Below are positions 1 through 64,000 of a stretch of 64,000 bases of DNA, piece after piece. The DNA comes from Chryseobacterium sp. 36-9 (lineage in GTDB: Bacteria > Bacteroidota > Bacteroidia > Flavobacteriales > Weeksellaceae). The position numbers and the translations under genes were made by a program. The stretch is from contig MKVE01000015.1 of assembly GCA_001898785.1 (NCBI GenBank), positions 222,475 through 286,474 of the forward strand, read 5' to 3'. Under the pieces are notes generated by a model, which worked only from the letters and a program-made list of their open reading frames with translations, was not told the DNA's origin and searched no databases. Position 1 is the stretch's first letter; the number at the start of each line of letters is the position of its first letter.

Positions 1-198
1 TATCATTAGTTAACAGTTCTACTACTAATTATTATTACTACTAAGATCTAAAAGCATAGGTAATACAATCTGATTCTTTTTTTGAATATTCAGGATTGAC
101 TATGATTCTGAACCCGCCGCGATTGCAAATCGGTTGAAGCTCCTAAAAAATTATAGTTTATGTGAAAGTAATTGGCGTACAACGAGTACTTTTGTATA
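1..198. other. Leading non-coding stretch
   Basis: I see no convincing gene here. A short near-palindrome CGATTGCAAATCG lies at 120-132 in a locally GC-richer patch, of the sort found in dispersed palindromic repeats of Bacteroidota; a single short copy cannot establish this. The rest is AT-rich and should hold the promoter of the MFS gene, but no clear TAnnTTTG box stands out. Confidence 0.4.
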
Positions 199-1434
199 AT
201 GATTTCTTTTACACCACTTCGCGTTTTAAAAAATATAGAATTCCGCCATCTCCTGACAGGAAGATTCTTCCTTATCATCGCTTTCAGGATGCTCGCAACC
301 TTGCTAGGTTGGTGGGTTTATCAGTTGACAAAGGACCCGTTTTCTATTGGATTAATTGGACTTTCGGAAGTGATTCCTGCGGTTTCATGCGCACTGTATG
401 CCGGTCATATCATTGACATGAACGAGAAGAAAAAACTGCTATTGATTTGTAATTATGCCTATGTGGTTCTGATAAGTTTGCTATTGATTCCGGCTTTTTT
501 TGGACACAGGATGCATTTTACGGGACACGAGATTACTTATTTTATTTATGCGGTCATTTTTTTTACGGGAATTTCGCGTTCGTTTCTCGGTCCATTAGTT
601 CCAAGTATGATTCCGAGAATTGTGAAGCAGGAAAATCTGCCTTATGCTGTAACGCTGAACCAGGCAACCTTCTTAATTGCTTCGGTTTCCGGTCACGCTT
701 TAGGTGGTTTTCTGATTGCGCTGATTACAATAAAATGGACACTAGTGGTAATTATTGGCAGTATGTTTTTAGCTTCTTTGTTTTTTTGGACTTTACACCA
801 ACAGCAATCTGAAAATAAAAATAAGGATGTGAAAGTTTTCGAAAGTATGAAGGAAGGATTAACTTACATTTATAAAACAAAAGAGATCTTCGGCGCTCAG
901 ATGCTGGATATGTTCGCGGTCCTTTTTGGTGGTGCAGTTGCGATGATTCCGGTTTTTGCAAGCGATATTCTGAAGGTGGGCTCAGAAGGTTTCGGACTTT
1001 TGAATGCGGCTTCTGATATTGGTTCGATGTTGATTATTATTACCTTGTCATTAGTTCCATTGAAGAAAAACCAAGGAAAAATTTTGCTTTGTGTAGCAAC
1101 TGGATTTGGACTGTGTATTATAGGATTTGGATTGTCGAAAATGTATTGGCTGTCATTTGGATTCTTAGTTTTAAGTGGGATGTTGGACGGCATAAGTGTT
1201 GTGATTCGTGGAACGATTGTTCAGTTGAAAACACCAGAAGAAATCCGCGGTAGAGTTCTGAGCGTTAACTCGATTTTCATTATGTCAAGTAATGAACTGG
1301 GGCAGTTTGAAAGTGGATTGACTGCCAAATTAATGGGTGTTGTACGTTCTGTCGTTTTTGGTGGGACGATGACGGTTTTAACAGCTTTGTTCATTGGCAC
1401 AACTTCTAAGAAGCTGAGGAATATGGAATATTAA
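199..1434 (+). CDS. MFS transporter (EntS-like MFS_3 family)
   Basis: The 411-residue protein is almost entirely hydrophobic, with about 12 predicted membrane helices, and fits the major facilitator superfamily, MFS_3/EntS-like branch, whose members export siderophores or drugs by proton antiport in the inner membrane. The first half has the typical loop with acidic and basic residues (DMNEKKKLLL) between helices 2 and 3, and the central cytosolic loop (HQQQSENKNKDVKVFESMKE) divides two six-helix halves. The open frame extends to a TTG at 172, but the ATG at 199 is preferred because it begins right before the first amphipathic segment. The substrate cannot be read from sequence. It converges on glmM. 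A role in siderophore export is possible given the nearby feo genes, but that is only inference. Confidence 0.8.
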   Translation: MISFTPLRVLKNIEFRHLLTGRFFLIIAFRMLATLLGWWVYQLTKDPFSIGLIGLSEVIPAVSCALYAGHIIDMNEKKKLLLICNYAYVVLISLLLIPAFFGHRMHFTGHEITYFIYAVIFFTGISRSFLGPLVPSMIPRIVKQENLPYAVTLNQATFLIASVSGHALGGFLIALITIKWTLVVIIGSMFLASLFFWTLHQQQSENKNKDVKVFESMKEGLTYIYKTKEIFGAQMLDMFAVLFGGAVAMIPVFASDILKVGSEGFGLLNAASDIGSMLIIITLSLVPLKKNQGKILLCVATGFGLCIIGFGLSKMYWLSFGFLVLSGMLDGISVVIRGTIVQLKTPEEIRGRVLSVNSIFIMSSNELGQFESGLTAKLMGVVRSVVFGGTMTVLTALFIGTTSKKLRNMEY

Positions 1435-1534
1435 GCAGATTTTGCCAAAATTGAAGTCTGCAAAATACAAAAACAAGTCTGTTTGAAACCAAATACAAAG
1501 TGCGGAATCCTAAAAACAAGCGTGATTGTAACTA

Positions 1535-1560
1535 ATAAAAAAAGAAGCAAATTTTGCTTC
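1535..1560 (-). terminator. Intrinsic terminator of glmM
   Basis: On the minus strand a hairpin with 6-bp arms (GAAGCA/TGCTTC, 1544-1560) is followed by a run of seven T (plus-strand A run, 1537-1543). It lies 9 bases beyond the glmM stop codon. The stem is short but the position and U-tract are typical. Confidence 0.6.
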
Positions 1561-1568
1561 CTTCAATT

Positions 1569-2951
1569 TTATATCAAACTTTTGATTTTCGCAATCATAT
1601 CATCGCCCAATTTATCCGCTTCTTCCTGCGAAAAAGCTTCGGTATAAATCCTGATAATCGGTTCTGTATTAGATTTTCTCAAGTGAACCCAATTTTCAGC
1701 AAAATCAATTTTCACACCGTCAACAGTAGAGATTTCTTCATTTTTAAATTCATTCTGAACTTTCACCAGCAAAGCATCAACATCAATTTCAGGCGTTAAT
1801 TCGATTTTCTTTTTGCCCATAAAATAAGCCGGATAACCTGCTCTCAGTTCAGAAACCGTTTTATTTTCTTTTGCTAAATGAGTCAAGAATAATGCAACAC
1901 CAACCAAAGAATCTCTTCCATAATGCAAATCAGGATAGATAATACCACCATTTCCTTCGCCCCCGATTACAGCATTTTTCTCTTTCATCAGGTTAACCAC
2001 ATTCACTTCACCGACAGCGCTTGCAAAATATTCTGAATCCAGATTTTTAGCAACATCTCTCAAGGCACGGCTTGAAGAAAGATTGGAAATAGCAGCCCCT
2101 TTTTTATTTTTCAAAAGATAATCTGCAACAGCAACCAGAGTGTATTCTTCGCCAAACATTTCGCCTTTTTCATCGATCAAAGCCAGTCTGTCAACATCCG
2201 GATCCACAACGATTCCCATATCTGCACCTTCTTTTTTTACCAGTTCGCAGATGTCACCGAGATGTTCTTTTAAAGGTTCGGGATTATGAGGAAAATGGCC
2301 GGTCGGTTCACAATATAATTTCACAACTTCGACGCCTAATTTTTCCAAAAGTGGTGGAATAGAAATTCCTCCAGTAGAATTAACCGCATCCAAAACCACT
2401 TTGAATTTCTTAGCTTTTATCGCTTCAACATCTACCGTTGGTAATTCCAAAATCTTCTGAATATGAATATCAAAACCATCTTCTCTGGTTTCATATTTTC
2501 CCAGATCATCCACCTCCGCATAATTGAAGTCTTCATTTTCTGCCAAAGCCAAAACTTCTGCGCCGTTTTCTCCACTGATGAATTCTCCTTTGTCATTCAA
2601 CAATTTCAGGGCGTTCCATTGTTTTGGATTGTGAGAAGCCGTCAGGATGATTCCACCGTCAGCTTTCAGTTCAGGAACCATAACTTCAACAGTTGGCGTT
2701 GTAGAAAGTCCCAAATCAACCACATTGATCCCAAGACCTTGCAAAGTGGCAGTAACCAAAGAAGAAACCATTTGTCCGGAGATTCTCGCGTCTCTTCCGA
2801 TAACTAAGGTTAAATCTTTTTTATTTTTATTATTCTGAAGCCAGGTTCCGAATGCTGAAGCAAATTTTACCACATCAAGCGGCGTCAGGTTATCGTTGAC
2901 TTTTCCGCCAATAGTTCCGCGGATCCCGGAGATTGATTTTATTAATGACAT
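1569..2951 (-). CDS. glmM: Phosphoglucosamine mutase GlmM
   Basis: The protein interconverts glucosamine-6-phosphate and glucosamine-1-phosphate, the cytosolic step leading to UDP-GlcNAc for peptidoglycan and lipid A. The 460 residues show all four alpha-D-phosphohexomutase elements: the phosphoserine loop TASHNP (Ser106), the metal loop DPDVDR (Asp250, Asp252, Asp254), the sugar-specificity loop GEGNGG (331-336) and a C-terminal phosphate-binding loop SNTEP followed by RIYTEA. Length is normal for the family. Bacteroidota enzymes of this type are usually called GlmM, but phosphomannomutase activity cannot be excluded from sequence. It is monocistronic, with its own promoter box and terminator. 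Confidence 0.88.
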   Translation of the reverse strand: MSLIKSISGIRGTIGGKVNDNLTPLDVVKFASAFGTWLQNNKNKKDLTLVIGRDARISGQMVSSLVTATLQGLGINVVDLGLSTTPTVEVMVPELKADGGIILTASHNPKQWNALKLLNDKGEFISGENGAEVLALAENEDFNYAEVDDLGKYETREDGFDIHIQKILELPTVDVEAIKAKKFKVVLDAVNSTGGISIPPLLEKLGVEVVKLYCEPTGHFPHNPEPLKEHLGDICELVKKEGADMGIVVDPDVDRLALIDEKGEMFGEEYTLVAVADYLLKNKKGAAISNLSSSRALRDVAKNLDSEYFASAVGEVNVVNLMKEKNAVIGGEGNGGIIYPDLHYGRDSLVGVALFLTHLAKENKTVSELRAGYPAYFMGKKKIELTPEIDVDALLVKVQNEFKNEEISTVDGVKIDFAENWVHLRKSNTEPIIRIYTEAFSQEEADKLGDDMIAKIKSLI

Positions 2952-2971
2952 TTTCTAATTTTAAGGTTTGG

Positions 2972-2979
2972 CAAAAATA
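2972..2979 (-). promoter_or_regulatory. Bacteroidota -7 promoter box of glmM
   Basis: The minus strand reads TATTTTTG, an exact match to the Bacteroidota -7 consensus TAnnTTTG, about 20 bases upstream of the glmM ATG. The -33 position has TTTT where TTTG is expected. Confidence 0.5.
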
Positions 2980-3034
2980 CAATAATCTGACATTTGCTAA
3001 AAAATAAAGTGTCCGATATGAACACTTTTTAATT

Positions 3035-3178
3035 TTAAGAACAGCCACAATCCGGACCGCAGTTTTTTCCTTTGTTTTTTTTAGAAAATGTTTTTGAGAA
3101 TTTTCGGACAATAGCATAGATGGCGGCTAAAACAATGACGCCCACGATAACATATTGTATGATTAACGAATTGTCCAT
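3035..3178 (-). CDS. FeoB-associated Cys-rich membrane protein
   Basis: This 47-residue gene encodes a single N-terminal membrane helix (about residues 6-24), a basic Lys-rich linker and a Cys-rich tail (CGPDCGCS). That is the layout of the FeoB-associated Cys-rich membrane protein family, a small partner encoded beside feoB in many bacteria; its biochemical role is not settled, with metal handling or stabilising the FeoB complex being the usual proposals. It starts 7 bases after the feoB stop codon, so it is the third gene of the feoA-feoB operon. A longer open frame on the same strand here is a frame shadow. Confidence 0.85.
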   Translation of the reverse strand: MDNSLIIQYVIVGVIVLAAIYAIVRKFSKTFSKKNKGKNCGPDCGCS

Positions 3179-3185
3179 GTATAAT

Positions 3186-5216
3186 TTACTTTAAAATCTG
3201 ATAAACAATCAAAGCTGAAAAGTATGCCAAAAATGTCATTGAGACAGTTTGTAACATTGTCCATTTCAAGCTTCTCGTTTCCCTATAAACAACTGCAATA
3301 GTTGAGATACACTGCATTGCAAAAGCATAGAAAATCAAAATCGAAACACCAGTCGCAAAGCTGAAGACTTTCTCGCCGTTTGGATGAACGTCTAGTCTCA
3401 TTTTCTCGATCAATTTTCCTTCAGGCGCTTCATCGTCCAAACTGTAAAGTGTGGATAATGTTCCAACAAAAACCTCTCTAGCCGCAAAACTGGTCAGGAT
3501 TCCGATTCCCATTTTCCAGTCGTAACCGAGTGGTGCAATGGCAGGTTCCATCGTTCTTCCGATTCTTCCCAGATAAGAATGGTCCAATGAAGAATTGGTT
3601 GCTAGGATTTCATTTTTATGTTGTGGCGGACCAAAATAACTCAAAGCCCAAAGAATAATACTGACGGTGAAAATCACTTTTCCAGCTCCGGAAATAAACT
3701 CCCAGACTTTTCCTAATACCAGTTTGAAATCATAACCAAACAACGGCATTTTGTAAGTCGGTAAATCCATTACCAGGAAACTCTTGATTTTGGTTTTGAT
3801 GAAACTTTTCAATATAAATGACGATAACAAAGCCATTAGAAAACCCAACAGATACATTATCATTAAGGCAATTGCTCTGTATTTGATACCATAAAAATTC
3901 TCGTCAGGAATAATTAATCCGATGATAATACTATAAATAGGAAGTCTTGCAGAACACGTCATAAAAGGCGTTACAAGAATTGTAATCAATCTTTCCTTAA
4001 CGTTTTCGATGTTTCTTGTGGACATTATCGCAGGAATCGCACAAGCTGTCCCGGACACTAATGGAACAATACTTTTTCCATTCAGTCCAAAAGGTCTCAG
4101 CATCCTGTCCATCAAGAAAACGACTCTCGCCATATATCCCGAATCTTCTAACAAATAAAGGAAATACAAAAGGATTCCAATCTGCGGTGCAAAAACCAAA
4201 ATCCCGCCAATTCCCGGAATAATTCCACTGGAAACCAAAGAATTGACCGGCCCTTCCGGAAGATGATCCGCTGAAAAAGCTGATAGCCAGGTGAAAAAAT
4301 CTTCAATCCAGGTCATAGGATATTCTGCAAGGAAGAAAACGCTTTGGAAAATCAATAATAAAATCAATAAAAAAATCAGATATCCCCAAACTTTATGAAC
4401 TAGAATCTTGTCTAATTTTTCTGTCAGTAATTCCTTTAACTGTGGTTTTTTCTCAGTGATTTCAGAGGTGATTTTATCAATATTCTGATAGCGTCTTACC
4501 GTTTCGGTAATCTGCAAACGTTTTGGAACACTGCATTTGGTGTCTTCCTGAGTAATGATTTCGTGGATGTTTTCAATCTTTCCGAGATAAGTATCTGCGG
4601 CTAAAAGTGTCCAGATCTTGTAAAGATTCTTTTCTGACGTATTTGATGAAACCTTGTAAACCAAAGCTTTTTGCTCCAAAGGAATTTCGAAGGAATTAGT
4701 CTCCGCAATTTTGAATTCATTATTAAAAACCGCCTCCCGAACTGTTTCTATTCCGACATTATTTTTAGCGTTGGTTTCAAAAACTGGAATGTTCAGAATC
4801 TCTGAAAGCTTGGAAATATCAATTTTAATTCCTCGTTTTTCGGCCTCATCCACTTGATTGACTACCAAAACCGCGGGAATTCCCAAATCCTGAATCTGCT
4901 GAAAAAGAAGCAGACTTCTTCTCATATGAATCGCATCAGCAATGTAAACAACTCCGGAATAATCTTCCTGAATCAGATAACGTGAAAATATAGCTTCATC
5001 TTCGGAAGTTGGGTAGATGCTGTAAGAACCAGGCAAATCTATAACCTCGATTTCCTCGTTTTTGTAAATATAATTTCCGGAATGGCTGGCCACTGTAACC
5101 CCGGCATAATTACCTGTTTTTTGCTTTCTGTTGCAAAGAACATTGAAAAGTGTGGATTTCCCGACATTAGGATTTCCTACCAATAGAATCTGTTTTTGTT
5201 TTTTCTCCTGCATCAT
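3186..5216 (-). CDS. feoB: Ferrous iron transporter FeoB
   Basis: The inner-membrane Fe(II) importer has an N-terminal G-protein domain: G1 GNPNVGKST (residues 14-22), G3 DLPG (60-63) and G4 NQVD (120-123). A helical spacer to about residue 285 is followed by the membrane permease with two gate-like repeats; the conserved SGTACAIPAIM segment and the TSFAAREVFVGTLS segment are both present. At 676 residues it is shorter than the E. coli protein (about 770), as is usual in Bacteroidota. Its ATG overlaps the end of feoA by four bases (ATGA), showing translational coupling. It should take up Fe(II) under low oxygen or iron limitation. Confidence 0.95.
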   Translation of the reverse strand: MMQEKKQKQILLVGNPNVGKSTLFNVLCNRKQKTGNYAGVTVASHSGNYIYKNEEIEVIDLPGSYSIYPTSEDEAIFSRYLIQEDYSGVVYIADAIHMRRSLLLFQQIQDLGIPAVLVVNQVDEAEKRGIKIDISKLSEILNIPVFETNAKNNVGIETVREAVFNNEFKIAETNSFEIPLEQKALVYKVSSNTSEKNLYKIWTLLAADTYLGKIENIHEIITQEDTKCSVPKRLQITETVRRYQNIDKITSEITEKKPQLKELLTEKLDKILVHKVWGYLIFLLILLLIFQSVFFLAEYPMTWIEDFFTWLSAFSADHLPEGPVNSLVSSGIIPGIGGILVFAPQIGILLYFLYLLEDSGYMARVVFLMDRMLRPFGLNGKSIVPLVSGTACAIPAIMSTRNIENVKERLITILVTPFMTCSARLPIYSIIIGLIIPDENFYGIKYRAIALMIMYLLGFLMALLSSFILKSFIKTKIKSFLVMDLPTYKMPLFGYDFKLVLGKVWEFISGAGKVIFTVSIILWALSYFGPPQHKNEILATNSSLDHSYLGRIGRTMEPAIAPLGYDWKMGIGILTSFAAREVFVGTLSTLYSLDDEAPEGKLIEKMRLDVHPNGEKVFSFATGVSILIFYAFAMQCISTIAVVYRETRSLKWTMLQTVSMTFLAYFSALIVYQILK

Positions 5217-5467
5217 TCCGAAACTTCTACCTGAATAAATCTTGCTTCTGCTTCTCTCAGGGCAATTCTGGTTTTGTCCGAACCATATTCTATATAAAGC
5301 GGACCGTTAAAAGGAGCCTGATAAAGAATTCTGAAAGTGGTTTCCGGAAGCAGTCCCATTTCGATGATTTTTGTTGGCATCTGAAGGTTTTCATTATCAT
5401 AACCAAGAATTTTCCCGATTTTGTTTTTCGGAAAACAACAGAGTTTATCGATGTGTTTTGTTTGCAA
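5213..5467 (-). CDS. feoA: Ferrous iron transport protein FeoA
   Basis: This 84-residue cytosolic protein has the SH3-like FeoA fold: the characteristic GLLPET segment after the first strand, and a C-terminal IALREAEARFIQV segment. FeoA supports FeoB-mediated Fe(II) import, probably by binding FeoB's cytosolic part. It is the first gene of the feoA-feoB-small-protein operon. A candidate metal-repressor site lies over its promoter. Confidence 0.9.
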   Translation of the reverse strand: MQTKHIDKLCCFPKNKIGKILGYDNENLQMPTKIIEMGLLPETTFRILYQAPFNGPLYIEYGSDKTRIALREAEARFIQVEVSE

Positions 5468-5486
5468 GACTAAAATTTTTGGACTA

Positions 5487-5516
5487 CAAAGATAGCTTAT
5501 TTTAAATAAATCTAAA
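5487..5516 (-). promoter_or_regulatory. feo promoter with candidate iron-repressor site
   Basis: On the minus strand TATCTTTG (5487-5494) matches the -7 consensus TAnnTTTG exactly. Directly upstream, TTTAGATTTATTTAAA (5501-5516) is an AT-rich imperfect palindrome covering the spacer. It resembles a degenerate DtxR/MntR-type box, differing mostly by transitions. The promoter box is fairly safe; the repressor site is a guess from position and shape. Confidence 0.45.
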
Positions 5517-5531
5517 TAAGATGTTTGTCAT

Positions 5532-5558
5532 AAAAAAACCGGAAACTAATTTCCGGTT
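5532..5558 (-). terminator. Intrinsic terminator of the GLPGLI gene
   Basis: A perfect 9-bp stem (AACCGGAAA/TTTCCGGTT, 5537-5558) with a 4-base loop is followed on the minus strand by a seven-T run (5532-5538), 7 bases after the stop codon of the GLPGLI gene. Confidence 0.8.
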
Positions 5559-5564
5559 TGTTAT

Positions 5565-6464
5565 TTATTTTTTCTTTTTCTCTGTGACCTGAACGACTTC
5601 TATTGGATTGTCATTCGCATTGAAAAAATCTTTTGCGATTTTTTCTTGATTTTTCATCATTTCACCTATTGTGATATCGCTGCCCGGCATTTTCATCGTC
5701 AGCATGTTTTGGGGAACCTGTGCACGCCATTCTGCCATCGGATCTTGCTTGAAAGCAGCATAGGCTTTTTCGAATTTATCCTTAGGGATAATTTTTTTCT
5801 CATTGCTTGTCATGCCGGATTTAGCCTGGATATCTTCTACGTAAGAAAACTCTTTCCAATCCTTCACTGTTTTGTTTCCGGACAACAGCCATGAATAGTT
5901 TTTACCTTCATCCTCAATTTTCACGATTAATCCGGGAAGTCCGTAGAATTTGTAAGGTCCATCCTGAAAAGGTATATCTGTAGAAAACCAGGCTGTCCAT
6001 TTTCTGCCACCGAATTCTGTTGTTGCTTTTTGAGTGTTGTATTCTCCGATCTTTTCTTTGTCAGAAAGGATTTTCCAGTCGAATTTTATATTCTCTTCGT
6101 AAGCGAAAAGGTTTTTGCTTATTCTGTCCACATATTGCTCCTTCATATCAGGATATAGTTTATATATCTTGAAAGCGAATTTTGGCATTTTTATCGTTTT
6201 CGATAAGTCTTTCCAAGTTTTGCTTTTCTGCATTTCTTCCACAGCTATTTTTATGATAGAATCCTGTGCAGTAATTGTGAAATCCTGGTAGATAGATTTG
6301 TCTTTGGTGATATCCAAAGTTGCCATTACCTTATCAATTTTTACTGAATCTTTTTTTGGTTTGAAAGAAAGTTCATAAAAGAAACGATTGGCAGTTTCTT
6401 GTGCAGAAATCATTAATCCTAATAATAGTAAAGGAAGAATGACTAATTTTTTGAGAGATTGCAT
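5565..6464 (-). CDS. GLPGLI family secreted protein
   Basis: The 299-residue protein begins with a signal peptide (about residues 1-21, ending in SAQ) and contains the family-defining motif YGLPGLIVKIEDE (174-186), preceded by WTAWFSTDIPFQDGPYKF. This family (TIGR01200) is confined to Bacteroidota, is exported, has no established biochemical role and often occurs near TonB-dependent receptors. No such receptor is adjacent here. The C-terminal part is rich in Lys and Asp and ends in a KKKK tail. It has its own terminator and lies 55 bases downstream of the DUF2520 gene, so the two may share a transcript. Confidence 0.85.
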   Translation of the reverse strand: MQSLKKLVILPLLLLGLMISAQETANRFFYELSFKPKKDSVKIDKVMATLDITKDKSIYQDFTITAQDSIIKIAVEEMQKSKTWKDLSKTIKMPKFAFKIYKLYPDMKEQYVDRISKNLFAYEENIKFDWKILSDKEKIGEYNTQKATTEFGGRKWTAWFSTDIPFQDGPYKFYGLPGLIVKIEDEGKNYSWLLSGNKTVKDWKEFSYVEDIQAKSGMTSNEKKIIPKDKFEKAYAAFKQDPMAEWRAQVPQNMLTMKMPGSDITIGEMMKNQEKIAKDFFNANDNPIEVVQVTEKKKK

Positions 6465-6519
6465 GTTTTTTATTTTTCTGTTTTCAATTAATTAGTGCAG
6501 GATTCTCAGAAATGTTACA

Positions 6520-7272
6520 TTATTTGTTGTACATTTTTTTTATAGACTCATTCATCAGCTGATATATTTTCAAATGTTCTTCATCAGTAATCAGATCTTC
6601 ATGAAGTTTCAGAATCCTCTCGTCTCCTCTTACGGCCGGTCCTGTCTGGGCAGATTTTGGTTCCAGATGATGGATTTTTTCTACAGTCTCATCAATCAAA
6701 GGGATGAAATATTCGAAAGGTAAATCCTGGGAATCCGAAATTTCCTTCGCCCTCGCAAACAGATGGTTCACGAAATTGCAGGCAAAAACGGCGGTCAGAT
6801 GAATGTATTTTCTCTTTTCGTAATCCGAGGTTTCCACATTTTCAGAAATAATTGAAGCGAGTTCAAATAGTGATTTTTCATCAATTTGATTTTCGGCCTC
6901 AATAAAAAACGGGATTTTGGAGTAAGCCAGATTCTTGGTTTTAGAAAAAGTCTGCAAAGGATAAAAACTTGCTTTTCTGTAATTGCCTTTCAGGATTTCC
7001 ATAGGAAGTGAACCGGAAGTATGAGCTACCAATGCATTTTCATTTTTAATCAATTCAGAAACGTTTTCAACTGCAGAATCGGAAACTGCAATAATATATA
7101 GTTCAGCATCTTCCAATTGATTCGTTGAAAAAGGAATGTTGAATTCAGTCGAAATTTTTGATAATTCAGCTTCATTCCTTCCAAATATTTGATGAATGTC
7201 AATATGATTTTGTTTAAAAGCTTTCACAAGATGGTAAGCGACATTTCCAGAGCCGATGATAACAGTTTTCAT
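6520..7272 (-). CDS. Rossmann-like / DUF2520 domain protein
   Basis: The 250-residue cytosolic protein has an N-terminal NAD(P)-type Rossmann fold (VIIGSGNVAYHLVKAF, residues 4-19) and a helical DUF2520 domain with the conserved AVFACNFVNHLF and QTGPAVRGD segments, plus HTSGS and YPLQTFS in the linker strand region. The architecture resembles F420-dependent NADP oxidoreductase or ketopantoate-reductase-like enzymes; the substrate is unknown. The open frame extends 10 codons upstream to 7302, but the start at 7272 gives the usual MKTVIIGSGN beginning. Flavobacteria commonly place it beside a Maf-like or HAD phosphatase gene, which is not the case here. Confidence 0.8.
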   Translation of the reverse strand: MKTVIIGSGNVAYHLVKAFKQNHIDIHQIFGRNEAELSKISTEFNIPFSTNQLEDAELYIIAVSDSAVENVSELIKNENALVAHTSGSLPMEILKGNYRKASFYPLQTFSKTKNLAYSKIPFFIEAENQIDEKSLFELASIISENVETSDYEKRKYIHLTAVFACNFVNHLFARAKEISDSQDLPFEYFIPLIDETVEKIHHLEPKSAQTGPAVRGDERILKLHEDLITDEEHLKIYQLMNESIKKMYNK

Positions 7273-7294
7273 ACAACAAAGATAATTTTTATAT

Positions 7295-7405
7295 AACCAC
7301 AAAGTTCACAAAGCTTGGCACAAAGAATATTTATTTTAAGCGGAATAATTATTGATTAATTGTGAACTTGGTGCAAAAACCTTGAGTCTTTGTGTTAAAC
7401 TAAAA
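7295..7405. repeat. Dispersed AACCACAAAG-type repeat
   Basis: The gap between two divergent genes holds an imperfect inverted-repeat element. Its left end reads AACCACAAAGTTCACAAAG and its right half contains TTGTGAACTTGG and TCTTTGTG. Related ends occur at 42964-43052 and 50501-50642. It looks like a small non-coding dispersed element. Confidence 0.55.
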
Positions 7406-7425
7406 ATAAAATTCAAAAAAAAATT

Positions 7426-7433
7426 TAACTTTG
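7426..7433 (+). promoter_or_regulatory. -7 promoter box of the sigma-factor operon
   Basis: TAACTTTG matches TAnnTTTG exactly and lies 36 bases before the sigma-factor ATG. No good -33 TTTG is seen at the right distance. Confidence 0.45.
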
Positions 7434-7469
7434 GTCTTATTTTTTAATCAAAAACTACGAAACATCTGA

Positions 7470-8027
7470 ATGAAGCTCAAGGATGAGGAGATTTTAAAAC
7501 TTTTATTGGCCTCACAAACGCTGGAAAAAGGTCTGCGTGCCATGATGGATGCCTATCAGAGCCGGCTTTATTGGCATATCAGGCGACTGATTGTGGACCA
7601 TGACCTCGCTCAGGATGTTTTGCAGGATACATTTATCAAGGCGTATCAGAACATTCACCAGTTCAAGAGTGATAGCAAATTATACACTTGGCTCTACAGA
7701 ATTGCAACCAACGAATCTTTGCAGCAGCTCAATAAAATGAACCGGATGAAAAAGACCGATGAAGATGCAGAATACCATATGCAGAATCTGGTTGCTGATA
7801 ATGCCGGGAAAGATGCGGAGGAAATTCAGATTCTGTTGCAAAAAGCAATTCAGACATTGCCGGAGAAACAGAAGCTTGTGTTCAATATGCGGTATTATGA
7901 TGATTTGCCTTATGAGGAGATTTCCAAGATATTAGATATGTCGGTCGGGACACTGAAAACGAATTATCATTATGCCAAAGATAAAGTAGAACAATACATT
8001 AAGGATAATTACTCTGAAGAGTTTTAG
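7470..8027 (+). CDS. ECF-type RNA polymerase sigma factor
   Basis: The 185-residue protein has sigma-70 region 2 (about residues 25-90, with HDLAQDVLQDTFIKAYQNI followed by LYTWLYRIATNES) and region 4.2 (about 130-180, with TLPEKQKLVFNMRYYDDLPY then EEISKILDMSVGTLKTNYHYA). It lacks regions 1 and 3, so it is an extracytoplasmic-function sigma factor. It heads a three-gene unit with a single-pass membrane protein and a secreted CpxP-like protein, which suggests envelope-stress control. The membrane protein 70 bases downstream would be the natural anti-sigma factor. Confidence 0.92.
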   Translation: MKLKDEEILKLLLASQTLEKGLRAMMDAYQSRLYWHIRRLIVDHDLAQDVLQDTFIKAYQNIHQFKSDSKLYTWLYRIATNESLQQLNKMNRMKKTDEDAEYHMQNLVADNAGKDAEEIQILLQKAIQTLPEKQKLVFNMRYYDDLPYEEISKILDMSVGTLKTNYHYAKDKVEQYIKDNYSEEF

Positions 8028-8097
8028 AAAAATAAGAGAATAGTTATGAAATGTCATCGACATTCCATTCCACAAATGAAAAATTAAATAAGAAGAA

Positions 8098-8676
8098 ATG
8101 AAAATTGATATAGAAAAACTGAACAGAAAAACACCTTACCCGGAACCTTCGGATGAGTTTTTTAAGATGATTCAGTCTCAAGTAATTTCGAAAATAACGG
8201 AGGAAAAAAAGCCTGTTGTTCAGAAAGAAACAAAAGTCTTTTCTCTTAATTTCAAATGGGTGGCTGCAGCTGCAGTTGTTCTGATTGGAGGAATTACAGC
8301 TTTTCTAGGACTTAATGATAATCCGGAGATGCAGATGGCTCAGCAAAAGCCAATTGTTGACAGCATTTACGAAATCCATTCTACAGAACAACAATCAGTT
8401 AGTTCAATGGCTGATAATAATGCTGTTCCAAACCAGATTCAAACGGTAGAACATAAAGAGCATTTTAAACAGAATCCGTCTATTGCAAATCTATCCAGAC
8501 CTCAAAAGCATAGAAACAGCAGTTTTGACAATACCGACACACAGGATTATGCCGCTGAAACAAAAATAAAGCCTGAAGCGGAAGTGGAAAAAGTTCTTGC
8601 AGCTTTCACGCCAGACCAGATAAAAGATATTGACAGAAACAGCGAACAGGATGTTTACCTGGACCTTTATAATTAA
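8098..8676 (+). CDS. Single-pass membrane protein, putative anti-sigma factor
   Basis: I do not recognise a named family. The 192-residue protein has a cytosolic N-terminal region of about 55 residues, one membrane helix (about residues 58-76, WVAAAAVVLIGGITAFLGL) and a low-complexity periplasmic tail rich in Gln, Asn and Ser. This N-in, C-out layout and the position immediately after an ECF sigma gene match an anti-sigma factor, but the zinc-binding HxxxCxxC motif of ZAS domains is absent. The C-terminal end (FTPDQIKDIDRNSEQDVYLD) is the most structured part of the tail. Confidence 0.6.
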   Translation: MKIDIEKLNRKTPYPEPSDEFFKMIQSQVISKITEEKKPVVQKETKVFSLNFKWVAAAAVVLIGGITAFLGLNDNPEMQMAQQKPIVDSIYEIHSTEQQSVSSMADNNAVPNQIQTVEHKEHFKQNPSIANLSRPQKHRNSSFDNTDTQDYAAETKIKPEAEVEKVLAAFTPDQIKDIDRNSEQDVYLDLYN

Positions 8677-8694
8677 TAACAAAAACAGAGAGAA

Positions 8695-9300
8695 ATGAAA
8701 AAATTGTTATTGACTATTTTCATCGCCGGATTATTCTCTGCCCATACTGTAAGAGGACAGGAAAGAAGATCAGGAAATACAGTTCAGAGATCAACGGGAA
8801 ATTCTTCTTTCAGGAGTGCACCTACATCATCTTTTTCACCAGCAGGAACAGCTATGAGACAACAACAGAGCCAGAATATTCCCAGGGCGTCTGAGTGGAG
8901 AACTATGAATATGGATGAGAAAAGAGCGGCTGTAAGTAATATGTCCGTAAAAGAACGTTCTGTTTTCTTACAAAAGATGAAAGAGAATATCACTATTGAT
9001 GATCTTGATATTCCTGCTGATAAGCAAGAAGAATTCAAAAATCTTTTTACCGAATATCAGAGTAATCAGAGATTGATAAAGGAAAAGTTTCATTCGGATA
9101 AGAATTTTGATAAATTGAGTGATGAAGAAGCAACAAGCCGGCTGAATCAAAGTTTTGATGTAGGACAGCAATTGCTTAATAACAGAAGAGCGTATGCAGA
9201 TAAGTTTTTGAAAATCCTTACACCGCAACAGGTTCTTAAGCTTTTCCAGAATGAAGGGAAAATGCGTGAAAAACTGCTCGATAAAAAAAATGACAACTAA
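8695..9300 (+). CDS. Secreted CpxP/Spy-like helical protein
   Basis: A signal peptide (about residues 1-21, ending RGQ) precedes a Ser/Gln-rich linker and a long helical domain (about 65-200). The end carries LTPQQVLKLFQNEG, similar to the LTxxQ motifs of the CpxP/Spy/CnrX-type periplasmic sensor-chaperones. It starts 18 bases after the putative anti-sigma gene and is followed by a terminator, so it closes the three-gene operon. A role in sensing envelope or metal stress is inferred from motif and context; sequence alone does not prove it. Confidence 0.6.
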   Translation: MKKLLLTIFIAGLFSAHTVRGQERRSGNTVQRSTGNSSFRSAPTSSFSPAGTAMRQQQSQNIPRASEWRTMNMDEKRAAVSNMSVKERSVFLQKMKENITIDDLDIPADKQEEFKNLFTEYQSNQRLIKEKFHSDKNFDKLSDEEATSRLNQSFDVGQQLLNNRRAYADKFLKILTPQQVLKLFQNEGKMREKLLDKKNDN

Positions 9301-9304
9301 ACCG

Positions 9305-9329
9305 AAACCTCTATATTTTAGAGGTTTTT
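9305..9329 (+). terminator. Terminator of the sigma-factor operon
   Basis: A perfect 9-bp stem (AAACCTCTA/TAGAGGTTT) with a 5-base loop is followed by T residues, starting 4 bases after the last stop codon of the operon. Confidence 0.8.
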
Positions 9330-9430
9330 CTTGTTTTATATCTCACATTCACAAATGTTTCGAAATAATTTTTCCTATTCTGTTAAAAATATGTATTTTC
9401 GCAGACTGATTATAAACACTTAATATAAAG

Positions 9431-11590
9431 ATGGCAATTTTAGGCGAAATTAGAAAAAGGTCGTGGCTGTTAGTAGGCGTTATTGCATTAGCACTTTTGG
9501 CTTTCTTGGTTAATCCTGATACAATAGATAAGGTTTTTGGTAAAAACCCGAATATTCTTGGTAAGGTTAACGGTGAAGAAATTACAAGAGATGAATTCAA
9601 TGACCAGCTTTTCATTATGCAGCAGCAAGCCCAGCAACAAGGACAACAGACAAAAGGTCTTGAAGAGCAGGCTTGGCAGATTCTTGTTCAATCAAAATTA
9701 ATCAAGCAACAATTTGAAAAAATGGGGCTTAAGCTGACTGATGAGGTATTCTGGAGTCAGTTGCAATATGATCCAATGTTCGCTCAAAATCAAGGCGCTT
9801 TTGATGAAAAAGGGAATTTCAAAACTCAGGAATTCAAGAAAATGATTTCGGATTGGCAAGCTACAAATCCTGAACAATACAATTTCTGGCTAAAAAGTAA
9901 GAAAGCTATAGAGTACAGAATGATGGCAAGAATGCTGTTTGGTAACATCACATCAGGAATCACTGCAAGCAAAAAAGAAGCGGAATTGATGATGAAGTTC
10001 CGTGATGATATGGCAAACATCGATTTTGTAAAAGTTGATTATTTAGAATTCTCTAAAAAGAATGATGTAAAAGTTACAACACAAGATCTTGCAGATTATA
10101 TCAAACAACATCCGACGAGATTCAAAGCTACAGCAAGCAGAAATTTAGCTTATGCTTATTTTCCTGCGACACCAAGCGCTCAGGATGATGCTACAACTTT
10201 GAACGAGTTGAACAAGCTATACCTTAAAGGGACGGACGCTTCTAACGGGACTGAAAACTTCCAGAATACAAAGAACGATTCTATGTTCGTTGAATTGAAT
10301 TCTGATGTGCCATTCATTCCTCAGTATGTTAGTCCAACGCAATTGCCGGCAGAATTGAAAGATAAAATTGCAACAGCGGCTATCGGACAGATTTTTGGAC
10401 CATACAAAGAGCAGAATCTATATGTAGTTTCAAAATTATTAGATAAAAAACCGTCTGATTCTACAGAAACAAGACATATTTTGATTTCTTACAAAGACAC
10501 AGAGATCGGGAAGCAAGATAAATCTGTTACAAGAACCAAGGAACAGGCTAAGAAATTGGCAGACAGCATCTATGCGGCCGTGAAAGCTAATCCGGCAACT
10601 TTTGCAGATGATTTGAAATTCTCTGATGACAAAGGTTCTGCAGCACAAGGTGGTAACGTTGGTTGGACCACGCCAGCTCAGCCGAAATTTGTACCGGAAT
10701 TCCAGAAGTTTGTGAATGATTCTCCGAAAGGTGCAACTGGTGTAGTAGAAACACAGTTCGGTTATCATATCATCAATATCCTTGACAAAAAATCAGGTTC
10801 TATGACTTACAAAATCGCTCACTTGGCGAAAAATGTAAAAGCATCAGACAAAACTGAAAATCAAGTTTTGACCCAGGCTACAAGATTTATACAGCAAACA
10901 GAAGGAAAGAGCTTTAATCAATTCAAAAACTTAGCTGAAAAGAATAAATACAGATTCGACAATCCTAAAACTGTAGGCCGTTTCCAAGGAACCCTTCCGG
11001 GACTTAATACGGATAAAGATGCTGATATCATTGCATGGGCTTTTGATAAAAAAAGAGAAATTGGTGATACAGATATTTTCACGGTAGAAGGAACAGGTGA
11101 CAGAATTGTTGCTTATGTTGTCGGAAAACAAGACGAAGGTCTTGCAGATCCTGAAACTGTAAGAGATCAGATTGAACCAATTGTGAAAAATAAAGTTCTT
11201 GCGAAGAAAATTATTGAAAAAATCAATGCCGGAAAATATACATCGCTTGATCAGGCTGCGAAAGCTTTTGGAACAACAAAAGGAAATGCGGATGTTAATT
11301 TGTTCAATCCTTCTGTAAACGGTGCTATGGAACCAAGAGTTGCAGGAGCTGCATTCGGTGTTGCAACAAACAAATTGTCTCAGCCAGTTGAAGGAATGAC
11401 AGGTGTATATCTTGTGGTTAAAAAATCTGTTAAAACGAACAAACTGCCAGGAGATATCAAACAAATTACTGAGTCTATCAAACAACAGAATTCTCAGCAA
11501 TTCACAGGAGCTTTCTTGAAGAGTCTTCAAGATAATGCTAACATAAAAGATTACAGAATTGAAGTTTGGGACAAAACTGCTCAACGATAA
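9431..11590 (+). CDS. Peptidyl-prolyl isomerase, PpiD/SurA-like
   Basis: The 719-residue protein is a membrane-anchored periplasmic folding factor. One membrane helix (about residues 11-28) is followed by a SurA-N-like helical region beginning GKVNGEEITRDEFNDQL, then a parvulin-type isomerase domain at about 335-450 with TRHILISYKDTEIG, GNVGWTTPAQPKFVPEF and QFGYHIINILDKK, and a long C-terminal region resembling a second, degenerate PPIase domain. It should assist folding of outer-membrane proteins leaving the Sec translocon. It stands alone between two terminators. Confidence 0.88.
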   Translation: MAILGEIRKRSWLLVGVIALALLAFLVNPDTIDKVFGKNPNILGKVNGEEITRDEFNDQLFIMQQQAQQQGQQTKGLEEQAWQILVQSKLIKQQFEKMGLKLTDEVFWSQLQYDPMFAQNQGAFDEKGNFKTQEFKKMISDWQATNPEQYNFWLKSKKAIEYRMMARMLFGNITSGITASKKEAELMMKFRDDMANIDFVKVDYLEFSKKNDVKVTTQDLADYIKQHPTRFKATASRNLAYAYFPATPSAQDDATTLNELNKLYLKGTDASNGTENFQNTKNDSMFVELNSDVPFIPQYVSPTQLPAELKDKIATAAIGQIFGPYKEQNLYVVSKLLDKKPSDSTETRHILISYKDTEIGKQDKSVTRTKEQAKKLADSIYAAVKANPATFADDLKFSDDKGSAAQGGNVGWTTPAQPKFVPEFQKFVNDSPKGATGVVETQFGYHIINILDKKSGSMTYKIAHLAKNVKASDKTENQVLTQATRFIQQTEGKSFNQFKNLAEKNKYRFDNPKTVGRFQGTLPGLNTDKDADIIAWAFDKKREIGDTDIFTVEGTGDRIVAYVVGKQDEGLADPETVRDQIEPIVKNKVLAKKIIEKINAGKYTSLDQAAKAFGTTKGNADVNLFNPSVNGAMEPRVAGAAFGVATNKLSQPVEGMTGVYLVVKKSVKTNKLPGDIKQITESIKQQNSQQFTGAFLKSLQDNANIKDYRIEVWDKTAQR

Positions 11591-11608
11591 TTTGGCATAA
11601 TATTGAAA

Positions 11609-11649
11609 AACAACAAAAGCGGCACAATTGTCGCTTTTGTTGTTTTTTT
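11609..11649 (+). terminator. Strong intrinsic terminator
   Basis: A perfect 13-bp stem (AACAACAAAAGCG with its complement CGCTTTTGTTGTT), 10-base loop, followed by a T run, 18 bases after the PpiD-like gene's stop codon. It is one of the strongest terminators in the window. Confidence 0.9.
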
Positions 11650-11678
11650 ATTTATAATAATTATAACTCCAATATTCT

Positions 11679-11686
11679 TATATTTG
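11679..11686 (+). promoter_or_regulatory. -7 promoter box of the MlaD-like gene
   Basis: TATATTTG matches TAnnTTTG exactly and lies 23 bases before the GTG start of the MCE-domain gene, just after the preceding terminator. No clear -33 element is seen. Confidence 0.45.
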
Positions 11687-11709
11687 CTAATTAGTAAACC
11701 AATTAAAAC

Positions 11710-12663
11710 GTGAAGTTAAGTAAAGAATTAAAAGCAGGACTGATTGCAATTTTTGCCATTATTGCTTTCGTGATATTATATCAGTTTATGAAAGGGAAAA
11801 ATCTCTTCACTACAGATAATGTTTTTTTTGCAAAATATGATAATGTAGAAGGCTTGTCAGTATCTAATCCGGTCTCAATCAATGGATTGAAAGTAGGACA
11901 GGTTGATGAGATAAAACCGATTACTTCAAAAGACGGAAGATTACATTTTGTAGTTAAATTAACAGTTGATAATACGTTTCAGTTTTCCAACCAATCTACT
12001 GTTGAGATCTTTGAACCAGGATTAATGTCCGGCAAGGAAATGAGAATCAATCTGTCATATGGCGGAACAGTTGCAAAAGACGGAGATACGCTGAAAGGAA
12101 ATTATCAGCTGTCGATGCTTAACTCCCTGTCATCTCAGGTAAAACCGGTTAAAGATCAGCTTTCCGGCGTCTTGTTAAAATTAGATTCAACTTTAGCAAG
12201 TACCAACAAAATTGTCGATGAGCAAAACAGAAGAGAAATCAAATTGCTGTTAGCTAATCTCAACAAAACAATCGAATCCTTCAAAGCAACATCCGATAGG
12301 ACCAATGCAATTTTAGCTTCTAATGAGAATGGATTACATGAAGTAGTTGCCAATGCCAATCAGACATTATTAACGGCCAATAAAACTTTGGACAAATATG
12401 GTTCGGTTGCAGAACGTGTCGATATCAACAAACTGAATGGAACAATCGATCAGTTTAACCAGACAGCTAACAAGCTAAATAACGTTATTTCCGGCATACA
12501 AAACGGAGAAGGTTCCCTTGGTAAATTGATGAAAGATGAAGAACTTTACAATAATCTAACAAAAACTTCAAACAATCTTAATCAGCTGGTAGAAGATGTG
12601 AAAGCGAATCCAAAAAGATATGTTAATTTCTCAGTTTTTGGTAAGAACTCAGATAAAAAGTAA
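11710..12663 (+). CDS. MlaD family protein (MCE domain)
   Basis: The 317-residue protein has an N-terminal membrane helix (about residues 8-26) and one MCE/MlaD domain (about 37-115), with the segment VEGLSVSNPVSINGLKVGQV typical of the family. A long helical, coiled-coil-like region follows. It is the substrate-binding subunit of an Mla-type ABC system moving phospholipids between the membranes; the MlaE and MlaF subunits are not in this window. The start is a GTG, chosen because it directly precedes KLSKELKAGL, the usual start of flavobacterial homologues. The next gene begins 3 bases downstream. Confidence 0.85.
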   Translation: MKLSKELKAGLIAIFAIIAFVILYQFMKGKNLFTTDNVFFAKYDNVEGLSVSNPVSINGLKVGQVDEIKPITSKDGRLHFVVKLTVDNTFQFSNQSTVEIFEPGLMSGKEMRINLSYGGTVAKDGDTLKGNYQLSMLNSLSSQVKPVKDQLSGVLLKLDSTLASTNKIVDEQNRREIKLLLANLNKTIESFKATSDRTNAILASNENGLHEVVANANQTLLTANKTLDKYGSVAERVDINKLNGTIDQFNQTANKLNNVISGIQNGEGSLGKLMKDEELYNNLTKTSNNLNQLVEDVKANPKRYVNFSVFGKNSDKK

Positions 12664-12666
12664 TTT

Positions 12667-13983
12667 ATGCAATACATTGACAATGTTATTTTTGTAATCC
12701 TATTGATTGCCGGCTTTGGACTCTTCGGAAAAAGTCTGAAAGAGCTTTACCGTAATATCAAACTCGGGAGAGAAATCGACCGAACCGACAGAAAAGCAGA
12801 ACGATGGGCAATTATGACCAGAGTAGCGCTTGGACAGAGCAAAATGGTAAAACGTCCAATTGCTGGGATTTTACACATTTTCGTTTATGTTGGATTTGTT
12901 ATTATCAATATAGAATTGCTGGAGATTATCATTGATGGAATTTTCGGAACGCATAGATTTTTGCAGGGAATTTTAGGAGATTCTTTTTACTCTTTCTTTA
13001 CTTCAACATTGGAAGTTCTTGCGGCATTGGTTGTATTTGCAGTAGTTATATTTTTTATCAGAAGAAATTTTTATGGTGTCAAGAGATTGACAATGAAAGA
13101 ACTGTTCGGTTGGCCAAAAAAAGATGCTAACTGGATTCTGATTATCGAATTTGCTTTGATGGTCGCTTTTTTCACAATGAACGGAGCTGATTATTATGCG
13201 GATTCTACTCGTTTTGCAAGTAATTTTCCAATTTCAGAACATTTGTTTCCTTTCTTTGTAAATTTCAGCTTGGAAACACTTCATGTAATTGAGAAATCGG
13301 CTTGGTGGTTTCATTTTGTAGGGATTTTGTTCTTCATGAATTACCTCTATTATTCTAAGCATCTTCATATCATTTTTGCATTCCCGAATACTTGGTTTTC
13401 TAATCTAGAGAAAAAAGGAAAATTCAACAATTTGGATTCAGTAACCAAAGAAATCAAATTAATGATGGATCCGAATGCCGATCCTTATGCAGCTCCTCCG
13501 GAAGGTGAAGCAGAAGCTCCTTCAAAATTCGGAGCGGAAGATATTTTTGACTTGAATCAGCATCAGCTTTTGAGTGCTTATTCCTGCACAGAATGTGGAC
13601 GCTGTACTTCGGTTTGCCCGGCAAATATTACAGGTAAAAAACTGTCTCCAAGATTGATTATGATGAAAACCAGAGACCGTCTGGAAGAAGTAGGAAAAAA
13701 TCTTAATAAAAATGGAGGTAAGTTTGTCGATGATGGTAAAAAGTTACTGAACGATTACATTACCAAAGAAGAACTTTGGGCATGTACAACCTGTAATGCC
13801 TGTGTAGAAGCCTGTCCGGTTTTGATTGATCCTTTGTCTATCATTTTCGAGATGAGAAGATTCTTGGTAATGGAACAGTCTGCAGCGCCACAGGAATTAA
13901 ATCTGATGATGACGAATGTTGAGAATAATGCCGCACCTTGGCAATATAATCAGGCTGACAGACTGAATTGGGCCAACGATTAA
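12667..13983 (+). CDS. Membrane (Fe-S)-binding protein, heterodisulfide-reductase-like
   Basis: The 438-residue protein has several membrane helices in its first 250 residues and a C-terminal dicluster ferredoxin domain. One cluster motif is CTECGRCTSVCP (from about residue 307), the other CTTCNACVEACP (from about residue 372), so two [4Fe-4S] clusters are expected. The arrangement resembles a fused heterodisulfide reductase subunit E and C or the GlpC/LutB type of membrane electron carrier. With the next gene it forms a two-protein redox unit found widely in Bacteroidota; donor and acceptor are unknown. Confidence 0.82.
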   Translation: MQYIDNVIFVILLIAGFGLFGKSLKELYRNIKLGREIDRTDRKAERWAIMTRVALGQSKMVKRPIAGILHIFVYVGFVIINIELLEIIIDGIFGTHRFLQGILGDSFYSFFTSTLEVLAALVVFAVVIFFIRRNFYGVKRLTMKELFGWPKKDANWILIIEFALMVAFFTMNGADYYADSTRFASNFPISEHLFPFFVNFSLETLHVIEKSAWWFHFVGILFFMNYLYYSKHLHIIFAFPNTWFSNLEKKGKFNNLDSVTKEIKLMMDPNADPYAAPPEGEAEAPSKFGAEDIFDLNQHQLLSAYSCTECGRCTSVCPANITGKKLSPRLIMMKTRDRLEEVGKNLNKNGGKFVDDGKKLLNDYITKEELWACTTCNACVEACPVLIDPLSIIFEMRRFLVMEQSAAPQELNLMMTNVENNAAPWQYNQADRLNWAND

Positions 13984-14032
13984 TCTTGAAGCAAAGACAT
14001 TTTACATTAATACAAAATACATTTTACAACAA

Positions 14033-14818
14033 ATGGATTTCACTATAAAAACAATGGCAGATTATGCTGCGGAAGGCAAATCTCCGGAAGTTCTCTTCTG
14101 GGTTGGTTGTGCCGGAAGTTTCGATGATCGTGCGAAGAAAATTACGCGGGCATTCTGCAAAATTCTTAATAAAATCAATGTAGAATTTGCTGTTCTTGGT
14201 CAGGAAGAATCTTGCACCGGCGATCCTGCAAAACGTGCCGGAAACGAATTTGTTTTCCAAATGATGGCTTTGACCAATATCGAAGTTCTTAACGCTTACG
14301 ATGTCAAAAAGATCGTTACGGCTTGTCCGCATTGTTTCAATACTTTGAAAAATGAATACCCAAGTCTTGGCGGAAATTATCAGGTTTTGCATCATACCCA
14401 ATTCCTGAAAGATTTGATGAATGAAGGAAGATTAAAAATCGAAGGCGGAAGCTTCAAAGGAAAAAAAATTACGTTTCACGATCCTTGTTATCTTGGAAGA
14501 GGTAATGACGAGTATGAAGCACCAAGAATGCTTCTGGAAAAGTTGGATGCAGAATTGGTGGAAATGAAGCGTTGCAAAACCAACGGTCTATGTTGTGGAG
14601 CTGGTGGAGCACAGATGTTCAAAGAACCGGAAAAAGGAAATAAGGATATCAATATCGAAAGAACAGAAGAAGCACTGTCATTCGAGCCGAAAGTAATTGC
14701 AACTGGGTGTCCGTTTTGTAATACGATGATGACCGATGGCGTGAAACATTTCAATAAAAATACTGAAGTAGAAGTCAAAGATATTGTAGAGCTTTTGGCG
14801 GAAGCAGAAGATTTATAA
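14033..14818 (+). CDS. (Fe-S)-binding protein with CCG domains, HdrB-like
   Basis: The 261-residue protein has Cys-rich CCG-type repeats as in HdrB, GlpC and LutA: an early WVGCAGSFDDR, CPHCFNTLKNEYP (about 97-109), DPCYLGRG (about 150-157), CCGAGGAQMF (about 186-195) and CPFCNTMM near the end. Such domains bind a non-cubane [4Fe-4S] cluster that catalyses thiol or disulfide chemistry or passes electrons. It lies 49 bases after the membrane Fe-S protein and should be its catalytic partner. A terminator follows 20 bases after the stop. Confidence 0.85.
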   Translation: MDFTIKTMADYAAEGKSPEVLFWVGCAGSFDDRAKKITRAFCKILNKINVEFAVLGQEESCTGDPAKRAGNEFVFQMMALTNIEVLNAYDVKKIVTACPHCFNTLKNEYPSLGGNYQVLHHTQFLKDLMNEGRLKIEGGSFKGKKITFHDPCYLGRGNDEYEAPRMLLEKLDAELVEMKRCKTNGLCCGAGGAQMFKEPEKGNKDINIERTEEALSFEPKVIATGCPFCNTMMTDGVKHFNKNTEVEVKDIVELLAEAEDL

Positions 14819-14838
14819 AATCGCGTAAAATAAAATTT

Positions 14839-14864
14839 AAAAACCTCAGAAATTCTGAGGTTTT
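14839..14864 (+). terminator. Terminator of the MlaD/Fe-S unit
   Basis: A 10-bp perfect stem (AAACCTCAGA/TCTGAGGTTT) is followed by a T-rich stretch, 20 bases after the second Fe-S gene. Confidence 0.8.
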
Positions 14865-14960
14865 CGTTTTAAGGGATTTAGATAAAAATCCGTAATTTTA
14901 TAAATTGAAACAACAAATAAAATTGCAGTCAGGCGATTTTGTAAAAATAAATTCATTATT

Positions 14961-15449
14961 ATGAAAATCGAGGAATCCAATATTGTAGAAACAAACGATT
15001 ACCGCGTTATTATATATCCAGCATCAAGACCTTTTACGGCAAAAGAAAGTAAGACCATTGCGGAAAAATTATATGATTTTTTAGGCGATTGGGCAGCTCA
15101 TGGCAAAGCATTGTCTTCATCGTTCAAGATTGAAAAAAATCAATTCATTATTATTTGCGTTGATGAGGAAAAAGAAGCAGCTTCGGGTTGTAGTATTGAT
15201 GCGCTTGGAAAGGTAATGAGAGAGTTGGATGCAGAATTTGATTTGGGATTATTTGACAGGATGAAAGCTAGTTATGTTGAAAATGGTGAAGTGAAAACCC
15301 TCAAATTATCAGACTTCAAAAACAAGATAAGAAACGGCGAATTGTCAACAGATATTGAAGTTTTTGATTTTTCTAAAAATACTTATCTCGATTTTCTAAG
15401 TCATTTTTTGCAACCATTTAGCAGAAGCTGGGCATCATCAATCAAATAA
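14961..15449 (+). CDS. Conserved hypothetical protein
   Basis: The 162-residue soluble protein has no signal peptide or membrane helix. Flavobacterial relatives are often labelled ABC transporter ATPase, but no Walker A, Walker B or signature motif is present here, so that label is unsupported. The segment YRVIIYPASRPFTAKESK and a conserved aromatic region (FLGDWAAHGKAL) stand out. The function is unknown. It lies 28 bases before the glycan genes and might share their transcript. Confidence 0.7.
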   Translation: MKIEESNIVETNDYRVIIYPASRPFTAKESKTIAEKLYDFLGDWAAHGKALSSSFKIEKNQFIIICVDEEKEAASGCSIDALGKVMRELDAEFDLGLFDRMKASYVENGEVKTLKLSDFKNKIRNGELSTDIEVFDFSKNTYLDFLSHFLQPFSRSWASSIK

Positions 15450-15477
15450 TTTTATTGGGAATACATATTCAGTTTCT

Positions 15478-16194
15478 ATGAATAATGATAAAATCAAGGA
15501 TTTTTACAATGATTTCGTAAGCTATCAAACCCAATCAGGAGTCAACGAAAGAATCTATACTTTATATAAAAAAATGCAATCTCTGGGCCTTAATTCTGAT
15601 TCCAATATTCTGGAATTAGGATGTGGAATTGGAGTAATGACAAAGCTGTTGACCAATTCTGTTAAAACCGGATATATAGAGTCAGTAGATCTGAGTGATA
15701 AGTCAATAGAATTAGCAAAATCAAAAATACACAAACAAAACGTATCATTTTATACAGATGATGTAGTAAGCTATCAGCCAAAGAAAAAGAAGTTTGATTT
15801 CATAACTTTATTTGATGTCATAGAACATATTCCTCTGGAACTTCATCCTGATCTTTTCAGGAATTTGTCAGAAATAGCTAATGATAATACGAAGATCTTG
15901 ATTAATATTCCTAACCCGGATTTTATTGATTTTCACATGAATGATGAGTCTGCTTGGTTACAGATTGTGGACCAGCCGATTCCTTTGCATTTCGTTGTAG
16001 CTAACTCAGAATCTAATGGTCTTCAGGTTTCTAATTTTAATACTTATAGCATTTGGGTGGAGAATGATTATCAATTTTTTGTCATCCGGAAAAAACAACC
16101 TTATAAGAAAGTTTTACTCAGCGAAAAAAGAACCATCACTCAAAAAATATCGAATAGATTAAAAAATATCTACATTGGTTTAAGATACAGGTAG
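15478..16194 (+). CDS. Class I SAM-dependent methyltransferase
   Basis: The 238-residue protein has the Rossmann-fold SAM-binding signature ILELGCGIGVMTKLL (about residues 42-56), an acidic residue ending strand 2 (SVDLSD) and FDFITLFDVIEHIP as motif II. It fits Methyltransf_11/25-type small-molecule methyltransferases. The position, followed by a glycosyltransferase, an amidotransferase-like protein and a flippase, suggests it methylates a surface sugar or lipid-linked glycan. The acceptor cannot be told from sequence. Confidence 0.82.
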   Translation: MNNDKIKDFYNDFVSYQTQSGVNERIYTLYKKMQSLGLNSDSNILELGCGIGVMTKLLTNSVKTGYIESVDLSDKSIELAKSKIHKQNVSFYTDDVVSYQPKKKKFDFITLFDVIEHIPLELHPDLFRNLSEIANDNTKILINIPNPDFIDFHMNDESAWLQIVDQPIPLHFVVANSESNGLQVSNFNTYSIWVENDYQFFVIRKKQPYKKVLLSEKRTITQKISNRLKNIYIGLRYR

Positions 16195-16210
16195 TTTTCA
16201 AAACTTAATC

Positions 16211-17332
16211 ATGAAACTCAAAGTCCTTTTCATTTCTTCCTGGTTTCCCAATAAGCTGGAACCAACTAACGGTAACTTTGTGCAGCGACATGCAGAAGCC
16301 GTTGCAACATTGCATGACGTAGAAATTTTGCATACAATCGGAGATTTTGCCCAAAAAGAAACTTTTATTTTTGATGACAAAGTGGTAAATGGAATCAGAA
16401 CTCTCATTGTTTATTATAAAAACTCAAAAAATCCTGTTCAGAATTTTTTGCGGAGAATGAAAGCTTATAAATCAGGGTTTGCTAAGATGCAAAAGCCTGA
16501 TCTGGTACATGCTAATGTTCTTCATAATAATATGCTTTTTGCGGTTTATCTGAAGAGAAAGTATAAGATTCCTTTTGTTGTAACCGAACATTGGACAGCG
16601 CTTAGAAAAATCAATCAGGCAACAACGTCTTTAATAATCAAAAAAATAGCAACGTTTATTGGAAATCGAGCTTCAGTAATTTTACCGGTCAGCAATGATT
16701 TGAAAATCAGCCTTGAAGAATTGGGAGTCAAGTCGCCGATGAAGGTCGTGCCCAATGTTGTAGACACCAGCCTTTTTGAGCCGGATCATTCTGCACAGGA
16801 GATTTTTACATTTGTGCATATTTCCAACTTAATTCCGAGAAAAAATGCAGATAAAATACTAAAAGTTGCTATAAAATTATTGAAGGAAGGCTATCAGTTA
16901 AAACTGAAAATAGGTGGCGACGGTGATACAAAACCATTACGGGAAATTGTGAAAAAAGAAGGTTTTGAAAATCACATCGAGATTTTTGATACGTTAACGC
17001 TAACCGAAGTTTCTCAAAAACTAAAAACTTCGGATTGCTTTATTCTTTTCAGTAATGATGAGAATCAGCCTTGTGTGATTGCAGAATCTTTTGCTTCCGG
17101 AATCAAAGTGATTTCTACAAACGTTGGCGGGATTTCGGAATTTTTCCCGGAGAATTTCGGAATACTTGTCGATAGGCCAGACGAAATTCTTCTGGAAAAG
17201 GCAATGAAACAATTAATCGAAAACCAGTCTCCACGAGATATTGAAAAAATATCAAGTTATGCAAAACAGACTTTTTCCAAGGAAAGTATTGCAACACAGT
17301 TCACGGAGATTTATAAAAATGTGATGCGTTAA
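16211..17332 (+). CDS. Glycosyltransferase family 4 (GT-B fold)
   Basis: The 373-residue protein has a GT4 layout: an N-terminal acceptor domain starting KVLFISSWFPNKLEPTNGNF, and a C-terminal nucleotide-sugar domain with PNVVDTSLFEPD, KLKIGGDGD and the E-x7-E region ENQPCVIAESFASG (about residue 284 onwards). It should transfer a sugar from a nucleotide donor to a lipid-linked glycan on the cytosolic face. Its TAA stop shares its last A with the ATG of the next gene, so translation is coupled. Confidence 0.87.
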   Translation: MKLKVLFISSWFPNKLEPTNGNFVQRHAEAVATLHDVEILHTIGDFAQKETFIFDDKVVNGIRTLIVYYKNSKNPVQNFLRRMKAYKSGFAKMQKPDLVHANVLHNNMLFAVYLKRKYKIPFVVTEHWTALRKINQATTSLIIKKIATFIGNRASVILPVSNDLKISLEELGVKSPMKVVPNVVDTSLFEPDHSAQEIFTFVHISNLIPRKNADKILKVAIKLLKEGYQLKLKIGGDGDTKPLREIVKKEGFENHIEIFDTLTLTEVSQKLKTSDCFILFSNDENQPCVIAESFASGIKVISTNVGGISEFFPENFGILVDRPDEILLEKAMKQLIENQSPRDIEKISSYAKQTFSKESIATQFTEIYKNVMR

Positions 17333-18978
17333 TGTCGGGATTCAGGATTCATATTGTTGATAATCATGTCAAGACGTCGTCATTCTTTGTTAAGGATTAT
17401 GACTCTTTTGTGATTAATGATGACCAGGTTGAAATTGCTGTTGAAGGTGTCATTCTCAATAAAAAAAAACTTTTACAAAATTCCGGATTCTTGGATTTCA
17501 CAGATTTTTTTCTGGATCTTTATCAAAAAGTGAATGTGAATTCTATTAAAGAACTGGACGGAGAATTCCGTGGCTATATTTGGGATAAATTAGGACATAA
17601 ACTTTTTGTTTTTACTAATCCGACTTCTACGCAAAGTGTTTTCTACACAAAGCATGATCAGCAGATATTTATAGATTCCTCTCTTGTTCGGCTAACCAAA
17701 ACTCTTAAGGAAAATAAAATCTCTGTTACGCCGGATATTCAGAATATTTACAAGCTGTTGACTTTCGGAAATATGCTGGAAAACGATACACCGGTAGAAA
17801 ATATTTTCAAAATACTGGACGGCCATTTTATAGAGGTTGACCTGAATAATCTTACAATCGTTGAAAAAAAATATTTTGATCTGGAAGGAATCGATTATTA
17901 TAAAAGCTCCAGAGAAAATGCAATTCACGATCTGGATTCAATATTTTCAGACAATATTCTTATGGAATATGAGAAGGACAACGAATTGAATTCAAAGCAT
18001 TTTGCCTTACTAAGTGGAGGATTAGATAGTAGAATCGCTTTACTGTATGCGAATCAGCTTGGAGAAAAGCCGGATGAAGCGTTTTGTTTTTCACAATCTG
18101 GATATCTTGACGAAACGATCTCAAGACAAATAGCAAAAGATAATGACATTCCTTATACTTTTCAGTCTTTGGACGGAGGAAGTTATCTGAACTATATTGA
18201 TCAGCTTACGGAATTATCACAAGGTTGCGGACTTTTTACTGGTGGCATCCATATCCAATATGCTTTTGAAAATCTAGAAAACAAAGATTTTAAAATTATT
18301 CATAGCGGATCCATTGGAGACGGTATTTTAGGCGGTTTTAATACAGTTCCTTATAAACAAAAGCCGGGAGAATTTAAGATTGTTATTAATGGAAAATTTC
18401 TTCCAAAAGTTAAATCAGATTTCGATAAGATTCTAAATCAATATGAGTCCGAAGAACTTTTCTATCTCAGAAATGTTGCTTATAACAGGACTATTCTTGG
18501 ATCTAGAGTGATACAGCAATTCGGTTATCAGACATCACCGTTTATGTCCAAAAAAATATTGGAATTTGCGATCAGTCTTCCCGAAAAGTGGAAAATCAAT
18601 CAAAAACTCTATCTGGATTGGTTGAATCAATGCATGCCAAATGCTGCTGATTATATCTGGGAAAAAACGGGTATGAAACCTAACGCCCAATGGAAAAGTA
18701 CGATCGGTCCGAAAGTGAAAAAAAGAATTTCCAAAATATGGAATGCCAAAATCACTAAGAAACCTAATAAAACAAGTATGTATCCTTATGAGTTTTATTA
18801 TAATAACTCCCGGGATATCCAGAATTATTATCAGAATTATTATTCGGACAACATCTGGCGACTGGAAAATTATCCTGAACTAAAAAATGATGTCCGGCAA
18901 TTATTTGAGCAAAAAGATTTTTTTCAGAAAAGCCAGGGAATCAATATTTTGGCTATTTTTAAATTATTTTTCAATTAG
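17332..18978 (+). CDS. Asparagine-synthetase-like protein lacking the glutaminase Cys
   Basis: The 548-residue protein resembles AsnB: an N-terminal Ntn-hydrolase-like domain (about 1-180, with LDGEFRGYIWD and a FTNPTSTQSVFYT segment) and a C-terminal synthetase domain with the PP-loop LSGGLDSR (Ser228 to Ser233). Residue 2 is Ser, not the catalytic Cys2 needed for glutamine hydrolysis, so it may use free ammonia or another amine, as beta-lactam synthetase relatives do, or have only a structural N-domain. In O-antigen loci AsnB homologues make uronamides; a similar amide modification of a surface sugar is the most economical guess here. It overlaps both neighbours by one base. Confidence 0.75.
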   Translation: MSGFRIHIVDNHVKTSSFFVKDYDSFVINDDQVEIAVEGVILNKKKLLQNSGFLDFTDFFLDLYQKVNVNSIKELDGEFRGYIWDKLGHKLFVFTNPTSTQSVFYTKHDQQIFIDSSLVRLTKTLKENKISVTPDIQNIYKLLTFGNMLENDTPVENIFKILDGHFIEVDLNNLTIVEKKYFDLEGIDYYKSSRENAIHDLDSIFSDNILMEYEKDNELNSKHFALLSGGLDSRIALLYANQLGEKPDEAFCFSQSGYLDETISRQIAKDNDIPYTFQSLDGGSYLNYIDQLTELSQGCGLFTGGIHIQYAFENLENKDFKIIHSGSIGDGILGGFNTVPYKQKPGEFKIVINGKFLPKVKSDFDKILNQYESEELFYLRNVAYNRTILGSRVIQQFGYQTSPFMSKKILEFAISLPEKWKINQKLYLDWLNQCMPNAADYIWEKTGMKPNAQWKSTIGPKVKKRISKIWNAKITKKPNKTSMYPYEFYYNNSRDIQNYYQNYYSDNIWRLENYPELKNDVRQLFEQKDFFQKSQGINILAIFKLFFN

Positions 18979-20222
18979 TGGGAAACTTATCCGACTTTCT
19001 TAGAAATTTTTTGAAAAACAAAGGTCATTTCGTCTTTGGATCATTGCTTATTGCTAAAATTTGTGGATTTATAGGTTCTGTTGTAATCATAAGATTATTG
19101 CCTGAAAAAGATTTTGGTTTGATAAGTATTGTCGCTTCGTTATTTGCTGTTTTTTTTGCCTTCAGCGGATTTGGCAGCCAGCAGATTCTTCTCAGATACG
19201 GATCTATTGTAAAAACAGAAGAAGAAAAGAACAAACTGTCATCATATCTTCTGAAACAAGGCTTTTTCTATCAGATTTTGTTGAGTGTTATTTTCCTTGT
19301 CGCATCACTTTTTTATCTGGACAAATTTGAAAAAATCATTTGTCTTTTTATGGCGTTTGCAATCAGGTTAATCGGCTATTTTTTTTACAATCATATTCAG
19401 TCACAATTAAGAATTAGTGGAAAAAACAAAGAATTTGCAAGATTGAATAATATCGTTAATATCTCAGGTTTGCTCCTGATTATTATTCTTACTTATTTTT
19501 TCGGAATCATGGGATATTTGATAGCGCTGGTTCTGGCACCGTTCACTGCATTGTTTTGGTTTAAAGATATTAATCTGTCATTAGATACTGATATCGGTTT
19601 CCCCAGAAAAGAACTATGGAAATATGGTCTTTTTACAGCGGGAACAGCCGTTTTGAGTGATGCTTTATTTTCTTTGGATATTATATTAATGGGATTTTTG
19701 ATGACCGAATCATCTGTTGCAGATTACAAAGCGGCAATTCTGATCCCTTCCAATCTTACATTCATTGCATTGACTTTTATGCAGAGCGATTTTCCTGAAC
19801 TAGCCAAAAATCACAACGATAAAAAATTTCTGAGCTACTATATATCCAATTATTATAAAATATTCATTCCGCTATGTGTAGCGATTTTTGGAGTCCTATA
19901 TTTTTTGAAAGATGATATTGTAGTTTTATTTTTTGGCGAAAAATATAAAGGAATTGAACCGGCATTCATTATCTTAACATCAGCATTTTTGCTCAATATG
20001 TTGCTGAGAAATCTCTACGGAAATCTTCTTTCTGCGGTTGGAAAAATGGAATATAACACGATTATCTCTGCTTTAGCATTAGTTATTTTATTAGGATTAT
20101 CATTGGTTTTAGTTCCAAAATACGGAGTGGAAGGAATGGCAATCGCACAATCGGTAACATTATTGACAACAGGATTATTATTAATGTCCGGATTCTTTTC
20201 TTACATCCGGAAATTGTCATGA
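18978..20222 (+). CDS. Oligosaccharide flippase (Wzx-like)
   Basis: The 414-residue protein has about 12 membrane helices and the start typical of polysaccharide flippases (SLLIAKICGFIGSVVIIRLLPEKDFG split over residues 21-46). It should move a lipid-linked glycan across the inner membrane. The start is a GTG that shares one base with the preceding TAG stop (TAGTG), so it is translated by coupling. It closes the four-gene glycan unit. No polymerase or ligase is present nearby, so the product may be a single repeat unit or be completed elsewhere. Confidence 0.85.
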   Translation: MGNLSDFLRNFLKNKGHFVFGSLLIAKICGFIGSVVIIRLLPEKDFGLISIVASLFAVFFAFSGFGSQQILLRYGSIVKTEEEKNKLSSYLLKQGFFYQILLSVIFLVASLFYLDKFEKIICLFMAFAIRLIGYFFYNHIQSQLRISGKNKEFARLNNIVNISGLLLIIILTYFFGIMGYLIALVLAPFTALFWFKDINLSLDTDIGFPRKELWKYGLFTAGTAVLSDALFSLDIILMGFLMTESSVADYKAAILIPSNLTFIALTFMQSDFPELAKNHNDKKFLSYYISNYYKIFIPLCVAIFGVLYFLKDDIVVLFFGEKYKGIEPAFIILTSAFLLNMLLRNLYGNLLSAVGKMEYNTIISALALVILLGLSLVLVPKYGVEGMAIAQSVTLLTTGLLLMSGFFSYIRKLS

Positions 20223-20230
20223 AAGTATTT

Positions 20231-20238
20231 TATCTTTG
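20231..20238 (+). promoter_or_regulatory. -7 promoter box close to a start codon
   Basis: TATCTTTG matches TAnnTTTG exactly and ends only 5 bases before the ATG at 20244. If it is used, transcription would begin at or next to the start codon, giving a leaderless message. No TTTG is seen at the -33 distance, so a chance match is possible. Confidence 0.35.
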
Positions 20239-20243
20239 CAGGG

Positions 20244-20750
20244 ATGAAACTAAAAATATCCATAATTTTATCGGCAATAGTTCTCTTATTCTCTTGTAGA
20301 GGAGACGGTGATGATGTCCAGACAATTGATCAGGTTCTGAGACTTTATGTGAAAAATTCTACAGGTCAGGATCTTTTAAATTCTAAAATACCTGGTTCAT
20401 ATTCTTCCGTTACGTTATTGGATCAATTGGATGAAATAACTGCCAATAAGCCTATCTCCGGCTATTCTCTACTCAAAGATGCAGATACTGTTGTTTATAT
20501 GGATTATGCTGCGGGCGCTATCAGGCTGTTAAAAGACTCTATCAGTCCGGAACTTAAAACTTACAAATCCCGGTTTATAATCAGATATTCAAAAACGGCT
20601 AATTCTCAAACCGTAAATGATGACGACATCATTGAGATTGAATACAAATGGACACCTTCTGTGTTCGAATTATCCAAACTTTGGTACGATAACGAACTCA
20701 AATTCACAAAAGTTCAGGGACAGCCAAACATTGTCAGAATCGTGAAATAA
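20244..20750 (+). CDS. Putative lipoprotein, unknown function
   Basis: The 168-residue protein begins with a lipoprotein signal (residues 1-18, lipobox LLFSC with Cys18) followed by the acidic stretch RGDGDD; in flavobacteria a charged stretch after the Cys is compatible with surface export of lipoproteins. The remainder is predicted beta-rich and I do not recognise a family. It starts 21 bases after the flippase stop codon, so it may belong to the glycan unit or be independent. Confidence 0.7.
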   Translation: MKLKISIILSAIVLLFSCRGDGDDVQTIDQVLRLYVKNSTGQDLLNSKIPGSYSSVTLLDQLDEITANKPISGYSLLKDADTVVYMDYAAGAIRLLKDSISPELKTYKSRFIIRYSKTANSQTVNDDDIIEIEYKWTPSVFELSKLWYDNELKFTKVQGQPNIVRIVK

Positions 20751-20756
20751 AATCCT

Positions 20757-20764
20757 TAAATTTG
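20757..20764 (+). promoter_or_regulatory. -7 promoter box of serS
   Basis: TAAATTTG matches TAnnTTTG exactly, 55 bases before the serS ATG. A TTG lies 23 bases upstream of the box, a little farther than ideal. Confidence 0.45.
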
Positions 20765-20819
20765 CAATTGTCAGAAAAAATTATTCTGATACGAAATACT
20801 ATCAACCAACAACCCAACT

Positions 20820-22091
20820 ATGTTACAGGTTAATTTTTTGCGCGAGAACAAAGAGCGCGTTTTGGAAGGCTTGAAGAAAAGAAACTTCAAGGAATTAGAT
20901 TTGGTCGATGCGGCAATCAATGCTGACGACGAAAGAAAAAAACTGCAATTTGAGCTGGACTCACAACTTTCCGAGATGAACAAAATTTCGAAAGAAATCG
21001 GAATTCTGATGAAAGACGGTAAAAAAGAGGAAGCTGAAGCTGCAAAATCCAAAACTTCGCAATACAAAGAATCGAGCAAAGAATTGGAATCCCAACTGAA
21101 AGAAGTTGAGAAAAACCTTATTAACATCCTCTACCAGATTCCAAATATTCCTTACGAGAAAGTAGTTGCCGGCGTTTCTGCCGATGATAATGAAATCGTT
21201 TATGAATCTACAACAGTAGAAGGTCTTGGCGAAGGCGCCATTCCACACTGGGAATTGGCTAAAAAATATAATTTAATCGATTTTGAATTGGGCGTGAAAA
21301 TTGCCGGCGCAGGTTTTCCTGTTTATCTGGGAAAAGGCGCACGTTTGCAGAGAGCTTTGGTTCAATATTTCCTGGACAAAAATACAGATGCCGGTTATCT
21401 GGAAGTGAATCCGCCACACGTGGTGAACGAAGCTTCCGGTTACGGAACGGGACAATTGCCTGATAAGGAAGGACAAATGTATTATGTTGGCGCAGATGAT
21501 TTATACCTGATCCCAACAGCTGAGGTTCCTGTTACCAATATCTACCGTGATGTCTTGCTGGACGAAAAAGATTTGCCGATCAAGAATACTGCTTTTTCCC
21601 AGTGTTACAGAAGAGAAGCGGGAAGCTATGGTGCACACGTGAGAGGCTTGAACAGACTTCACCAATTCGAAAAAGTGGAAATTGTGAGAATCGAGAAGCC
21701 GGAAAATTCTTATGCTGTTTTGGAAGAAATGGTAGAACACATCAAATCCATTCTGGAAGATCTGGAATTGCCGTACAGAATCCTGAGACTTTGCGGTGGC
21801 GACACAGGTTTTGCTTCAGCAATGACTTACGACTTCGAAGTCTGGAGTGCGGCGCAGGAAAAATGGCTGGAAGTAAGTTCTGTTTCCAATTTTGAAACGT
21901 TCCAGGCTAACCGTCTGAAATGCCGTTATAAAGGTAATGAAGGTAAATCCCAATTGGTTCACACCCTTAACGGTTCTGCAATGGCTTTGCCAAGAATCAT
22001 GGCAGCTTTGCTGGAAAACAACCAAACGCCGGAAGGTATCAAATTACCAAAGAAAATCGCAGAGTATGCGAGATTTGAATTGATTAATTAA
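20820..22091 (+). CDS. serS: Seryl-tRNA synthetase
   Basis: This class II aminoacyl-tRNA synthetase charges tRNA-Ser (and tRNA-Sec where present). The 423 residues show the N-terminal long helical arm (about 1-110, highly charged coiled coil), motif 2 with FSQCYRREAGSYGAH and LNRLHQFEKVEI, and motif 3 with TLNGSAMALPRIMAALLEN. Length and motif order are normal. A strong terminator follows. Confidence 0.97.
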   Translation: MLQVNFLRENKERVLEGLKKRNFKELDLVDAAINADDERKKLQFELDSQLSEMNKISKEIGILMKDGKKEEAEAAKSKTSQYKESSKELESQLKEVEKNLINILYQIPNIPYEKVVAGVSADDNEIVYESTTVEGLGEGAIPHWELAKKYNLIDFELGVKIAGAGFPVYLGKGARLQRALVQYFLDKNTDAGYLEVNPPHVVNEASGYGTGQLPDKEGQMYYVGADDLYLIPTAEVPVTNIYRDVLLDEKDLPIKNTAFSQCYRREAGSYGAHVRGLNRLHQFEKVEIVRIEKPENSYAVLEEMVEHIKSILEDLELPYRILRLCGGDTGFASAMTYDFEVWSAAQEKWLEVSSVSNFETFQANRLKCRYKGNEGKSQLVHTLNGSAMALPRIMAALLENNQTPEGIKLPKKIAEYARFELIN

Positions 22092-22146
22092 TTTGAGGAA
22101 TTAGAATTTATCGCAAAGGCACAAAATTCTATTTTACATAAATCTT

Positions 22147-22179
22147 AAAAGTCGCAAATTGTACTTTTGCGACTTTTTT
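22147..22179 (+). terminator. Terminator of serS
   Basis: A perfect 12-bp stem (AAAAGTCGCAAA/TTTGCGACTTTT) with a 7-base loop and a terminal T run, 55 bases after serS. The preceding 22092-22146 contains a CGCAAAGGCACAAAA motif, which recurs reversed at 54972-54992. Confidence 0.85.
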
Positions 22180-22199
22180 GTATTTATATTAAACTAATC

Positions 22200-22256
22200 T
22201 TTGTCATTCCAAAGGAATCTCGACAGTTAAGTTTAGATTTCCTACGGAATGACAAA
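22200..22256. repeat. TTTGTCATTCC hairpin repeat
   Basis: Perfect 11-bp inverted arms, TTTGTCATTCC (22200-22210) and GGAATGACAAA (22246-22256), enclose a second inner pair (AAGGAATCT and AGATTTCCT). The whole folds into one long hairpin. Elements of this type are scattered through many flavobacterial genomes; here it sits between serS and the converging helicase gene. Confidence 0.7.
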
Positions 22257-22276
22257 CTTAATGCAAAAGTATTATT

Positions 22277-22354
22277 GAGGCAAGCGTCTTTGCGAACCTT
22301 AAAAATATTTTCAAGAATGTCAAAAAACCTTGCGAACTTTGCGTTTAGAATAAA
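22277..22354. repeat. CTTTGCGAACCTTAAA dispersed repeat (copy 1)
   Basis: The stretch contains CTTTGCGAACCTTAAAAAT, a TTTTCAAGAATGTC middle part, and ends TTGCGAACTTTGCG. The same order of blocks recurs at 50649, 51364, 52682 and 55550. This copy ends at the stop codon of the helicase gene. Confidence 0.65.
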
Positions 22355-24481
22355 TTATTTCTTCAAATTCAAAAAATAATTCCAGATCAATCGGATTTCT
22401 CCGTAATCAAAATCTGAAGGCAAGACAGATTTCCAATCGTTAATATTTTCTTTAGGCTCAGCTTTGAATTGTTTTTCGAAAGCTTCAATTTTACTTTTTG
22501 GATAAATTCTCAGCAAGTCATTTCTGTCCAATAAATTTTGCTCGGCATATTTTGAAAGATGACCGAAAATTGTAGAGTTCACCAATCCTCTTTCTTTAGC
22601 AATTTCAGCAACAGTTTTCCCATTTTGGAATAGTTGGTAAGTTAAAACGTGAGTTGGAACTTTCTTGATGGTCATAGAGACTTCAATATCTTTTTCTTTA
22701 TCGAATAAAGGCGTTTCCAATAGGAAAACCTCTTTCAAATCTTTCAGATAATCTTCAATATCATCCAGCCATACGCGAAAATCTTCATTGAAAGCTTTCA
22801 GGCCTTTTACACCTTTGGTTTCCGAATAGAAATCCTTGAGTGGAGAAAACACCTTCTCATTCACATTAGTGAAAAAGAAATTAACCGCACCTTTTGCTTT
22901 AATTTCAATCTCAATCCATTCTTCCTCACCTTGCAAGAATTTCTGAGTTTTCTGAACTAAGATTCTCTCGAATTTTTGAAAAATAGTAATGTAATTTTCG
23001 ATATCAGCTTTCAAACAATGATAAAGATAATCGGCTTTTTCTTTGTCAATGAACTTACTGCTTCGGCTAATCACCATCCAGTTTTCCAAAGCAGACTGAA
23101 ACCAAACACAATCAATCCTTCTAATGACTTTTTGGATGCTGTAATCGTATTTTTCCGCATTAATGATTTCCTCAATTTTTGCATTGGCATGCGTTTCATC
23201 CTGGAATTTCGAAACCCTTTTATCACTGAAAATAACTTCAGGTGTGATTTTGGATTTAAGGACGATGCCTTCCAACGTTCGACAACGTGATAATGCAACA
23301 TAAACCTGTCCGGAAGCGAAACTTTTTCCTGCGTCGATGATCAATCGGTCAAACGTCAAACCTTGACTTTTATGGATCGTAACCGCCCAAGCCAAACGGA
23401 TTGGAAACTGTTTGAAGCTTCCCAGAACTTCTTCTTTGATATTTTTCTCATCATCCAAAGAATATTTTTTCTGCTCCCAGGTTTCCGCTTTTAGTGTGAT
23501 TTCTTCTTCGCTTCCATCGAGGATTACTGAGATTTCATCTTCATCGAGATAAGAAATTTGTGCTAATTTTCCGTTGTAATATTTTTTATCGGGCGACGTG
23601 TCATTTCGGATGAACATGATCTGAGCGCCGACTTTCAGTTCCAGAACCTCATCATTCGGATATTGCGTTTCCTTGAATTCTCCTACGACATCGGCTGCAT
23701 AGGAATGAAGTTTTCCGCCCAGTTCTTTTAATTTTTTCTGATTGATATCATCCGCCATTTTGTTGTGCGAACAGAGATAAACATAGGCTTCATCTTTCGG
23801 ATCGAAGTCGGGCTGATACCTTTTGTTCAAAGCTTCAAAATCGATATCTTCTATTATTCCGTCTCGGATGGCATTTAGGATTTCCAGGAAATGTTCATCG
23901 GTTTGTCGGTAAACTTTGGTCAGCTCCAGCGTGATAAAATTACTTCCTTCCAAAGCTTTGGCGTTAAAAAAGAAAGGTGAAGAATAATACATCGAAAGAA
24001 TGTACTCATCTCTTACAACCGGCGGCAACTGGTAAAGATCACCAATAAATAACATCTGAACGCCTCCAAACTTTTGCTGATTCCGACGGACATGTCTCAA
24101 TGCAAAATCCATCATATCCAGAACATCGGCACGCAGCATTGATGCTTCATCAATAATGATGATCTCGATTTCACGGAGTAGTTTCAGCTTGTCTTTCCGG
24201 TATTTGAAATGTGGCATCAGATCCGCAATGTTGTTGGCAAGATTCTGGTCGATTCTTTCCGTTGTTGGCAGAAAAGTCCTGAGCGGCAAACCAAACATAG
24301 AATGAATAGTTACGCCACCTGCGTTAATTGCAGCAATCCCGGTTGGCGCTACAACAATGTGTTTTTTCTTGGTTTTTTTTACAAAATCATTCAGAAATGT
24401 AGTTTTCCCGGTTCCGGCTTTTCCTGTTAAAAAAATGCTTCTGTTGGTGTGTTCTACGATTTCAAAAAGAGAGTCATTCAT
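22355..24481 (-). CDS. Pif1/RecD2-like DNA helicase with C-terminal HTH
   Basis: The 708-residue superfamily 1 helicase shows Walker A GKAGTGKTT (20-28), APTGIAAINAGGVTIHS as motif Ia, IIIIDEASML as Walker B (motif II), and a C-terminal motor portion with VTIHKSQGLTFDRLIID and YVALSRC. The last third has a helix-turn-helix segment (NGKTVAEIAKERGLVNSTI), like the HTH_40/RQC-type domain of Bacteroidota helicases. It probably unwinds DNA 5' to 3' in replication or repair. Its neighbour on the same strand upstream is ruvC. Confidence 0.85.
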   Translation of the reverse strand: MNDSLFEIVEHTNRSIFLTGKAGTGKTTFLNDFVKKTKKKHIVVAPTGIAAINAGGVTIHSMFGLPLRTFLPTTERIDQNLANNIADLMPHFKYRKDKLKLLREIEIIIIDEASMLRADVLDMMDFALRHVRRNQQKFGGVQMLFIGDLYQLPPVVRDEYILSMYYSSPFFFNAKALEGSNFITLELTKVYRQTDEHFLEILNAIRDGIIEDIDFEALNKRYQPDFDPKDEAYVYLCSHNKMADDINQKKLKELGGKLHSYAADVVGEFKETQYPNDEVLELKVGAQIMFIRNDTSPDKKYYNGKLAQISYLDEDEISVILDGSEEEITLKAETWEQKKYSLDDEKNIKEEVLGSFKQFPIRLAWAVTIHKSQGLTFDRLIIDAGKSFASGQVYVALSRCRTLEGIVLKSKITPEVIFSDKRVSKFQDETHANAKIEEIINAEKYDYSIQKVIRRIDCVWFQSALENWMVISRSSKFIDKEKADYLYHCLKADIENYITIFQKFERILVQKTQKFLQGEEEWIEIEIKAKGAVNFFFTNVNEKVFSPLKDFYSETKGVKGLKAFNEDFRVWLDDIEDYLKDLKEVFLLETPLFDKEKDIEVSMTIKKVPTHVLTYQLFQNGKTVAEIAKERGLVNSTIFGHLSKYAEQNLLDRNDLLRIYPKSKIEAFEKQFKAEPKENINDWKSVLPSDFDYGEIRLIWNYFLNLKK

Positions 24482-24545
24482 CGATCCAAAGATAAAGAAT
24501 CAGGAGAAACGAATCAAGAAATAAGAATCAAGGAAAAGATTTAAT

Positions 24546-24564
24546 AAAAAGGCTTCAAGAGCCT
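24546..24564 (-). terminator. Possible terminator of ruvC
   Basis: On the minus strand a short hairpin (AGGCT/AGCCT, 5-base loop) is followed by TTTTT, 36 bases after the ruvC stop codon. The stem is weak. Confidence 0.4.
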
Positions 24565-24600
24565 GAGCCTGACAAAGATCTATCAGTCGTCAACCAACTA

Positions 24601-25155
24601 CTACTTAATCCTATCCGGATTTTGTTTCAAAAAGCTATCCCAGCCGGAGTAAGATTTATCAGTGCCAATACTTCCTGAGTTGAAGTGGTGACAAACGGCA
24701 ACGGCTAATCCGTCAGATGCGTCCAGATATTTTGTCGGGAATTCTTTCAGTTTCAGGAGATTTTGCAGCATTCCCGCAACCTGTTCTTTACTGGCATTGC
24801 CGTTTCCGGTTATCGCCATTTTTACTTTTTTGGGAGAATATTCTGTAATCGGAACATTTCTGTGAAGGCTTGCGGCCATTGCAACGCCTTGAGCTCTTCC
24901 CAGTTTCAGCATACTCTGAACGTTTTTTCCAAAGAAAGGCGCTTCCAAAGCTGTTTCATCAGGGTGGTATTCATCAATTAATGCCAGAGTTTTGTCGAAG
25001 ATAATTTTAAGTTTGGTTTCGTGATTTTCATATTTTTTAAGAATCAATTCGTGAATTGCAATTAGTTCCATTTTATTTCCCTTAACGGAAATAATTCCAA
25101 ATCCCATAACACTTGTCCCCGGATCGATACCCAAAATTATTTTTTCGACTAGCAT
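24601..25155 (-). CDS. ruvC: Holliday junction resolvase RuvC
   Basis: The 184-residue endonuclease cuts Holliday junctions in recombinational repair with RuvAB. The four acidic residues of the RNase H fold can be seen: Asp11 in ILGIDPGT, Glu71 in ALEAPFF, and Asp145 and Asp148 in DASDGLAVAVCHH. The KLGRAQG segment is also conserved. Length is normal. RuvA and RuvB are not in the window. A -7 box lies only 5 bases before the ATG. Confidence 0.95.
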   Translation of the reverse strand: MLVEKIILGIDPGTSVMGFGIISVKGNKMELIAIHELILKKYENHETKLKIIFDKTLALIDEYHPDETALEAPFFGKNVQSMLKLGRAQGVAMAASLHRNVPITEYSPKKVKMAITGNGNASKEQVAGMLQNLLKLKEFPTKYLDASDGLAVAVCHHFNSGSIGTDKSYSGWDSFLKQNPDRIK

Positions 25156-25160
25156 AATGG

Positions 25161-25168
25161 CAAAATTA
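25161..25168 (-). promoter_or_regulatory. -7 promoter box at the ruvC start
   Basis: On the minus strand TAATTTTG matches TAnnTTTG exactly and ends 5 bases before the ruvC ATG, so the message could be leaderless or nearly so. The -33 region has no TTTG. Confidence 0.4.
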
Positions 25169-25257
25169 CGTTAATGTTTTCATAAAAACCTGTCTTTACA
25201 ATATATTTTCACAATGAAAGTTATTAAATTTAGAAACCAAAAAATTAACAATCAAAC

Positions 25258-27990
25258 ATGAAGAATTTTTTACTGACTGCGGCAGTCGTATTCTACGCAG
25301 GTTATGCAACACCTGTGTTTTCTCAAAAAGCCGAAACACCAAAATTTATTAGTAATACGGAGGGAATCAAAGAATATTCCCTGAGTAATGGGATGAAGGT
25401 CCTTTTGATGTCTGACCCTTCTCAGAGTAACGCTGTTGTAAACATTGTTTATAATGTTGGTTCCAAGCACGAAGGTTATGGCGAAAAAGGAATGGCTCAC
25501 TTGCTGGAGCATATGTTATTCAAAAGCACCAAAAAGTTAGGCGATATCAAAAAAATGCTGTCCGACAAAGGTGGAAATGCTAACGGGACAACCTGGTATG
25601 ACAGAACCAATTATTATGAGGTTTTCCCTTCTAATGATGAGAACTTGAAATGGTTTCTGGAAATGGAAGCCGACAGAATGGTAAATGCCACAATTCTTCA
25701 GTCGGATCTGGATAAAGAATTTTCTGTTGTAAGAAATGAATTCGAGATTGGGGAAAATAGCCCAAGTGGAGTTTTAATGGAGCGTATTATTTCTGCTGCA
25801 TACCTTTGGCATAATTACGGAAACAGTACGATTGGGAGCAAGGAAGATGTTGAAAGAGTAAAAGCTGTGACACTTAGAAAGTTTTATGAAAAATATTACC
25901 AGCCGGATAATGCGACTTTGATTGTTGCAGGAAAATTCGATGAGAAAAAAGCGTTGGAATATATTGCGCAATATTTTTCCACCATTCCAAAGCCTGCAAG
26001 AGTTCTGGAAACTCCTTACACAGTAGAACCGGCTCAGGACGGCGAACGTTTTGTTGAACTGAAGCGTGCTGGTGACAGCAAGGTAGTTGGAGCATTGTAC
26101 CACACTGTCCCTTATGCGGATAAAGACTACGCGGCGCTGGACGCTTTGCAAGAGATTTTGACCGCTGATCCGTCCGGATATCTTTACAAAGCGATGATCG
26201 ACTCTCACAAAGCAGCGTCAGTCTACGCTTATCAGCCGCTGGTTAGAGATGCAAGTTATATGTATTTTGGTCTGGATATACCGGCGGACAAAGATCTGAA
26301 AACAACGGAGAATGATTTCCGTGCAGAGCTGGATAAAATCGCTACCATCAAATATACAGAACAGGATGTTGCAAGAGCAAAAGCTAAAATCCTAAAGCAA
26401 ATAGAGAACATCAAAAATAATACGATTGGTTATGCTGTTAATCTGACAGAGATCGTTGGTGCCGGGAACTATAAGCTCGGAATGCTTTATCGTGATACGG
26501 TAGAAAAACTGACTGTTGCAGATATCCAGAGAGTTGCGACCAAATATTTCAAAACCAATAACAGAACGGTGGGTGTTTTCATCCCTTCAAAAGATGAGGT
26601 TAGAGTTAAAAATATCGAGTACACCGATGATCAGATCGCAACGTTGACCAAGGATTACAAAGGGAAAGCTTTGGAAAAAGAAGCAGCTCCTTTCGAAGCC
26701 AGCATCAAAAATCTGAAAGCCAATCTTACAGAAGGGAAATTGAGCAACGGGATGAAATATGGCTTGATCAAAAAAGACATCAAAGGTGGCAAAGTACTTG
26801 GTAGTTTCCGTTTCCCTGTAAGTAATGCAAAGGATCTGAATGGAAAGGCTGATGTCGGCTCTCTAATGGCTCAAGTGCTTAAAACCGGGACTAAATCTCA
26901 CACCAAGGAACAAATCCAGGATATGCTTGATGAATGGAAGTCTAACATCAATTTCGGATTCAGTGGCCAGACATTATTTGTGAATTTCAGCACGTACAAA
27001 GAAAGCTTGCCAAAAGTAACATCATTAATCAAAGAAATTCTGACCGAATCTACTTTCCCGGAAGCTGAATTAGTAAAGACTGTGAACGAGTATAATACTT
27101 ATTTGGAAAGTTCATTGAACGATCCGCAGTCTATCGCTTTCACAGAGATCGAAAAAATCACTGAGAATTATCCTAAAGAAAGCATCTATTACACAGCTTC
27201 TACACAGGAACAGATTGATAACAATAAGAAAGTGAAAAGAGAACAGCTGGTTGATTTCTACAACAAAATATTGGGAGGTAACAATGGTGTTGGTTCTGTG
27301 ATTGGTGATCTAGATACCAAAACAACAGCTGCATTATTAGAATCAACTTTTGGAAAATGGAATTCAAAATCAACTTACGAGTTCATCAAACCAGAATTAT
27401 TCGCTACCAAAAAACAAGACAAAGATTACCTTACTCCGGATAAAGAGAACGGAGCAGCGGTTGGGAAGATCAGTTTCTCTATGGATAGAAAATCTCCGGA
27501 TTATCCAGCCTTTGTGATTGCCAACGAAATGTTAGGAAGTGGAGGTTTCTTAACGGCGAGAATCCCGACAAGACTTCGTGAGAAAGAAGGAATCAGCTAT
27601 GGTGCAGGCTCTTACATCAACATTCCAATTGATAACAACGTAGCGTCTTGGGCTTGGTATGCGTTCTTCAATCCGACAAAAAAAGAAGCAGTGAACAAAG
27701 CTTTGAAAGAGGAAGTGAACAAAGCGGTTAAAGATGGTTTTACAGAAGAAGAATTCAAATCTAACTTAACGTCTTGGCTTAACTCCAGAAAAACCGGTCT
27801 TGGAAACGATAATACCTTGATGGGATTGGTAAATTCTCAACTTCAATATGGTCAATCTTTGGATGAGTATGACGCTTTGGAGGCGAAAGTTTCTGCGTTG
27901 AAAGTTTCTCAAGTGAATGATGTTCTTAGAAAATATATCAGTGAAGACAAGATGACTTCTGTATTTGCAGGAGATTTCAATAAGAAATAA
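25258..27990 (+). CDS. M16 family zinc metalloprotease (two-domain)
   Basis: The 910-residue protein has a signal peptide (about 1-22, ending FSQ) and two M16 repeats. The first carries the inverted zinc motif HLLEH (His81, Glu84, His85) and is the active domain; the second, from about residue 490, lacks it and should be the structural half that closes the chamber. This is the pitrilysin/PqqL-like arrangement, cutting peptides in the periplasm or outside. It has its own terminator and no clear partner genes. Confidence 0.92.
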   Translation: MKNFLLTAAVVFYAGYATPVFSQKAETPKFISNTEGIKEYSLSNGMKVLLMSDPSQSNAVVNIVYNVGSKHEGYGEKGMAHLLEHMLFKSTKKLGDIKKMLSDKGGNANGTTWYDRTNYYEVFPSNDENLKWFLEMEADRMVNATILQSDLDKEFSVVRNEFEIGENSPSGVLMERIISAAYLWHNYGNSTIGSKEDVERVKAVTLRKFYEKYYQPDNATLIVAGKFDEKKALEYIAQYFSTIPKPARVLETPYTVEPAQDGERFVELKRAGDSKVVGALYHTVPYADKDYAALDALQEILTADPSGYLYKAMIDSHKAASVYAYQPLVRDASYMYFGLDIPADKDLKTTENDFRAELDKIATIKYTEQDVARAKAKILKQIENIKNNTIGYAVNLTEIVGAGNYKLGMLYRDTVEKLTVADIQRVATKYFKTNNRTVGVFIPSKDEVRVKNIEYTDDQIATLTKDYKGKALEKEAAPFEASIKNLKANLTEGKLSNGMKYGLIKKDIKGGKVLGSFRFPVSNAKDLNGKADVGSLMAQVLKTGTKSHTKEQIQDMLDEWKSNINFGFSGQTLFVNFSTYKESLPKVTSLIKEILTESTFPEAELVKTVNEYNTYLESSLNDPQSIAFTEIEKITENYPKESIYYTASTQEQIDNNKKVKREQLVDFYNKILGGNNGVGSVIGDLDTKTTAALLESTFGKWNSKSTYEFIKPELFATKKQDKDYLTPDKENGAAVGKISFSMDRKSPDYPAFVIANEMLGSGGFLTARIPTRLREKEGISYGAGSYINIPIDNNVASWAWYAFFNPTKKEAVNKALKEEVNKAVKDGFTEEEFKSNLTSWLNSRKTGLGNDNTLMGLVNSQLQYGQSLDEYDALEAKVSALKVSQVNDVLRKYISEDKMTSVFAGDFNKK

Positions 27991-28009
27991 GAATTATTTC
28001 TATAAAATG

Positions 28010-28040
28010 AAACCGCTTCAAGTAATTGAAGCGGTTTTTT
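28010..28040 (+). terminator. Terminator after the M16 protease
   Basis: A perfect 12-bp stem (AAACCGCTTCAA/TTGAAGCGGTTT) with a 4-base loop and a T run, 20 bases after the protease stop codon, between converging genes. Confidence 0.85.
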
Positions 28041-28060
28041 ATTGTCAAAAACTGAGAATA

Positions 28061-29116
28061 TTATTTTAAAACATTGTCATAGATATCATTCAGAAGATTC
28101 TGTCTCATTTTAGAATCTCGTTTATTCAAAAGGATGATAATTCCCCAATTTTTGGTTCTGCTGTAGCAAATGATAGAAGACTGTCCCATAGAGTCCCCGG
28201 ATTTTAGATAAATCGTATCTCCGTCTTCTGTACTGATATTTAATCCTAATCCCATTTCACGCTTTTCATCCTTGTAATATATTTTTTCGGATGTCAATCC
28301 AGCATTGGAGATTTTATTGTTTTTGCCTAAAACAGCTTTCAGATATTTTATCATATCAGAGGCGTTGGATTTTACCAAACCGGCTGGAGCAGTCACATTC
28401 CATAAGAAAAATTCCTGAGCGCCGCCTTCGGGGTTGTAACCTGATGTTTTGTTTTTTACATTGAAATCTTTGGTCAAAGTCTCTTTCATTTTTGCAGGTT
28501 TCAAGATTTTTTCACTGAGTATTTCATCATAGCTTTTACCATATGCCTTCTCTAAAATCTGTCCAAGCAAAACAATTCCGATGGTAGAATATCTGTATTT
28601 TCCGTAATCGATAAGGTTGGTACATTCATTAATAATTTTGGCTAATGACTGTGTAGTGATTTTATTTACGGGTTGTTGGGGATTTATTTCTATCAATTTT
28701 GCAAAATCAATATCGGGCAAACCCGACTGATGGGAAGCCAAATCAGAAATTCTTATTTTATTTTGAAGATTCTTCTGCAAAACATATTGTTTCGGTAGAT
28801 AAGTGTCGATGTAATCATCAAGTTTTAATTTATTTTCCAGAGAAGCTTGCGCAATCATATTGGTAGTTAGGATTTTGGTAATGGAAGCTATTTCGAAAAT
28901 GGAATTTTTATCAATATCAACCTTACTTTCTTTACTCAATTTTCCGCAAGACGTGTAGAATTCTTCATTATTATTAATAAAGCCAACACTGATTCCTACA
29001 TCCGGATTTTTAGTATGACTAACTTTGATGATAGAATCAATCTTTTTGGAAAAGTCCTGTCCAAAAGAAATTTGGCTGATGAATAACAGCGTTGCGAAGA
29101 TTTTAATTGTTTTCAT
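28061..29116 (-). CDS. Serine hydrolase of the beta-lactamase/DD-peptidase fold
   Basis: From the ATG at 29116 the protein has 351 residues, with a signal peptide (1-20, ending FGQ). The catalytic SxxK motif SITK lies at 78-81 and a Tyr motif YRYST follows in the expected place (Y-S-T rather than the usual Y-x-N). This is the class C beta-lactamase-related family (COG1680), which includes esterases, D-aminopeptidases and D,D-peptidases as well as lactamases, so resistance cannot be inferred. The frame extends to 29143, but the later start gives a clean signal peptide. Confidence 0.82.
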   Translation of the reverse strand: MKTIKIFATLLFISQISFGQDFSKKIDSIIKVSHTKNPDVGISVGFINNNEEFYTSCGKLSKESKVDIDKNSIFEIASITKILTTNMIAQASLENKLKLDDYIDTYLPKQYVLQKNLQNKIRISDLASHQSGLPDIDFAKLIEINPQQPVNKITTQSLAKIINECTNLIDYGKYRYSTIGIVLLGQILEKAYGKSYDEILSEKILKPAKMKETLTKDFNVKNKTSGYNPEGGAQEFFLWNVTAPAGLVKSNASDMIKYLKAVLGKNNKISNAGLTSEKIYYKDEKREMGLGLNISTEDGDTIYLKSGDSMGQSSIICYSRTKNWGIIILLNKRDSKMRQNLLNDIYDNVLK

Positions 29117-29256
29117 TGTATTGTTATTTATTGGGTTAATCAATATTTCAATACAAAGATGTTGAAGTGCGGAATCCTGTGCGACCGAGTCAACGTATTC
29201 GGTCAGATTTCAAATAAAAAATGAGTAGGAGTTATTAAATTAAAAAGTACGAGTAA

Positions 29257-30396
29257 TTACAAGTGGTTGTTTTGTAATGATTTGCGATAGTTACTCGGCG
29301 TATTTCCTGTATGTTTTTTAAAAGCAGTATTGAAAGAAGATTTAGAATTAAAACCAACTTCATACAGAATTTCGAGAACTGTAACTTTAGATTTTGAGGA
29401 ATCTTTCAATATTTCCATCGCATTTTCGATTCGGTAAGTGTTTACAAAATCATAAAAATGTTGTCGCAACTGATGGTTTATCAAAACCGATAATTCCCGA
29501 ACCGGAACACCAATTTCTCTCGAAATATCCTGAATCGTCAAAGCTGGATTCAGAAACGGTTTTTCATCTGCCATATACTTTTTGAGCTTCAGCAAATCTT
29601 CATTCAGAGTTTCCGCTTCTATTGTTTTCTCTTCCAAAACCAGATCAGAAACTAATTTCAGTTTTGAATCAATATTTCTGAATAATTCAGGATGATTCAG
29701 CACTTTGTACAGATACCAGCAAACGATGAACATCTGGAAAACCAAACCAAAAATTTTCATCCACTCGGAAATCCCCGTATAATCCGAAAATTTAAAAATA
29801 TTCTTCACAATAGCTACCGAATATAATAGGCTCAATACAACCGTAAATTGGAATAGCCATTGGTAAGATAAAATGTCAGCACCGGCATAATTTTCCAGAT
29901 ATAGTTTTTTTACTTTTCTGAGAACAAAAAATACGACTATGAGATAAGCAATCAACTGTATATTAATCAAAATATGATTGAATTGAAACTCAACCATTTC
30001 CTTACGATGGATAACAAACTCAATTTTGGAAGCCAAATCAACAGAATAAAAATGCGGAAACAGAGCGATGTTTGCGATAAGAAAAGGAAGCAGATGTAAA
30101 ACATGTTTAATCTTCAGTTTAAAATCCGAATAACAAACCGACATCACATAAAGATAAAAAATAGGCATTTGTAAAAATGCCAACGTCCCACGGAATATCC
30201 CAAAGTTGGAAGGACCATTACTTACCAAACTAAATAACGGTTCGCTACAGTCTATCGCTGTCAGAAAGAGATAGAATGCAAAAAGATAGTTGCTGATTTT
30301 GTGCTTCGTTTTAACCGTTAGCAAGAAAAATGCAAGAAAAAAAGAAATGAACAGCGAGATGACTGTCACAAAACCCAATAGATTCATATTATCCAT
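29257..30396 (-). CDS. Membrane-anchored AraC-family transcriptional regulator
   Basis: The 379-residue protein has about seven membrane helices in its first 230 residues and an AraC-type DNA-binding domain at about 275-372, with DISREIGVPVRELSVLIN as the first helix-turn-helix and ILYEVGFNSKSSFNTAFKKH as the second. This layout, common in Bacteroidota, ties an extracellular or membrane signal directly to transcription. The target is unknown; the converging serine hydrolase and the decayed gene upstream are candidates only by position. Confidence 0.88.
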   Translation of the reverse strand: MDNMNLLGFVTVISLFISFFLAFFLLTVKTKHKISNYLFAFYLFLTAIDCSEPLFSLVSNGPSNFGIFRGTLAFLQMPIFYLYVMSVCYSDFKLKIKHVLHLLPFLIANIALFPHFYSVDLASKIEFVIHRKEMVEFQFNHILINIQLIAYLIVVFFVLRKVKKLYLENYAGADILSYQWLFQFTVVLSLLYSVAIVKNIFKFSDYTGISEWMKIFGLVFQMFIVCWYLYKVLNHPELFRNIDSKLKLVSDLVLEEKTIEAETLNEDLLKLKKYMADEKPFLNPALTIQDISREIGVPVRELSVLINHQLRQHFYDFVNTYRIENAMEILKDSSKSKVTVLEILYEVGFNSKSSFNTAFKKHTGNTPSNYRKSLQNNHL

Positions 30397-30492
30397 TTAT
30401 AACCTGTTTCGAATTTTCGTTTTTCTTATTTTTCCGTAAAGGTAAATATTTTGCATCTTGAAAACAGAGGAATCTCAACAATGTAGTTATGA

Positions 30493-30682
30493 TTATTTTT
30501 GAAAAGTCAAATCCTTCAGATTAATCTTACCACAAGTGATTTCCTTATCATTAATTTTATAAGAAAGATCCTTATTCATTCTAAGGAATCAAAATAATTA
30601 AAGAATCATTATTTATGATATCATCCTTTTGTAAATATAACTAAATAGAATCAATATATCCTGCCGAACTGTCAAACCAAAC
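30493..30682 (-). pseudogene. Remnant of the 3' end of a decayed gene
   Basis: On the minus strand a protein-like reading runs from 30682 through VWFDSSAGYIDSI, an in-frame TAG, then LYLQKDDIINNDSLIILIP, and then a one-base frame change into RMNKDLSYKIND, EITCGKINLKDLTFQK and a TAA at 30493-30495. One stop and one frameshift in an otherwise smooth Lys/Asn/Ile-rich reading suggest the tail of a broken gene. I cannot name the family. The rest of this 339-base gap (30397-30492 and the region around the DinB terminator) holds no gene I can support. Confidence 0.4.
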
Positions 30683-30713
30683 AAAAAACCATCTCAAATA
30701 TCTGAAGTGGTTT
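30683..30713 (-). terminator. Probable terminator of the DinB gene
   Basis: An 11-bp imperfect stem (AAACCATCTCA with TGAAGTGGTTT, one wobble and one mismatch) is followed on the minus strand by a T run, 23 bases after the DinB-like gene. Confidence 0.5.
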
Positions 30714-30735
30714 GTATCTTATAAAATAATTTCGC

Positions 30736-31182
30736 TTACTTTTCTACCAGTCGTCTATGATAATTGATCTGCCCGAGATGGTAATTCAGATGCGTCGCCA
30801 GATGAACAAGGAAATATTCTGTTGACGTTTTTTTACCTAAAACCAAAAGCGGATATTCTTTTTTCAGATCCTCATCAGATACAGACTTCAGAGAGTCTTT
30901 AATTATTGCAATGGTATCCTTAAGATCAGCAATTAGTTTCTCTCTGGGAACATTTTTATCAGCAAATTCCAAATCCCGGTTTCTTACATAAGCAACTCCT
31001 CCGATTTCTTTTCCAATGTAAGTTTTGAGATTACCTACAAGATGCAGCGCAAGATTCCCAGCCGAATTAGAAATGCTGCCTTCCACTTTCCATATATTAG
31101 ATTCCGATTGATAAAGATTAAGTTCCTCAACGACTTTGTTCAGATCTCTTTTAAAAAGTGAGATTAAAGTTTCGTTTAACAT
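30736..31182 (-). CDS. DinB family protein (DUF1572-like)
   Basis: The 148-residue protein is a predicted four-helix bundle. His residues at the positions expected for the DinB/YfiT metal site are visible: ALHLVGNL in the second helix and HLATHLNYHLGQINYH near the end. Family members bind a divalent metal; some act as thiol-dependent S-transferases, many are uncharacterised. The stop of the VOC gene lies 5 bases upstream, so the two are co-transcribed with hemH. Confidence 0.8.
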   Translation of the reverse strand: MLNETLISLFKRDLNKVVEELNLYQSESNIWKVEGSISNSAGNLALHLVGNLKTYIGKEIGGVAYVRNRDLEFADKNVPREKLIADLKDTIAIIKDSLKSVSDEDLKKEYPLLVLGKKTSTEYFLVHLATHLNYHLGQINYHRRLVEK

Positions 31183-31187
31183 CGGTT

Positions 31188-31568
31188 TTAATTTTTGATT
31201 CTAAGATCAGAAACAATGATTTTGTAATGGTCACAATCTTCGAAGCAGATGCCGTTTTCTTTCCAGTAAGGATTTTTTGGTTCAATGATGGGAACTTTAT
31301 GATATTCCAGATTTGCAACAATGTTCTGAAATTCTTCCAGAGTCTCTGGATAGAAAACCAAAATATCGTCTTCATCAAATTGAGATTCCGGAATATTATT
31401 ATCTTGAGTGAATTCCAAATGCCAGTTTTCATTGTGCTTGCCAAGAAAAACACCATCATAACCGTTATGGTCTTTAAAATCTCCAAGAACTTCAAAGTCC
31501 AAAACTTTAATATAAAAGCCAATCAACTTCTCCAGATTCTGAGTATGTCTTGCGTATCGGAAAACCAT
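31188..31568 (-). CDS. VOC family protein (glyoxalase/bleomycin-resistance fold)
   Basis: The 126-residue protein has the start (FRYARHTQNLEKLIGFYIKVLDFEVLG, residues 3-29) and paired beta-alpha-beta-beta-beta layout of single-subunit vicinal oxygen chelate proteins. A GICFEDCDHYKI segment at the end supplies likely metal-side-chain positions. The substrate is unknown; candidates include methylglyoxal detoxification, antibiotic binding or a dioxygenase-type reaction. It lies between hemH and the DinB-like gene with gaps of 12 and 5 bases. Confidence 0.78.
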   Translation of the reverse strand: MVFRYARHTQNLEKLIGFYIKVLDFEVLGDFKDHNGYDGVFLGKHNENWHLEFTQDNNIPESQFDEDDILVFYPETLEEFQNIVANLEYHKVPIIEPKNPYWKENGICFEDCDHYKIIVSDLRIKN

Positions 31569-31580
31569 TGGATTTAGAAA

Positions 31581-32618
31581 TTAATGAAAATAAAAATCGT
31601 CCAGTTTTTCTTCACAAAGTGTTTTCACCACATTCACCCAACTTTGTTCCTCATTCAAACACGGGATATAATCGAATCTTTCACCTCCACCGTGGAGGAA
31701 GATTTCCTTGCCTTCTTCAGAAATTTCTTCCAAGGTTTCGAGACAATCGGAAACGAAAGCCGGGCAAACTATTGCCAGTTTTTTGATGCCTTTCTTACCA
31801 AGACCTTCCAAAGTAGCATCTGTATAAGGTTCCATCCATTTGTCTTTTCCCAGTCGGGATTGGAAAGTCACCAATGCTTTCTCTTTTGGAATGCCCAATT
31901 TCTCACAAACCAACTCCGTCACTTTATAACATTGGTGTCTGTAACAGAATTTGTGCGAAGGATTGTCTTCTTTCTGACAGCAATTATTCATATTGCAGGT
32001 CTTCGTGGGGTCGGTTTTGTAAATATGACGCTCCGGAACACCGTGATAAGAAAACTGCAACAGGTCAAAATCTGCAGGCAGTTTCTCTCTGATACTTTCT
32101 GCCAGAGAATTAATGTAAATCTCGCGGTCATAAAACGGTTCTACATAATTAATTTTAATGTCCGGAAAGAATTTTAGTCGAACTTCCTCGGCTTTGTCAA
32201 TCACCGTTTCCGTCGTGCTCATTGCGTATTGAGGATAAAGCGGGAACAAAGTAATATTTGTAACACCTTGGTCTACCAATTCCTGAATGCCGGTTTTGAT
32301 TGATGGCTCCGCATAGCGCATTCCCAGACCAACCGGAACATCCACCAATTCCTGAAGTTTTTCCTGCAGTTTTTTGGAAATCACAATCAGGGGCGAACCT
32401 TCGTCTGTCCATACCGTTTTGTAAGCTTCTGCTGATTTCTTTGGTCTGGTTTTCAGGATAATTCCCTGGACCAATAATGCGCGGAAAATCCAGCGGTAAT
32501 CGATGACTTTTTCATCCATCAGGAACTCATCAAGATATTCTTTAACATCTTTGACATCAGTAGATTTCGGCGAACCGAGGTTGACTAGGAGAATTCCTTT
32601 TTTGTTGCTATTTTCCAA
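31581..32618 (-). CDS. hemH: Ferrochelatase HemH
   Basis: The enzyme inserts Fe(II) into the porphyrin ring at the end of heme biosynthesis, at the cytosolic face of the membrane. The 345 residues start with GILLVNLGSP and hold the catalytic SYHGVPERH (His192). Just after it comes an insert with five Cys (208, 213, 214, 225, 230), which could hold an Fe-S cluster; a similar Cys-rich insert is, as I recall, typical of flavobacterial HemH. The start codon is TTG, because an in-frame stop lies just upstream and no ATG is available. It leads a run with the VOC and DinB genes. Confidence 0.93.
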   Translation of the reverse strand: MENSNKKGILLVNLGSPKSTDVKDVKEYLDEFLMDEKVIDYRWIFRALLVQGIILKTRPKKSAEAYKTVWTDEGSPLIVISKKLQEKLQELVDVPVGLGMRYAEPSIKTGIQELVDQGVTNITLFPLYPQYAMSTTETVIDKAEEVRLKFFPDIKINYVEPFYDREIYINSLAESIREKLPADFDLLQFSYHGVPERHIYKTDPTKTCNMNNCCQKEDNPSHKFCYRHQCYKVTELVCEKLGIPKEKALVTFQSRLGKDKWMEPYTDATLEGLGKKGIKKLAIVCPAFVSDCLETLEEISEEGKEIFLHGGGERFDYIPCLNEEQSWVNVVKTLCEEKLDDFYFH

Positions 32619-32651
32619 AATGAGTTTTTAATAATTTTTAAAAATATTTAA

Positions 32652-32728
32652 TTCTCGCAGATTTTTCCGATATAGCCGATATTAAATCTTACTTTAAAAA
32701 TCTGCAAAATTCGCCAAATCTGCGAGAA
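32652..32728. repeat. TTCTCGCAGATTT inverted-repeat element
   Basis: Perfect 13-bp arms, TTCTCGCAGATTT (32652-32664) and AAATCTGCGAGAA (32716-32728), bound a 77-base element with additional internal AATCTGC blocks. It fills most of the gap between nfu and hemH. The form is that of a small palindromic dispersed repeat. Confidence 0.7.
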
Positions 32729-32734
32729 CCTATT

Positions 32735-33613
32735 TTATCCATTTACAGCTTCCACATTCTCCACCAATTCCGGAACGAATTGTTTCAGAATACTTTGGAT
32801 GCCGTTTTTCAAAGTTGCTGTGGAAGATGGACAACCACTGCAAGCACCTTGAAGAAGCATTTTAGCGGTTTTGTTTTCTTGATCGTACTCAATTAAAGAG
32901 ATTTTCCCGCCATCGTTTTCTACAGCAGGCGCTACATATTCGTTCAGGATATCACTGATTTTCTGCTCGTCGTCCGTATATTCTCTGTTGATGATTTTCA
33001 AGACAGGATTTTCGTGCTGATGAGGATCCAGATTGGAAATCGTTTTTCCTGCCTGCAAAAATTCTGCGATGAAAGAACGAACCTGATTCATAATCTCGTG
33101 CCATTGGAATTGCTCATCTTTGGTAACCGCAACGAAATTGTCGCTTACATAAACTTCCTTCACAAAATCGAAAGCGTCGTATAATTCCTTTGCCAAAGGC
33201 ACTCCGTCAGATTCTTCCTTAGACTTGACTTCAATAAAACCATCCATCAGCATCTTGCTGGAGATGAATTTCATCACCGCAGGATTCGGTGTCATTTCCG
33301 AATAGATCTGGTAAGCTTCTTTTCTTTTCTGAAGATAGATTCTCGGGTTGGCCAGCAATTCGTCTTCGATGATATTTTTAAGACTTTCTGCAACGTGTTC
33401 CCATTCGACAGTATCTTCTTTCGCTACTGCAATAAAATTGGCTGTGATGAAAATCCTGTTTACAAAAGGATAGTTGAACAATTCCTGAGCTAACGGAATT
33501 TCGGAAACGTCAGAATCTCTGTCCAGTTCCAATGAACCGGGAATCAAAGTGTAATCCGTGACGAACTTCATTACTTTCTTGTTTTCCGTAGGTTCTATAA
33601 TGATTTCTCTCAT
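32735..33613 (-). CDS. Nfu/NifU family Fe-S cluster carrier with two N-domains
   Basis: The 292-residue protein has two tandem Nfu_N domains (about 1-90 and 105-190; both contain the FITANFIAVAKE / YVSDNFVAVTKD segment followed by W-H/E) and a C-terminal NifU domain with the cluster-binding CSGC (Cys258, Cys261) in GACSGCPSS. It should carry [4Fe-4S] clusters to apoproteins. Double Nfu_N domains are seen in Bacteroidota relatives. The position next to hemH and near feo fits iron metabolism. Confidence 0.87.
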   Translation of the reverse strand: MREIIIEPTENKKVMKFVTDYTLIPGSLELDRDSDVSEIPLAQELFNYPFVNRIFITANFIAVAKEDTVEWEHVAESLKNIIEDELLANPRIYLQKRKEAYQIYSEMTPNPAVMKFISSKMLMDGFIEVKSKEESDGVPLAKELYDAFDFVKEVYVSDNFVAVTKDEQFQWHEIMNQVRSFIAEFLQAGKTISNLDPHQHENPVLKIINREYTDDEQKISDILNEYVAPAVENDGGKISLIEYDQENKTAKMLLQGACSGCPSSTATLKNGIQSILKQFVPELVENVEAVNG

Positions 33614-33782
33614 TTTAAGTATATTGAACTACAAAATTATCGTAATTTGGTGGAAGAAAAAAGCTGATAAATCCCAATGTTATGTTAAGTTTTGATTATG
33701 AGAAGCTTTGCGGATTTTCGATTTTTTCTATTGGTTTGATTTTGGCTGAATGAATGTTAAAATTGGATTGAAAGACCAATCT

Positions 33783-33871
33783 GCGCCCCGGCCTGAGTGG
33801 AGCTCTTTTTGTTCTCGCGGGGAAAAGCTTCGGCACAAAAAAGCGGGAACGGAGGACGGATAAAGGCGCCC
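33783..33871. repeat. GCGCCC-ended dispersed repeat (copy 1)
   Basis: Inside the 314-base gap 33614-33927 is a GC-rich element running from GCGCCCCGGCCTGAGTGGAG through CTTTTTGTTC to GGGAACGGAGGACGGATAAA and GGCGCCC. The reverse complement of 52545-52626 has the same blocks in the same order (GCAGCCCGACTTGAGCGGA, CTTTTTGTTT, GGGAGCGGAGGGCGGATTAA). The ends are partly self-complementary. I see no gene in the remainder of this gap. Confidence 0.7.
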
Positions 33872-33888
33872 AAATAAATATCACTTAG

Positions 33889-33925
33889 AAAATCAATTAT
33901 CATTTATTAATTATCAATTATAAAA
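33889..33925. repeat. ATCAATTATCATTTATTAAT short repeat
   Basis: A run of related blocks ATCAATTATC, ATTTATTA, ATTATCAATTAT directly precedes the carbonic anhydrase start codon. It resembles the 14-base tandem array before the thiolase gene (56833-56876) and the stretch at 41324-41350. Confidence 0.45.
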
Positions 33926-33927
33926 AT

Positions 33928-34446
33928 ATGGCAATCATCAGAGAACTTTTAGGCAAAACGCCTCAACTTGGAGAGAATACTTTTGTGGCGGAAACGGCTG
34001 TGATTATCGGCGATGTGACGATGGGAAAAGACTGTAGTATTTGGTACAATGCGGTTTTGAGAGGCGATGTTTATTATATCAAATTGGGCGATAAAGTCAA
34101 TGTTCAGGACAATGCGATGATACACTGCACTTATCAAAAAAGTCCGACAACGATTGGAAGTAACGTGTCGATTGGACATAATGCTATTGTCCATGGCTGT
34201 ACAATAAAAGATAATGTGCTGATAGGGATGGGCGCGATTGTAATGGATGATTGCTTAGTAGAAAGTAACTCGATAGTGGCTGCAGGTGCGGTTGTAACTG
34301 CCAATACGCATATTCGTGAGGGTGAAGTCTGGGCTGGCGTTCCCGCAAAAAAAGTAAAAGATATTTCTTTGAATTTAATCGAAGGCGAAATCAACCGCAT
34401 TGCTAATAATTATGTGAAGTACTCCAGCTGGTATAAAGAAGACTAA
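33928..34446 (+). CDS. Gamma carbonic anhydrase family protein (YrdA-like)
   Basis: The 172-residue protein is a left-handed beta-helix of hexapeptide repeats with a C-terminal helix. Likely metal-binding His lie in AMIHCTYQ, SIGHNAIVHGCTI, with the expected spacing for gamma-class carbonic anhydrase-like trimers. Related bacterial proteins (YrdA, PaaY) may have weak or no carbonic anhydrase activity. PaaY-like function is conceivable because a paa cluster is in the window, but it is 14 kb away, so this is only a note. Confidence 0.85.
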   Translation: MAIIRELLGKTPQLGENTFVAETAVIIGDVTMGKDCSIWYNAVLRGDVYYIKLGDKVNVQDNAMIHCTYQKSPTTIGSNVSIGHNAIVHGCTIKDNVLIGMGAIVMDDCLVESNSIVAAGAVVTANTHIREGEVWAGVPAKKVKDISLNLIEGEINRIANNYVKYSSWYKED

Positions 34447-34485
34447 GTTGGTATAAAGATTGAATTTTCCATCAAAAAGTAAAGA

Positions 34486-35403
34486 ATGAAACATCTAAAT
34501 TCTTTTTGGGAAATTCTGAAAGAAACATTTAGAGAATGGATGTCATCATCGGCTGCTAAAGATAGCGCAAGTATGGCCTACAATGCCATATTTTCTTTGC
34601 CCGGGTTGTTGATTATCATTATTTGGATTGCGGGACATTTTTTTGGTGAGGAAGCGGTGAATGGTGAAATCCGCCGTCAGCTGCAGGGAATAATGGGCTA
34701 TGATGGTGCCAAAAATATCCAGGATATTATCAAAAGTGCGATGATCGATAAAGAGAATTTCTGGATGAAAGCACTTGGAGTGGGGACTTTGGTTTTTGGT
34801 GCAACCAGCTTGTTTTTCCAGATGCAAAGCACGCTCAACAATCTTTGGGATGTTGAGGCCGCTCCCAAAAAAGCCTGGCAAAAATTTATCCTTGACAGAG
34901 CTAATTCGCTTGGAATGATTCTTATTATTGCATTTCTTCTTTTGGTAAGCATGCTTCTTTCGTCATTTATCGGTCTGGCTAATGATTGGATTACCAGATA
35001 TTTTGGGCTAGAAACTTATGTGATTGTTCAGGCAACCAATTTTATTCTTGGTTTAGCCATTGTCACGGTTCTGTTTGCATTGATGTTCAAAGTTTTACCG
35101 GATGTGGAAATCAAATGGAAATCAGTGTGGATCGGAGCTGTTGTTACAGCATTATTGTTCAATGTTGGCAAAATGCTGATGAGTTTTTATTTTGATTTAT
35201 CAAAGCCAACTTCTATTTTCGGAGCGGCGGGAACTGTAATTTTGCTGATGATGTGGATTAATTATTCCTGTCAGCTGGTGTTTTTCGGAGCAGAATTTAC
35301 TAAAATTTTTGCCTATAAAAAAGGACACAAGATTGTTCCGTCCAAGCATGCCAAATGGAGTAAAGAAAAACTCTATAGGGATTCTGAACCAAAAGAGATA
35401 TAA
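34486..35403 (+). CDS. YihY/BrkB family inner-membrane protein
   Basis: The 305-residue protein has six predicted membrane helices and typical family segments: KDSASMAYNAIFSLPGLLII (residues 25-44), a WDVEAAPKKAW loop and the late GAAGTVILLMMWINYSCQLV. The family was once named ribonuclease BN by mistake; the function remains uncertain, with a possible transporter or envelope role. It starts 39 bases after the carbonic anhydrase gene and probably shares its transcript. Confidence 0.88.
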   Translation: MKHLNSFWEILKETFREWMSSSAAKDSASMAYNAIFSLPGLLIIIIWIAGHFFGEEAVNGEIRRQLQGIMGYDGAKNIQDIIKSAMIDKENFWMKALGVGTLVFGATSLFFQMQSTLNNLWDVEAAPKKAWQKFILDRANSLGMILIIAFLLLVSMLLSSFIGLANDWITRYFGLETYVIVQATNFILGLAIVTVLFALMFKVLPDVEIKWKSVWIGAVVTALLFNVGKMLMSFYFDLSKPTSIFGAAGTVILLMMWINYSCQLVFFGAEFTKIFAYKKGHKIVPSKHAKWSKEKLYRDSEPKEI

Positions 35404-35452
35404 ATCAACTTCTAATTGCTTTTCAGGATTATAAAATAGATGCTGGTACAGA

Positions 35453-35484
35453 TTTGGTTATTAGGTTTTACCTAATACTATTTG
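35453..35484 (+). promoter_or_regulatory. Promoter of the DUF4407 gene with a palindrome in its spacer
   Basis: TTTG (35453-35456) and ACTATTTG (35477-35484, one mismatch to TAnnTTTG) are 20 bases apart. Between them lies a perfect 7-bp inverted repeat TATTAGG-TTTTA-CCTAATA (35459-35477). A repressor bound there would block the promoter. The regulator is unknown. Confidence 0.45.
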
Positions 35485-35513
35485 TAACAAATTAACGTTT
35501 TAAAATACAAATT

Positions 35514-36620
35514 ATGATGAATTTAAATAAAATGAAAAATACTAACACTCATAAAATGAATTGGTTTCAGCATTTTCTGATGATTTGTTCCGGAGGGAAT
35601 ATTCACTTGCTGAAAAAGTCACCATCCGAATGGAACAAGTTTGCCGGAATCGGAGGTATCGTTTTATTTACCGCTATTTTTGCGACGTTGTCTGCAGGAT
35701 ATGCAATGTTCACGGTTTTCGATAATCTTTGGGCATCTGTAGGATTCGGGATTCTTTGGGGACTGATGATTTTTAATTTGGACAGATATATTGTGTCTTC
35801 AATAAAGAAAACCGGAACCTGGTGGAATCAGATTCTGATGACCATTCCACGTTTGATTTTAGCGACATTTCTTGGGATCATTATTTCAAAACCTTTGGAA
35901 CTGAAGATTTTTGAGAAGGAAGTTAACAAGCAACTGAATACAATCATTCAAAGGAATAAGAAACAATTGCAGGCAGAAATGAGCGGAAGAATTTTGCAAC
36001 AATCCGGACCTTTTGATCTGGAAAAGAAACAGATCCAGACCCAAATCAAAAACTATCAGATGGCTTACGATTCTGCTTCTGTGGAATTAGAGAAAGAAAT
36101 TCTGGGAAAACAATCCGGCTTAACCAGCGGAAAAGTGGGTTACGGATCTAATGCCAAAAGAAAAGCAGAACTGAAAGAGCAAAAACGTGCCGACCTGGAA
36201 AATTATCAAAAACAAATGCAGCCGAGATTGCAATACTTGGATACAGAAATTTCCAAAGTTTATTCTAACCTTGAAACCGAAAGAAAATCAACTGAAGGTA
36301 TTGAAGACAAATTCAATGGATTTGCTGCAAGATTACAAGCTTTGGATGAATTGGGCAAAAATTCGGCAATCATAGCGTTGGCAGCAAGCTTTATTATGGG
36401 ATTGTTTATTGTTTTGGAAATTTCGCCGGTATTGATTAAACTAATTTCTTCGGTTGGCCCTTATGATTATCTTCTGGAAAAAACTGAAAATGAATTCAAG
36501 CTTTATTCTAAAGAGAAGATCAGAAAAGGAAACTCATTGACGGATTATCGAATTGATGATTTTGAGGATGACCTTAAAATCCGGAAAGAAAGAAAACGAA
36601 ATCATCAAAATAATACATAA
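35514..36620 (+). CDS. DUF4407 domain membrane protein
   Basis: The 368-residue protein has two closely spaced helix pairs near its N-terminus (about residues 45-145), a long charged coiled coil (about 155-275) and one more membrane helix near residue 285-305 (IIALAASFIMGLFIVLEISP). This matches DUF4407, a family of unknown function found in Bacteroidota and Actinobacteria. The MWNQILMTIPRL-type segment and FNLDRYIVSSIKK are family-like. It has its own promoter and is followed by a bidirectional terminator. Confidence 0.8.
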   Translation: MMNLNKMKNTNTHKMNWFQHFLMICSGGNIHLLKKSPSEWNKFAGIGGIVLFTAIFATLSAGYAMFTVFDNLWASVGFGILWGLMIFNLDRYIVSSIKKTGTWWNQILMTIPRLILATFLGIIISKPLELKIFEKEVNKQLNTIIQRNKKQLQAEMSGRILQQSGPFDLEKKQIQTQIKNYQMAYDSASVELEKEILGKQSGLTSGKVGYGSNAKRKAELKEQKRADLENYQKQMQPRLQYLDTEISKVYSNLETERKSTEGIEDKFNGFAARLQALDELGKNSAIIALAASFIMGLFIVLEISPVLIKLISSVGPYDYLLEKTENEFKLYSKEKIRKGNSLTDYRIDDFEDDLKIRKERKRNHQNNT

Positions 36621-36623
36621 AAG

Positions 36624-36649
36624 AAAAGCTTCCAAACTGGAAGCTTTTT
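36624..36649. terminator. Bidirectional terminator
   Basis: An 11-bp perfect stem (AAAAGCTTCCA/TGGAAGCTTTT), 3-base loop, flanked by A and T runs on the two sides, lies between the converging DUF4407 gene and the small secreted protein gene. Confidence 0.8.
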
Positions 36650-36995
36650 ATTTTAAATTACCCACAACAAAAGGCTGTTCGGCATTATCATTATAATCTC
36701 TCATAAAGCCAATTTCTGTATTTTTTGTAATCACAGATTTTGATGTTCCTGAAAAACCATCCCCAAAATCGATACTGAAATCGATATAGCTCAATCGATT
36801 CTTGGTAAATTTCATTTTATTGAATACCAAGATGATGTTTTTGTCCTTCAGATTTTTCTGAAGACTCATCAGGTCTTTTCTTGTCATCTCTTTGTTGAAA
36901 ACAACGGCTATCACTTTCTTATTCGAAGTAAAAGAAAGCATACTAAACACAAAAAGTGATAAAAATAATAGCGAGAAAAGTGTCGTCTTCTTCAT
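36648..36995 (-). CDS. Small secreted or membrane-anchored protein, unknown
   Basis: The 115-residue protein begins with a hydrophobic signal or anchor (about residues 4-22) and continues with a compact alpha/beta segment (VIAVVFNKEMTRKDLMSLQK, then NIILVFNKMKF). I do not recognise a family. The repeating strand-helix pattern looks like a small folded periplasmic domain. It is monocistronic, bounded by the bidirectional terminator and a promoter-less AT-rich gap. Confidence 0.55.
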   Translation of the reverse strand: MKKTTLFSLLFLSLFVFSMLSFTSNKKVIAVVFNKEMTRKDLMSLQKNLKDKNIILVFNKMKFTKNRLSYIDFSIDFGDGFSGTSKSVITKNTEIGFMRDYNDNAEQPFVVGNLK

Positions 36996-37153
36996 TGCAA
37001 AAAACTAAGTTGCAAATTTAGAAAATGTTTCATTATAAAAATGTTTTTTTTAACTGTTTTTTGGTAAACTGACGTAAAATTTCTAACATCTGATAATTTT
37101 AAAAAATAAATTTTCCAGTTCGTTTTTTTATTAATTTTATAGAAATAATTCAT

Positions 37154-37747
37154 ATGAAAAAATTATCTATTCTGATTTTCATTATGATAGGATTTTCTTT
37201 TTCTATCTTAATCAAATCACAGCAACCTTTTATAGGTCAGATTATGTTTGTTCCTTACAATTTTGCTCCGGTAGGCTGGCACGATTGTGATGGTTCTTTG
37301 CAGGCTATATCAGAAAATGAGGCTTTATTTGCTTTAATAGGAACAACTTACGGTGGAGATGGGCAGACTACATTTGCGCTTCCCAATGCTAAAGGAAGAG
37401 TAATTATTGATGATGGACAAGGACCTGGGCTGAGTAATTATCAATTGGGGCAAATGGGTGGCTCAGAAACAGTTACCTTAACCGTCAATCAATTACCGAG
37501 TCATAATCATTCAGTAATGGGAACTTCGGTAGAAGGTAATCAAAATTCTCCTGCAAACGGAGTGCCTGCCAATACTAAGGTATTGGATAAAGAGTATTCT
37601 GATTCTAATGCACCAGAATCCAAAACGACTATGAAATCTAGCATGTTAACTGTTGCAGGTGGATCCCAGCCACATAATAACATGATGCCTAGCTTGGCTA
37701 TGAAATGTGTTATTTCCTTATATGGAATTTTTCCTTCACATAATTAA
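37154..37747 (+). CDS. Secreted phage tail-collar domain protein 1
   Basis: The 197-residue protein has a signal peptide (about 1-23, ending KSQ) and a tail-collar/MdpB-like domain: FIGQIMFVPYNFAPVGWHDC, then ALFALIGTTYGGDGQTTFAL and a C-terminal GGSQPHNNMMPSLAMKCVIS. Family members occur as phage fibre tips and as bacterial proteins such as the microcystin-dependent protein MdpB. No other phage gene is near. It is the first of three paralogues in tandem, 17 bases before the second; all three are secreted by signal peptide. Confidence 0.85.
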   Translation: MKKLSILIFIMIGFSFSILIKSQQPFIGQIMFVPYNFAPVGWHDCDGSLQAISENEALFALIGTTYGGDGQTTFALPNAKGRVIIDDGQGPGLSNYQLGQMGGSETVTLTVNQLPSHNHSVMGTSVEGNQNSPANGVPANTKVLDKEYSDSNAPESKTTMKSSMLTVAGGSQPHNNMMPSLAMKCVISLYGIFPSHN

Positions 37748-37764
37748 TCATAAATTTAATTATC

Positions 37765-38337
37765 ATGAAAAAAATAAAAATTAAAATATTGGTTTTTTTA
37801 TTGATGTTATCTCTTAAATTGTCCGCACAAGGAAGTGACCCTTTTGTAGGACAAATTATGTGGGTTCCCTATAATTTTGCACCCAAAGGCTGGGCAGAAT
37901 GTAAAGGACAAATATTACCTATTTCTCAAAATACAGCGTTATTTTCTTTATTGGGTACTACTTTTGGGGGGAATGGACAGACAACTTTTGCATTACCAGA
38001 TATGCAGGGCAGAACTATAATGGGAGATAGTGCTGATTATCCTACAGGAACAACAACTGGTGAGGCTAATGTTACATTACTCTCTACAGAAATCCCTGCA
38101 CATACTCATGTTGTAAATGCCGCAAAAGTAGAAGGGAACCAAAATCTTCCTTCAGGAAATTTCCCGGCAGACACAAAAGCAGGTGATCCGGAGTATTCGG
38201 ATGCTGTGGCTAATACAACTATGCACCCCCTCATGATTAATCCTACAGGTGGTGGACAGCCTCACAATAATATGCAACCTTATGGAACCTTAAAATGTAT
38301 TATCGCATTACAAGGTGTTTATCCGCAAAGACCATAG
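37765..38337 (+). CDS. Secreted phage tail-collar domain protein 2
   Basis: The 190-residue paralogue has a signal peptide (about 1-22, ending SAQ) and the same domain order: PFVGQIMWVPYNFAPKGWAE, ALFSLLGTTFGGNGQTTFAL, GGGQPHNNMQPYGTLKCIIA. It matches its neighbours closely through the first half and varies mostly in the middle loop (VEGNQNLPSGNFPADTKAGD), where a fibre tip would carry its binding specificity. It starts 17 bases after the first paralogue and ends 30 bases before the third, so all are one transcript. Confidence 0.85.
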   Translation: MKKIKIKILVFLLMLSLKLSAQGSDPFVGQIMWVPYNFAPKGWAECKGQILPISQNTALFSLLGTTFGGNGQTTFALPDMQGRTIMGDSADYPTGTTTGEANVTLLSTEIPAHTHVVNAAKVEGNQNLPSGNFPADTKAGDPEYSDAVANTTMHPLMINPTGGGQPHNNMQPYGTLKCIIALQGVYPQRP

Positions 38338-38367
38338 CATTAATTATAATCAGTAATTTAAAATATC

Positions 38368-38949
38368 ATGAAAAAATATATTTTATTAATGATAATTCTT
38401 TTAGGATTTTCTTCCGGAGAATTAAAAGCACAAGGCGATGGTACGCCTTTTCTGGGTCAGATATTATTTGTTTCATTCAATTTTGCACCCAAAGGCTGGG
38501 CAGACTGCAATGGGCAAATATTATCAATTGCCCAAAATCAAGCGTTGTTTTCTTTGCTGGGGACAACTTACGGTGGAAACGGATCGACAACTTTTGCCTT
38601 GCCTAATATCCAAAGCCGGGTTCTTCTTGGTGATGGCAGCGCCTATACATTGGGACAAAACGCTGGTGAAGAAAATCATACTTTAACGCTTAATGAGATG
38701 CCGGCTCATAATCATTTGGTAAATGCTGTGACATCAGACGGTAATAAAAGCTCTCCGGAAGGGAACCTCCCGGCAAATACTAAAGTTCTTGATAAAGAAT
38801 ATGCAAGTTATGGAAGTGGAAATATGACAACAATGAATAACGGAGTAGTAGGTCCAACCGGAGGAAACCTGCCACATAATAATCTGCAGCCATATGTAAC
38901 TTTTAAATGTATCATTGCTCTGCAAGGGATATTCCCTTCCAGAAACTAA
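38368..38949 (+). CDS. Secreted phage tail-collar domain protein 3
   Basis: The third, 193-residue paralogue has a signal peptide (about 1-22, ending KAQ), FLGQILFVSFNFAPKGWADC, ALFSLLGTTYGGNGSTTFAL, and the ending GGNLPHNNLQPYVTFKCIIA. The variable middle reads TSDGNKSSPEGNLPANTKVL. It ends 11 bases before the T9SS cargo gene, so a link with type IX secretion is possible although the collar proteins themselves lack a sorting domain. Confidence 0.85.
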   Translation: MKKYILLMIILLGFSSGELKAQGDGTPFLGQILFVSFNFAPKGWADCNGQILSIAQNQALFSLLGTTYGGNGSTTFALPNIQSRVLLGDGSAYTLGQNAGEENHTLTLNEMPAHNHLVNAVTSDGNKSSPEGNLPANTKVLDKEYASYGSGNMTTMNNGVVGPTGGNLPHNNLQPYVTFKCIIALQGIFPSRN

Positions 38950-38960
38950 AAATTAAAGTC

Positions 38961-39653
38961 ATGAAAAAAATATACATTCTTTTAACAATGGTTTTTTCAC
39001 TGTGCTCAACTTCTGCACAAATAATTACTTTTAACGGATGCCATGGTTTGTTTAATGACCAGAATTTTATATTTAATAATACTGCTACAGATGGTAATGG
39101 TAAAAAAATCTACATAACAACGCCTGTAGATGGTGATCAATCTTGTGGTGGATTGGGAACTTGTGAATTCAAAATTCAATGGAACAATGCACTTACAAGA
39201 TGGGAATTTTTGGCAGATTCTGGAAATGGAGATTTTATTAATCCATATTTAATTTATTATAATTCAACAGGAAATAATTCTGCAGCTAATCCACCGAATA
39301 CTTCGACTGGATCATGGGTAGAGAATGTCTTAGTTACTGAAAATGCATGTGGAGGAAATCTTACACCTTCTAACTCTGTGATGACTGGCGATTTGCATAC
39401 ATCTACCCTTGCAGTAAACGATTTTTCAAAAGGGCAGATACAAATGTTTCCTAATCCTGTTTTGGATTATATTACTATAAAAGGAATTGACAATGCTAAA
39501 AATATTGTAATTATTAATATGGAGGGTCAAGAAATTTTAAAAACTGATTTTAAAGATCGGTTAGATGTAACTCAACTTCAAAAAGGAGTTTATTTTCTTA
39601 GAATTAATGACACTTATGGGAAATCTTATAGCTTGAAATTTATAAAGAAATAG
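38961..39653 (+). CDS. T9SS type A sorting domain protein
   Basis: From the ATG at 38961 the protein has 230 residues: a signal peptide (1-20, ending SAQ), a Cys-containing beta-rich central domain (residues 22-150; NGCHGLFNDQNFIF, QSCGGLGTCEFKIQWNN, and a lone GGNL motif near the end) and a C-terminal type A sorting domain (from about 162, IQMFPNPVLDYITIKG, ending LKFIKK). It should cross the outer membrane by the type IX system and be attached to or released from the surface. The frame extends upstream into the collar gene, but the later ATG gives the normal signal peptide. The central domain is unrecognised. Confidence 0.8.
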   Translation: MKKIYILLTMVFSLCSTSAQIITFNGCHGLFNDQNFIFNNTATDGNGKKIYITTPVDGDQSCGGLGTCEFKIQWNNALTRWEFLADSGNGDFINPYLIYYNSTGNNSAANPPNTSTGSWVENVLVTENACGGNLTPSNSVMTGDLHTSTLAVNDFSKGQIQMFPNPVLDYITIKGIDNAKNIVIINMEGQEILKTDFKDRLDVTQLQKGVYFLRINDTYGKSYSLKFIKK

Positions 39654-39675
39654 ATATCATTTTATTTTAATAATA

Positions 39676-39702
39676 AAAAGGCTGCATTTTTGCAGCCTTT
39701 TG
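39676..39702. terminator. Bidirectional terminator
   Basis: A perfect 11-bp stem (AAAAGGCTGCA/TGCAGCCTTTT) with a 4-base loop, flanked by A and T runs, lies between the converging T9SS gene and guaB. Confidence 0.85.
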
Positions 39703-39721
39703 TTATTTTGAAAATGTGGTT

Positions 39722-41182
39722 TTATAATGAGTAATTAGGCGCTTCCTGTGTGATAATAACATCGTGTGGATGAGATTCCTTCAATCCGCTTCCTGTAATC
39801 ATTACCAGTTTCGAATCTTTTTGCAACGCTTCAATATCTTTTGCGCCGCAATATCCCATTCCAGCACGAAGACCTCCGGTCAATTGAAAAATCACATCTT
39901 CCAGTTTTCCTTTGTGAGGAACTCTGCCTTCGATGCCTTCCGGAACAAATTTCTTAGCTTCACTCTGGAAATAGCGTTCTTTTCCACCACGTTTCATTGC
40001 AGAAAGAGAACCCATTCCTTGGTAAGATTTGAATTTTCTTCCCTGGAAAATAATTTCTTCTCCCGGAGCTTCATCAGTTCCAGCTAAAAGTGAGCCTAAC
40101 ATAACTGCACCGGCGCCACTTGCAATGGCTTTTACAATATCTCCCGAAAGTTTGATTCCACCATCAGCAATAACCGCTACATTTTTCTTTTTGGCAAATT
40201 CGTAAACGTTGTAGATTGCGGAAAGTTGAGGAACGCCGACACCTGCAACAACTCTTGTTGTACAGATGGAACCTGGTCCAACACCAACTTTCAAGACATT
40301 TGCACCCGCTTTTATCAAATCTTTTGCGGCGTCTGCTGTTACGATATTTCCACCAACAATATCCAAATCAGGGAAAGTTTTTCTGATTTCTGAGATTTTG
40401 TCCAAAACACCTTTCGAATGGCCATGAGCTGAATCGATGGCAACAATGTCAACACCGGCTTTTACCAATGCTGTCATTCTTTCAATCGTGTCTTCACCAA
40501 CGCCAACGCCGGCGCCGACAATCAGTCTTCCGCTTTGATCTTTGTTGGCATTTGGATATTCTAATTGATTATCGATATCTTTAATCGTAATCAATCCAAC
40601 CAGTCTGTTTTTCTTGTCAACGATTGGTAATTTTTCAACTCTGTTTTTAAGAAGGATTTCTTTGGCTTTTTCCAGATTGGTGGTTTTGTCAGAAGTAATG
40701 AGATTGTCTTTTGTCATTATTTCTTCCACTTTTGCGGCAAGATTTTCCTGATATTTAACGTCACGATTGGTAATGATTCCAATCAATGTGTTGTTTTTGT
40801 CAACAACAGGCAATCCGGAGATTTTATATTTTGCCATGAGTTCTTTGGCTTCTGCTAAAGTGTGGTCTTTGGACAATGTAACCGGGTCAGAAATCATTCC
40901 GTTTTCTGAGCGTTTTACACGATTGACCTGCGCAGCCTGTTCTGCAATTGGCATATTTTTGTGAATGAATCCAAGACCACCAACTCTCGCCAATGCAATT
41001 GCCAAATCAGCTTCCGTAACCGTATCCATAGCAGCGGAAACAATCGGAACGTTAAGCGAAATTTTGTCTGTAAGTCTTGATTTTAATGAAACCTGATTAG
41101 GTAAAACTTCTGAATAAGAAGGGACTAGAAGCACGTCATCGAAAGTGATGGCTGTCTCTACAATTTTGTTATGAATAGACAT
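39722..41182 (-). CDS. guaB: IMP dehydrogenase
   Basis: This cytosolic enzyme oxidises IMP to XMP in the first committed step of GMP synthesis. The 486 residues contain the TIM-barrel start [15 protein letters not shown] (residues 11-25), a CBS-domain pair (about 97-205) that usually binds nucleotides, and the active-site loop [11 protein letters not shown] with Cys307. The C-terminal flap contains [10 protein letters not shown]. Length is normal. It has its own promoter. Confidence 0.96.
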
Positions 41183-41196
41183 CTTTACTTTCTTTG

Positions 41197-41227
41197 CAAA
41201 ATTAAGTTATTTTTATGTAATTTGAAA
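41197..41227 (-). promoter_or_regulatory. Promoter of guaB
   Basis: On the minus strand TAATTTTG (41197-41204) matches TAnnTTTG, and TTTC (41224-41227, one mismatch to TTTG) lies exactly 19 bases upstream, the usual Bacteroidota spacing. The ATG is 14 bases after the box. Confidence 0.55.
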
Positions 41228-41352
41228 ATATCGTAATTTATTTGATAAATAATTAATATTCAGAGAAATGATGACGAATTAAATAATTGATGGTTGATAA
41301 ATGATTTTCAAATTCTTATTAGTATCAACTATCATTTATCGCTTATCACTGA

Positions 41353-42993
41353 TTAAAATCTGCTGAGAATTCCCCAATGGATTTTTATTTCGTTGAATTT
41401 GAAAGGATTACCGAACTCATTTCCGTTGGAAATCTGGAAACTCATCAAACCAATGGGAAGAAAAAAATTGAAACCCAACCCTAAACTGTAAAGCTTGGGC
41501 GTGATTCCCAATGCTTTGTTGGACATTTGTCCGTACTGCGCAAAGATGTCGAAAAAGGCCTGATCATTGACAAGATAACGGTATTCGGCGCCGGCAAATG
41601 CGTAGAAATCGCTGACGAGACTTTGCTCATTGAAACCGCGCAGTGAATTCCAGCCGCCAAACCGAAAAAGTTCGTTGGTTGATAATTCGTTTTTGGAACT
41701 GAGCAACGCGGATTCTCCCTTGATATTGAGAAAGTGATTTCCGGACAAATTGAAGTTGTGTTCTGCAAAAATGAAATACCGAATTTGGTCAAATTTTTCC
41801 TGCGTGTCGTCGTAAGTCGTTTTCAGGAAATCGGCTTCCAGACGGATGTTGCTTTTGTTTATAAATAGTGGAATGTCGCTCCCTTCCTGATACTGATAAT
41901 AAACGCCAATCCCTTTTTTGCTGTAATCCCGACCACTCGTGTACAGTGAATCCAGAATCGCAGAAGACTCAAAAGTTCCTTTGAGACCGAGTTTTTGCTT
42001 CGGTGAAATATGATAATAAATGGCGGGTAAAAATTTCACATTCGCAAATGTGGAATCCTGACGGAAGATATTGACATTCACGTTCAGGCCAACATTGCTC
42101 CCGAACGTGTACGGAATGTCGGTTTGCAAATCAAAAGTCTGGCCTTTGTCAGGATTTCTCTGCCAATAGATGCCAATACTTTCGAAGCTGTTGAACATAT
42201 TTTTCATCTGGACATTCAGGGTTCCGTTGACCGTAAATTTCTCAGTTTTATCATTTCCAAAACCAATCATTCCGTCAAATGTATTGGTTTTCCGTTTTTG
42301 GGTGAAGAGAAAAACCTGTGTCGAATCTTTGGTGAATAATGTCTGAGGCGGCTTTTCCAACGACACAAACTGATGATTTTGCAAAGATTGATTCATAGAA
42401 ACCAGATTCCTGTCATCGTAGTTTTTGCCGAGATATTGTTTGTTGAGGTTCTTAACGAATTGTTTCGGTAAACGCGTATAGCCTTTGAAAACAATGGCGT
42501 CAATTTTTCTTTGAGAAGCCGGAACAACTGAGATTTTAACCGATGGAATTCCGTTTTCCATTTTCCGGAATTTGGTTTTCACGCGGTTGAAGGCAAAACC
42601 TTTGTCCCGATATTTTTGATTGATGTTTTTTTTGAGTGAGTCTAAATTTTTGGTGTAAATCTCATTCTTTTGAAACTTCAAATCTGTAACTAAAGAATCT
42701 GAAAATTGGACTTTAGCCTGATTGAAATTGGGACCTTTGTCGTAATAGATTTCTGTCCGATTGTCTATTTTTTTGACGTCTTTCAGTTCTGTAAAGAAGT
42801 AAGAGTTCTCAGCCAAAGAATCCAGGAATTTGACTGCTTTTGCCGAATCGGAAACGATTTTTTTAACATTGGTTTCTTTATCGATGAGCCAATATTCTTT
42901 TTTCTGCGCGTTAAAAAGAACACAGAAAAAACAAAAGATAATGGCAATTAAATAATCGATTTTAACCACAATGTTCACAATGATTTTACACAA
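41353..42993 (-). CDS. BamA/TamA-like outer membrane protein
   Basis: The protein has up to 546 residues: a signal peptide (ending FNAQ), an N-terminal periplasmic region with a POTRA-like part (KINQKYRDKGFAFNRVKTKF), and an Omp85-type barrel from about residue 240 with the L6-loop-type segment RFGGWNSLRGFNEQSLVSDF. It is a small Omp85 relative, probably for insertion or export of outer-membrane proteins, but could equally be an uncharacterised ShlB-like exporter. The ATG at 42993 lies inside a dispersed repeat; the GTG at 42969 would give a cleaner signal peptide. The true start is not certain. Confidence 0.8.
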   Translation of the reverse strand: MCKIIVNIVVKIDYLIAIIFCFFCVLFNAQKKEYWLIDKETNVKKIVSDSAKAVKFLDSLAENSYFFTELKDVKKIDNRTEIYYDKGPNFNQAKVQFSDSLVTDLKFQKNEIYTKNLDSLKKNINQKYRDKGFAFNRVKTKFRKMENGIPSVKISVVPASQRKIDAIVFKGYTRLPKQFVKNLNKQYLGKNYDDRNLVSMNQSLQNHQFVSLEKPPQTLFTKDSTQVFLFTQKRKTNTFDGMIGFGNDKTEKFTVNGTLNVQMKNMFNSFESIGIYWQRNPDKGQTFDLQTDIPYTFGSNVGLNVNVNIFRQDSTFANVKFLPAIYYHISPKQKLGLKGTFESSAILDSLYTSGRDYSKKGIGVYYQYQEGSDIPLFINKSNIRLEADFLKTTYDDTQEKFDQIRYFIFAEHNFNLSGNHFLNIKGESALLSSKNELSTNELFRFGGWNSLRGFNEQSLVSDFYAFAGAEYRYLVNDQAFFDIFAQYGQMSNKALGITPKLYSLGLGFNFFLPIGLMSFQISNGNEFGNPFKFNEIKIHWGILSRF

Positions 42994-43052
42994 AGAACAC
43001 CATTATTAAGCTCATTGTGAACTTTGTGAAAACTTAGTGTCTTTGTTGGTTA
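42964..43052. repeat. AACCACAAAG-type repeat overlapping a gene start
   Basis: Left end AACCACAATGTTCACAATG, then ACACAAAGAACACC, then CATTGTGAACTTTGTGA and TCTTTGTTGGTTAT. It is related to the elements at 7295-7405 and 50501-50642. The element covers the first codons of the BamA-like gene if the ATG at 42993 is used, and the whole gap to the SDR gene. Confidence 0.55.
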
Positions 43053-43064
43053 TATAACAAAAAA

Positions 43065-43859
43065 TCAATCCATTTTATTATACTTCTTCATCAGATTTTC
43101 ATAAGTATTCTGAGGAAGAATCCATTTCAGAGGAACTCCGATTTTCTGCCCAAATTTTCCAAAATAATAATGTGCTTTCCATTTGGATTTGCCCAAAAGT
43201 TGTTCGACATAAACTGCAACATCCAAAGGTTCTGTTCCATCGCCAACGTGTGAATTCATTAAAGCATAAACTTTATCAAAGACATTTTTGTAAGGTTCAG
43301 AAACTTTTGTCTTCACACGGTTTTCGGCAATATTAGTTTTGATATCGCCTAAATGGAGCGAGCAAACGTGGATGTTCCAAGGATAAACTTCGTAACGCAT
43401 TGCTTCCGTCACTTTGTCCAAAGCCGATTTGGAAGCGGAATAAAATCCTCTGAAAGGTAATCCCATTTCGGAACCGATGCTGGAAACATTAATGATTTTT
43501 CCTGATTTCTGTTCCCGCATTTTTGGAAGAACCGCTGTCATCATCTGAACAGCGCCAATCAAATTAAGATTGAATAACTTCGTAATATCTTCTTTTGCTG
43601 AATCTTCAACTGCGCCAACCATTCCCATTCCGGCGTTATTAATCAGAACATCAATTCTGGTTTCAGTTTTCAGGATTTCAGAAATCGCATTGTCGATTTG
43701 GTCTTTATCGGTAATGTCTGTTGGAATTGAAACAAAATAATCAGAGTTCACGACCTTTCGGCTCAAACCGTAAACTTTGTTTCCTTTCTTTCCGAAATAT
43801 TCTGCCAATGCGAATCCAATTCCGGATGAAGCGCCTGTGATGATGATAACTTTTGACAT
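43065..43859 (-). CDS. Short-chain dehydrogenase/reductase
   Basis: The 264-residue classical SDR has the cofactor motif GASSGIGFALAEYFG (residues 8-22), NNAGMG, and the catalytic S and YxxxK (YSASK, from about residue 147). Position 35 onward reads YGLSRK, where a basic residue after the strand favours NADP. The substrate is unknown. It is the last gene of the aroA unit, starting 1 base after the aroA stop codon. Confidence 0.85.
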   Translation of the reverse strand: MSKVIIITGASSGIGFALAEYFGKKGNKVYGLSRKVVNSDYFVSIPTDITDKDQIDNAISEILKTETRIDVLINNAGMGMVGAVEDSAKEDITKLFNLNLIGAVQMMTAVLPKMREQKSGKIINVSSIGSEMGLPFRGFYSASKSALDKVTEAMRYEVYPWNIHVCSLHLGDIKTNIAENRVKTKVSEPYKNVFDKVYALMNSHVGDGTEPLDVAVYVEQLLGKSKWKAHYYFGKFGQKIGVPLKWILPQNTYENLMKKYNKMD

Positions 43860-43860
43860 A

Positions 43861-45084
43861 TTATTCAGTTTCTTTAGTTACGGATTTAAAATCCTCCCAA
43901 AATTCAGGATACGATTTCTCTACAACATCTTCATTTTCGATATTCAGTTCTTTAATCAAAGCAAACGGCGCAAAAGCCATCGCCATTCTGTGGTCGTTGT
44001 AAGTTGCAATCGAAATGTTTTCTTCCGGTTCTATGAATTCCGAAGATTCAATTTTTTCTACTGTGATGTGCGTTTTTCCGCCGATTTTCAACAACTCGTT
44101 TTGAAGTGCTACCAATCGGTCGGTTTCTTTCACTTTCAGAGTATGAAGTCCTGTGATGACGAAAGGGATTTTCAGCGCAGTTGCGGTGACACAAAGGGTT
44201 TGCGCAATATCGGGACAATCGTTCATATCAAGAGAAATCAATTCAGGATATTCGAAAGCTGGCTCGGGCAGCAAAGAAATCGAATTTTCTGCATAATCAG
44301 AAACCGTATTGATTCCGAAATATTTCCAATAGATTTCCTTAATCACGCTATCACCTTGTAAGGACAATGTATGATAACTTCTAAGATTAATCGATTTTCT
44401 GCCAATTGCTGCCAAAGAATAGAAATAAGAAGCTGAAGACCAGTCACTTTCTACCTCGTAATGTTCTATTCTTGCATTTTCCGGATGAGGTAAAATTTCG
44501 ATTCTACTTTCTGCAAAATGAGATTTAATCCCGATTTCGTCCAGAATTTTCAAAGTCATTTCCAAATATGGCCGAGACGTGATCTCGCCTTCCAGTTCCA
44601 GTGTCAATCCATTTTCTAACTTTCCTCCTATTAAAATCAAAGAAGTCAAAAACTGGCTGGAAACATTGGCTGAGATTTTAACCAAATTGTTTTCAATCTT
44701 CTTTCCGATGATTTGCAACGGCGGAAAACCTTCTTTTTCAAGATAAGTAATGTCCGCGCCAAGAGATTGAAGCGCATCAACTAAAGGTTTGATAGGACGG
44801 TTTTTCATCCTTTCAGAGCCTGTCAAAATGGTTTTTCTGTCTTCAAAAATGGAATAATACGAAGTCAGAAATCGCATCGCTGTGCCGGCATGATGGATAT
44901 CAATGGTTTCGGAGTCCGATTCCAGAGCTTTTTTCAACAAAGTGGTGTCCTGAGAATTGGAAAGGTTGAGCATGTCAATATTCCCAAAGAGTTTCCCTAA
45001 AATCAAAAGACGGTTCGAAATACTTTTCGAACCGGTAATTTGAATATTTTTTCCGTCTATAAGTTCAGACTTTTTTATAATCAT
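43861..45084 (-). CDS. aroA: 3-phosphoshikimate 1-carboxyvinyltransferase (EPSP synthase)
   Basis: The enzyme joins shikimate-3-phosphate and phosphoenolpyruvate in the shikimate pathway. The 407-residue protein has the two-domain inverted alpha/beta fold with six-fold repeats: GSKSISNRLLILG (residues 18-30), HAGTAMRFLTSY (65-76), LTGSERMKNRPI, QFLTSLILIGG and NDHRMAMAFAP. It is shorter than the E. coli enzyme (427), as in other Bacteroidota. It lies in a tight operon between an unknown gene (6 bases before) and an SDR gene. Confidence 0.93.
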   Translation of the reverse strand: MIIKKSELIDGKNIQITGSKSISNRLLILGKLFGNIDMLNLSNSQDTTLLKKALESDSETIDIHHAGTAMRFLTSYYSIFEDRKTILTGSERMKNRPIKPLVDALQSLGADITYLEKEGFPPLQIIGKKIENNLVKISANVSSQFLTSLILIGGKLENGLTLELEGEITSRPYLEMTLKILDEIGIKSHFAESRIEILPHPENARIEHYEVESDWSSASYFYSLAAIGRKSINLRSYHTLSLQGDSVIKEIYWKYFGINTVSDYAENSISLLPEPAFEYPELISLDMNDCPDIAQTLCVTATALKIPFVITGLHTLKVKETDRLVALQNELLKIGGKTHITVEKIESSEFIEPEENISIATYNDHRMAMAFAPFALIKELNIENEDVVEKSYPEFWEDFKSVTKETE

Positions 45085-45090
45085 ATTTCT

Positions 45091-45759
45091 TTATTTCCAA
45101 AATTCCCACCATTTCTTTGATGAGAAAGTTTCTTCATTTTCTTTATTTTCCTCCTCTGTACTATAATTAAGAGAAAATTCTTTAATGTTAAAAAGTTTCT
45201 TAATTCTAGTTGCTTGCGGACTATGACTTAATAATTCTTCAAATAGTGCATAACAAATGACTTTTTGATTTTTATTGAGTAATTTATAATTTCTCTCGAT
45301 GAGGTTTAATATTTTAAGTTGATGTTCAGCGTGTAGTTTGCCAATCATAACGTAAATTACTAAAGCTTGTTCTCTTCTGTAAGTATCAACGTTCTTGTCA
45401 AAAATAATATTTTCTATGTATTGAAAATTACTGCTTTTGAATTTGCCACAAAATTCCCGAATAATATCTTGAGTAAATAATTCACAATATTCTTTAGATG
45501 ATTCGCCATAAAGTCTTTCAAAAATAAGAATGTCTGTAATGTCATTTAATGATTTACATTGAGATGATGCTTCTTTAATTTTATCAATTGACATACCTAA
45601 AGAATTCCAATCTCTTTTTTGATATGCTTCATAAAATTCTTTTACATAAGAACTGCACACTTCATATAGTGGAACGTTGATTTCTTTTTTCTTCTCTGCA
45701 TTGACTTCATCTACAAAATTTAAAAAATCTTGGAAAGTTGGGTTATTAGAATTTTCCAT
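45091..45759 (-). CDS. Uncharacterised helical protein
   Basis: I do not recognise this 222-residue protein. It is predicted almost wholly helical, rich in Glu, Lys and Asn, with no signal peptide; the C-terminus ends in the aromatic cluster KKWWEFWK, a pattern seen at the end of several small bacterial proteins. Local composition is lower in GC than the flanking aroA and mazG, which might mean recent acquisition. It lies 2 bases after the MazG gene and 6 before aroA, so it is transcribed with them. Confidence 0.6.
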   Translation of the reverse strand: MENSNNPTFQDFLNFVDEVNAEKKKEINVPLYEVCSSYVKEFYEAYQKRDWNSLGMSIDKIKEASSQCKSLNDITDILIFERLYGESSKEYCELFTQDIIREFCGKFKSSNFQYIENIIFDKNVDTYRREQALVIYVMIGKLHAEHQLKILNLIERNYKLLNKNQKVICYALFEELLSHSPQATRIKKLFNIKEFSLNYSTEEENKENEETFSSKKWWEFWK

Positions 45760-45761
45760 AA

Positions 45762-46088
45762 TTATCTTAATTTCAAATTGTTTTGATGTCTATTCTTGTC
45801 CCTATCAGTTTTAACTTTCATTTTTTTATCAAAAGCAGCTTGCAAATCTGTTCCTGTTTGGTTGGCCAAACAAAGCGTTACAAAAAGAACATCAGCCAAT
45901 TCTTCACCCAAATCTTTGGATTTGTCGGATTCTTTTTCTGACTGCTCACCATATCTCCTGGCGATGATCCTCGCAACTTCGCCTACTTCTTCTGTCAGCA
46001 TAGCCATATTGGTCAGCTCATTGAAATAACGGACGCCGATGGTTTTTATCCATTCATCAACTTGTTTCTGAAGAGTTGTGATTTCCAT
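45762..46088 (-). CDS. MazG-like nucleotide pyrophosphohydrolase
   Basis: The 108-residue protein is a single-domain NTP pyrophosphohydrolase of the all-alpha MazG superfamily. The metal-binding ExxE segments are visible: LTEEVGEVARIIARR (31-45) and LGEELADVLFVTLCLA. It probably cleaves nucleoside triphosphates to monophosphate plus pyrophosphate to clean the pool of abnormal nucleotides. The ATG overlaps the preceding stop codon by one base (TAATG), so it is coupled to the lipoprotein gene. Confidence 0.85.
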   Translation of the reverse strand: MEITTLQKQVDEWIKTIGVRYFNELTNMAMLTEEVGEVARIIARRYGEQSEKESDKSKDLGEELADVLFVTLCLANQTGTDLQAAFDKKMKVKTDRDKNRHQNNLKLR

Positions 46089-47470
46089 TATTGATAGGCA
46101 CCTAAAGTTGCAGGATAAGTCCGAGTAATTCCGACAATATCTTTAATAGTATTGTTATTATTTAGATTTGTACCTTTCTTTTTTGCAGGCGAATCATCCT
46201 TCACTCTAAGATTCATTTTCTGGGTGAAATAATTCTGGAATTTCGGATCTTCATTTTTAATATTAGAATTATCAGGATTCAGGCCGGAATTAGAAGTGAA
46301 CTTTAATAGAGAGTTTTTAAAATCTGTAATAAAACTTCCGCCATCAATTTTAGTATATGCAATCATATCTGGAACATCACCATACACGATAGAATTTTTT
46401 ACATTCAAAACCGGATTTCCTACAACTCGTTCATCACCGTTTTGATAAATATTACTGGCAAAGATTCCAACAGCAGGCATTGACGAATTCAGGTCCCAAT
46501 AATTTGCAATGGTGCAATAATTAAGGTTATAAGTTCCACCACCGGCAATTGCGAGGTCAGCCTCACCACAGTTGTTCATCACTAAATTATTAGCAGTAAT
46601 ATCAGCAGCAATACCATAGATTCCTATGTTTTGGAAAGTATGGATGATCGTATTATTAATTTTTGCATCATTCTTTTTCAACTGAAGGCCGACGTTACCG
46701 CCAAAGATTCTGGCATAATTCATATTAAGAAGAGATCCTTCTTCCATTTTGATGCCGTTCCAGTTGGCAGGAAGCGTGTCATATTTGGTATCACTTCTAT
46801 CGCCCCGGAAAATTACTTCGTCGTCCAAAACACCATTTACTATCAATCCGGAATTTTTTGCGAAATTCATTCCACTGTTTTTCCGGAAATAAACTTTTGT
46901 TCCTTTTTCCATGGTCAATGTTTTACCTTCAGCAACATTCAAGTTTCCAAAGATTACTTTTACCTTATCTTTTGTCCAGGTCGTATTGTCATTGATTGTT
47001 ACAGGATTTTCTCCAGTCTGGATAAAATATTCTGCATCCTGAACCACTGAAAACAAAGTTACTTTTTGTTCGCCGGCTGGTGTGTTGAAAACAACTTTGT
47101 CTTCTGCAATTGCTTCCGGAGCATTGGCAACTGGCGCAATTTCTACAAAAACATATAGACTATCTTTTCTTCTCAAGGCTACGTTTTCGAAACTCGTTCC
47201 TGTTTTTCCATCCACATTGATTCTGTAAAGAGAAGAATTTCCACCTTCAAGCGCAATTCTTGGAATCAGAACATCCTTATTTTCATTATTATAAACCTTC
47301 ACAGCATAAGTTTCCGAACGCATTTGGTTATAAACTGTATCGCAAAAAACGGTGTCAGTAGAGAATCTCAAAAGCTGAGTGGGAGAATCGAAAGAAATAT
47401 CATCGCGATTACAGCCTGCCAAAAGCAAAAGTGACCAAAATGCAATTCCAAAAAGTATTTTAATTTTCAT
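46088..47470 (-). CDS. Lipoprotein with right-handed beta-helix
   Basis: The 460-residue protein begins with a lipoprotein signal (about 1-20, lipobox LLAGC, followed by NRDD). The second half shows Asn- and Gly-rich repeats characteristic of a right-handed parallel beta-helix, as in polysaccharide-binding or -cleaving proteins (GLQLKKNDAKINNTIIHTFQ, ITANNLVMNNCGEADLAIAG). The catalytic residues of lyases cannot be placed. It sits on the outer membrane or surface. It is the first gene of a five-gene operon that continues with mazG, an unknown gene, aroA and the SDR. Confidence 0.72.
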   Translation of the reverse strand: MKIKILFGIAFWSLLLLAGCNRDDISFDSPTQLLRFSTDTVFCDTVYNQMRSETYAVKVYNNENKDVLIPRIALEGGNSSLYRINVDGKTGTSFENVALRRKDSLYVFVEIAPVANAPEAIAEDKVVFNTPAGEQKVTLFSVVQDAEYFIQTGENPVTINDNTTWTKDKVKVIFGNLNVAEGKTLTMEKGTKVYFRKNSGMNFAKNSGLIVNGVLDDEVIFRGDRSDTKYDTLPANWNGIKMEEGSLLNMNYARIFGGNVGLQLKKNDAKINNTIIHTFQNIGIYGIAADITANNLVMNNCGEADLAIAGGGTYNLNYCTIANYWDLNSSMPAVGIFASNIYQNGDERVVGNPVLNVKNSIVYGDVPDMIAYTKIDGGSFITDFKNSLLKFTSNSGLNPDNSNIKNEDPKFQNYFTQKMNLRVKDDSPAKKKGTNLNNNNTIKDIVGITRTYPATLGAYQ

Positions 47471-47546
47471 TTATCTTGTTTAATCTTCAAAACTACAAAA
47501 TTTAAATTTTTATTTTGTGAAGACAAAGATATTTTAATGATATTAA

Positions 47547-47577
47547 ACAAAAAATCCTTTCAACTGCTGAAAGGATT
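47547..47577 (-). terminator. Terminator of the T9SS protein gene
   Basis: A perfect 10-bp stem (AATCCTTTCA/TGAAAGGATT) with a 5-base loop is followed on the minus strand by a T run, 21 bases after the stop codon. Confidence 0.75.
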
Positions 47578-47598
47578 AAGTATTTAAAAAAAAGCAGT

Positions 47599-48198
47599 TT
47601 ACTCTTTTATAAATTTTTTGTTAATTTTTTCTCCTGTCTTCGTAGTTCCAGAAATAATGTAAGTTCCTTTCGCCAATTTTAAAACATCAATGGATTTTTC
47701 AGAATTGGAAATCTGTTTTAAAATTTTACCAGAAAGGTCACAAATTTTAATATTTAAAAGTTCTTCTGAGAAGTTGATGTTGTCTTTTATGGGATTTGGC
47801 GCAATAGTGAAGGGTTTCAAAGAAATATCCTTAGCATCTAAAGCAGGACCATTTACTGTATATGAAACAGCCTCTGATTCTATATTTCCTGCGTAAACAG
47901 CTCTTACATAAACCGTAAATGCGTTAGTGAGAAAATCACACCCATCAGTAATCCCCCAACGTGAATCACATCCTAAAGAAGTCTCAGTTTGAAATCGGTA
48001 TAATTCATTGCCACGATATATATTGTATCCAATCAATTCATTACGAGGTGTTTCTGGTTCTTGCCAAGAAAGGGAGAAGATATTATTGTAAGGAAATATA
48101 TGGGTGTGATACCAATTAAGATTTTGAACAGGATTCGTTTGTGAAACCACTAAATTACAAGCAATAATTGTAAAAATAAAAAGGAAATATTTTTTCAT
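47599..48198 (-). CDS. T9SS type A sorting domain protein with Fn3-like domain
   Basis: The 199-residue secreted protein has a signal peptide (about 1-19, ending VVSQ), a fibronectin type III-like domain (about 35-115, with LSWQEPETPRNELIGYNIYR typical of strand C) and a C-terminal type A sorting domain (from about 130, FTIAPNPIKDNINFSEELLN, ending KKFIKE). It should be exported by T9SS to the cell surface. It may bind polymers or adhesin partners; no specific activity is visible. Confidence 0.8.
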   Translation of the reverse strand: MKKYFLFIFTIIACNLVVSQTNPVQNLNWYHTHIFPYNNIFSLSWQEPETPRNELIGYNIYRGNELYRFQTETSLGCDSRWGITDGCDFLTNAFTVYVRAVYAGNIESEAVSYTVNGPALDAKDISLKPFTIAPNPIKDNINFSEELLNIKICDLSGKILKQISNSEKSIDVLKLAKGTYIISGTTKTGEKINKKFIKE

Positions 48199-48319
48199 AA
48201 GTATTAGTTTAATTAGTTCAAATATAGCATTTTAAATGAAGTGATTTAATATCTGATGTTCAAAATTTTAATAATTATTCAATGTAATGTAGGTTTATAT
48301 AAAACAATCACAAAAAACT

Positions 48320-48358
48320 AACTAACATTTGTTAGTTTAATAAAAAAGTGTATTTTTG
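48320..48358 (+). promoter_or_regulatory. Promoter and operator of the paa/E1 cluster
   Basis: TTTG (48328-48331), exactly 19 bases, then TATTTTTG (48351-48358) is a perfect Bacteroidota promoter, -33 TTTG and -7 TAnnTTTG. Across the -33 lies a perfect inverted repeat AACTAAC-ATTT-GTTAGTT (48320-48337). Its core CTAACNNNNGTTAG resembles the PaaR operator CNAACGNNCGTTNG that I recall from Thermus, differing only by transitions at the two inner positions. The TetR gene two genes further on is the obvious repressor. Confidence 0.7.
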
Positions 48359-48418
48359 AATAAATCACATTCAATTTAGCTAACTGAGAATAATGAATTG
48401 AATGTCAAATGTTTAAAT

Positions 48419-50500
48419 ATGCAAATCACTGAAAAACATTTTTTAAACAAAGAAATTAACCTGACTGATTTACTGAAATCAGCTTATCGTCTGATGTTTA
48501 CAGCCAAAACGATGACCGATTTGTTTGAACAGGAAAAAAAAATCACTTCGAAATATGTTCACGCCACTTCTCGCGGACACGAAGCTATTCAATTGGCTGT
48601 AGGAATGCAGTTGTTACCACAGGATTTTGTAAGTCCTTATTATAGAGACGATTCAATTTTGTTGGGCGTTGGATTAACGCCTTACGAATTGATGCTTCAG
48701 CTTTTAGCCAAAAAAGATGATCCGTTTTCCGGTGGTAGAACTTATTATTCTCATCCTAGTTTGCGACGAGACGATTTTCCGAAAATGATTCACCAGAGCT
48801 CGGGAACAGGAATGCAGGCCATTCCAACCACCGGAATTGCAATGGGAATGAAATATAAAGAGGAAATCGGAATTGATGATAATTTTGAACAAAAGCCAAT
48901 CGCAGTTTGTTCACTCGGCGATGCAAGCTGTACAGAAGGCGAAGTTTCTGAAGCATTTCAAATGGCCGCTTTGAAACAATTGCCAATTCTTTATCTTGTT
49001 CAGGACAACGAATGGGACATTTCTGCCAACGCCAAAGAAATCCGTGCACAGGATATTACAGAATATATGCGAGGTTTCAACGGCATCGAAACCAGAACCA
49101 TCGACGGAACAGACTTTATCAAATCTTACGAAACAGTAAAAGAATGCATCAGAATCATCCGTGAAGAAAGACGACCAATGTTGATTCATGCCAAGGTTCC
49201 TTTGCTTAATCACCACACTTCCGGCGTAAGAAAAGAATGGTATCGTGATGATTTGGAAGAATGCGCAAAGAATGATCCATTAATCAAATTAAGAAATAAA
49301 CTTTCAGAATTTAGTATAGAAGATTCTGAAATTGAATCGATTGAAAAAGAAGTTGCTGAACTGGTACGAATCGATTTTGAAAATGCTGTTTTAGCGGAAG
49401 ACCCAAAGCCTGAAGATACTTACAAACACGATTTCGCACCAACACCAATTACCGAAGAAAAAGGAGAACGTTCTCCAAGCGGAAAAATCCCAACCGTAAT
49501 GGTAGATTGCGCATTATTCGCCATCAGAGAATTGATGCAGAAACATCCGGAAGCTTTATTGTATGGGCAAGATGTAGGTTTAAGATTAGGCGGTGTTTTC
49601 CGTGAAGCGATTACTTTAGCCGCGCAATTTGGGGAGAAACGGGTTTTCAATACGCCAATTCAGGAAGCATTTATCGTTGGTTCAACAGTTGGGATGAGCG
49701 CCGTTGGATTGAAACCGATTGTCGAAGTTCAGTTCGCAGATTACATTTGGCCGGGCTTGAATCAGCTATTCACGGAAGTTTCCAGAAGCTATTATTTGTC
49801 TAATGGAAAATGGCCGGTGTCAATGATTCTGCGTGTTCCGATTGGCGCTTACGGAAGTGGCGGACCTTACCACTCGAGTTCTGTGGAAAGTGTTTTGACG
49901 AATATCAAAGGTATTAAAATCGCTTATCCATCAACAGGTGCAGATTTAAAAGGTCTAATGAAAGCCGCTTTCTATGACCCAAATCCGGTTGTGATGTTGG
50001 AACATAAAGGATTGTATTGGTCAAAAATCGAAGGAACCGAAGCAGCGAAAACGATAGAACCGGACGAAGATTACATCATTCCGTTTGGAAAAGCAAGGGA
50101 AGTTTTATTGTGCGACAATCGTCGGGATAAACCAACATTAACAATCATTACCTATGGAATGGGCGTTTATTGGGCTTCGAATGCAGCGAAACAATTTGAT
50201 AATCAAATAGAAATTATCGATTTAAGAACACTCGCACCTTTGGATGAAAACCGTGTTTTCGAAAGTGTGAAAAAACATAACCGATGCATCGTTTTGACAG
50301 AAGAGCCTGTAAACAATAGCTTTGCACAAAGTCTGGCAGCGAGAATCAGTGAAAATTGTTTCAGACATCTGGATGCGCCTGTAAAAGTAGTTGGTGCAAA
50401 AAATCTTCCTGCAATTCCTATCAATTCTGAATTGGAGAAAGAAATGCTGCCGAACACAGAAAAATTAATTAAAGAAATAGAACAATTGTTGAAATATTAA
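48419..50500 (+). CDS. 2-oxoacid dehydrogenase E1, fused alpha and beta subunits
   Basis: The 693-residue protein joins an alpha part (1-340), with the thiamine-diphosphate motif GDAS at about 166 and DNEWDISAN at about 195, to a beta part (about 355-693) with VFNTPIQEAFIVGSTVGMSA and VEVQFADYIWPGLNQL. It decarboxylates a 2-oxo acid and passes the acyl group to E2 lipoyl, giving acyl-CoA. Branched-chain relatives act on 2-oxoisovalerate; at the head of a paa cluster phenylpyruvate is a possible substrate. No E2 or E3 gene is near. The frame reaches TTG at 48398; the ATG at 48419 is preferred. Confidence 0.9.
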   Translation: MQITEKHFLNKEINLTDLLKSAYRLMFTAKTMTDLFEQEKKITSKYVHATSRGHEAIQLAVGMQLLPQDFVSPYYRDDSILLGVGLTPYELMLQLLAKKDDPFSGGRTYYSHPSLRRDDFPKMIHQSSGTGMQAIPTTGIAMGMKYKEEIGIDDNFEQKPIAVCSLGDASCTEGEVSEAFQMAALKQLPILYLVQDNEWDISANAKEIRAQDITEYMRGFNGIETRTIDGTDFIKSYETVKECIRIIREERRPMLIHAKVPLLNHHTSGVRKEWYRDDLEECAKNDPLIKLRNKLSEFSIEDSEIESIEKEVAELVRIDFENAVLAEDPKPEDTYKHDFAPTPITEEKGERSPSGKIPTVMVDCALFAIRELMQKHPEALLYGQDVGLRLGGVFREAITLAAQFGEKRVFNTPIQEAFIVGSTVGMSAVGLKPIVEVQFADYIWPGLNQLFTEVSRSYYLSNGKWPVSMILRVPIGAYGSGGPYHSSSVESVLTNIKGIKIAYPSTGADLKGLMKAAFYDPNPVVMLEHKGLYWSKIEGTEAAKTIEPDEDYIIPFGKAREVLLCDNRRDKPTLTIITYGMGVYWASNAAKQFDNQIEIIDLRTLAPLDENRVFESVKKHNRCIVLTEEPVNNSFAQSLAARISENCFRHLDAPVKVVGAKNLPAIPINSELEKEMLPNTEKLIKEIEQLLKY

Positions 50501-50642
50501 TTAAACCACAAAAGGGACAAAAGGAATTTTAAAAATAAATGATATAAAGAGCAAAAAAGATAATTCTCAAACCATTTGTCTTTTTTGGACTTTTGAAAAA
50601 CTTAAAGAAATATGTATAACTTTTGTGACTTTTGTGGTTTAA
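50501..50642. repeat. MITE-like element with 23-bp inverted ends
   Basis: The element begins directly at the E1 stop codon. The left end, TTAAACCACAAAAG (50501-50514), is the exact complement of CTTTTGTGGTTTAA at 50629-50642; allowing two mismatches the arms extend to 23 bases. It is 142 bases long with no coding capacity and is related to the 7295 and 42964 elements. It could work as a transcript hairpin between E1 and the TetR gene. Confidence 0.7.
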
Positions 50643-50648
50643 AAACTT

Positions 50649-50730
50649 AGCTGAGCGTCAGCGCCTTTGTTAACCTTAAAATGTTTTCAATAATGTCAAA
50701 AAAAATCTTTGTGGACTTTGTGTTAAATAA
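50649..50730. repeat. CTTTGCGAACCTTAAA-type repeat (copy 2)
   Basis: Blocks GAGCGTCAGCGCCTTTGTTA, CCTTAAAATGTTTTCAATAA and CTTTGTGGACTTTGTG follow in the same order as in copies at 22277, 51364, 52682 and 55550. It ends 15 bases before the TetR gene. Confidence 0.65.
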
Positions 50731-50744
50731 ACAAGATTAATAAA

Positions 50745-51344
50745 ATGGAATTAGATTTAATTACAGATAAAAAAATAAAAATCAATAAAAAAGAATTGAT
50801 TTTATCCGAAGCCGCCAAGCTTTTCAAAGAAAAAGGTTTCGGCGGAACAAGTATGCGCGACTTGGCAGAAAAAGTCGGAATGGAAGCCGCAAGTATGTAC
50901 AATCACATCAAATCCAAAGACGAAATCCTGGAATTGATTTGTTTCAAAATTGCCAATCAATATATTTCCCAATTGCAGGAAATCGAAAATACGAATCAAA
51001 GTTTTCAGGACAAATTGAGAGCAATTATCGGACTTCACGTTCAGTTGATTATCGAAGATTCGGCGTCGGTTTCTGTAGCGAACAATGATTGGAAATATCT
51101 TTCCGAAGAGAAGAAAAATCAATACAAACAAATCAGAAAATCTTATGAAAAGAGGTTTGCCAACATCATAGAACAAGGAATGGGAAGCGGAGAATTCAAA
51201 AAAATGAATGTTTCTGTCGCATTGTTCACGATGTTATCTTCAATCCGGTGGATAGAATTATGGTACAAACCAAGCCGCGACATCACACCGCAGGAATTGG
51301 AAGATGATTTGAAAACTTTATTAATGAACGGCTTAAATAATTAG
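50745..51344 (+). CDS. TetR/AcrR family regulator, PaaR-like
   Basis: The 199-residue protein has an N-terminal TetR helix-turn-helix (about 15-60, with LSEAAKLFKEKGFGGTSMRD and VGMEAASMYNHIKSKDEIL) and an all-helical ligand domain. Placed at the start of a paa cluster, it is most likely the PaaR-type repressor that senses phenylacetyl-CoA or a pathway intermediate. The likely operator is the palindrome at 48320-48337, in front of the E1 gene. Assignment rests on context and fold; it may act on other TetR-type operators as well. Confidence 0.85.
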   Translation: MELDLITDKKIKINKKELILSEAAKLFKEKGFGGTSMRDLAEKVGMEAASMYNHIKSKDEILELICFKIANQYISQLQEIENTNQSFQDKLRAIIGLHVQLIIEDSASVSVANNDWKYLSEEKKNQYKQIRKSYEKRFANIIEQGMGSGEFKKMNVSVALFTMLSSIRWIELWYKPSRDITPQELEDDLKTLLMNGLNN

Positions 51345-51363
51345 AATATAGATTGAATCTTTG

Positions 51364-51440
51364 TTAAGTTTTACGCCTTTGTGAACCTTAAAATATTTTC
51401 AATAATTTCAAAAATCTTTGTGCACTTTGTGTTCAAATAA
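51364..51440. repeat. CTTTGCGAACCTTAAA-type repeat (copy 3)
   Basis: Blocks CCTTTGTGAACCTTAAAATA, TTTTCAATAATTTC and TCTTTGTGCACTTTGTG occur in order. The copy ends about 10 bases before the paaE ATG. Confidence 0.65.
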
Positions 51441-51449
51441 AAAATAAAA

Positions 51450-52532
51450 ATGTCAACAACATTTCATCCATTACGAGTAAAGAAAGTAAAGAAAGAAACG
51501 CAGGATTGTGTTTCGGTGAGTTTTGATGTTCCTGCAGAATTATCGGAACAATTCAAATTCACGCAAGGACAATATTTGACATTCCGGCAAATGAATGGCG
51601 AGCAAGAATTGCGTCGTTCTTATTCTATTTGTGCAAGTCCATACGAAGGCGAATTAAAAGTCGCTGTGAAAAAAGTTTCCGAAGGTTTGTTCTCTTCTTT
51701 TATGAATGAGAATCTGAAAGAAGGCGATATTCTGGAAGTAATGCCTCCAATGGGAAAATTCTACACGGAACTCAACCCTGAAAATAAAAAAACTTATGTC
51801 GCTTTTGCTGCAGGAAGTGGAATTACACCTATTATTTCCATCATTAAATCAGTATTGAAAAATGAGCCACAAAGTCAGTTTATTTTGATTTATGGAAATA
51901 AAAATAAAGGAACGATTATTTTTAAAGAAGACATCGAAGCGTTGAAAAATCGTTTTATGCAACGATTGAGTATTTATCACATTCTCAGCCGAGAAGTTGC
52001 AGATGCAGATTTGCTGAGTGGCAGAATCAATTCCGAAAAAGCAGAATCTTTTATAAAGAATATTATTCCGGCAGAAAAAATCGATGAAGTTTTCCTTTGT
52101 GGGCCAGAAGAAATGATTTTGAGTGTAAGAGATACTCTAATCCAATGCGGTGTTGAAGCCAAGAAAATTCATTTCGAATTATTCTTCAGTGTAGCATCTG
52201 CGGAAAAGAAAAAAGAACACGAGCTAGCAATCAATCAATCTGATGATAATTTTAGCAAAGTCACTGTGAAATTAGATGCAACCGCTTTGAAGCTAGATTT
52301 GGCTTATCACGGTCCAACGATTTTGGATGCGGCTTTACAAAATGGCGCCGATTTGCCTTACGCCTGCAAAGGCGGTGTTTGTGCCACTTGCAAATGTAAA
52401 TTAGAAAAAGGTGAAGTAGAAATGGACATCAATTATTCTCTCGAACCGGACGAGATTGCCGCAGGATTTATTTTGTCCTGTCAAGCACATCCACGCTCGG
52501 AAGAAGTAGTGGTGAATTTTGATATTAAATAA
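51450..52532 (+). CDS. paaE: Phenylacetyl-CoA epoxidase reductase PaaE
   Basis: The 360-residue protein passes electrons from NADPH to the diiron epoxidase. It has an FNR-like FAD domain (about 5-110, with RRSYSICASPYEGELKVAVK), an NAD(P)-binding domain (about 115-240, with AAGSGITPIISIIKS) and a C-terminal plant-type [2Fe-2S] domain with Cys306, Cys311, Cys314 and Cys344. The extra Cys316 is not a standard ligand. In E. coli it closes the paaABCDE order; here it comes first. Confidence 0.92.
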   Translation: MSTTFHPLRVKKVKKETQDCVSVSFDVPAELSEQFKFTQGQYLTFRQMNGEQELRRSYSICASPYEGELKVAVKKVSEGLFSSFMNENLKEGDILEVMPPMGKFYTELNPENKKTYVAFAAGSGITPIISIIKSVLKNEPQSQFILIYGNKNKGTIIFKEDIEALKNRFMQRLSIYHILSREVADADLLSGRINSEKAESFIKNIIPAEKIDEVFLCGPEEMILSVRDTLIQCGVEAKKIHFELFFSVASAEKKKEHELAINQSDDNFSKVTVKLDATALKLDLAYHGPTILDAALQNGADLPYACKGGVCATCKCKLEKGEVEMDINYSLEPDEIAAGFILSCQAHPRSEEVVVNFDIK

Positions 52533-52544
52533 ATAATAATTATG

Positions 52545-52626
52545 GCAGCTTAATCCGCCCTCCGCTCCCAATCTTTTTATTTTTTAGCAAAAAAACAAAA
52601 AGGATTTCCGCTCAAGTCGGGCTGCG
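52545..52626. repeat. GCAGCCC-ended dispersed repeat (copy 2)
   Basis: GGCAGC at the left (52545-52550) and GCTGC at the right (52621-52625) are self-complementary ends. The reverse complement has the same order of blocks as 33783-33871. It lies between paaE and paaA and does not code for protein. Confidence 0.7.
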
Positions 52627-52681
52627 GATTCGGTATAAAAAAGAGAGGTCGTAATCAAAACAAATTTTAAAATTAAAATCT

Positions 52682-52760
52682 TGGTTAAGCGTAAGCGGCT
52701 TTGCGAACTTAAAAACAGTTAGTAGTTAAAAAATCTTTGCGCACTTTGCGTTTAAATAAA
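52682..52760. repeat. CTTTGCGAACCTTAAA-type repeat (copy 4)
   Basis: Blocks AAGCGTAAGCGGCTTTGCGA, ACTTAAAAACAG and TCTTTGCGCACTTTGCGT occur in the same order as in the other copies. It ends about 20 bases before the paaA ATG. Confidence 0.65.
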
Positions 52761-52780
52761 TTCCATTAAATAAAGACATT

Positions 52781-53740
52781 ATGGAAACAACAGAAATCAA
52801 TTTAGAAGAACATTTTCAGAATAAAATAGACAACGAAATCCGTATCGAACCCAAAGACTGGATGCCGGATGCGTACAGAAAAACCCTGATTCGCCAGATT
52901 TCTCAGCACGCCCATTCCGAGATTGTCGGGATGTTGCCGGAAGCCAATTGGATTACGCGCGCACCAACTTTGAACCGGAAGAAAATCCTTCTGGCAAAAG
53001 TTCAGGACGAGGCTGGTCACGGCTTGTATCTCTATTGCGCTGCCGAAACTTTGGGCGTTACAAGAGATGAAACGATCAACGATTTACATTCTGGGAAAGC
53101 CAAATATTCCAGTATTTTCAACTATCCGACTTTGACTTGGGCAGATATGGGAGCAATCGGTTGGTTGGTTGACGGTGCTGCAATTCTGAATCAGGTTCCG
53201 CTTTGTCGTGCTTCTTATGGTCCATATGCCAGAGCAATGGTGAGGATTTGTAAAGAAGAAAGTTTCCACCAGAGACAAGGTTACGAGCTGATGATGAAGT
53301 TAGCTCAAGGTTTGCCGGAGCAAAAAGCAATGGCTCAGGATGCGTTCAACCGTTGGTGGTGGCCGACTTTGATGATGTTCGGACCAAAAGACGCCGACTC
53401 TGGAAACACAGAACTCTCGATGAAATGGCGAATCAAACGTTTTACCAATGACGAGTTGAGGCAGCGTTTCGTAGATGTTTCCGTTCCACAGGCAGAATAT
53501 CTGGGTTTGACGATTCCAGATCCGGATTTGAAATTCAATGCAGAAACAGGACACTACGAATTCGGAGAAATCGATTGGGACGAGTTCTGGAAAGTGGTCA
53601 AAGGCAACGGACCTTGCAACAAAGAAAGAATCGAAACCCGCAAAAAAGCCTTCGATGACGGCGCTTGGGTAAGAGAAGCCGCAACCGCTTATCACGAGAA
53701 AAGAAAACTAAGAGAAGAACAAAACAGAAAAACAGTTTAA
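52781..53740 (+). CDS. paaA: Phenylacetyl-CoA 1,2-epoxidase catalytic subunit PaaA
   Basis: The 319-residue protein is the diiron oxygenase subunit that epoxidises the ring of phenylacetyl-CoA. The ligand pattern is visible: Glu47 in the first helix, Glu77 and His80 in DEAGH, then Glu160 and His163 in EESFHQRQG. Other typical segments are [18 protein letters not shown] and [19 protein letters not shown]. Length is typical. It is expected to form the PaaAC heterodimer and bind PaaB. Confidence 0.96.
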
Positions 53741-53759
53741 AATAAGCAGAACGATGAAA

Positions 53760-53793
53760 GACTATTATCTCTCATCTATCTGTCTCTAATCTG
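53760..53793. repeat. CTATTATCTC-type repeat (copy 1)
   Basis: The gap between paaA and paaB contains GACTATTATCTCTCATCTAT followed by CTGTCTCTAATCTG. This resembles the right arm of the hairpin before paaZ (58149-58167) and, in reverse, the 60244-60268 stretch before the last gene of the cluster. Confidence 0.5.
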
Positions 53794-53800
53794 AAATATT

Positions 53801-54088
53801 ATGCAAAATACAGAATGGCCACTTTGGGAGGTTTTTATCAGGAGCAGACAAGGTTTGGACCACAAGCACGTGGGCAGTCTTCACGCTGCTGATGCAGAAA
53901 TGGCAATCCAAAATGCACGTGACGTTTATACGAGAAGGATAGAGGGTATCAGCATTTGGGTTGTAGAATCCAAGCACATCCATGCTACTAATCCCGATGA
54001 TTCCGAAGCCTTTTACGAACCTTCGGAAGACAAGGTCTACCGTCATCCGACCTTTTACCACGTTCCGGAAGAAGTGAAGAATATGTAA
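53801..54088 (+). CDS. paaB: Phenylacetyl-CoA epoxidase subunit PaaB
   Basis: The 95-residue protein is the small bridging subunit of the epoxidase complex, with no cofactor. The start WPLWEVFIRSRQGLDHKHVG and the ending YRHPTFYHVPEEVKNM are typical. It lies between paaA and paaC as in E. coli, though with a 60-base gap before it that holds a repeat. Confidence 0.95.
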   Translation: MQNTEWPLWEVFIRSRQGLDHKHVGSLHAADAEMAIQNARDVYTRRIEGISIWVVESKHIHATNPDDSEAFYEPSEDKVYRHPTFYHVPEEVKNM

Positions 54089-54090
54089 AA

Positions 54091-54147
54091 AATTCCCCTC
54101 CCTTGGAGGGGCAGAATTTCAAAGTATTTGAAATTCGGGGTGGTTTA
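54091..54147. repeat. CCCCTCC two-hairpin repeat
   Basis: Two perfect hairpins are adjacent: CCCCTCC/GGAGGGG (54095-54111, 3-base loop) and GAATTTCAAA/TTTGAAATTC (54114-54136, 3-base loop), followed by GGGGTGGTTT. This is a known shape of small flavobacterial intergenic repeat, found here between paaB and paaC. Confidence 0.7.
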
Positions 54148-54162
54148 TAACGTCAATTACAA

Positions 54163-54927
54163 ATGAAACCAATGAACAATAATTATCTCAATTATATATT
54201 ACAGCTTGCCGACACCAGCCTGATACTCGGTCAGCGCCTCTGCGAATGGTGTGGAAAAGGTCCAGTCTTGGAACAGGATATTGCAATGTCAAATATTGCA
54301 TTGGATTTGTTGGGAGAATCTTCCAACTATTATCAATACGCTGCCGAAATTCAGAATGAAGGAAAAACAGAAGATGATTTGGCTTTCCTGAGAAATGAAC
54401 GAGAATTCAAAAATCTACTTTTAGTTGAAAGAGAGAATGGACATTTTGGCGATACGATTGTCAGACAGTTTTTCTTCGATGCCTATCATCATTTATTATT
54501 AAGTGAACTGAAAAATCATCCTGATTTGAAACTCTCTTCTATTGCTGAAAAATCTTTGAAAGAAGTAACTTATCATTTAAAATGGAGTAGCGAATGGATG
54601 ATTCGTTTAGGCGACGGAACTGAAGAAAGTCACAACAAAATTCAGAAGTCAGTCAATGACTTGGTGGATTTCACGGATGAGATGTTTATTCCAACTAAAT
54701 GGGAGTTAGGATTAATTGAGCAAAATATTATTCCCGACATAATAACTTTCCGAACCAAATGGGAAACCAAAGTATTGGAAATCCTGAATGAGGCAACTCT
54801 CTTTGTCGATTTTTCCAAATCGAGACAATTGACTGGCGGAAAAGACGGAAAACACACCGAAAAAATGGGTTACATATTGGCCGAAATGCAAATGATGCAA
54901 CGTACTTATCCAAATATGGAATGGTAG
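54163..54927 (+). CDS. paaC: Phenylacetyl-CoA epoxidase structural subunit PaaC
   Basis: The 254-residue protein is the ferritin-like partner of PaaA, without a diiron centre but needed for substrate binding. The N-terminal segment LQLADTSLILGQRLCEWCGK, GPVLEQDIAMSNIALDLLGE and the long helix of ENGHFGDTIVRQFFFDAYHH are typical. Either the ATG at 54163 or the one at 54172 could be the start. Confidence 0.94.
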   Translation: MKPMNNNYLNYILQLADTSLILGQRLCEWCGKGPVLEQDIAMSNIALDLLGESSNYYQYAAEIQNEGKTEDDLAFLRNEREFKNLLLVERENGHFGDTIVRQFFFDAYHHLLLSELKNHPDLKLSSIAEKSLKEVTYHLKWSSEWMIRLGDGTEESHNKIQKSVNDLVDFTDEMFIPTKWELGLIEQNIIPDIITFRTKWETKVLEILNEATLFVDFSKSRQLTGGKDGKHTEKMGYILAEMQMMQRTYPNMEW

Positions 54928-54936
54928 AGCAGTAAG

Positions 54937-54993
54937 GCAAAGGCGCACGAGTTGTGAATAAAGAATATTAATTTTTGTGCCTTCGCGATAAAA
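54937..54993. repeat. GCAAAGGCGCAC short repeat
   Basis: GCAAAGGCGCACGAG at the left and TTTTTGTGCCTTCGCGATAAA at the right form an imperfect inverted pair. The right part is the reverse of TATCGCAAAGGCACAAAA at 22110-22127. It fills the gap between paaC and paaD. Confidence 0.5.
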
Positions 54994-55000
54994 ATAAAAA

Positions 55001-55486
55001 ATGATAGTCACAGAAGAACATATCTGGCAAATCTTAGAAGAAGTTCCCGACCCGGAAGTTCCTGTTCTCAATCTCCTAGATTTGGGAATCATTCGTGATG
55101 TGAATCTTAATGAAGATGAAATCGAAGTGATTGTGACGCCAACATATTCCGGCTGTCCCGCCACATCAATGATTAATATGTTGATTAAACTGAAACTGAT
55201 TGAAAAAGGTTTCAATAACATAAAAATTACCAATCGACTAAGTCCGGCTTGGACCACCGATTGGATGACGGAAGAAGGAAAACAAAAACTGAAAGCTTAC
55301 GGCATCGCACCACCTGTTTATTCCAAAAATAGTGATGAATTATTTTCAAAAACAGATGAGGTCGAATGTCCGCTTTGTGGCTCACGACAGACACATTTGG
55401 TAAGCCAGTTTGGTTCCACATCCTGCAAAGCATTATACCAATGCGATGATTGCAAGGAACCTTTTGATTATTTTAAATGCCATTGA
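55001..55486 (+). CDS. paaD: Phenylacetate pathway Fe-S maturation protein PaaD
   Basis: The 161-residue protein has a DUF59 (MIP18-like) domain (1-105, with EVPDPEVPVLNLLDLGIIRD and VTPTYSGCPATSMI) and a C-terminal zinc-binding module with four Cys in CPLCGS and CDDC plus a late CH. PaaD is thought to help build the Fe-S or diiron centres of the epoxidase. The same protein is called PaaJ in some older annotations. Confidence 0.93.
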   Translation: MIVTEEHIWQILEEVPDPEVPVLNLLDLGIIRDVNLNEDEIEVIVTPTYSGCPATSMINMLIKLKLIEKGFNNIKITNRLSPAWTTDWMTEEGKQKLKAYGIAPPVYSKNSDELFSKTDEVECPLCGSRQTHLVSQFGSTSCKALYQCDDCKEPFDYFKCH

Positions 55487-55549
55487 TTTGGTTGATGGTT
55501 GTTAGTTGACAGTTGTTTGATTTAGAGTAAAACAAATAAATATTTCTTC

Positions 55550-55622
55550 GCTGAGTGCTAACGCCTTTGCGAACTTAAAGACAGTTTGTAGTAAAAAAAT
55601 CTTTGCGCTCTTTGCGTTAAAA
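55550..55622. repeat. CTTTGCGAACCTTAAA-type repeat (copy 5)
   Basis: Blocks GCTGAGTGCTAACGCCTTTG, CGAACTTAAAGACAG and TCTTTGCGCTCTTTGCG occur in the same order as in the other copies. Upstream, 55494-55540 holds low-complexity GTTGATGG / GTTAGTTGACAG blocks. Together these fill most of the 190-base gap before the dehydrogenase gene. Confidence 0.65.
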
Positions 55623-55676
55623 AATATAGAAATAAAAGTCATTGTACTTTTTACATAAATACATTTCACAAAAAAA

Positions 55677-56831
55677 ATGAAAATAGGAATAGTCGGTAGC
55701 GGAGCAATGGGAAGCGGAATTGCGCAGGTTTTGGCAACAGCCGGAAATCAGGTTTTGTTGTATGACAACAATCCGACTGCCGTAGAAAAAGCAGGACAAA
55801 ATCTCGAAGCTCAGTTCCAAAAATTAGCCGAAAAGGGAAAGTCGACTTACGAAGAAGCGGAAATTTATTTCGATAATATCCGATTGAGCGATAAATTATC
55901 TGAACTGAAAGACTCAGAATTAATCATCGAAGCTATTATTGAAGATTTGGAAATCAAGAAAGATTTGTTCCAAAAGTTGGAAAGTCTTGTTTCCGAAGAT
56001 TGCATTCTGGCAACCAACACTTCATCTTTATCTATAGCATCCATAGCGTCGGCTTGCCAAAAACCGGAACGAGTGATTGGAATTCATTTTTTCAATCCTG
56101 CACCGTTAATGGCTTTGGTGGAGATTATTCCTGCAGTTCAAACCGATAAAGATTTAATTTCAAAAACTAAAAGCTTAGTAGAAGGCTGGAGAAAGCTTCC
56201 GGTAATTGTGAAAGATACGCCCGGATTCATTGTCAATCGTGTGGCAAGACCATTTTACGGCGAAGCAATCAGAATTTCAGAAGAAGGTATCGCTGATTGT
56301 GCAACCATTGATTTTGCAATGACGAGCTTAGGCGGATTCAGAATGGGACCATTTCAATTGATGGATTTTATTGGTCACGATGTGAATTACCGAGTGACGG
56401 AAAGTGTCTTCAAAGAATTTTTCTATGACCCAAAATTCAAACCGTCATTCACTCAAAAACGATTATTCGAAGCGGGATTTTTCGGGAAAAAGACTGGAAG
56501 AGGATTTTATGATTACTCCTCAAATGCGGAGCAAATAAAACCCAATGAAAATCCAGAAGTATTAGAATTAATATTCAAAAGAATCTTGGTAATGCTGATG
56601 AATGAAGCCGCTGACGCTTATTTCTTAAACATCGCTTCCGCAGAAGACATCGATTTAGCAATGACAAAAGGCGTGAATTATCCAAAAGGTCTTTTAAAAT
56701 GGGCAGATGAATTCGGATTAAAAAATCTCCAAAACGAACTCGACGAACTTTATGATTTCTACCACGAAGACAGATACAGATGCAGTCCGGTTATCAGAAA
56801 TTTAGTAAAACAAAATAAAAAATTTTATTAA
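55677..56831 (+). CDS. 3-hydroxyacyl-CoA dehydrogenase (PaaH-like)
   Basis: The 384-residue NAD-dependent enzyme oxidises the hydroxyacyl-CoA formed late in the pathway. It has the Rossmann motif GSGAMGSGIAQVLATAG (residues 6-22), IGIHFFNPAPLMALVEIIP with the catalytic His at the start, and a C-terminal domain followed by a second, shorter 3HCDH copy (about 295-380), as in E. coli PaaH. In the phenylacetate pathway this is PaaH; the exact substrate assignment is by context. Confidence 0.88.
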   Translation: MKIGIVGSGAMGSGIAQVLATAGNQVLLYDNNPTAVEKAGQNLEAQFQKLAEKGKSTYEEAEIYFDNIRLSDKLSELKDSELIIEAIIEDLEIKKDLFQKLESLVSEDCILATNTSSLSIASIASACQKPERVIGIHFFNPAPLMALVEIIPAVQTDKDLISKTKSLVEGWRKLPVIVKDTPGFIVNRVARPFYGEAIRISEEGIADCATIDFAMTSLGGFRMGPFQLMDFIGHDVNYRVTESVFKEFFYDPKFKPSFTQKRLFEAGFFGKKTGRGFYDYSSNAEQIKPNENPEVLELIFKRILVMLMNEAADAYFLNIASAEDIDLAMTKGVNYPKGLLKWADEFGLKNLQNELDELYDFYHEDRYRCSPVIRNLVKQNKKFY

Positions 56832-56832
56832 A

Positions 56833-56876
56833 ATCATTTATCGATTATCATTTATCAATCATCATTTATCAATCAT
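56833..56876. repeat. 14-base tandem repeat before the thiolase gene
   Basis: ATCATTTATC plus GATT, then ATCATTTATCAATC twice, then AT: three copies of a 14-base unit (56833-56846, 56847-56860, 56861-56874). The array ends 5 bases before the ATG and fills almost all of the 50-base gap. Confidence 0.8.
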
Positions 56877-56881
56877 AAAAA

Positions 56882-58087
56882 ATGAACAACGTATATATAA
56901 TAGATGCCATCCGAACGCCAATCGGAAAACTTAAAGGGAGTTTATCTTCTGTTCGTCCCGACGATATGGCGGCTTTTGTCATCAAAAAATTATTGGAAAG
57001 AAATCCTAATATCGACCAAAGCAGAATCTACGATGTCGTTTTAGGTTGTGCCAACCAAGCTGGCGAAGATAACAGAAACATCGCAAGAATGTCAGCTCTA
57101 TTGTCAGGTTTGGATTATCATATTCCAGGCGAAACGGTCAACAGACTTTGCGCTTCCGGTTTGTCGGCAGCGATTAATGCTTCACGGGCAATTCAAGTTG
57201 GCGATGCGGATTTGATGATTTCCGGCGGTGTGGAGAATATGACGCGTGGACCATTAGTGATTTCAAAATCGGAAAGTCCTTTTGGTGGCGATGCTAAAAT
57301 CTATGATACGACTTTCGGTTGGCGATTCATCAATCCGAAAATGAAAGAAATGTACGGCGTAGATGCAATGGGCGAAACAGCAGAAAATTTGGCTGAGCGT
57401 GATAATATTTCCCGGGAAGACCAGGATTTGTTTGCTTTTAATTCTCAACAAAAAGCAAAATTTGCTCAGGAAAACGGAAGATTGTCTCAAGAAATTGTTG
57501 GCGTTAATATTCCTCAAAGAAAAGGCGAAGATTTGATTTTTGATAAAGATGAATTTCCGAAAAATGACACCACTTTGGAAGGCTTATCAAAATTAAGAAC
57601 TGCTTTCAAAAAAGACGGAACGGTAACAGCAGGAAATGCTTCCGGATTGAATGACGGTGCCGCAGTTAATTTGTTAGCTTCTGAAAATGCGATTAAAGAA
57701 TTTGGATTAATACCAAAAGCAAGAATTGTTTCAAGTGCCGTTGTAGGTGTCGAACCAAAATTTATGGGAATTGGTCCTGTAAAAGCGGCAGAGTTAGCTT
57801 TGCAAAAAGCACGATTGACATTCAATGATATAGATATTATTGAATTGAACGAAGCTTTCGCAGCTCAGAGTTTAGCGTGCATCAGAGCTTGGGAATTGGA
57901 GGATAATGATTCCAGAATCAATCCAAATGGTGGAGCAATTGCACTTGGACATCCACTCGGAATGAGTGGCGCAAGAATCCTGAATTCCGCAATGTATGAA
58001 CTTCATAACCAAAATAAAAAATATGCTTTGGCAACAATGTGTGTAGGCTTGGGGCAAGGTTTTGCAGTGATTATTGAGAAAGTTTAA
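56882..58087 (+). CDS. Thiolase (PaaJ / acetyl-CoA acyltransferase)
   Basis: The 401-residue enzyme catalyses the final thiolytic cleavage to succinyl-CoA or acetyl-CoA. The nucleophile Cys90 is in NRLCASGLSAAINASRAI, the base His357 in GGAIALGHPLGMSGA, and Cys387 in ATMCVGLGQG. In E. coli the equivalent is PaaJ (beta-ketoadipyl-CoA thiolase). The unusual N-terminal start MNNVYIIDAIRTPIGKLKGS is typical of this subfamily. Confidence 0.92.
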   Translation: MNNVYIIDAIRTPIGKLKGSLSSVRPDDMAAFVIKKLLERNPNIDQSRIYDVVLGCANQAGEDNRNIARMSALLSGLDYHIPGETVNRLCASGLSAAINASRAIQVGDADLMISGGVENMTRGPLVISKSESPFGGDAKIYDTTFGWRFINPKMKEMYGVDAMGETAENLAERDNISREDQDLFAFNSQQKAKFAQENGRLSQEIVGVNIPQRKGEDLIFDKDEFPKNDTTLEGLSKLRTAFKKDGTVTAGNASGLNDGAAVNLLASENAIKEFGLIPKARIVSSAVVGVEPKFMGIGPVKAAELALQKARLTFNDIDIIELNEAFAAQSLACIRAWELEDNDSRINPNGGAIALGHPLGMSGARILNSAMYELHNQNKKYALATMCVGLGQGFAVIIEKV

Positions 58088-58090
58088 ATC

Positions 58091-58167
58091 AGACTTAGAG
58101 ATAATAGACGAATAGAATATAGACTAATTTAAATTCTATCATCTATCTGTCTATTATCTCTAAGTCT
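58091..58167. repeat. 77-base hairpin with perfect 19-bp arms
   Basis: AGACTTAGAGATAATAGAC (58091-58109) is the exact complement of GTCTATTATCTCTAAGTCT at 58149-58167. Inside, ATAGAAT (58112-58118) and ATTCTAT (58133-58139) extend the pairing. It lies 3 bases after the thiolase stop codon and 13 before the paaZ ATG. Related sequence occurs at 53760 and 60244. Confidence 0.85.
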
Positions 58168-58180
58168 AAAAATTAAAATT

Positions 58181-60226
58181 ATGCAACTAGAAAATTACGC
58201 ACTCGGAAGGTGGATAAAAGGAGAAGGAGAAGGGCTGGCTTTATATAATTCTATCAACGGAGAATTGGTGGCAACAGCGACTTCCAAAGGTTTGGATTTT
58301 GGCGAGATGATGGATTACGCCAGAAAAATTGGAGGTCCGGCTCTTCGAAAGCTGACGTTTCAGGAAAGAGGCTTGATGTTGAAAAAACTCGCTTTTCATC
58401 TTCTGGAAAAGAAAGATATTTTCTACAAAGTAAGCTGGGCAACCGGCGCAACCAAAGCGGACAGCTGGGTTGATATTGAAGGAGGAATAGGAAATCTTTT
58501 TGCTAATGCATCTTTGCGAAGACAATTTCCGGACTTACCTTATTATATAGATGGCGATGCGGTTAAACTTTCGAAAGAGGGTACTTTCATTGGTCATCAC
58601 ATTTGTACTCCGAAACGAGGTGTTGCGATTCATATCAATGCGTTCAATTTTCCGGTTTGGGGAATGTTGGAGAAAATTGCTGTCAATCTTTTGGCTGGCG
58701 TTCCTGCAATTGTGAAACCTGCAACAGCAACAAGTTTTCTGACGGAAATTGTGGTTAAAGAAATCATCGCTTCTCAAATTTTACCGGAAGGAAGTCTTCA
58801 ATTGATTTGCGGCTCAGCCAATGGAATTCTGGATCATGTGACAATGGAAGATGTGGTGACTTTTACAGGTTCGGCTTCCACAGGGAAAATGCTGAAAGCG
58901 CATCCAAAAATTGTTGAAGAATCCGTGCCTTTTAATTTAGAAGCAGATTCTCTGAACGCAATGGTTTTAGGCGAAGATGCAAAGCCTGGAACAGCTGAAT
59001 TTGATTTGTTTATTAAGGAAGCGACTCGCGAAATGACAACAAAGGCTGGACAAAAATGTACGGCGGTCAGAAGATTATTAATTCCTGCCAATTTGGTTGA
59101 GGATGTGCAGATTGCGCTTGGACAAAGACTTTCAACCGTTGTCATCGGCGACCCGAATGTCGAAGGTGTAAGAATGGGTGCTTTAGCGAATAAAGACCAA
59201 GTGAAAGAAGTTTCCGAGAAAGTTCAGGAATTATCCAAAACTCAGGAAATCGTTTTCGGAAATCTTGATAATTTCGATGTGAAAGGCGCAGACAAAAACA
59301 AAGGCGCATTCATTTCCCCGATCTTATTCCTTAATTCCGACCCTTTTAAATACACGGATTGTCATAATATCGAAGCTTTTGGACCAGTCAGCACCTTAAT
59401 TCCTTATAATAATTTGGAAGAAGCGATTGAGTTGGCAAGATTGGGAAAAGGTTCGCTTTGCTGTTCGGTGGTGACGGCTGATGATGATTTTGCAAGAGAT
59501 TTTGTCATCGGAGCTGCGTCTATGCACGGCCGAATTCTGATTCTCAATTCAGACTGTGCTAAAGAAAGTACAGGTCACGGTTCGCCTTTGCCAATGCTGA
59601 TTCACGGCGGTCCGGGAAGAGCCGGCGGTGGCGAAGAAATGGGCGGAAAGCGAGGTGTTCTTCATTATATGCAACGTACTGCGATTCAGGGTTCTCCAAC
59701 GACTTTGACACATATCACGCAGCAATATCAATACGGCGGAAAACAATGGGAAGATAACATTCATCCATTCAGAAAACATTTTGAAGAACTGAAAATTGGC
59801 GAAACTTACATCACGGCAAAACACACGGTTACGGAAGCAGATATTACCAATTTTGCCAACGTTTCAGGCGACAATTTCTATGCGCATATGGACGTAACGT
59901 CTCTGGAAGGAACGATTTTCGAAGGTCGAGTAGCACACGGCTATTTCATTCTCAGCAAAGCCGCAGGATTATTTGTAGATCCGAGAAAAGGTCCGGTTTT
60001 ACTGAATTATGGTCTGGACGAATGCCGTTTTGTAAAACCTGTTTATCCAGGAATGACAATTGGCGTGAAGTTTACCTGCAAAGAAAAAATCAGTCAGGAA
60101 AAACGGGACGAAGAGGATATCGCCAAAGGAATTGTCCGTTGGCTAGTCGATGTTTATGATGAGACTGGCGAGACTGTCGCAATTGCTACGATTTTGACAA
60201 TGGTAAAGAAACTGAATCAAGAATAA
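58181..60226 (+). CDS. paaZ: Ring-opening oxepin-CoA hydrolase / semialdehyde dehydrogenase PaaZ
   Basis: The 681-residue bifunctional protein has an N-terminal aldehyde dehydrogenase domain (about 1-520), with Glu254 in NLEADSLN and the nucleophile Cys293 in TKAGQKCTAVRR, and a C-terminal MaoC hydratase domain with Asp564 and His569 in GDNFYAHMD. These match the known catalytic residues of the E. coli enzyme at a small offset. It opens the oxepin-CoA ring and oxidises the aldehyde with NADP. Both active sites look intact. Confidence 0.96.
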   Translation: MQLENYALGRWIKGEGEGLALYNSINGELVATATSKGLDFGEMMDYARKIGGPALRKLTFQERGLMLKKLAFHLLEKKDIFYKVSWATGATKADSWVDIEGGIGNLFANASLRRQFPDLPYYIDGDAVKLSKEGTFIGHHICTPKRGVAIHINAFNFPVWGMLEKIAVNLLAGVPAIVKPATATSFLTEIVVKEIIASQILPEGSLQLICGSANGILDHVTMEDVVTFTGSASTGKMLKAHPKIVEESVPFNLEADSLNAMVLGEDAKPGTAEFDLFIKEATREMTTKAGQKCTAVRRLLIPANLVEDVQIALGQRLSTVVIGDPNVEGVRMGALANKDQVKEVSEKVQELSKTQEIVFGNLDNFDVKGADKNKGAFISPILFLNSDPFKYTDCHNIEAFGPVSTLIPYNNLEEAIELARLGKGSLCCSVVTADDDFARDFVIGAASMHGRILILNSDCAKESTGHGSPLPMLIHGGPGRAGGGEEMGGKRGVLHYMQRTAIQGSPTTLTHITQQYQYGGKQWEDNIHPFRKHFEELKIGETYITAKHTVTEADITNFANVSGDNFYAHMDVTSLEGTIFEGRVAHGYFILSKAAGLFVDPRKGPVLLNYGLDECRFVKPVYPGMTIGVKFTCKEKISQEKRDEEDIAKGIVRWLVDVYDETGETVAIATILTMVKKLNQE

Positions 60227-60243
60227 ACTTAAGAAACAAAAAA

Positions 60244-60268
60244 AGAATAGAGATAAAAGATTGAGATA
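60244..60268. repeat. CTATTATCTC-type repeat (copy 3, reverse)
   Basis: In the gap before the last gene, AGAATAGAGATAAAAGATTG resembles the left arm of the 58091 hairpin (AGACTTAGAGATAATAGAC). It is short, so membership in the family is tentative. Confidence 0.4.
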
Positions 60269-60303
60269 CGAAATTTTTATTCTTTCAATTTTAATATTAA
60301 TAA

Positions 60304-61059
60304 ATGGAAGCATACGTAACATCAACCATACAAAACGGGATAGGAACTATTGAGTTTTTTCATCCGCAAAGCAACTCGATGCCGAGTTCTCAACTTAAAA
60401 ATCTGGTAGAAGAAATTAATGACCTCAATAAAAATGATGAGGTCAAAGTTATTATTCTGAAAAGTGGCGGCGAAAAAGCATTCTGTGCTGGCGCATCTTT
60501 TGACGAATTAATTTCCATTAAAGATTTTGAAACTGGGAAAACTTTTTTCTCCGGCTTCGCCAATGTCATCAACGCGATGCGAAAATCTCCAAAACTAATT
60601 ATAGCAAGAATCCACGGAAAAGCTGTTGGTGGCGGAGTTGGAATTGCGTGTGCGGCGGATTATACATTTGCAACGGAAAACGCTTCGGTTAAGTTGAGCG
60701 AGTTGGCGGTCGGAATTGGACCTTTCGTCATCGGACCTGTTGTAGAAAAGAAAATAGGGACTTCGTCTTTTGCGCAACTGGCGATTAATGCAACTGAATT
60801 CTATTCTGCAGAATGGGCGAGAGAAAAAAATATGTACCAAGATGTTTATGAAACACCAGAGGAAATGGATGCGGAAATCAATCTCTTGGCAGAAAAATTA
60901 GCTAAATCAAATCCAGAAGCAATGTCTCAACTGAAAGAGATTTTTTGGAAAGGAACGGAACATTGGGATGATTTATTATCGGAAAGAGCAGGAATTAGTG
61001 GAAATCTGGTTCTCTCAGATTTTACGGTGAATGCGATTAATCAATTCAAGAATAAATAA
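60304..61059 (+). CDS. Enoyl-CoA hydratase/isomerase (PaaF/PaaG-like)
   Basis: The 251-residue crotonase-fold protein has the oxyanion-hole motifs AFCAGASFDE and HGKAVGGGVGIACAADY. In the catalytic region LSELAVGIGP one acidic residue is clear, but the second hydratase Glu is not at the usual place, which leans to an isomerase (PaaG type). Only one crotonase gene is in the cluster, where E. coli has paaF and paaG; the second may lie elsewhere or one protein may do both jobs. A strong terminator follows directly. Confidence 0.85.
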   Translation: MEAYVTSTIQNGIGTIEFFHPQSNSMPSSQLKNLVEEINDLNKNDEVKVIILKSGGEKAFCAGASFDELISIKDFETGKTFFSGFANVINAMRKSPKLIIARIHGKAVGGGVGIACAADYTFATENASVKLSELAVGIGPFVIGPVVEKKIGTSSFAQLAINATEFYSAEWAREKNMYQDVYETPEEMDAEINLLAEKLAKSNPEAMSQLKEIFWKGTEHWDDLLSERAGISGNLVLSDFTVNAINQFKNK

Positions 61060-61060
61060 A

Positions 61061-61091
61061 AAAACCGCCATTCAATTTGAGTGGCGGTTTT
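61061..61091 (+). terminator. Terminator of the paa cluster
   Basis: A stem of about 15 bp (AAAACCGCCATTCAA/TTGAGTGGCGGTTTT, one wobble pair), directly after the stop codon, followed by a T run. The gap 61092-61272 that follows is AT-rich, with no gene I can support. Confidence 0.8.
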
Positions 61092-61272
61092 AATTTAAAC
61101 TAACTAAAACTATTAGTTTCACTTAAGTTTTCATCATTATTAGTTTATCTTAATTTTTCGATCAAATGGTTCGCTTTTGTTATACCAAAATTAGTAAGAC
61201 ATTTCTGATTCTGGTAGTGTAGAAATTACCAATTTTATAATTCAGTATTTATACGTAATAGGCTTTACTTTA

Positions 61273-61301
61273 TAAAAAAAGCCTCATCAAAAAATGATGA
61301 G
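61273..61301 (-). terminator. Terminator of the small unknown gene
   Basis: On the minus strand a stem CTCATCA/TGATGAG with a 5-base loop is followed by an AGGC and a T run (plus-strand A run at 61274-61280), 30 bases after the stop codon. Confidence 0.65.
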
Positions 61302-61330
61302 ACTTAAAAATGTATGGATTGGTTGGTTTT

Positions 61331-61678
61331 TCAGATTTGTTCCAGAAAATTGTGGTTGTAAGTTTTCAGGACTGCCGGTTTTTCATTTTTACCGTTTCTC
61401 ATCCGCATGACTTTGAAAACATTTTCCCTGGTTTGGATTACTTCGAACAAGCTATGACTTGTCCCGATAGAAATAAATGGCTTTGCAACGAAGGTTCCTC
61501 TTGGCGTTCTCACTGTTGCAGAGACTTCGATAATCGGACAAATTCCACGTTTTTCTGATTTCCAAATAGTGTGAGGCTTTACAAAAAAATAGTGATTGGA
61601 ACAGAAAACTGTCATATATGAAATCTCACCTGTAATGATATAGTCCGTCGAATTGATTATTTCTAATGGGGTAGACAT
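61331..61678 (-). CDS. Small protein, unknown function
   Basis: The 115-residue protein has no signal peptide or membrane helix. It has a strand-rich central part (CPIIEVSATVRTPRGTFVAK) with several aromatic and basic residues. I do not recognise a family. It lies between the paa terminator and the response-regulator operon with its own terminator, so it looks like a true independent gene, but short length keeps confidence modest. Confidence 0.5.
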   Translation of the reverse strand: MSTPLEIINSTDYIITGEISYMTVFCSNHYFFVKPHTIWKSEKRGICPIIEVSATVRTPRGTFVAKPFISIGTSHSLFEVIQTRENVFKVMRMRNGKNEKPAVLKTYNHNFLEQI

Positions 61679-61774
61679 AAGGTAAATGTTGATTAATTTA
61701 TTTTTTACATTTTCTTATGTCAAAGTAATAACAATTATGAAGATTATGTTAGAGTAGAAATACTGAATTTGTGG

Positions 61775-62458
61775 TTATAACTTGATTGGAACAGGATGGA
61801 TGTCATTGATAACCGCATAAATAACGATCCCAACCGTATTTCTTGCCCCTATCTTATCAAGGATTCTTTGGCGGTGACTTTCCACAGTCCTTGGACTCAG
61901 GAAAAGAATCTCGGCAATTTCCTGATTGGTTTTCTCTTTACAGATCAGCTTTACCACATCTATTTCACGTGCGGTCAGCGTTTCTTCGTTTTCGAAAAGC
62001 GATTTCTTTCTTGCCGGGGAATTCAGATAAGTGCTTAGCATCTGATGATCCTCTTTTGTAAAATACATTCCGTTTTTGTAAACAGCTTCAATAGCTTCTA
62101 TGAATATAGCTTTGCTGGAGTTTTTTGGTAGAAAGGCAGAGACGCCTAACTTTACCATATAACCAAGAACACTGCTTTTGTAATGAGATGAAAGAATAAT
62201 AATCTTAAGCTCAGGATAACGTTTTTTCAGGATCTCTACCAATTCGAAACCGTCCATTGGCTGCATTTGCACATCAATCATGGCAATATCCGGAAAATTA
62301 TCGGATGTGGTATTTTCCAGATGAGACAATGTTTCTGCACCTCCGGTTGCCATAAAATCTACCGAGATATTCTCTTTTGCTGAGAGCAGCATTTTAATTC
62401 CTTCCAAAATCAGTTGCTCATCATCAACCAAAATAATTTTAATTTTTTCACTCATCAT
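61775..62458 (-). CDS. Response regulator, NarL/LuxR type
   Basis: The 227-residue protein has a receiver domain (about 5-125) with acidic pocket DD12-13, phosphoacceptor Asp62 in AMIDVQMQP, and the conserved LSSHYKSSVLG and FLPKNSS segments, then a LuxR-type HTH (about 152-215, with LTAREIDVVKLICKEKTNQE and LSPRTVESHRQRI). It is the partner of the histidine kinase 5 bases upstream. The regulated genes are unknown. Confidence 0.93.
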   Translation of the reverse strand: MMSEKIKIILVDDEQLILEGIKMLLSAKENISVDFMATGGAETLSHLENTTSDNFPDIAMIDVQMQPMDGFELVEILKKRYPELKIIILSSHYKSSVLGYMVKLGVSAFLPKNSSKAIFIEAIEAVYKNGMYFTKEDHQMLSTYLNSPARKKSLFENEETLTAREIDVVKLICKEKTNQEIAEILFLSPRTVESHRQRILDKIGARNTVGIVIYAVINDIHPVPIKL

Positions 62459-62463
62459 TTAAT

Positions 62464-63186
62464 TTAATTAGGAATATTAATAATTAAACGGCTTCCAAAA
62501 CCTATCCTGTTTTTCCATTTGTAGAAGCCTTTCACAGAAACAATTCTGGATTCGATGTTTTTAAGGCCCATTCCTTTGCTGGCTTTCTGATAATCAAAAC
62601 TTTCTCCATTATCAGAAAGGATTATTGTAAGGTTTTTTTTGTGGTTTCTTATATAAACAATCACTTCATTAGCATTAGAATGTTTGAGCACATTGGTTGT
62701 AAACTCCTGAATCACTCTATAGATCTGTACCTCTGTAAAAATGTCCTTTTTCTCATATTTCGAATCTATATTAAGGATAAGATTGAGGTTATTGGAAAGA
62801 CTGGTCACCAATTCCTGCAAATATAGGATTAATCCCAGTTTTTCAAGATTAACGGGATAAAGAGAATGTGAAATATTTCTGGTTGAATCTATCAGTTCTG
62901 TAATTTGTGATGTAATCACTTTTTTAGAAGTTTCCTGGTTTTCTGGTTCAAGATTATTCAGCCAAAGCGAAAGAATGTTCAGCCGGTTTCCGATATCATC
63001 GTGGACAGAAATGGCGATTCTTTTTCTTTCGTCTTCCTGTCCTTTTATATTTTCCAAAGTTAATTCTTTCTGATGTTCGATCTCTGCCTGAAACTGTAGA
63101 TCCTTTTCCTGGATAATCCTTTGTATGAAACTTTTGTAAGCGAGCAATATAAAGGATATGATGATGATTAAAACAATAATCAACAC
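62464..63186 (-). CDS. NarX-type sensor histidine kinase
   Basis: The protein (240 residues from the GTG at 63186) has one N-terminal membrane helix, a HisKA_3 dimerisation helix with the phosphoacceptor His62 in ISVHDDIGNRLN, and an ATPase domain with the N box FTTNVLKHSNANE, DNGESF and GMGLKNIESR. There is no ATG: candidates are GTG 63186, TTG 63183, or an ATT at 63222 that would give a longer hydrophobic leader and overlap the upstream stop. It lacks a periplasmic sensor, so the membrane protein upstream may sense the signal. Confidence 0.85.
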   Translation of the reverse strand: MLIIVLIIIISFILLAYKSFIQRIIQEKDLQFQAEIEHQKELTLENIKGQEDERKRIAISVHDDIGNRLNILSLWLNNLEPENQETSKKVITSQITELIDSTRNISHSLYPVNLEKLGLILYLQELVTSLSNNLNLILNIDSKYEKKDIFTEVQIYRVIQEFTTNVLKHSNANEVIVYIRNHKKNLTIILSDNGESFDYQKASKGMGLKNIESRIVSVKGFYKWKNRIGFGSRLIINIPN

Positions 63187-63209
63187 AACCAGAAAAATGA
63201 TATTAAGTT

Positions 63210-63836
63210 TTACTTCTTTAATTGTAGAAATGTTTTAATTAATAAAGCATAAACGATACAGACCAGTAAGTTATTGATCACCCAAACTGTTGCGAATTGA
63301 TCCTTTGACAAAAAAATAAGCTGATTTTGGATCAGAAACATAAATATGCTCACTGTAAAATATAAAAAGAACATTTTATCGTTCAGTTGAAACGGGCTTT
63401 TTGTTTTCACATTCTTAATATCTTGGATCAAAGAATAGCTAATCATACTAATCATTATTATATTGGAAATGGCTTTGGAATAATCATTATTATATTGATG
63501 CTGAGCCAGGATCCTGTCCGCTGTCAAAAAAAATAAACTTAACAGCCCGGTTGCTATAAAATATTTTTTACTGAGATTTAATTTTTTTATAAATATTCCT
63601 GTAACGGTGAAAAATTCCCCTGCAATATAGACTGGATATAAGAACATAATGCTTTTGATACCTAATAACGGAAAAAAAACATAGGAGTTGGACTCAATAA
63701 AAGCAATGAAAATGATATAATAGATATACCATTTTTCATTCTTTGTAAAGACTCCGAATTTAACAATCCCAAGGATAAGTGCTATAAATAATAGGACAAC
63801 TGACAGCTGTCCTAAAATATCATACAATGTTCCCAT
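63210..63836 (-). CDS. Multi-pass membrane protein in a signalling operon
   Basis: I do not recognise a named family for this 208-residue protein. It has about six or seven membrane helices, with short polar loops, a layout similar to 7TM sensor-type (7TMR) domains. Its stop lies just upstream of the histidine kinase and it starts 3 bases after the partial gene's stop. By context it is a sensor or partner for the kinase, which has no sensor domain of its own. Confidence 0.7.
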   Translation of the reverse strand: MGTLYDILGQLSVVLLFIALILGIVKFGVFTKNEKWYIYYIIFIAFIESNSYVFFPLLGIKSIMFLYPVYIAGEFFTVTGIFIKKLNLSKKYFIATGLLSLFFLTADRILAQHQYNNDYSKAISNIIMISMISYSLIQDIKNVKTKSPFQLNDKMFFLYFTVSIFMFLIQNQLIFLSKDQFATVWVINNLLVCIVYALLIKTFLQLKK

Positions 63837-63839
63837 AAA

Positions 63840-64000
63840 TTATCCGCCTGGTGAAGTAGTGTACGGAGGATATGGTTTTGTCCAGTCGTAAGTATTCGAC
63901 GGGTCTGGTTGTACAGCATAAACACCTCCGGGAGCATTGATTCTTGGGTCATTTTCATTGGCAACAAAAATTAAAGTCGCTAATAATCTCTGATAAACTA
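63840..64000 (-). CDS. C-terminal end of a gene cut off by the window edge
   Basis: The minus strand has an open frame running in from the window edge and ending in TAA at 63840-63842. The readable tail includes YQRLLATLIFVANENDPRIN, then APGGVYAVQPDPSNTYDW and the Pro/Tyr-rich end TKPYPPYTTSPGG. The codon pattern is protein-like. Only 3 bases separate its stop from the next ATG, so it begins (or belongs to) the signalling operon. The family cannot be told from the tail. Confidence 0.6.
   Translation of the reverse strand, partial: VYQRLLATLIFVANENDPRINAPGGVYAVQPDPSNTYDWTKPYPPYTTSPGG

Follow-up and report, generated by a model that had tools for sequence, protein, structure and literature searches.

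A conserved GT4, AsnB-like and flippase gene cassette beside serS in Chryseobacterium: a putative glutamine-independent amide-forming enzyme in glycan decoration

Genes of the AsnB family that lie in surface-glycan loci are usually taken to encode glutamine-dependent amidotransferases, as in the accounts given in PMC7468200 and PMC6120980. How is such a gene to be understood when its product carries serine at residue 2 instead of the catalytic cysteine, Cys2? The question is raised by a compact gene unit within a 64,000-nucleotide stretch of the genome of Chryseobacterium sp. 36-9 (hereafter, the window). An earlier note had described the unit as four tightly packed genes for a methyltransferase, a GT4 glycosyltransferase, an AsnB-like protein and a flippase, and the ORF coordinates and Pfam matches agree with these roles for all four (Table 1). 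The methyltransferase frame also matches Methyltransf_25 and Methyltransf_11 in the Pfam scan, and the flippase clears the Pfam cut-offs for both Polysacc_synt (49.1 versus 28.2 bits) and Polysacc_synt_3 (46.9 versus 23). The one-base stop/start overlaps proposed for both ends of the AsnB-like gene can be read directly at the junctions, TAATG at 17332 and TAGTG at 18978. As the note had also stated, no polymerase or ligase was recognised nearby: neither gave a Pfam match when 22 other proteins from positions 172 to 36617, a subset of the ORFs in that region, were scanned. A Wzy_C profile search of the genome returned no match either, a result of little weight, since this model is expected to miss many polymerases.

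Table 1. Genes of the unit and of its flanks in the window.
Feature	Position	Strand	Evidence and remarks
Conserved 162-aa protein	14961..15449	+	Upstream edge of the swap slot; in 23/23 genus genomes including the window
Class I SAM methyltransferase (Methyltransf_23), 238 aa	15478..16194	+	Pfam 2.8e-17; accessory member
GT4 glycosyltransferase, 373 aa	16211..17332	+	Pfam Glycos_transf_1 4.4e-23, Glyco_transf_4 6.5e-17
AsnB-superfamily protein, 548 aa	17332..18978	+	SGGLDSR at residues 228-234; Ser2; Glu38 replaces Asn; without Arg loop
Wzx/MOP-type lipid-linked-glycan flippase, 414 aa, GTG start	18978..20222	+	Pfam Polysacc_synt 6.8e-13, Polysacc_synt_3 2.9e-12
Small protein, lipoprotein-like N terminus (by eye)	20244..20750	+	Between flippase and serS; downstream slot edge
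serS, seryl-tRNA synthetase	20820..22091	+	Downstream anchor; Pfam Seryl_tRNA_N 7.6e-23, tRNA-synt_2b 6.8e-39

The absence of Cys2 depends on the start codon, and a misassigned start could have concealed a cysteine. In frame upstream of the called start, we found the stop TAA followed by AAA-TGT-GAT-GCG-TTA, five codons without a start codon among them. The 56 relatives, whose starts were taken as the first ATG, GTG or TTG after a stop, begin with the same M-x-G-F or no more than a few residues from it; one start (L175) was probably called too early, and an internal Met gives MAGIYG. None of the 57 sequences, that is, the window protein and its 56 relatives, has a cysteine among its first 12 called residues. 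We therefore rejected a misassigned start, and the serine at residue 2 stands as described. The residue before the invariant glycine is K in 44 sequences, Q in 7, S in 2, and P, T, L and R in one each.

The loss extends beyond Cys2. In L. casei AsnH, the glutaminase residues are reported to be Cys2, Arg48, Asn73, Glu75 and Asp97, and C2S by itself was enough to abolish glutamate production (PMC3885529). Compared with AsnH by sequence alignment, all five are altered or absent in the window protein. The pocket Asn position is occupied by Glu in 54 and Asp in 3 of the 57 sequences, the Glu of NGE is replaced by V, I or L in all of them, the Arg loop is gapped in all of them, and Asp never occurs in the column of AsnH Asp97. 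The alignment thus indicates a dismantled glutaminase site and bears out the earlier inference that the protein would not use glutamine in the normal way. The GATase_7 score of 24.9 bits lies just below the 25-bit cut-off.

The ATP-binding motif, by contrast with the dismantled site, is retained as claimed: SGGLDSR is intact in 57/57 sequences, and D330 is conserved in 56. The Asn_synthase domain (PF00733) scores 26.7 bits against a gathering cut-off of 21, and the GADE motif aligns with GDG, both of which point to a diverged synthetase domain. Position 449 is K in 52, R in 4 and N in 1 of the 57, the lysines essential in AsnH having no secure mapping onto this alignment. Scores fell short of the cut-offs of three family models, namely TIGR01536 for AsnB (61.2 versus 267.1 bits), TIGR03108, whose model group is named for WbpS (47.7 versus 816.9), and NF033535 for lasso-peptide cyclases (43.2 versus 525). 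Profile-profile comparison matched the Cys2-bearing AsnB found at the same genomic slot in other genomes (probability 98.4, E 9.8e-15); the best match of known structure, over positions 59-255 only, was the hydroxyamidotransferase TsnB9 (7ylz, E 7.1e-8), which reportedly belongs to a natural-product context, unlike the window protein. Structure models were poor, with a mean pLDDT of 42.5 for the full length and 48.8 for the N domain modelled from nine close sequences. In a fold search with the poor N-domain model, nothing reached E 0.001; the top match was 7ylz again (E 0.075) and AsnB 1ct9 came lower (E 0.23), with proteasome and antibody chains between and below them, so that the search is only a weak hint.

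The gene is under purifying selection: dN/dS lies between 0.08 and 0.17 in seven pairs of close relatives; in three of the four comparisons with the window gene itself, synonymous sites are saturated. Carriers are a minority of the family, 58/296 genomes, and outside it we found two in an order draw of 395 and seven in a phylum draw of 395. The distribution within the family and the dN/dS values led us to discard the idea of a single drifted copy. An origin as a plasmid or phage gene was likewise dismissed, as six plasmid records matched, each with less than 60% identity and less than 80% query coverage, and no phage record did. Here, a lineage recurring across several families of one phylum is kept by selection, yet, judged by its sequence, cannot be a glutamine-dependent amidotransferase.

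Does the gene keep its company elsewhere? The genomic context was viewed in all of the 57 other carrier genomes but one (G091), whose contig is just 11,841 bases long. GT4 adjoins the AsnB-like gene in 55/56 of these loci, and the flippase does so in 53 and lies within two ORFs in the remaining three; in one locus (L054) the flippase frame is split and the GT4 short, which may reflect a sequencing fault. A Pfam flippase is also directly adjacent in all nine distant homologues, so that the AsnB-like gene is at most two ORFs from a flippase in 65/65 other loci. The link to glycan genes thus persists in relatives. Among the nine distant loci, a GT4-like gene occurs within two genes in five and five genes away in one, and one locus (L171) sits among amino-sugar-type genes for a DegT aminotransferase, a PIG-L deacetylase, a hexapeptide protein and WbqC. 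The proposed co-occurrence of all four genes held only in part: GT4, the AsnB-like gene and the flippase stay together, but a methyltransferase similar to that of the window (67%) is found beside only two of the 56 other loci (L057 and L060), which excludes it as a constant member. Twelve further loci have, within four ORFs, relatives of two methyltransferases that belong to other Pfam families. The conserved unit therefore consists of three genes, with the methyltransferase as an accessory.

Within the genus, this unit occupies a slot before serS. In 23 genomes, the window included, serS is always present, and the 162-aa protein at the upstream edge is 91-97% identical in the other 22; the small protein at the downstream edge had no match in the Pfam scan. 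The slot holds two GT-flippase lineages. That of the window occurs with the AsnB-like enzyme in 10/23 genomes and without it in 7/23; the second is accompanied by a Cys2-bearing AsnB in three genomes, by a different Cys2-less AsnB-like protein in one and by neither in one, and the slot is empty in one. The GT and flippase of the Cys2-bearing cassette differ from those of the window, and its AsnB scores 360.5 with TIGR03108, below the cut-off of 816.9. A tree of the flanking genes, in which one member (L040) has 13% of columns filled, requires nine cassette changes. The slot beside serS is thus a swap site flanked by housekeeping genes. AsnB-family chemistry seems to recur there, because the second lineage brings both the Cys2-bearing AsnB and the other Cys2-less protein, and the seven GT4-flippase pairs without an AsnB-like gene imply that the AsnB-like step is optional. 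Cassette replacement fits the expectation for a variable surface-glycan determinant, making the slot a candidate surface-variation locus. In a full-text literature search, we recognised no paper, by title or opening of the abstract, as describing this slot. The Bacteroidota LFG O-glycosylation locus starts with metG-wzx and ends with a conserved pair of GT genes, a layout that, according to its authors, does not hold for all of the phylum (PMC12871550); the slot described here adjoins serS and holds one GT only, and falls outside that definition. Three genes, with natural enzyme-less variants and natural Cys2-bearing AsnB replacements at one site in one genus, make a compact system.

What might the enzyme do? 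The nearest functional parallel is WbpS (PGN_1234) of P. gingivalis, encoded directly 3' of wbpE and wzx and reported to be required for a uronamide sugar (PMC7468200). WbpS/WbqG and the window protein have in common the AsnB superfamily, a wzx neighbour and, presumably for the latter, a surface-glycan sugar as target; however, WbpS and WbqG are described as glutamine amidotransferases, whereas the window protein is without Cys2 and the glutamine pocket. The two-domain plan and the PP-loop SGGxDS are common to asparagine synthetase B, LtsA, AsnH and the window protein. Other members of the AS family are beta-lactam synthetase, carbapenam synthetase and lasso-peptide cyclase (PMC13060819), which, like the predicted activity here, close amide bonds; the window protein differs in standing beside a flippase instead of in a peptide or beta-lactam cluster. 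Our search for literature on Cys2-less AsnB-like enzymes in polysaccharide loci found nothing specific.

The gene order and linkage, the start, the loss of glutaminase residues, the intact ATP motif, purifying selection and cassette swapping are, in our judgement, probably best accommodated by a three-gene glycan-decoration cassette with an ATP-dependent, glutamine-independent amide-forming enzyme acting before flipping. GT4 would add a sugar to a lipid-linked glycan at the cytoplasmic face. The C-terminal PP-loop domain of the AsnB-like protein would activate a carboxylate, either of the glycan or of a small donor acid, to an acyl-AMP and couple it to ammonia or an amine with no need of glutamine; the N-terminal domain would survive as a scaffold. 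The partner flippase would then move the product to the periplasm. Beside serS, sets of GT and flippase that may or may not include an AsnB-family enzyme replace one another. Adenylation, the amide product, the lipid-linked substrate and the surface location are what we infer. The best reading of the Cys2-less enzyme is accordingly that of an AsnB-superfamily member in a WbpS-like role, and, if true, carrier bacteria would bear amide-bearing surface sugars made by a glutamine-free route.

In its narrowest form, this cassette would encode an ammonia-dependent uronamide synthase analogous to WbpS, using free ammonia to convert a glycan uronic acid to the corresponding amide, a possibility that we regard as tentative. 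It would agree with the Cys2-bearing AsnB in the same slot in 3/23 genomes, with the uronamide requirement reported for WbpS beside wzx (PMC7468200), and with PesC, an AS-like enzyme that takes ammonia instead of glutamine according to a preprint (PMC13060819). The genome also has two NDP-sugar dehydrogenases; these two matches above cut-off lie on one contig (C22), and the cassette contains no uronic-acid dehydrogenase. Yet losing the glutaminase would be odd if the nucleophile remained ammonia, and the Cys2-bearing cassette has another GT and flippase, so that substrates need not match. A vanished glutamine pocket in every aligned member is instead what one would expect of a ligase that attaches an amino acid, a hydroxy acid or an amino sugar to the glycan. 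The amino-sugar-type surroundings of L171 agree with such an amine-using enzyme, but this context was seen in one of nine distant loci, whose neighbours were scanned in part, and the cassette is without an acid-supplying gene; we consider this reading similarly tentative. Extended to the whole phylum, it would describe a clade of AsnB-like enzymes that abandoned glutamine, serve as dedicated partners to Wzx flippases and join a non-ammonia amine to lipid-linked glycan immediately before export, so that a swappable trio (GT, amide ligase and flippase) would determine glycan identity; we offer this broader picture as a speculative possibility.

A non-catalytic pseudoenzyme supporting the flippase or the GT structurally could explain both the dismantled glutaminase site and the partly drifted synthetase signature, and is nevertheless unlikely given the invariant SGGLDSR and the near-invariant D330. 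It is more unlikely still that glutamine is used through a separate glutaminase, of which the cassette contains none, or that an acetamidino group is formed, as proposed for T. forsythia asnB in an O-glycan cluster (PMC6120980); none of the window proteins scanned was recognised as the product of a nonulosonate gene. Least probable, in our estimate, is intramolecular lactam closure on a sugar-bound amino acid, one of the options of the earlier note. Beta-lactam synthetase, carbapenam synthetase and lasso-peptide cyclase are not known to have a working glutaminase, and in this they resemble the window protein. On the other hand, the cassette is without a gene for amino-acid supply, and the alignment column that we take to be the catalytic Tyr of the beta-lactam synthetase Tyr-Glu dyad, placed by sequence alignment, is Q in 42, S in 10, A in 3 and H in 2 of the 57 members; lactam closure is less favoured because Tyr never occurs there. 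Finally, the AsnB-like protein is unlikely to be the only asparagine synthetase of the genome, as a separate Asn_synthase frame of 557 codons lies on another contig (C35).

The four-gene unit is certain. ORF calling placed the methyltransferase, GT4, AsnB-like and flippase genes where the earlier note had put them (see table), with the one-base overlap that it described at each end of the AsnB-like gene (junctions TAATG and TAGTG). By Pfam the first ORF is a methyltransferase and the second a GT4; the third matches Asn_synthase and, marginally, GATase_7, and the fourth is a Polysacc_synt flippase. A 78% orthologue exists in Epilithonimonas lactis and E. xixisoli, the genus to which the window's genome also belongs. 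Pfam searches of 23 more window proteins (172-36617, serS counted in) revealed neither a polymerase or ligase, in line with the earlier reading, nor a further GT. The matches comprised an MFS transporter, phosphoglucomutase/phosphomannomutase, FeoB, Porph_ging, DUF2520, sigma-70, SurA-like, MlaD, Fe-S and CCG proteins, serS, PIF1-like helicase, RuvC, M16 peptidase, a beta-lactamase-fold protein, an AraC-type regulator, ferrochelatase, NifU, a hexapeptide protein, BrkB and DUF4407; the proteins at 8098 and 8695 had no Pfam match. The Porph_ging-domain protein lies near FeoB.

Coordinates of the features in the window and in loci of relatives
Feature	Sequence	Position	Remark
Porph_ging-domain protein	window	5565-6464	
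162-aa protein	window	14961-15449	
Slot	window	15450-20243	also in L136-L148
Methyltransferase	window	15478-16194	+
GT4	window	16211-17332	+
AsnB-like protein	window	17332-18978	+, 548 aa
Flippase	window	18978-20222	+
Small protein	window	20244-20750	
serS	window	20820-22091	
Second Cys2-less AsnB-like protein	L143	2887-4488	533 aa
471-aa slot protein	L044	7109-8524	opposite strand
471-aa slot protein	L046	6732-8147	opposite strand
377-380-aa protein	L139	10217-11359	
377-380-aa protein	L142	7794-8936	
377-380-aa protein	L144		
377-380-aa protein	L145	12160-13296	
377-380-aa protein	L148		

A study of L. casei AsnH states that its glutaminase requires Cys2, Arg48, Asn73, Glu75 and Asp97, and that C2S by itself abolished glutamate production (PMC3885529). 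The loss of Cys2 reported earlier extended to all 57 sequences compared (the window and 56 loci), none of which has Cys in the first 12 residues; the residue preceding the invariant Gly is K in 44, Q in 7, S in 2, and P, T, L or R in one each. When the other columns were read from an alignment to the Cys2-bearing AsnB that occupies the same slot in some relatives, the Asn column held E (54) or D (3), the Glu column V/I/L (57/57) and the Asp column F (47), another residue (6) or a gap (4), while the Arg loop was a gap throughout. Six of nine distant homologues start M-[A/S/P]-G-[I/L/F], that is, an MCGI start with Cys replaced (counted from an internal Met in L175); the remaining three aligned poorly at the start.

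The ATP motif is retained as SGGLDSR in 57/57, together with H324, G326, G329, E374, E375, K421, Y427, W430, E444 and P450; the distant nine all keep SGG and Asp, followed by Ser (7) or A (2). After the next SG, the SGNGADE of the slot AsnB is SGQIGDG-like, with Asp retained and the next Glu changed to Gly in 56/57 each. Across seven close pairs, dN/dS was 0.08-0.17. It is thus a maintained protein in which the ATP motif is kept and the glutamine site lost. By sequence it does not qualify as a glutamine-dependent AsnB, no NCBIfam model reached its cut-off, and we filed it as a new variant inside the AsnB superfamily.

The AsnB-like protein occurs in 58/296 family genomes and 11/33 genera (E 1e-20 or better). 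The four-gene co-occurrence proposed earlier as a check held for two partners, always on one strand: GT4 adjoins the enzyme gene in 55/56 context-checked loci (in L048 an FkbM methyltransferase intervenes) and the flippase in 53/56 (the frame is split in L054, and L093 and L094 have the order flippase-GT4-enzyme). It did not hold for the methyltransferase, found within four ORFs in 14/56 (L048, L051, L053, L057, L058, L059, L060, L064, L067, L068, L077, L079, L087 and L092). These methyltransferases belong to three Pfam families (23, 21/FkbM and 24), and the pattern suggests that methylation was recruited repeatedly. Profile searches outside the family found 2 more members in 395 order genomes and 7 in 395 phylum genomes, two draws that partly overlap; a Pfam flippase directly adjoins the enzyme gene in 9/9, and a weakly GT4-like gene lies within two genes in 5/9. 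In L162 the GT4-like gene is five genes away, with a GT56-like gene next door, and the distant locus L171 neighbours an aminotransferase, deacetylase, hexapeptide and WbqC. Since the window's genome has only four such flippase genes in total, the enzyme-flippase linkage is not chance. serS lies within 46/56 stretches. Of the other ten, L040 runs out at the end of its contig, and in six (L087-L092) the trio stands apart from serS, close to a gene judged HAD-like by eye; there GT4 is preceded by a second flippase-type gene, similar across the six (44-89% to L089) and confirmed by Pfam in L089.

In 23/23 genus genomes the 162-aa protein lies on the upstream side of the slot and serS on the downstream side. 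The slot, which extends from the 162-aa protein to the small protein on the serS side, has six different contents and is empty in one genome. Two GT-flippase lineages occupy it. The window's lineage carries the enzyme in 10 genomes and lacks it in 7. The other, in five genomes (GT 59-80%, flippase 56-94% alike; among the scanned members Pfam recognised GT and Polysacc_synt, except that the L143 flippase was below cut-off), accompanies a Cys2-bearing AsnB (632-633 aa) in three, neither AsnB type in one, and in one a dissimilar second Cys2-less AsnB-like protein (TIGR01536, 79.7 bits). Mapped onto a tree built from four flanking genes, the six slot types need 9 changes against a minimum possible of 5, a count as low in 8/200 sets of shuffled labels. 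For the window's cassette, the branches with good support require at least 4 changes. Cassettes have thus been exchanged at the slot, with some clustering by descent. The 471-aa slot protein, present in two genus relatives, has an N terminus that looks hydrophobic by eye. Its L044 copy matched neither Pfam nor NCBIfam, and the protein may be a transferase whose site of action is outside the membrane. The 377-380-aa protein, whose L139 copy has no Pfam match, immediately precedes the 162-aa protein in five genus genomes with other cassettes.

What could such an enzyme do? The AsnB superfamily converts a carboxylate via acyl-AMP to an amide. According to a preprint, the products of AS-like relatives include amides, lactams and isopeptides, and even nitriles (PMC13060819). 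Published work reports that the P. gingivalis uronamide requires WbpS, encoded beside wzx (PMC7468200), and that the T. forsythia O-glycan cluster contains asnB (PMC6120980). We somewhat favour an amide-forming, glutamine-independent glycan enzyme. From its position and residues, the amide would most likely be formed on a lipid-linked glycan before the partner flippase exports it. The nucleophile would be ammonia or an amine with about equal probability; lactam closure, a further product of the relatives, is less likely.

The cassette could also be connected with the protein O-glycans of Bacteroidota. According to a review, their core flippase is unfound and methyl groups are common (PMC12871550). 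However, the O-glycan locus has a metG-wzx layout that the serS slot lacks, and the one genus genome with no cassette in the slot speaks against a universal core flippase. The window's genome has other glycan regions, with gene roles assigned largely by eye: one on contig C22 encodes two sugar dehydrogenases and what seems to be an ABC exporter, and one on contig C32 encodes a flippase. The cassette may therefore modify a glycan whose assembly starts elsewhere.
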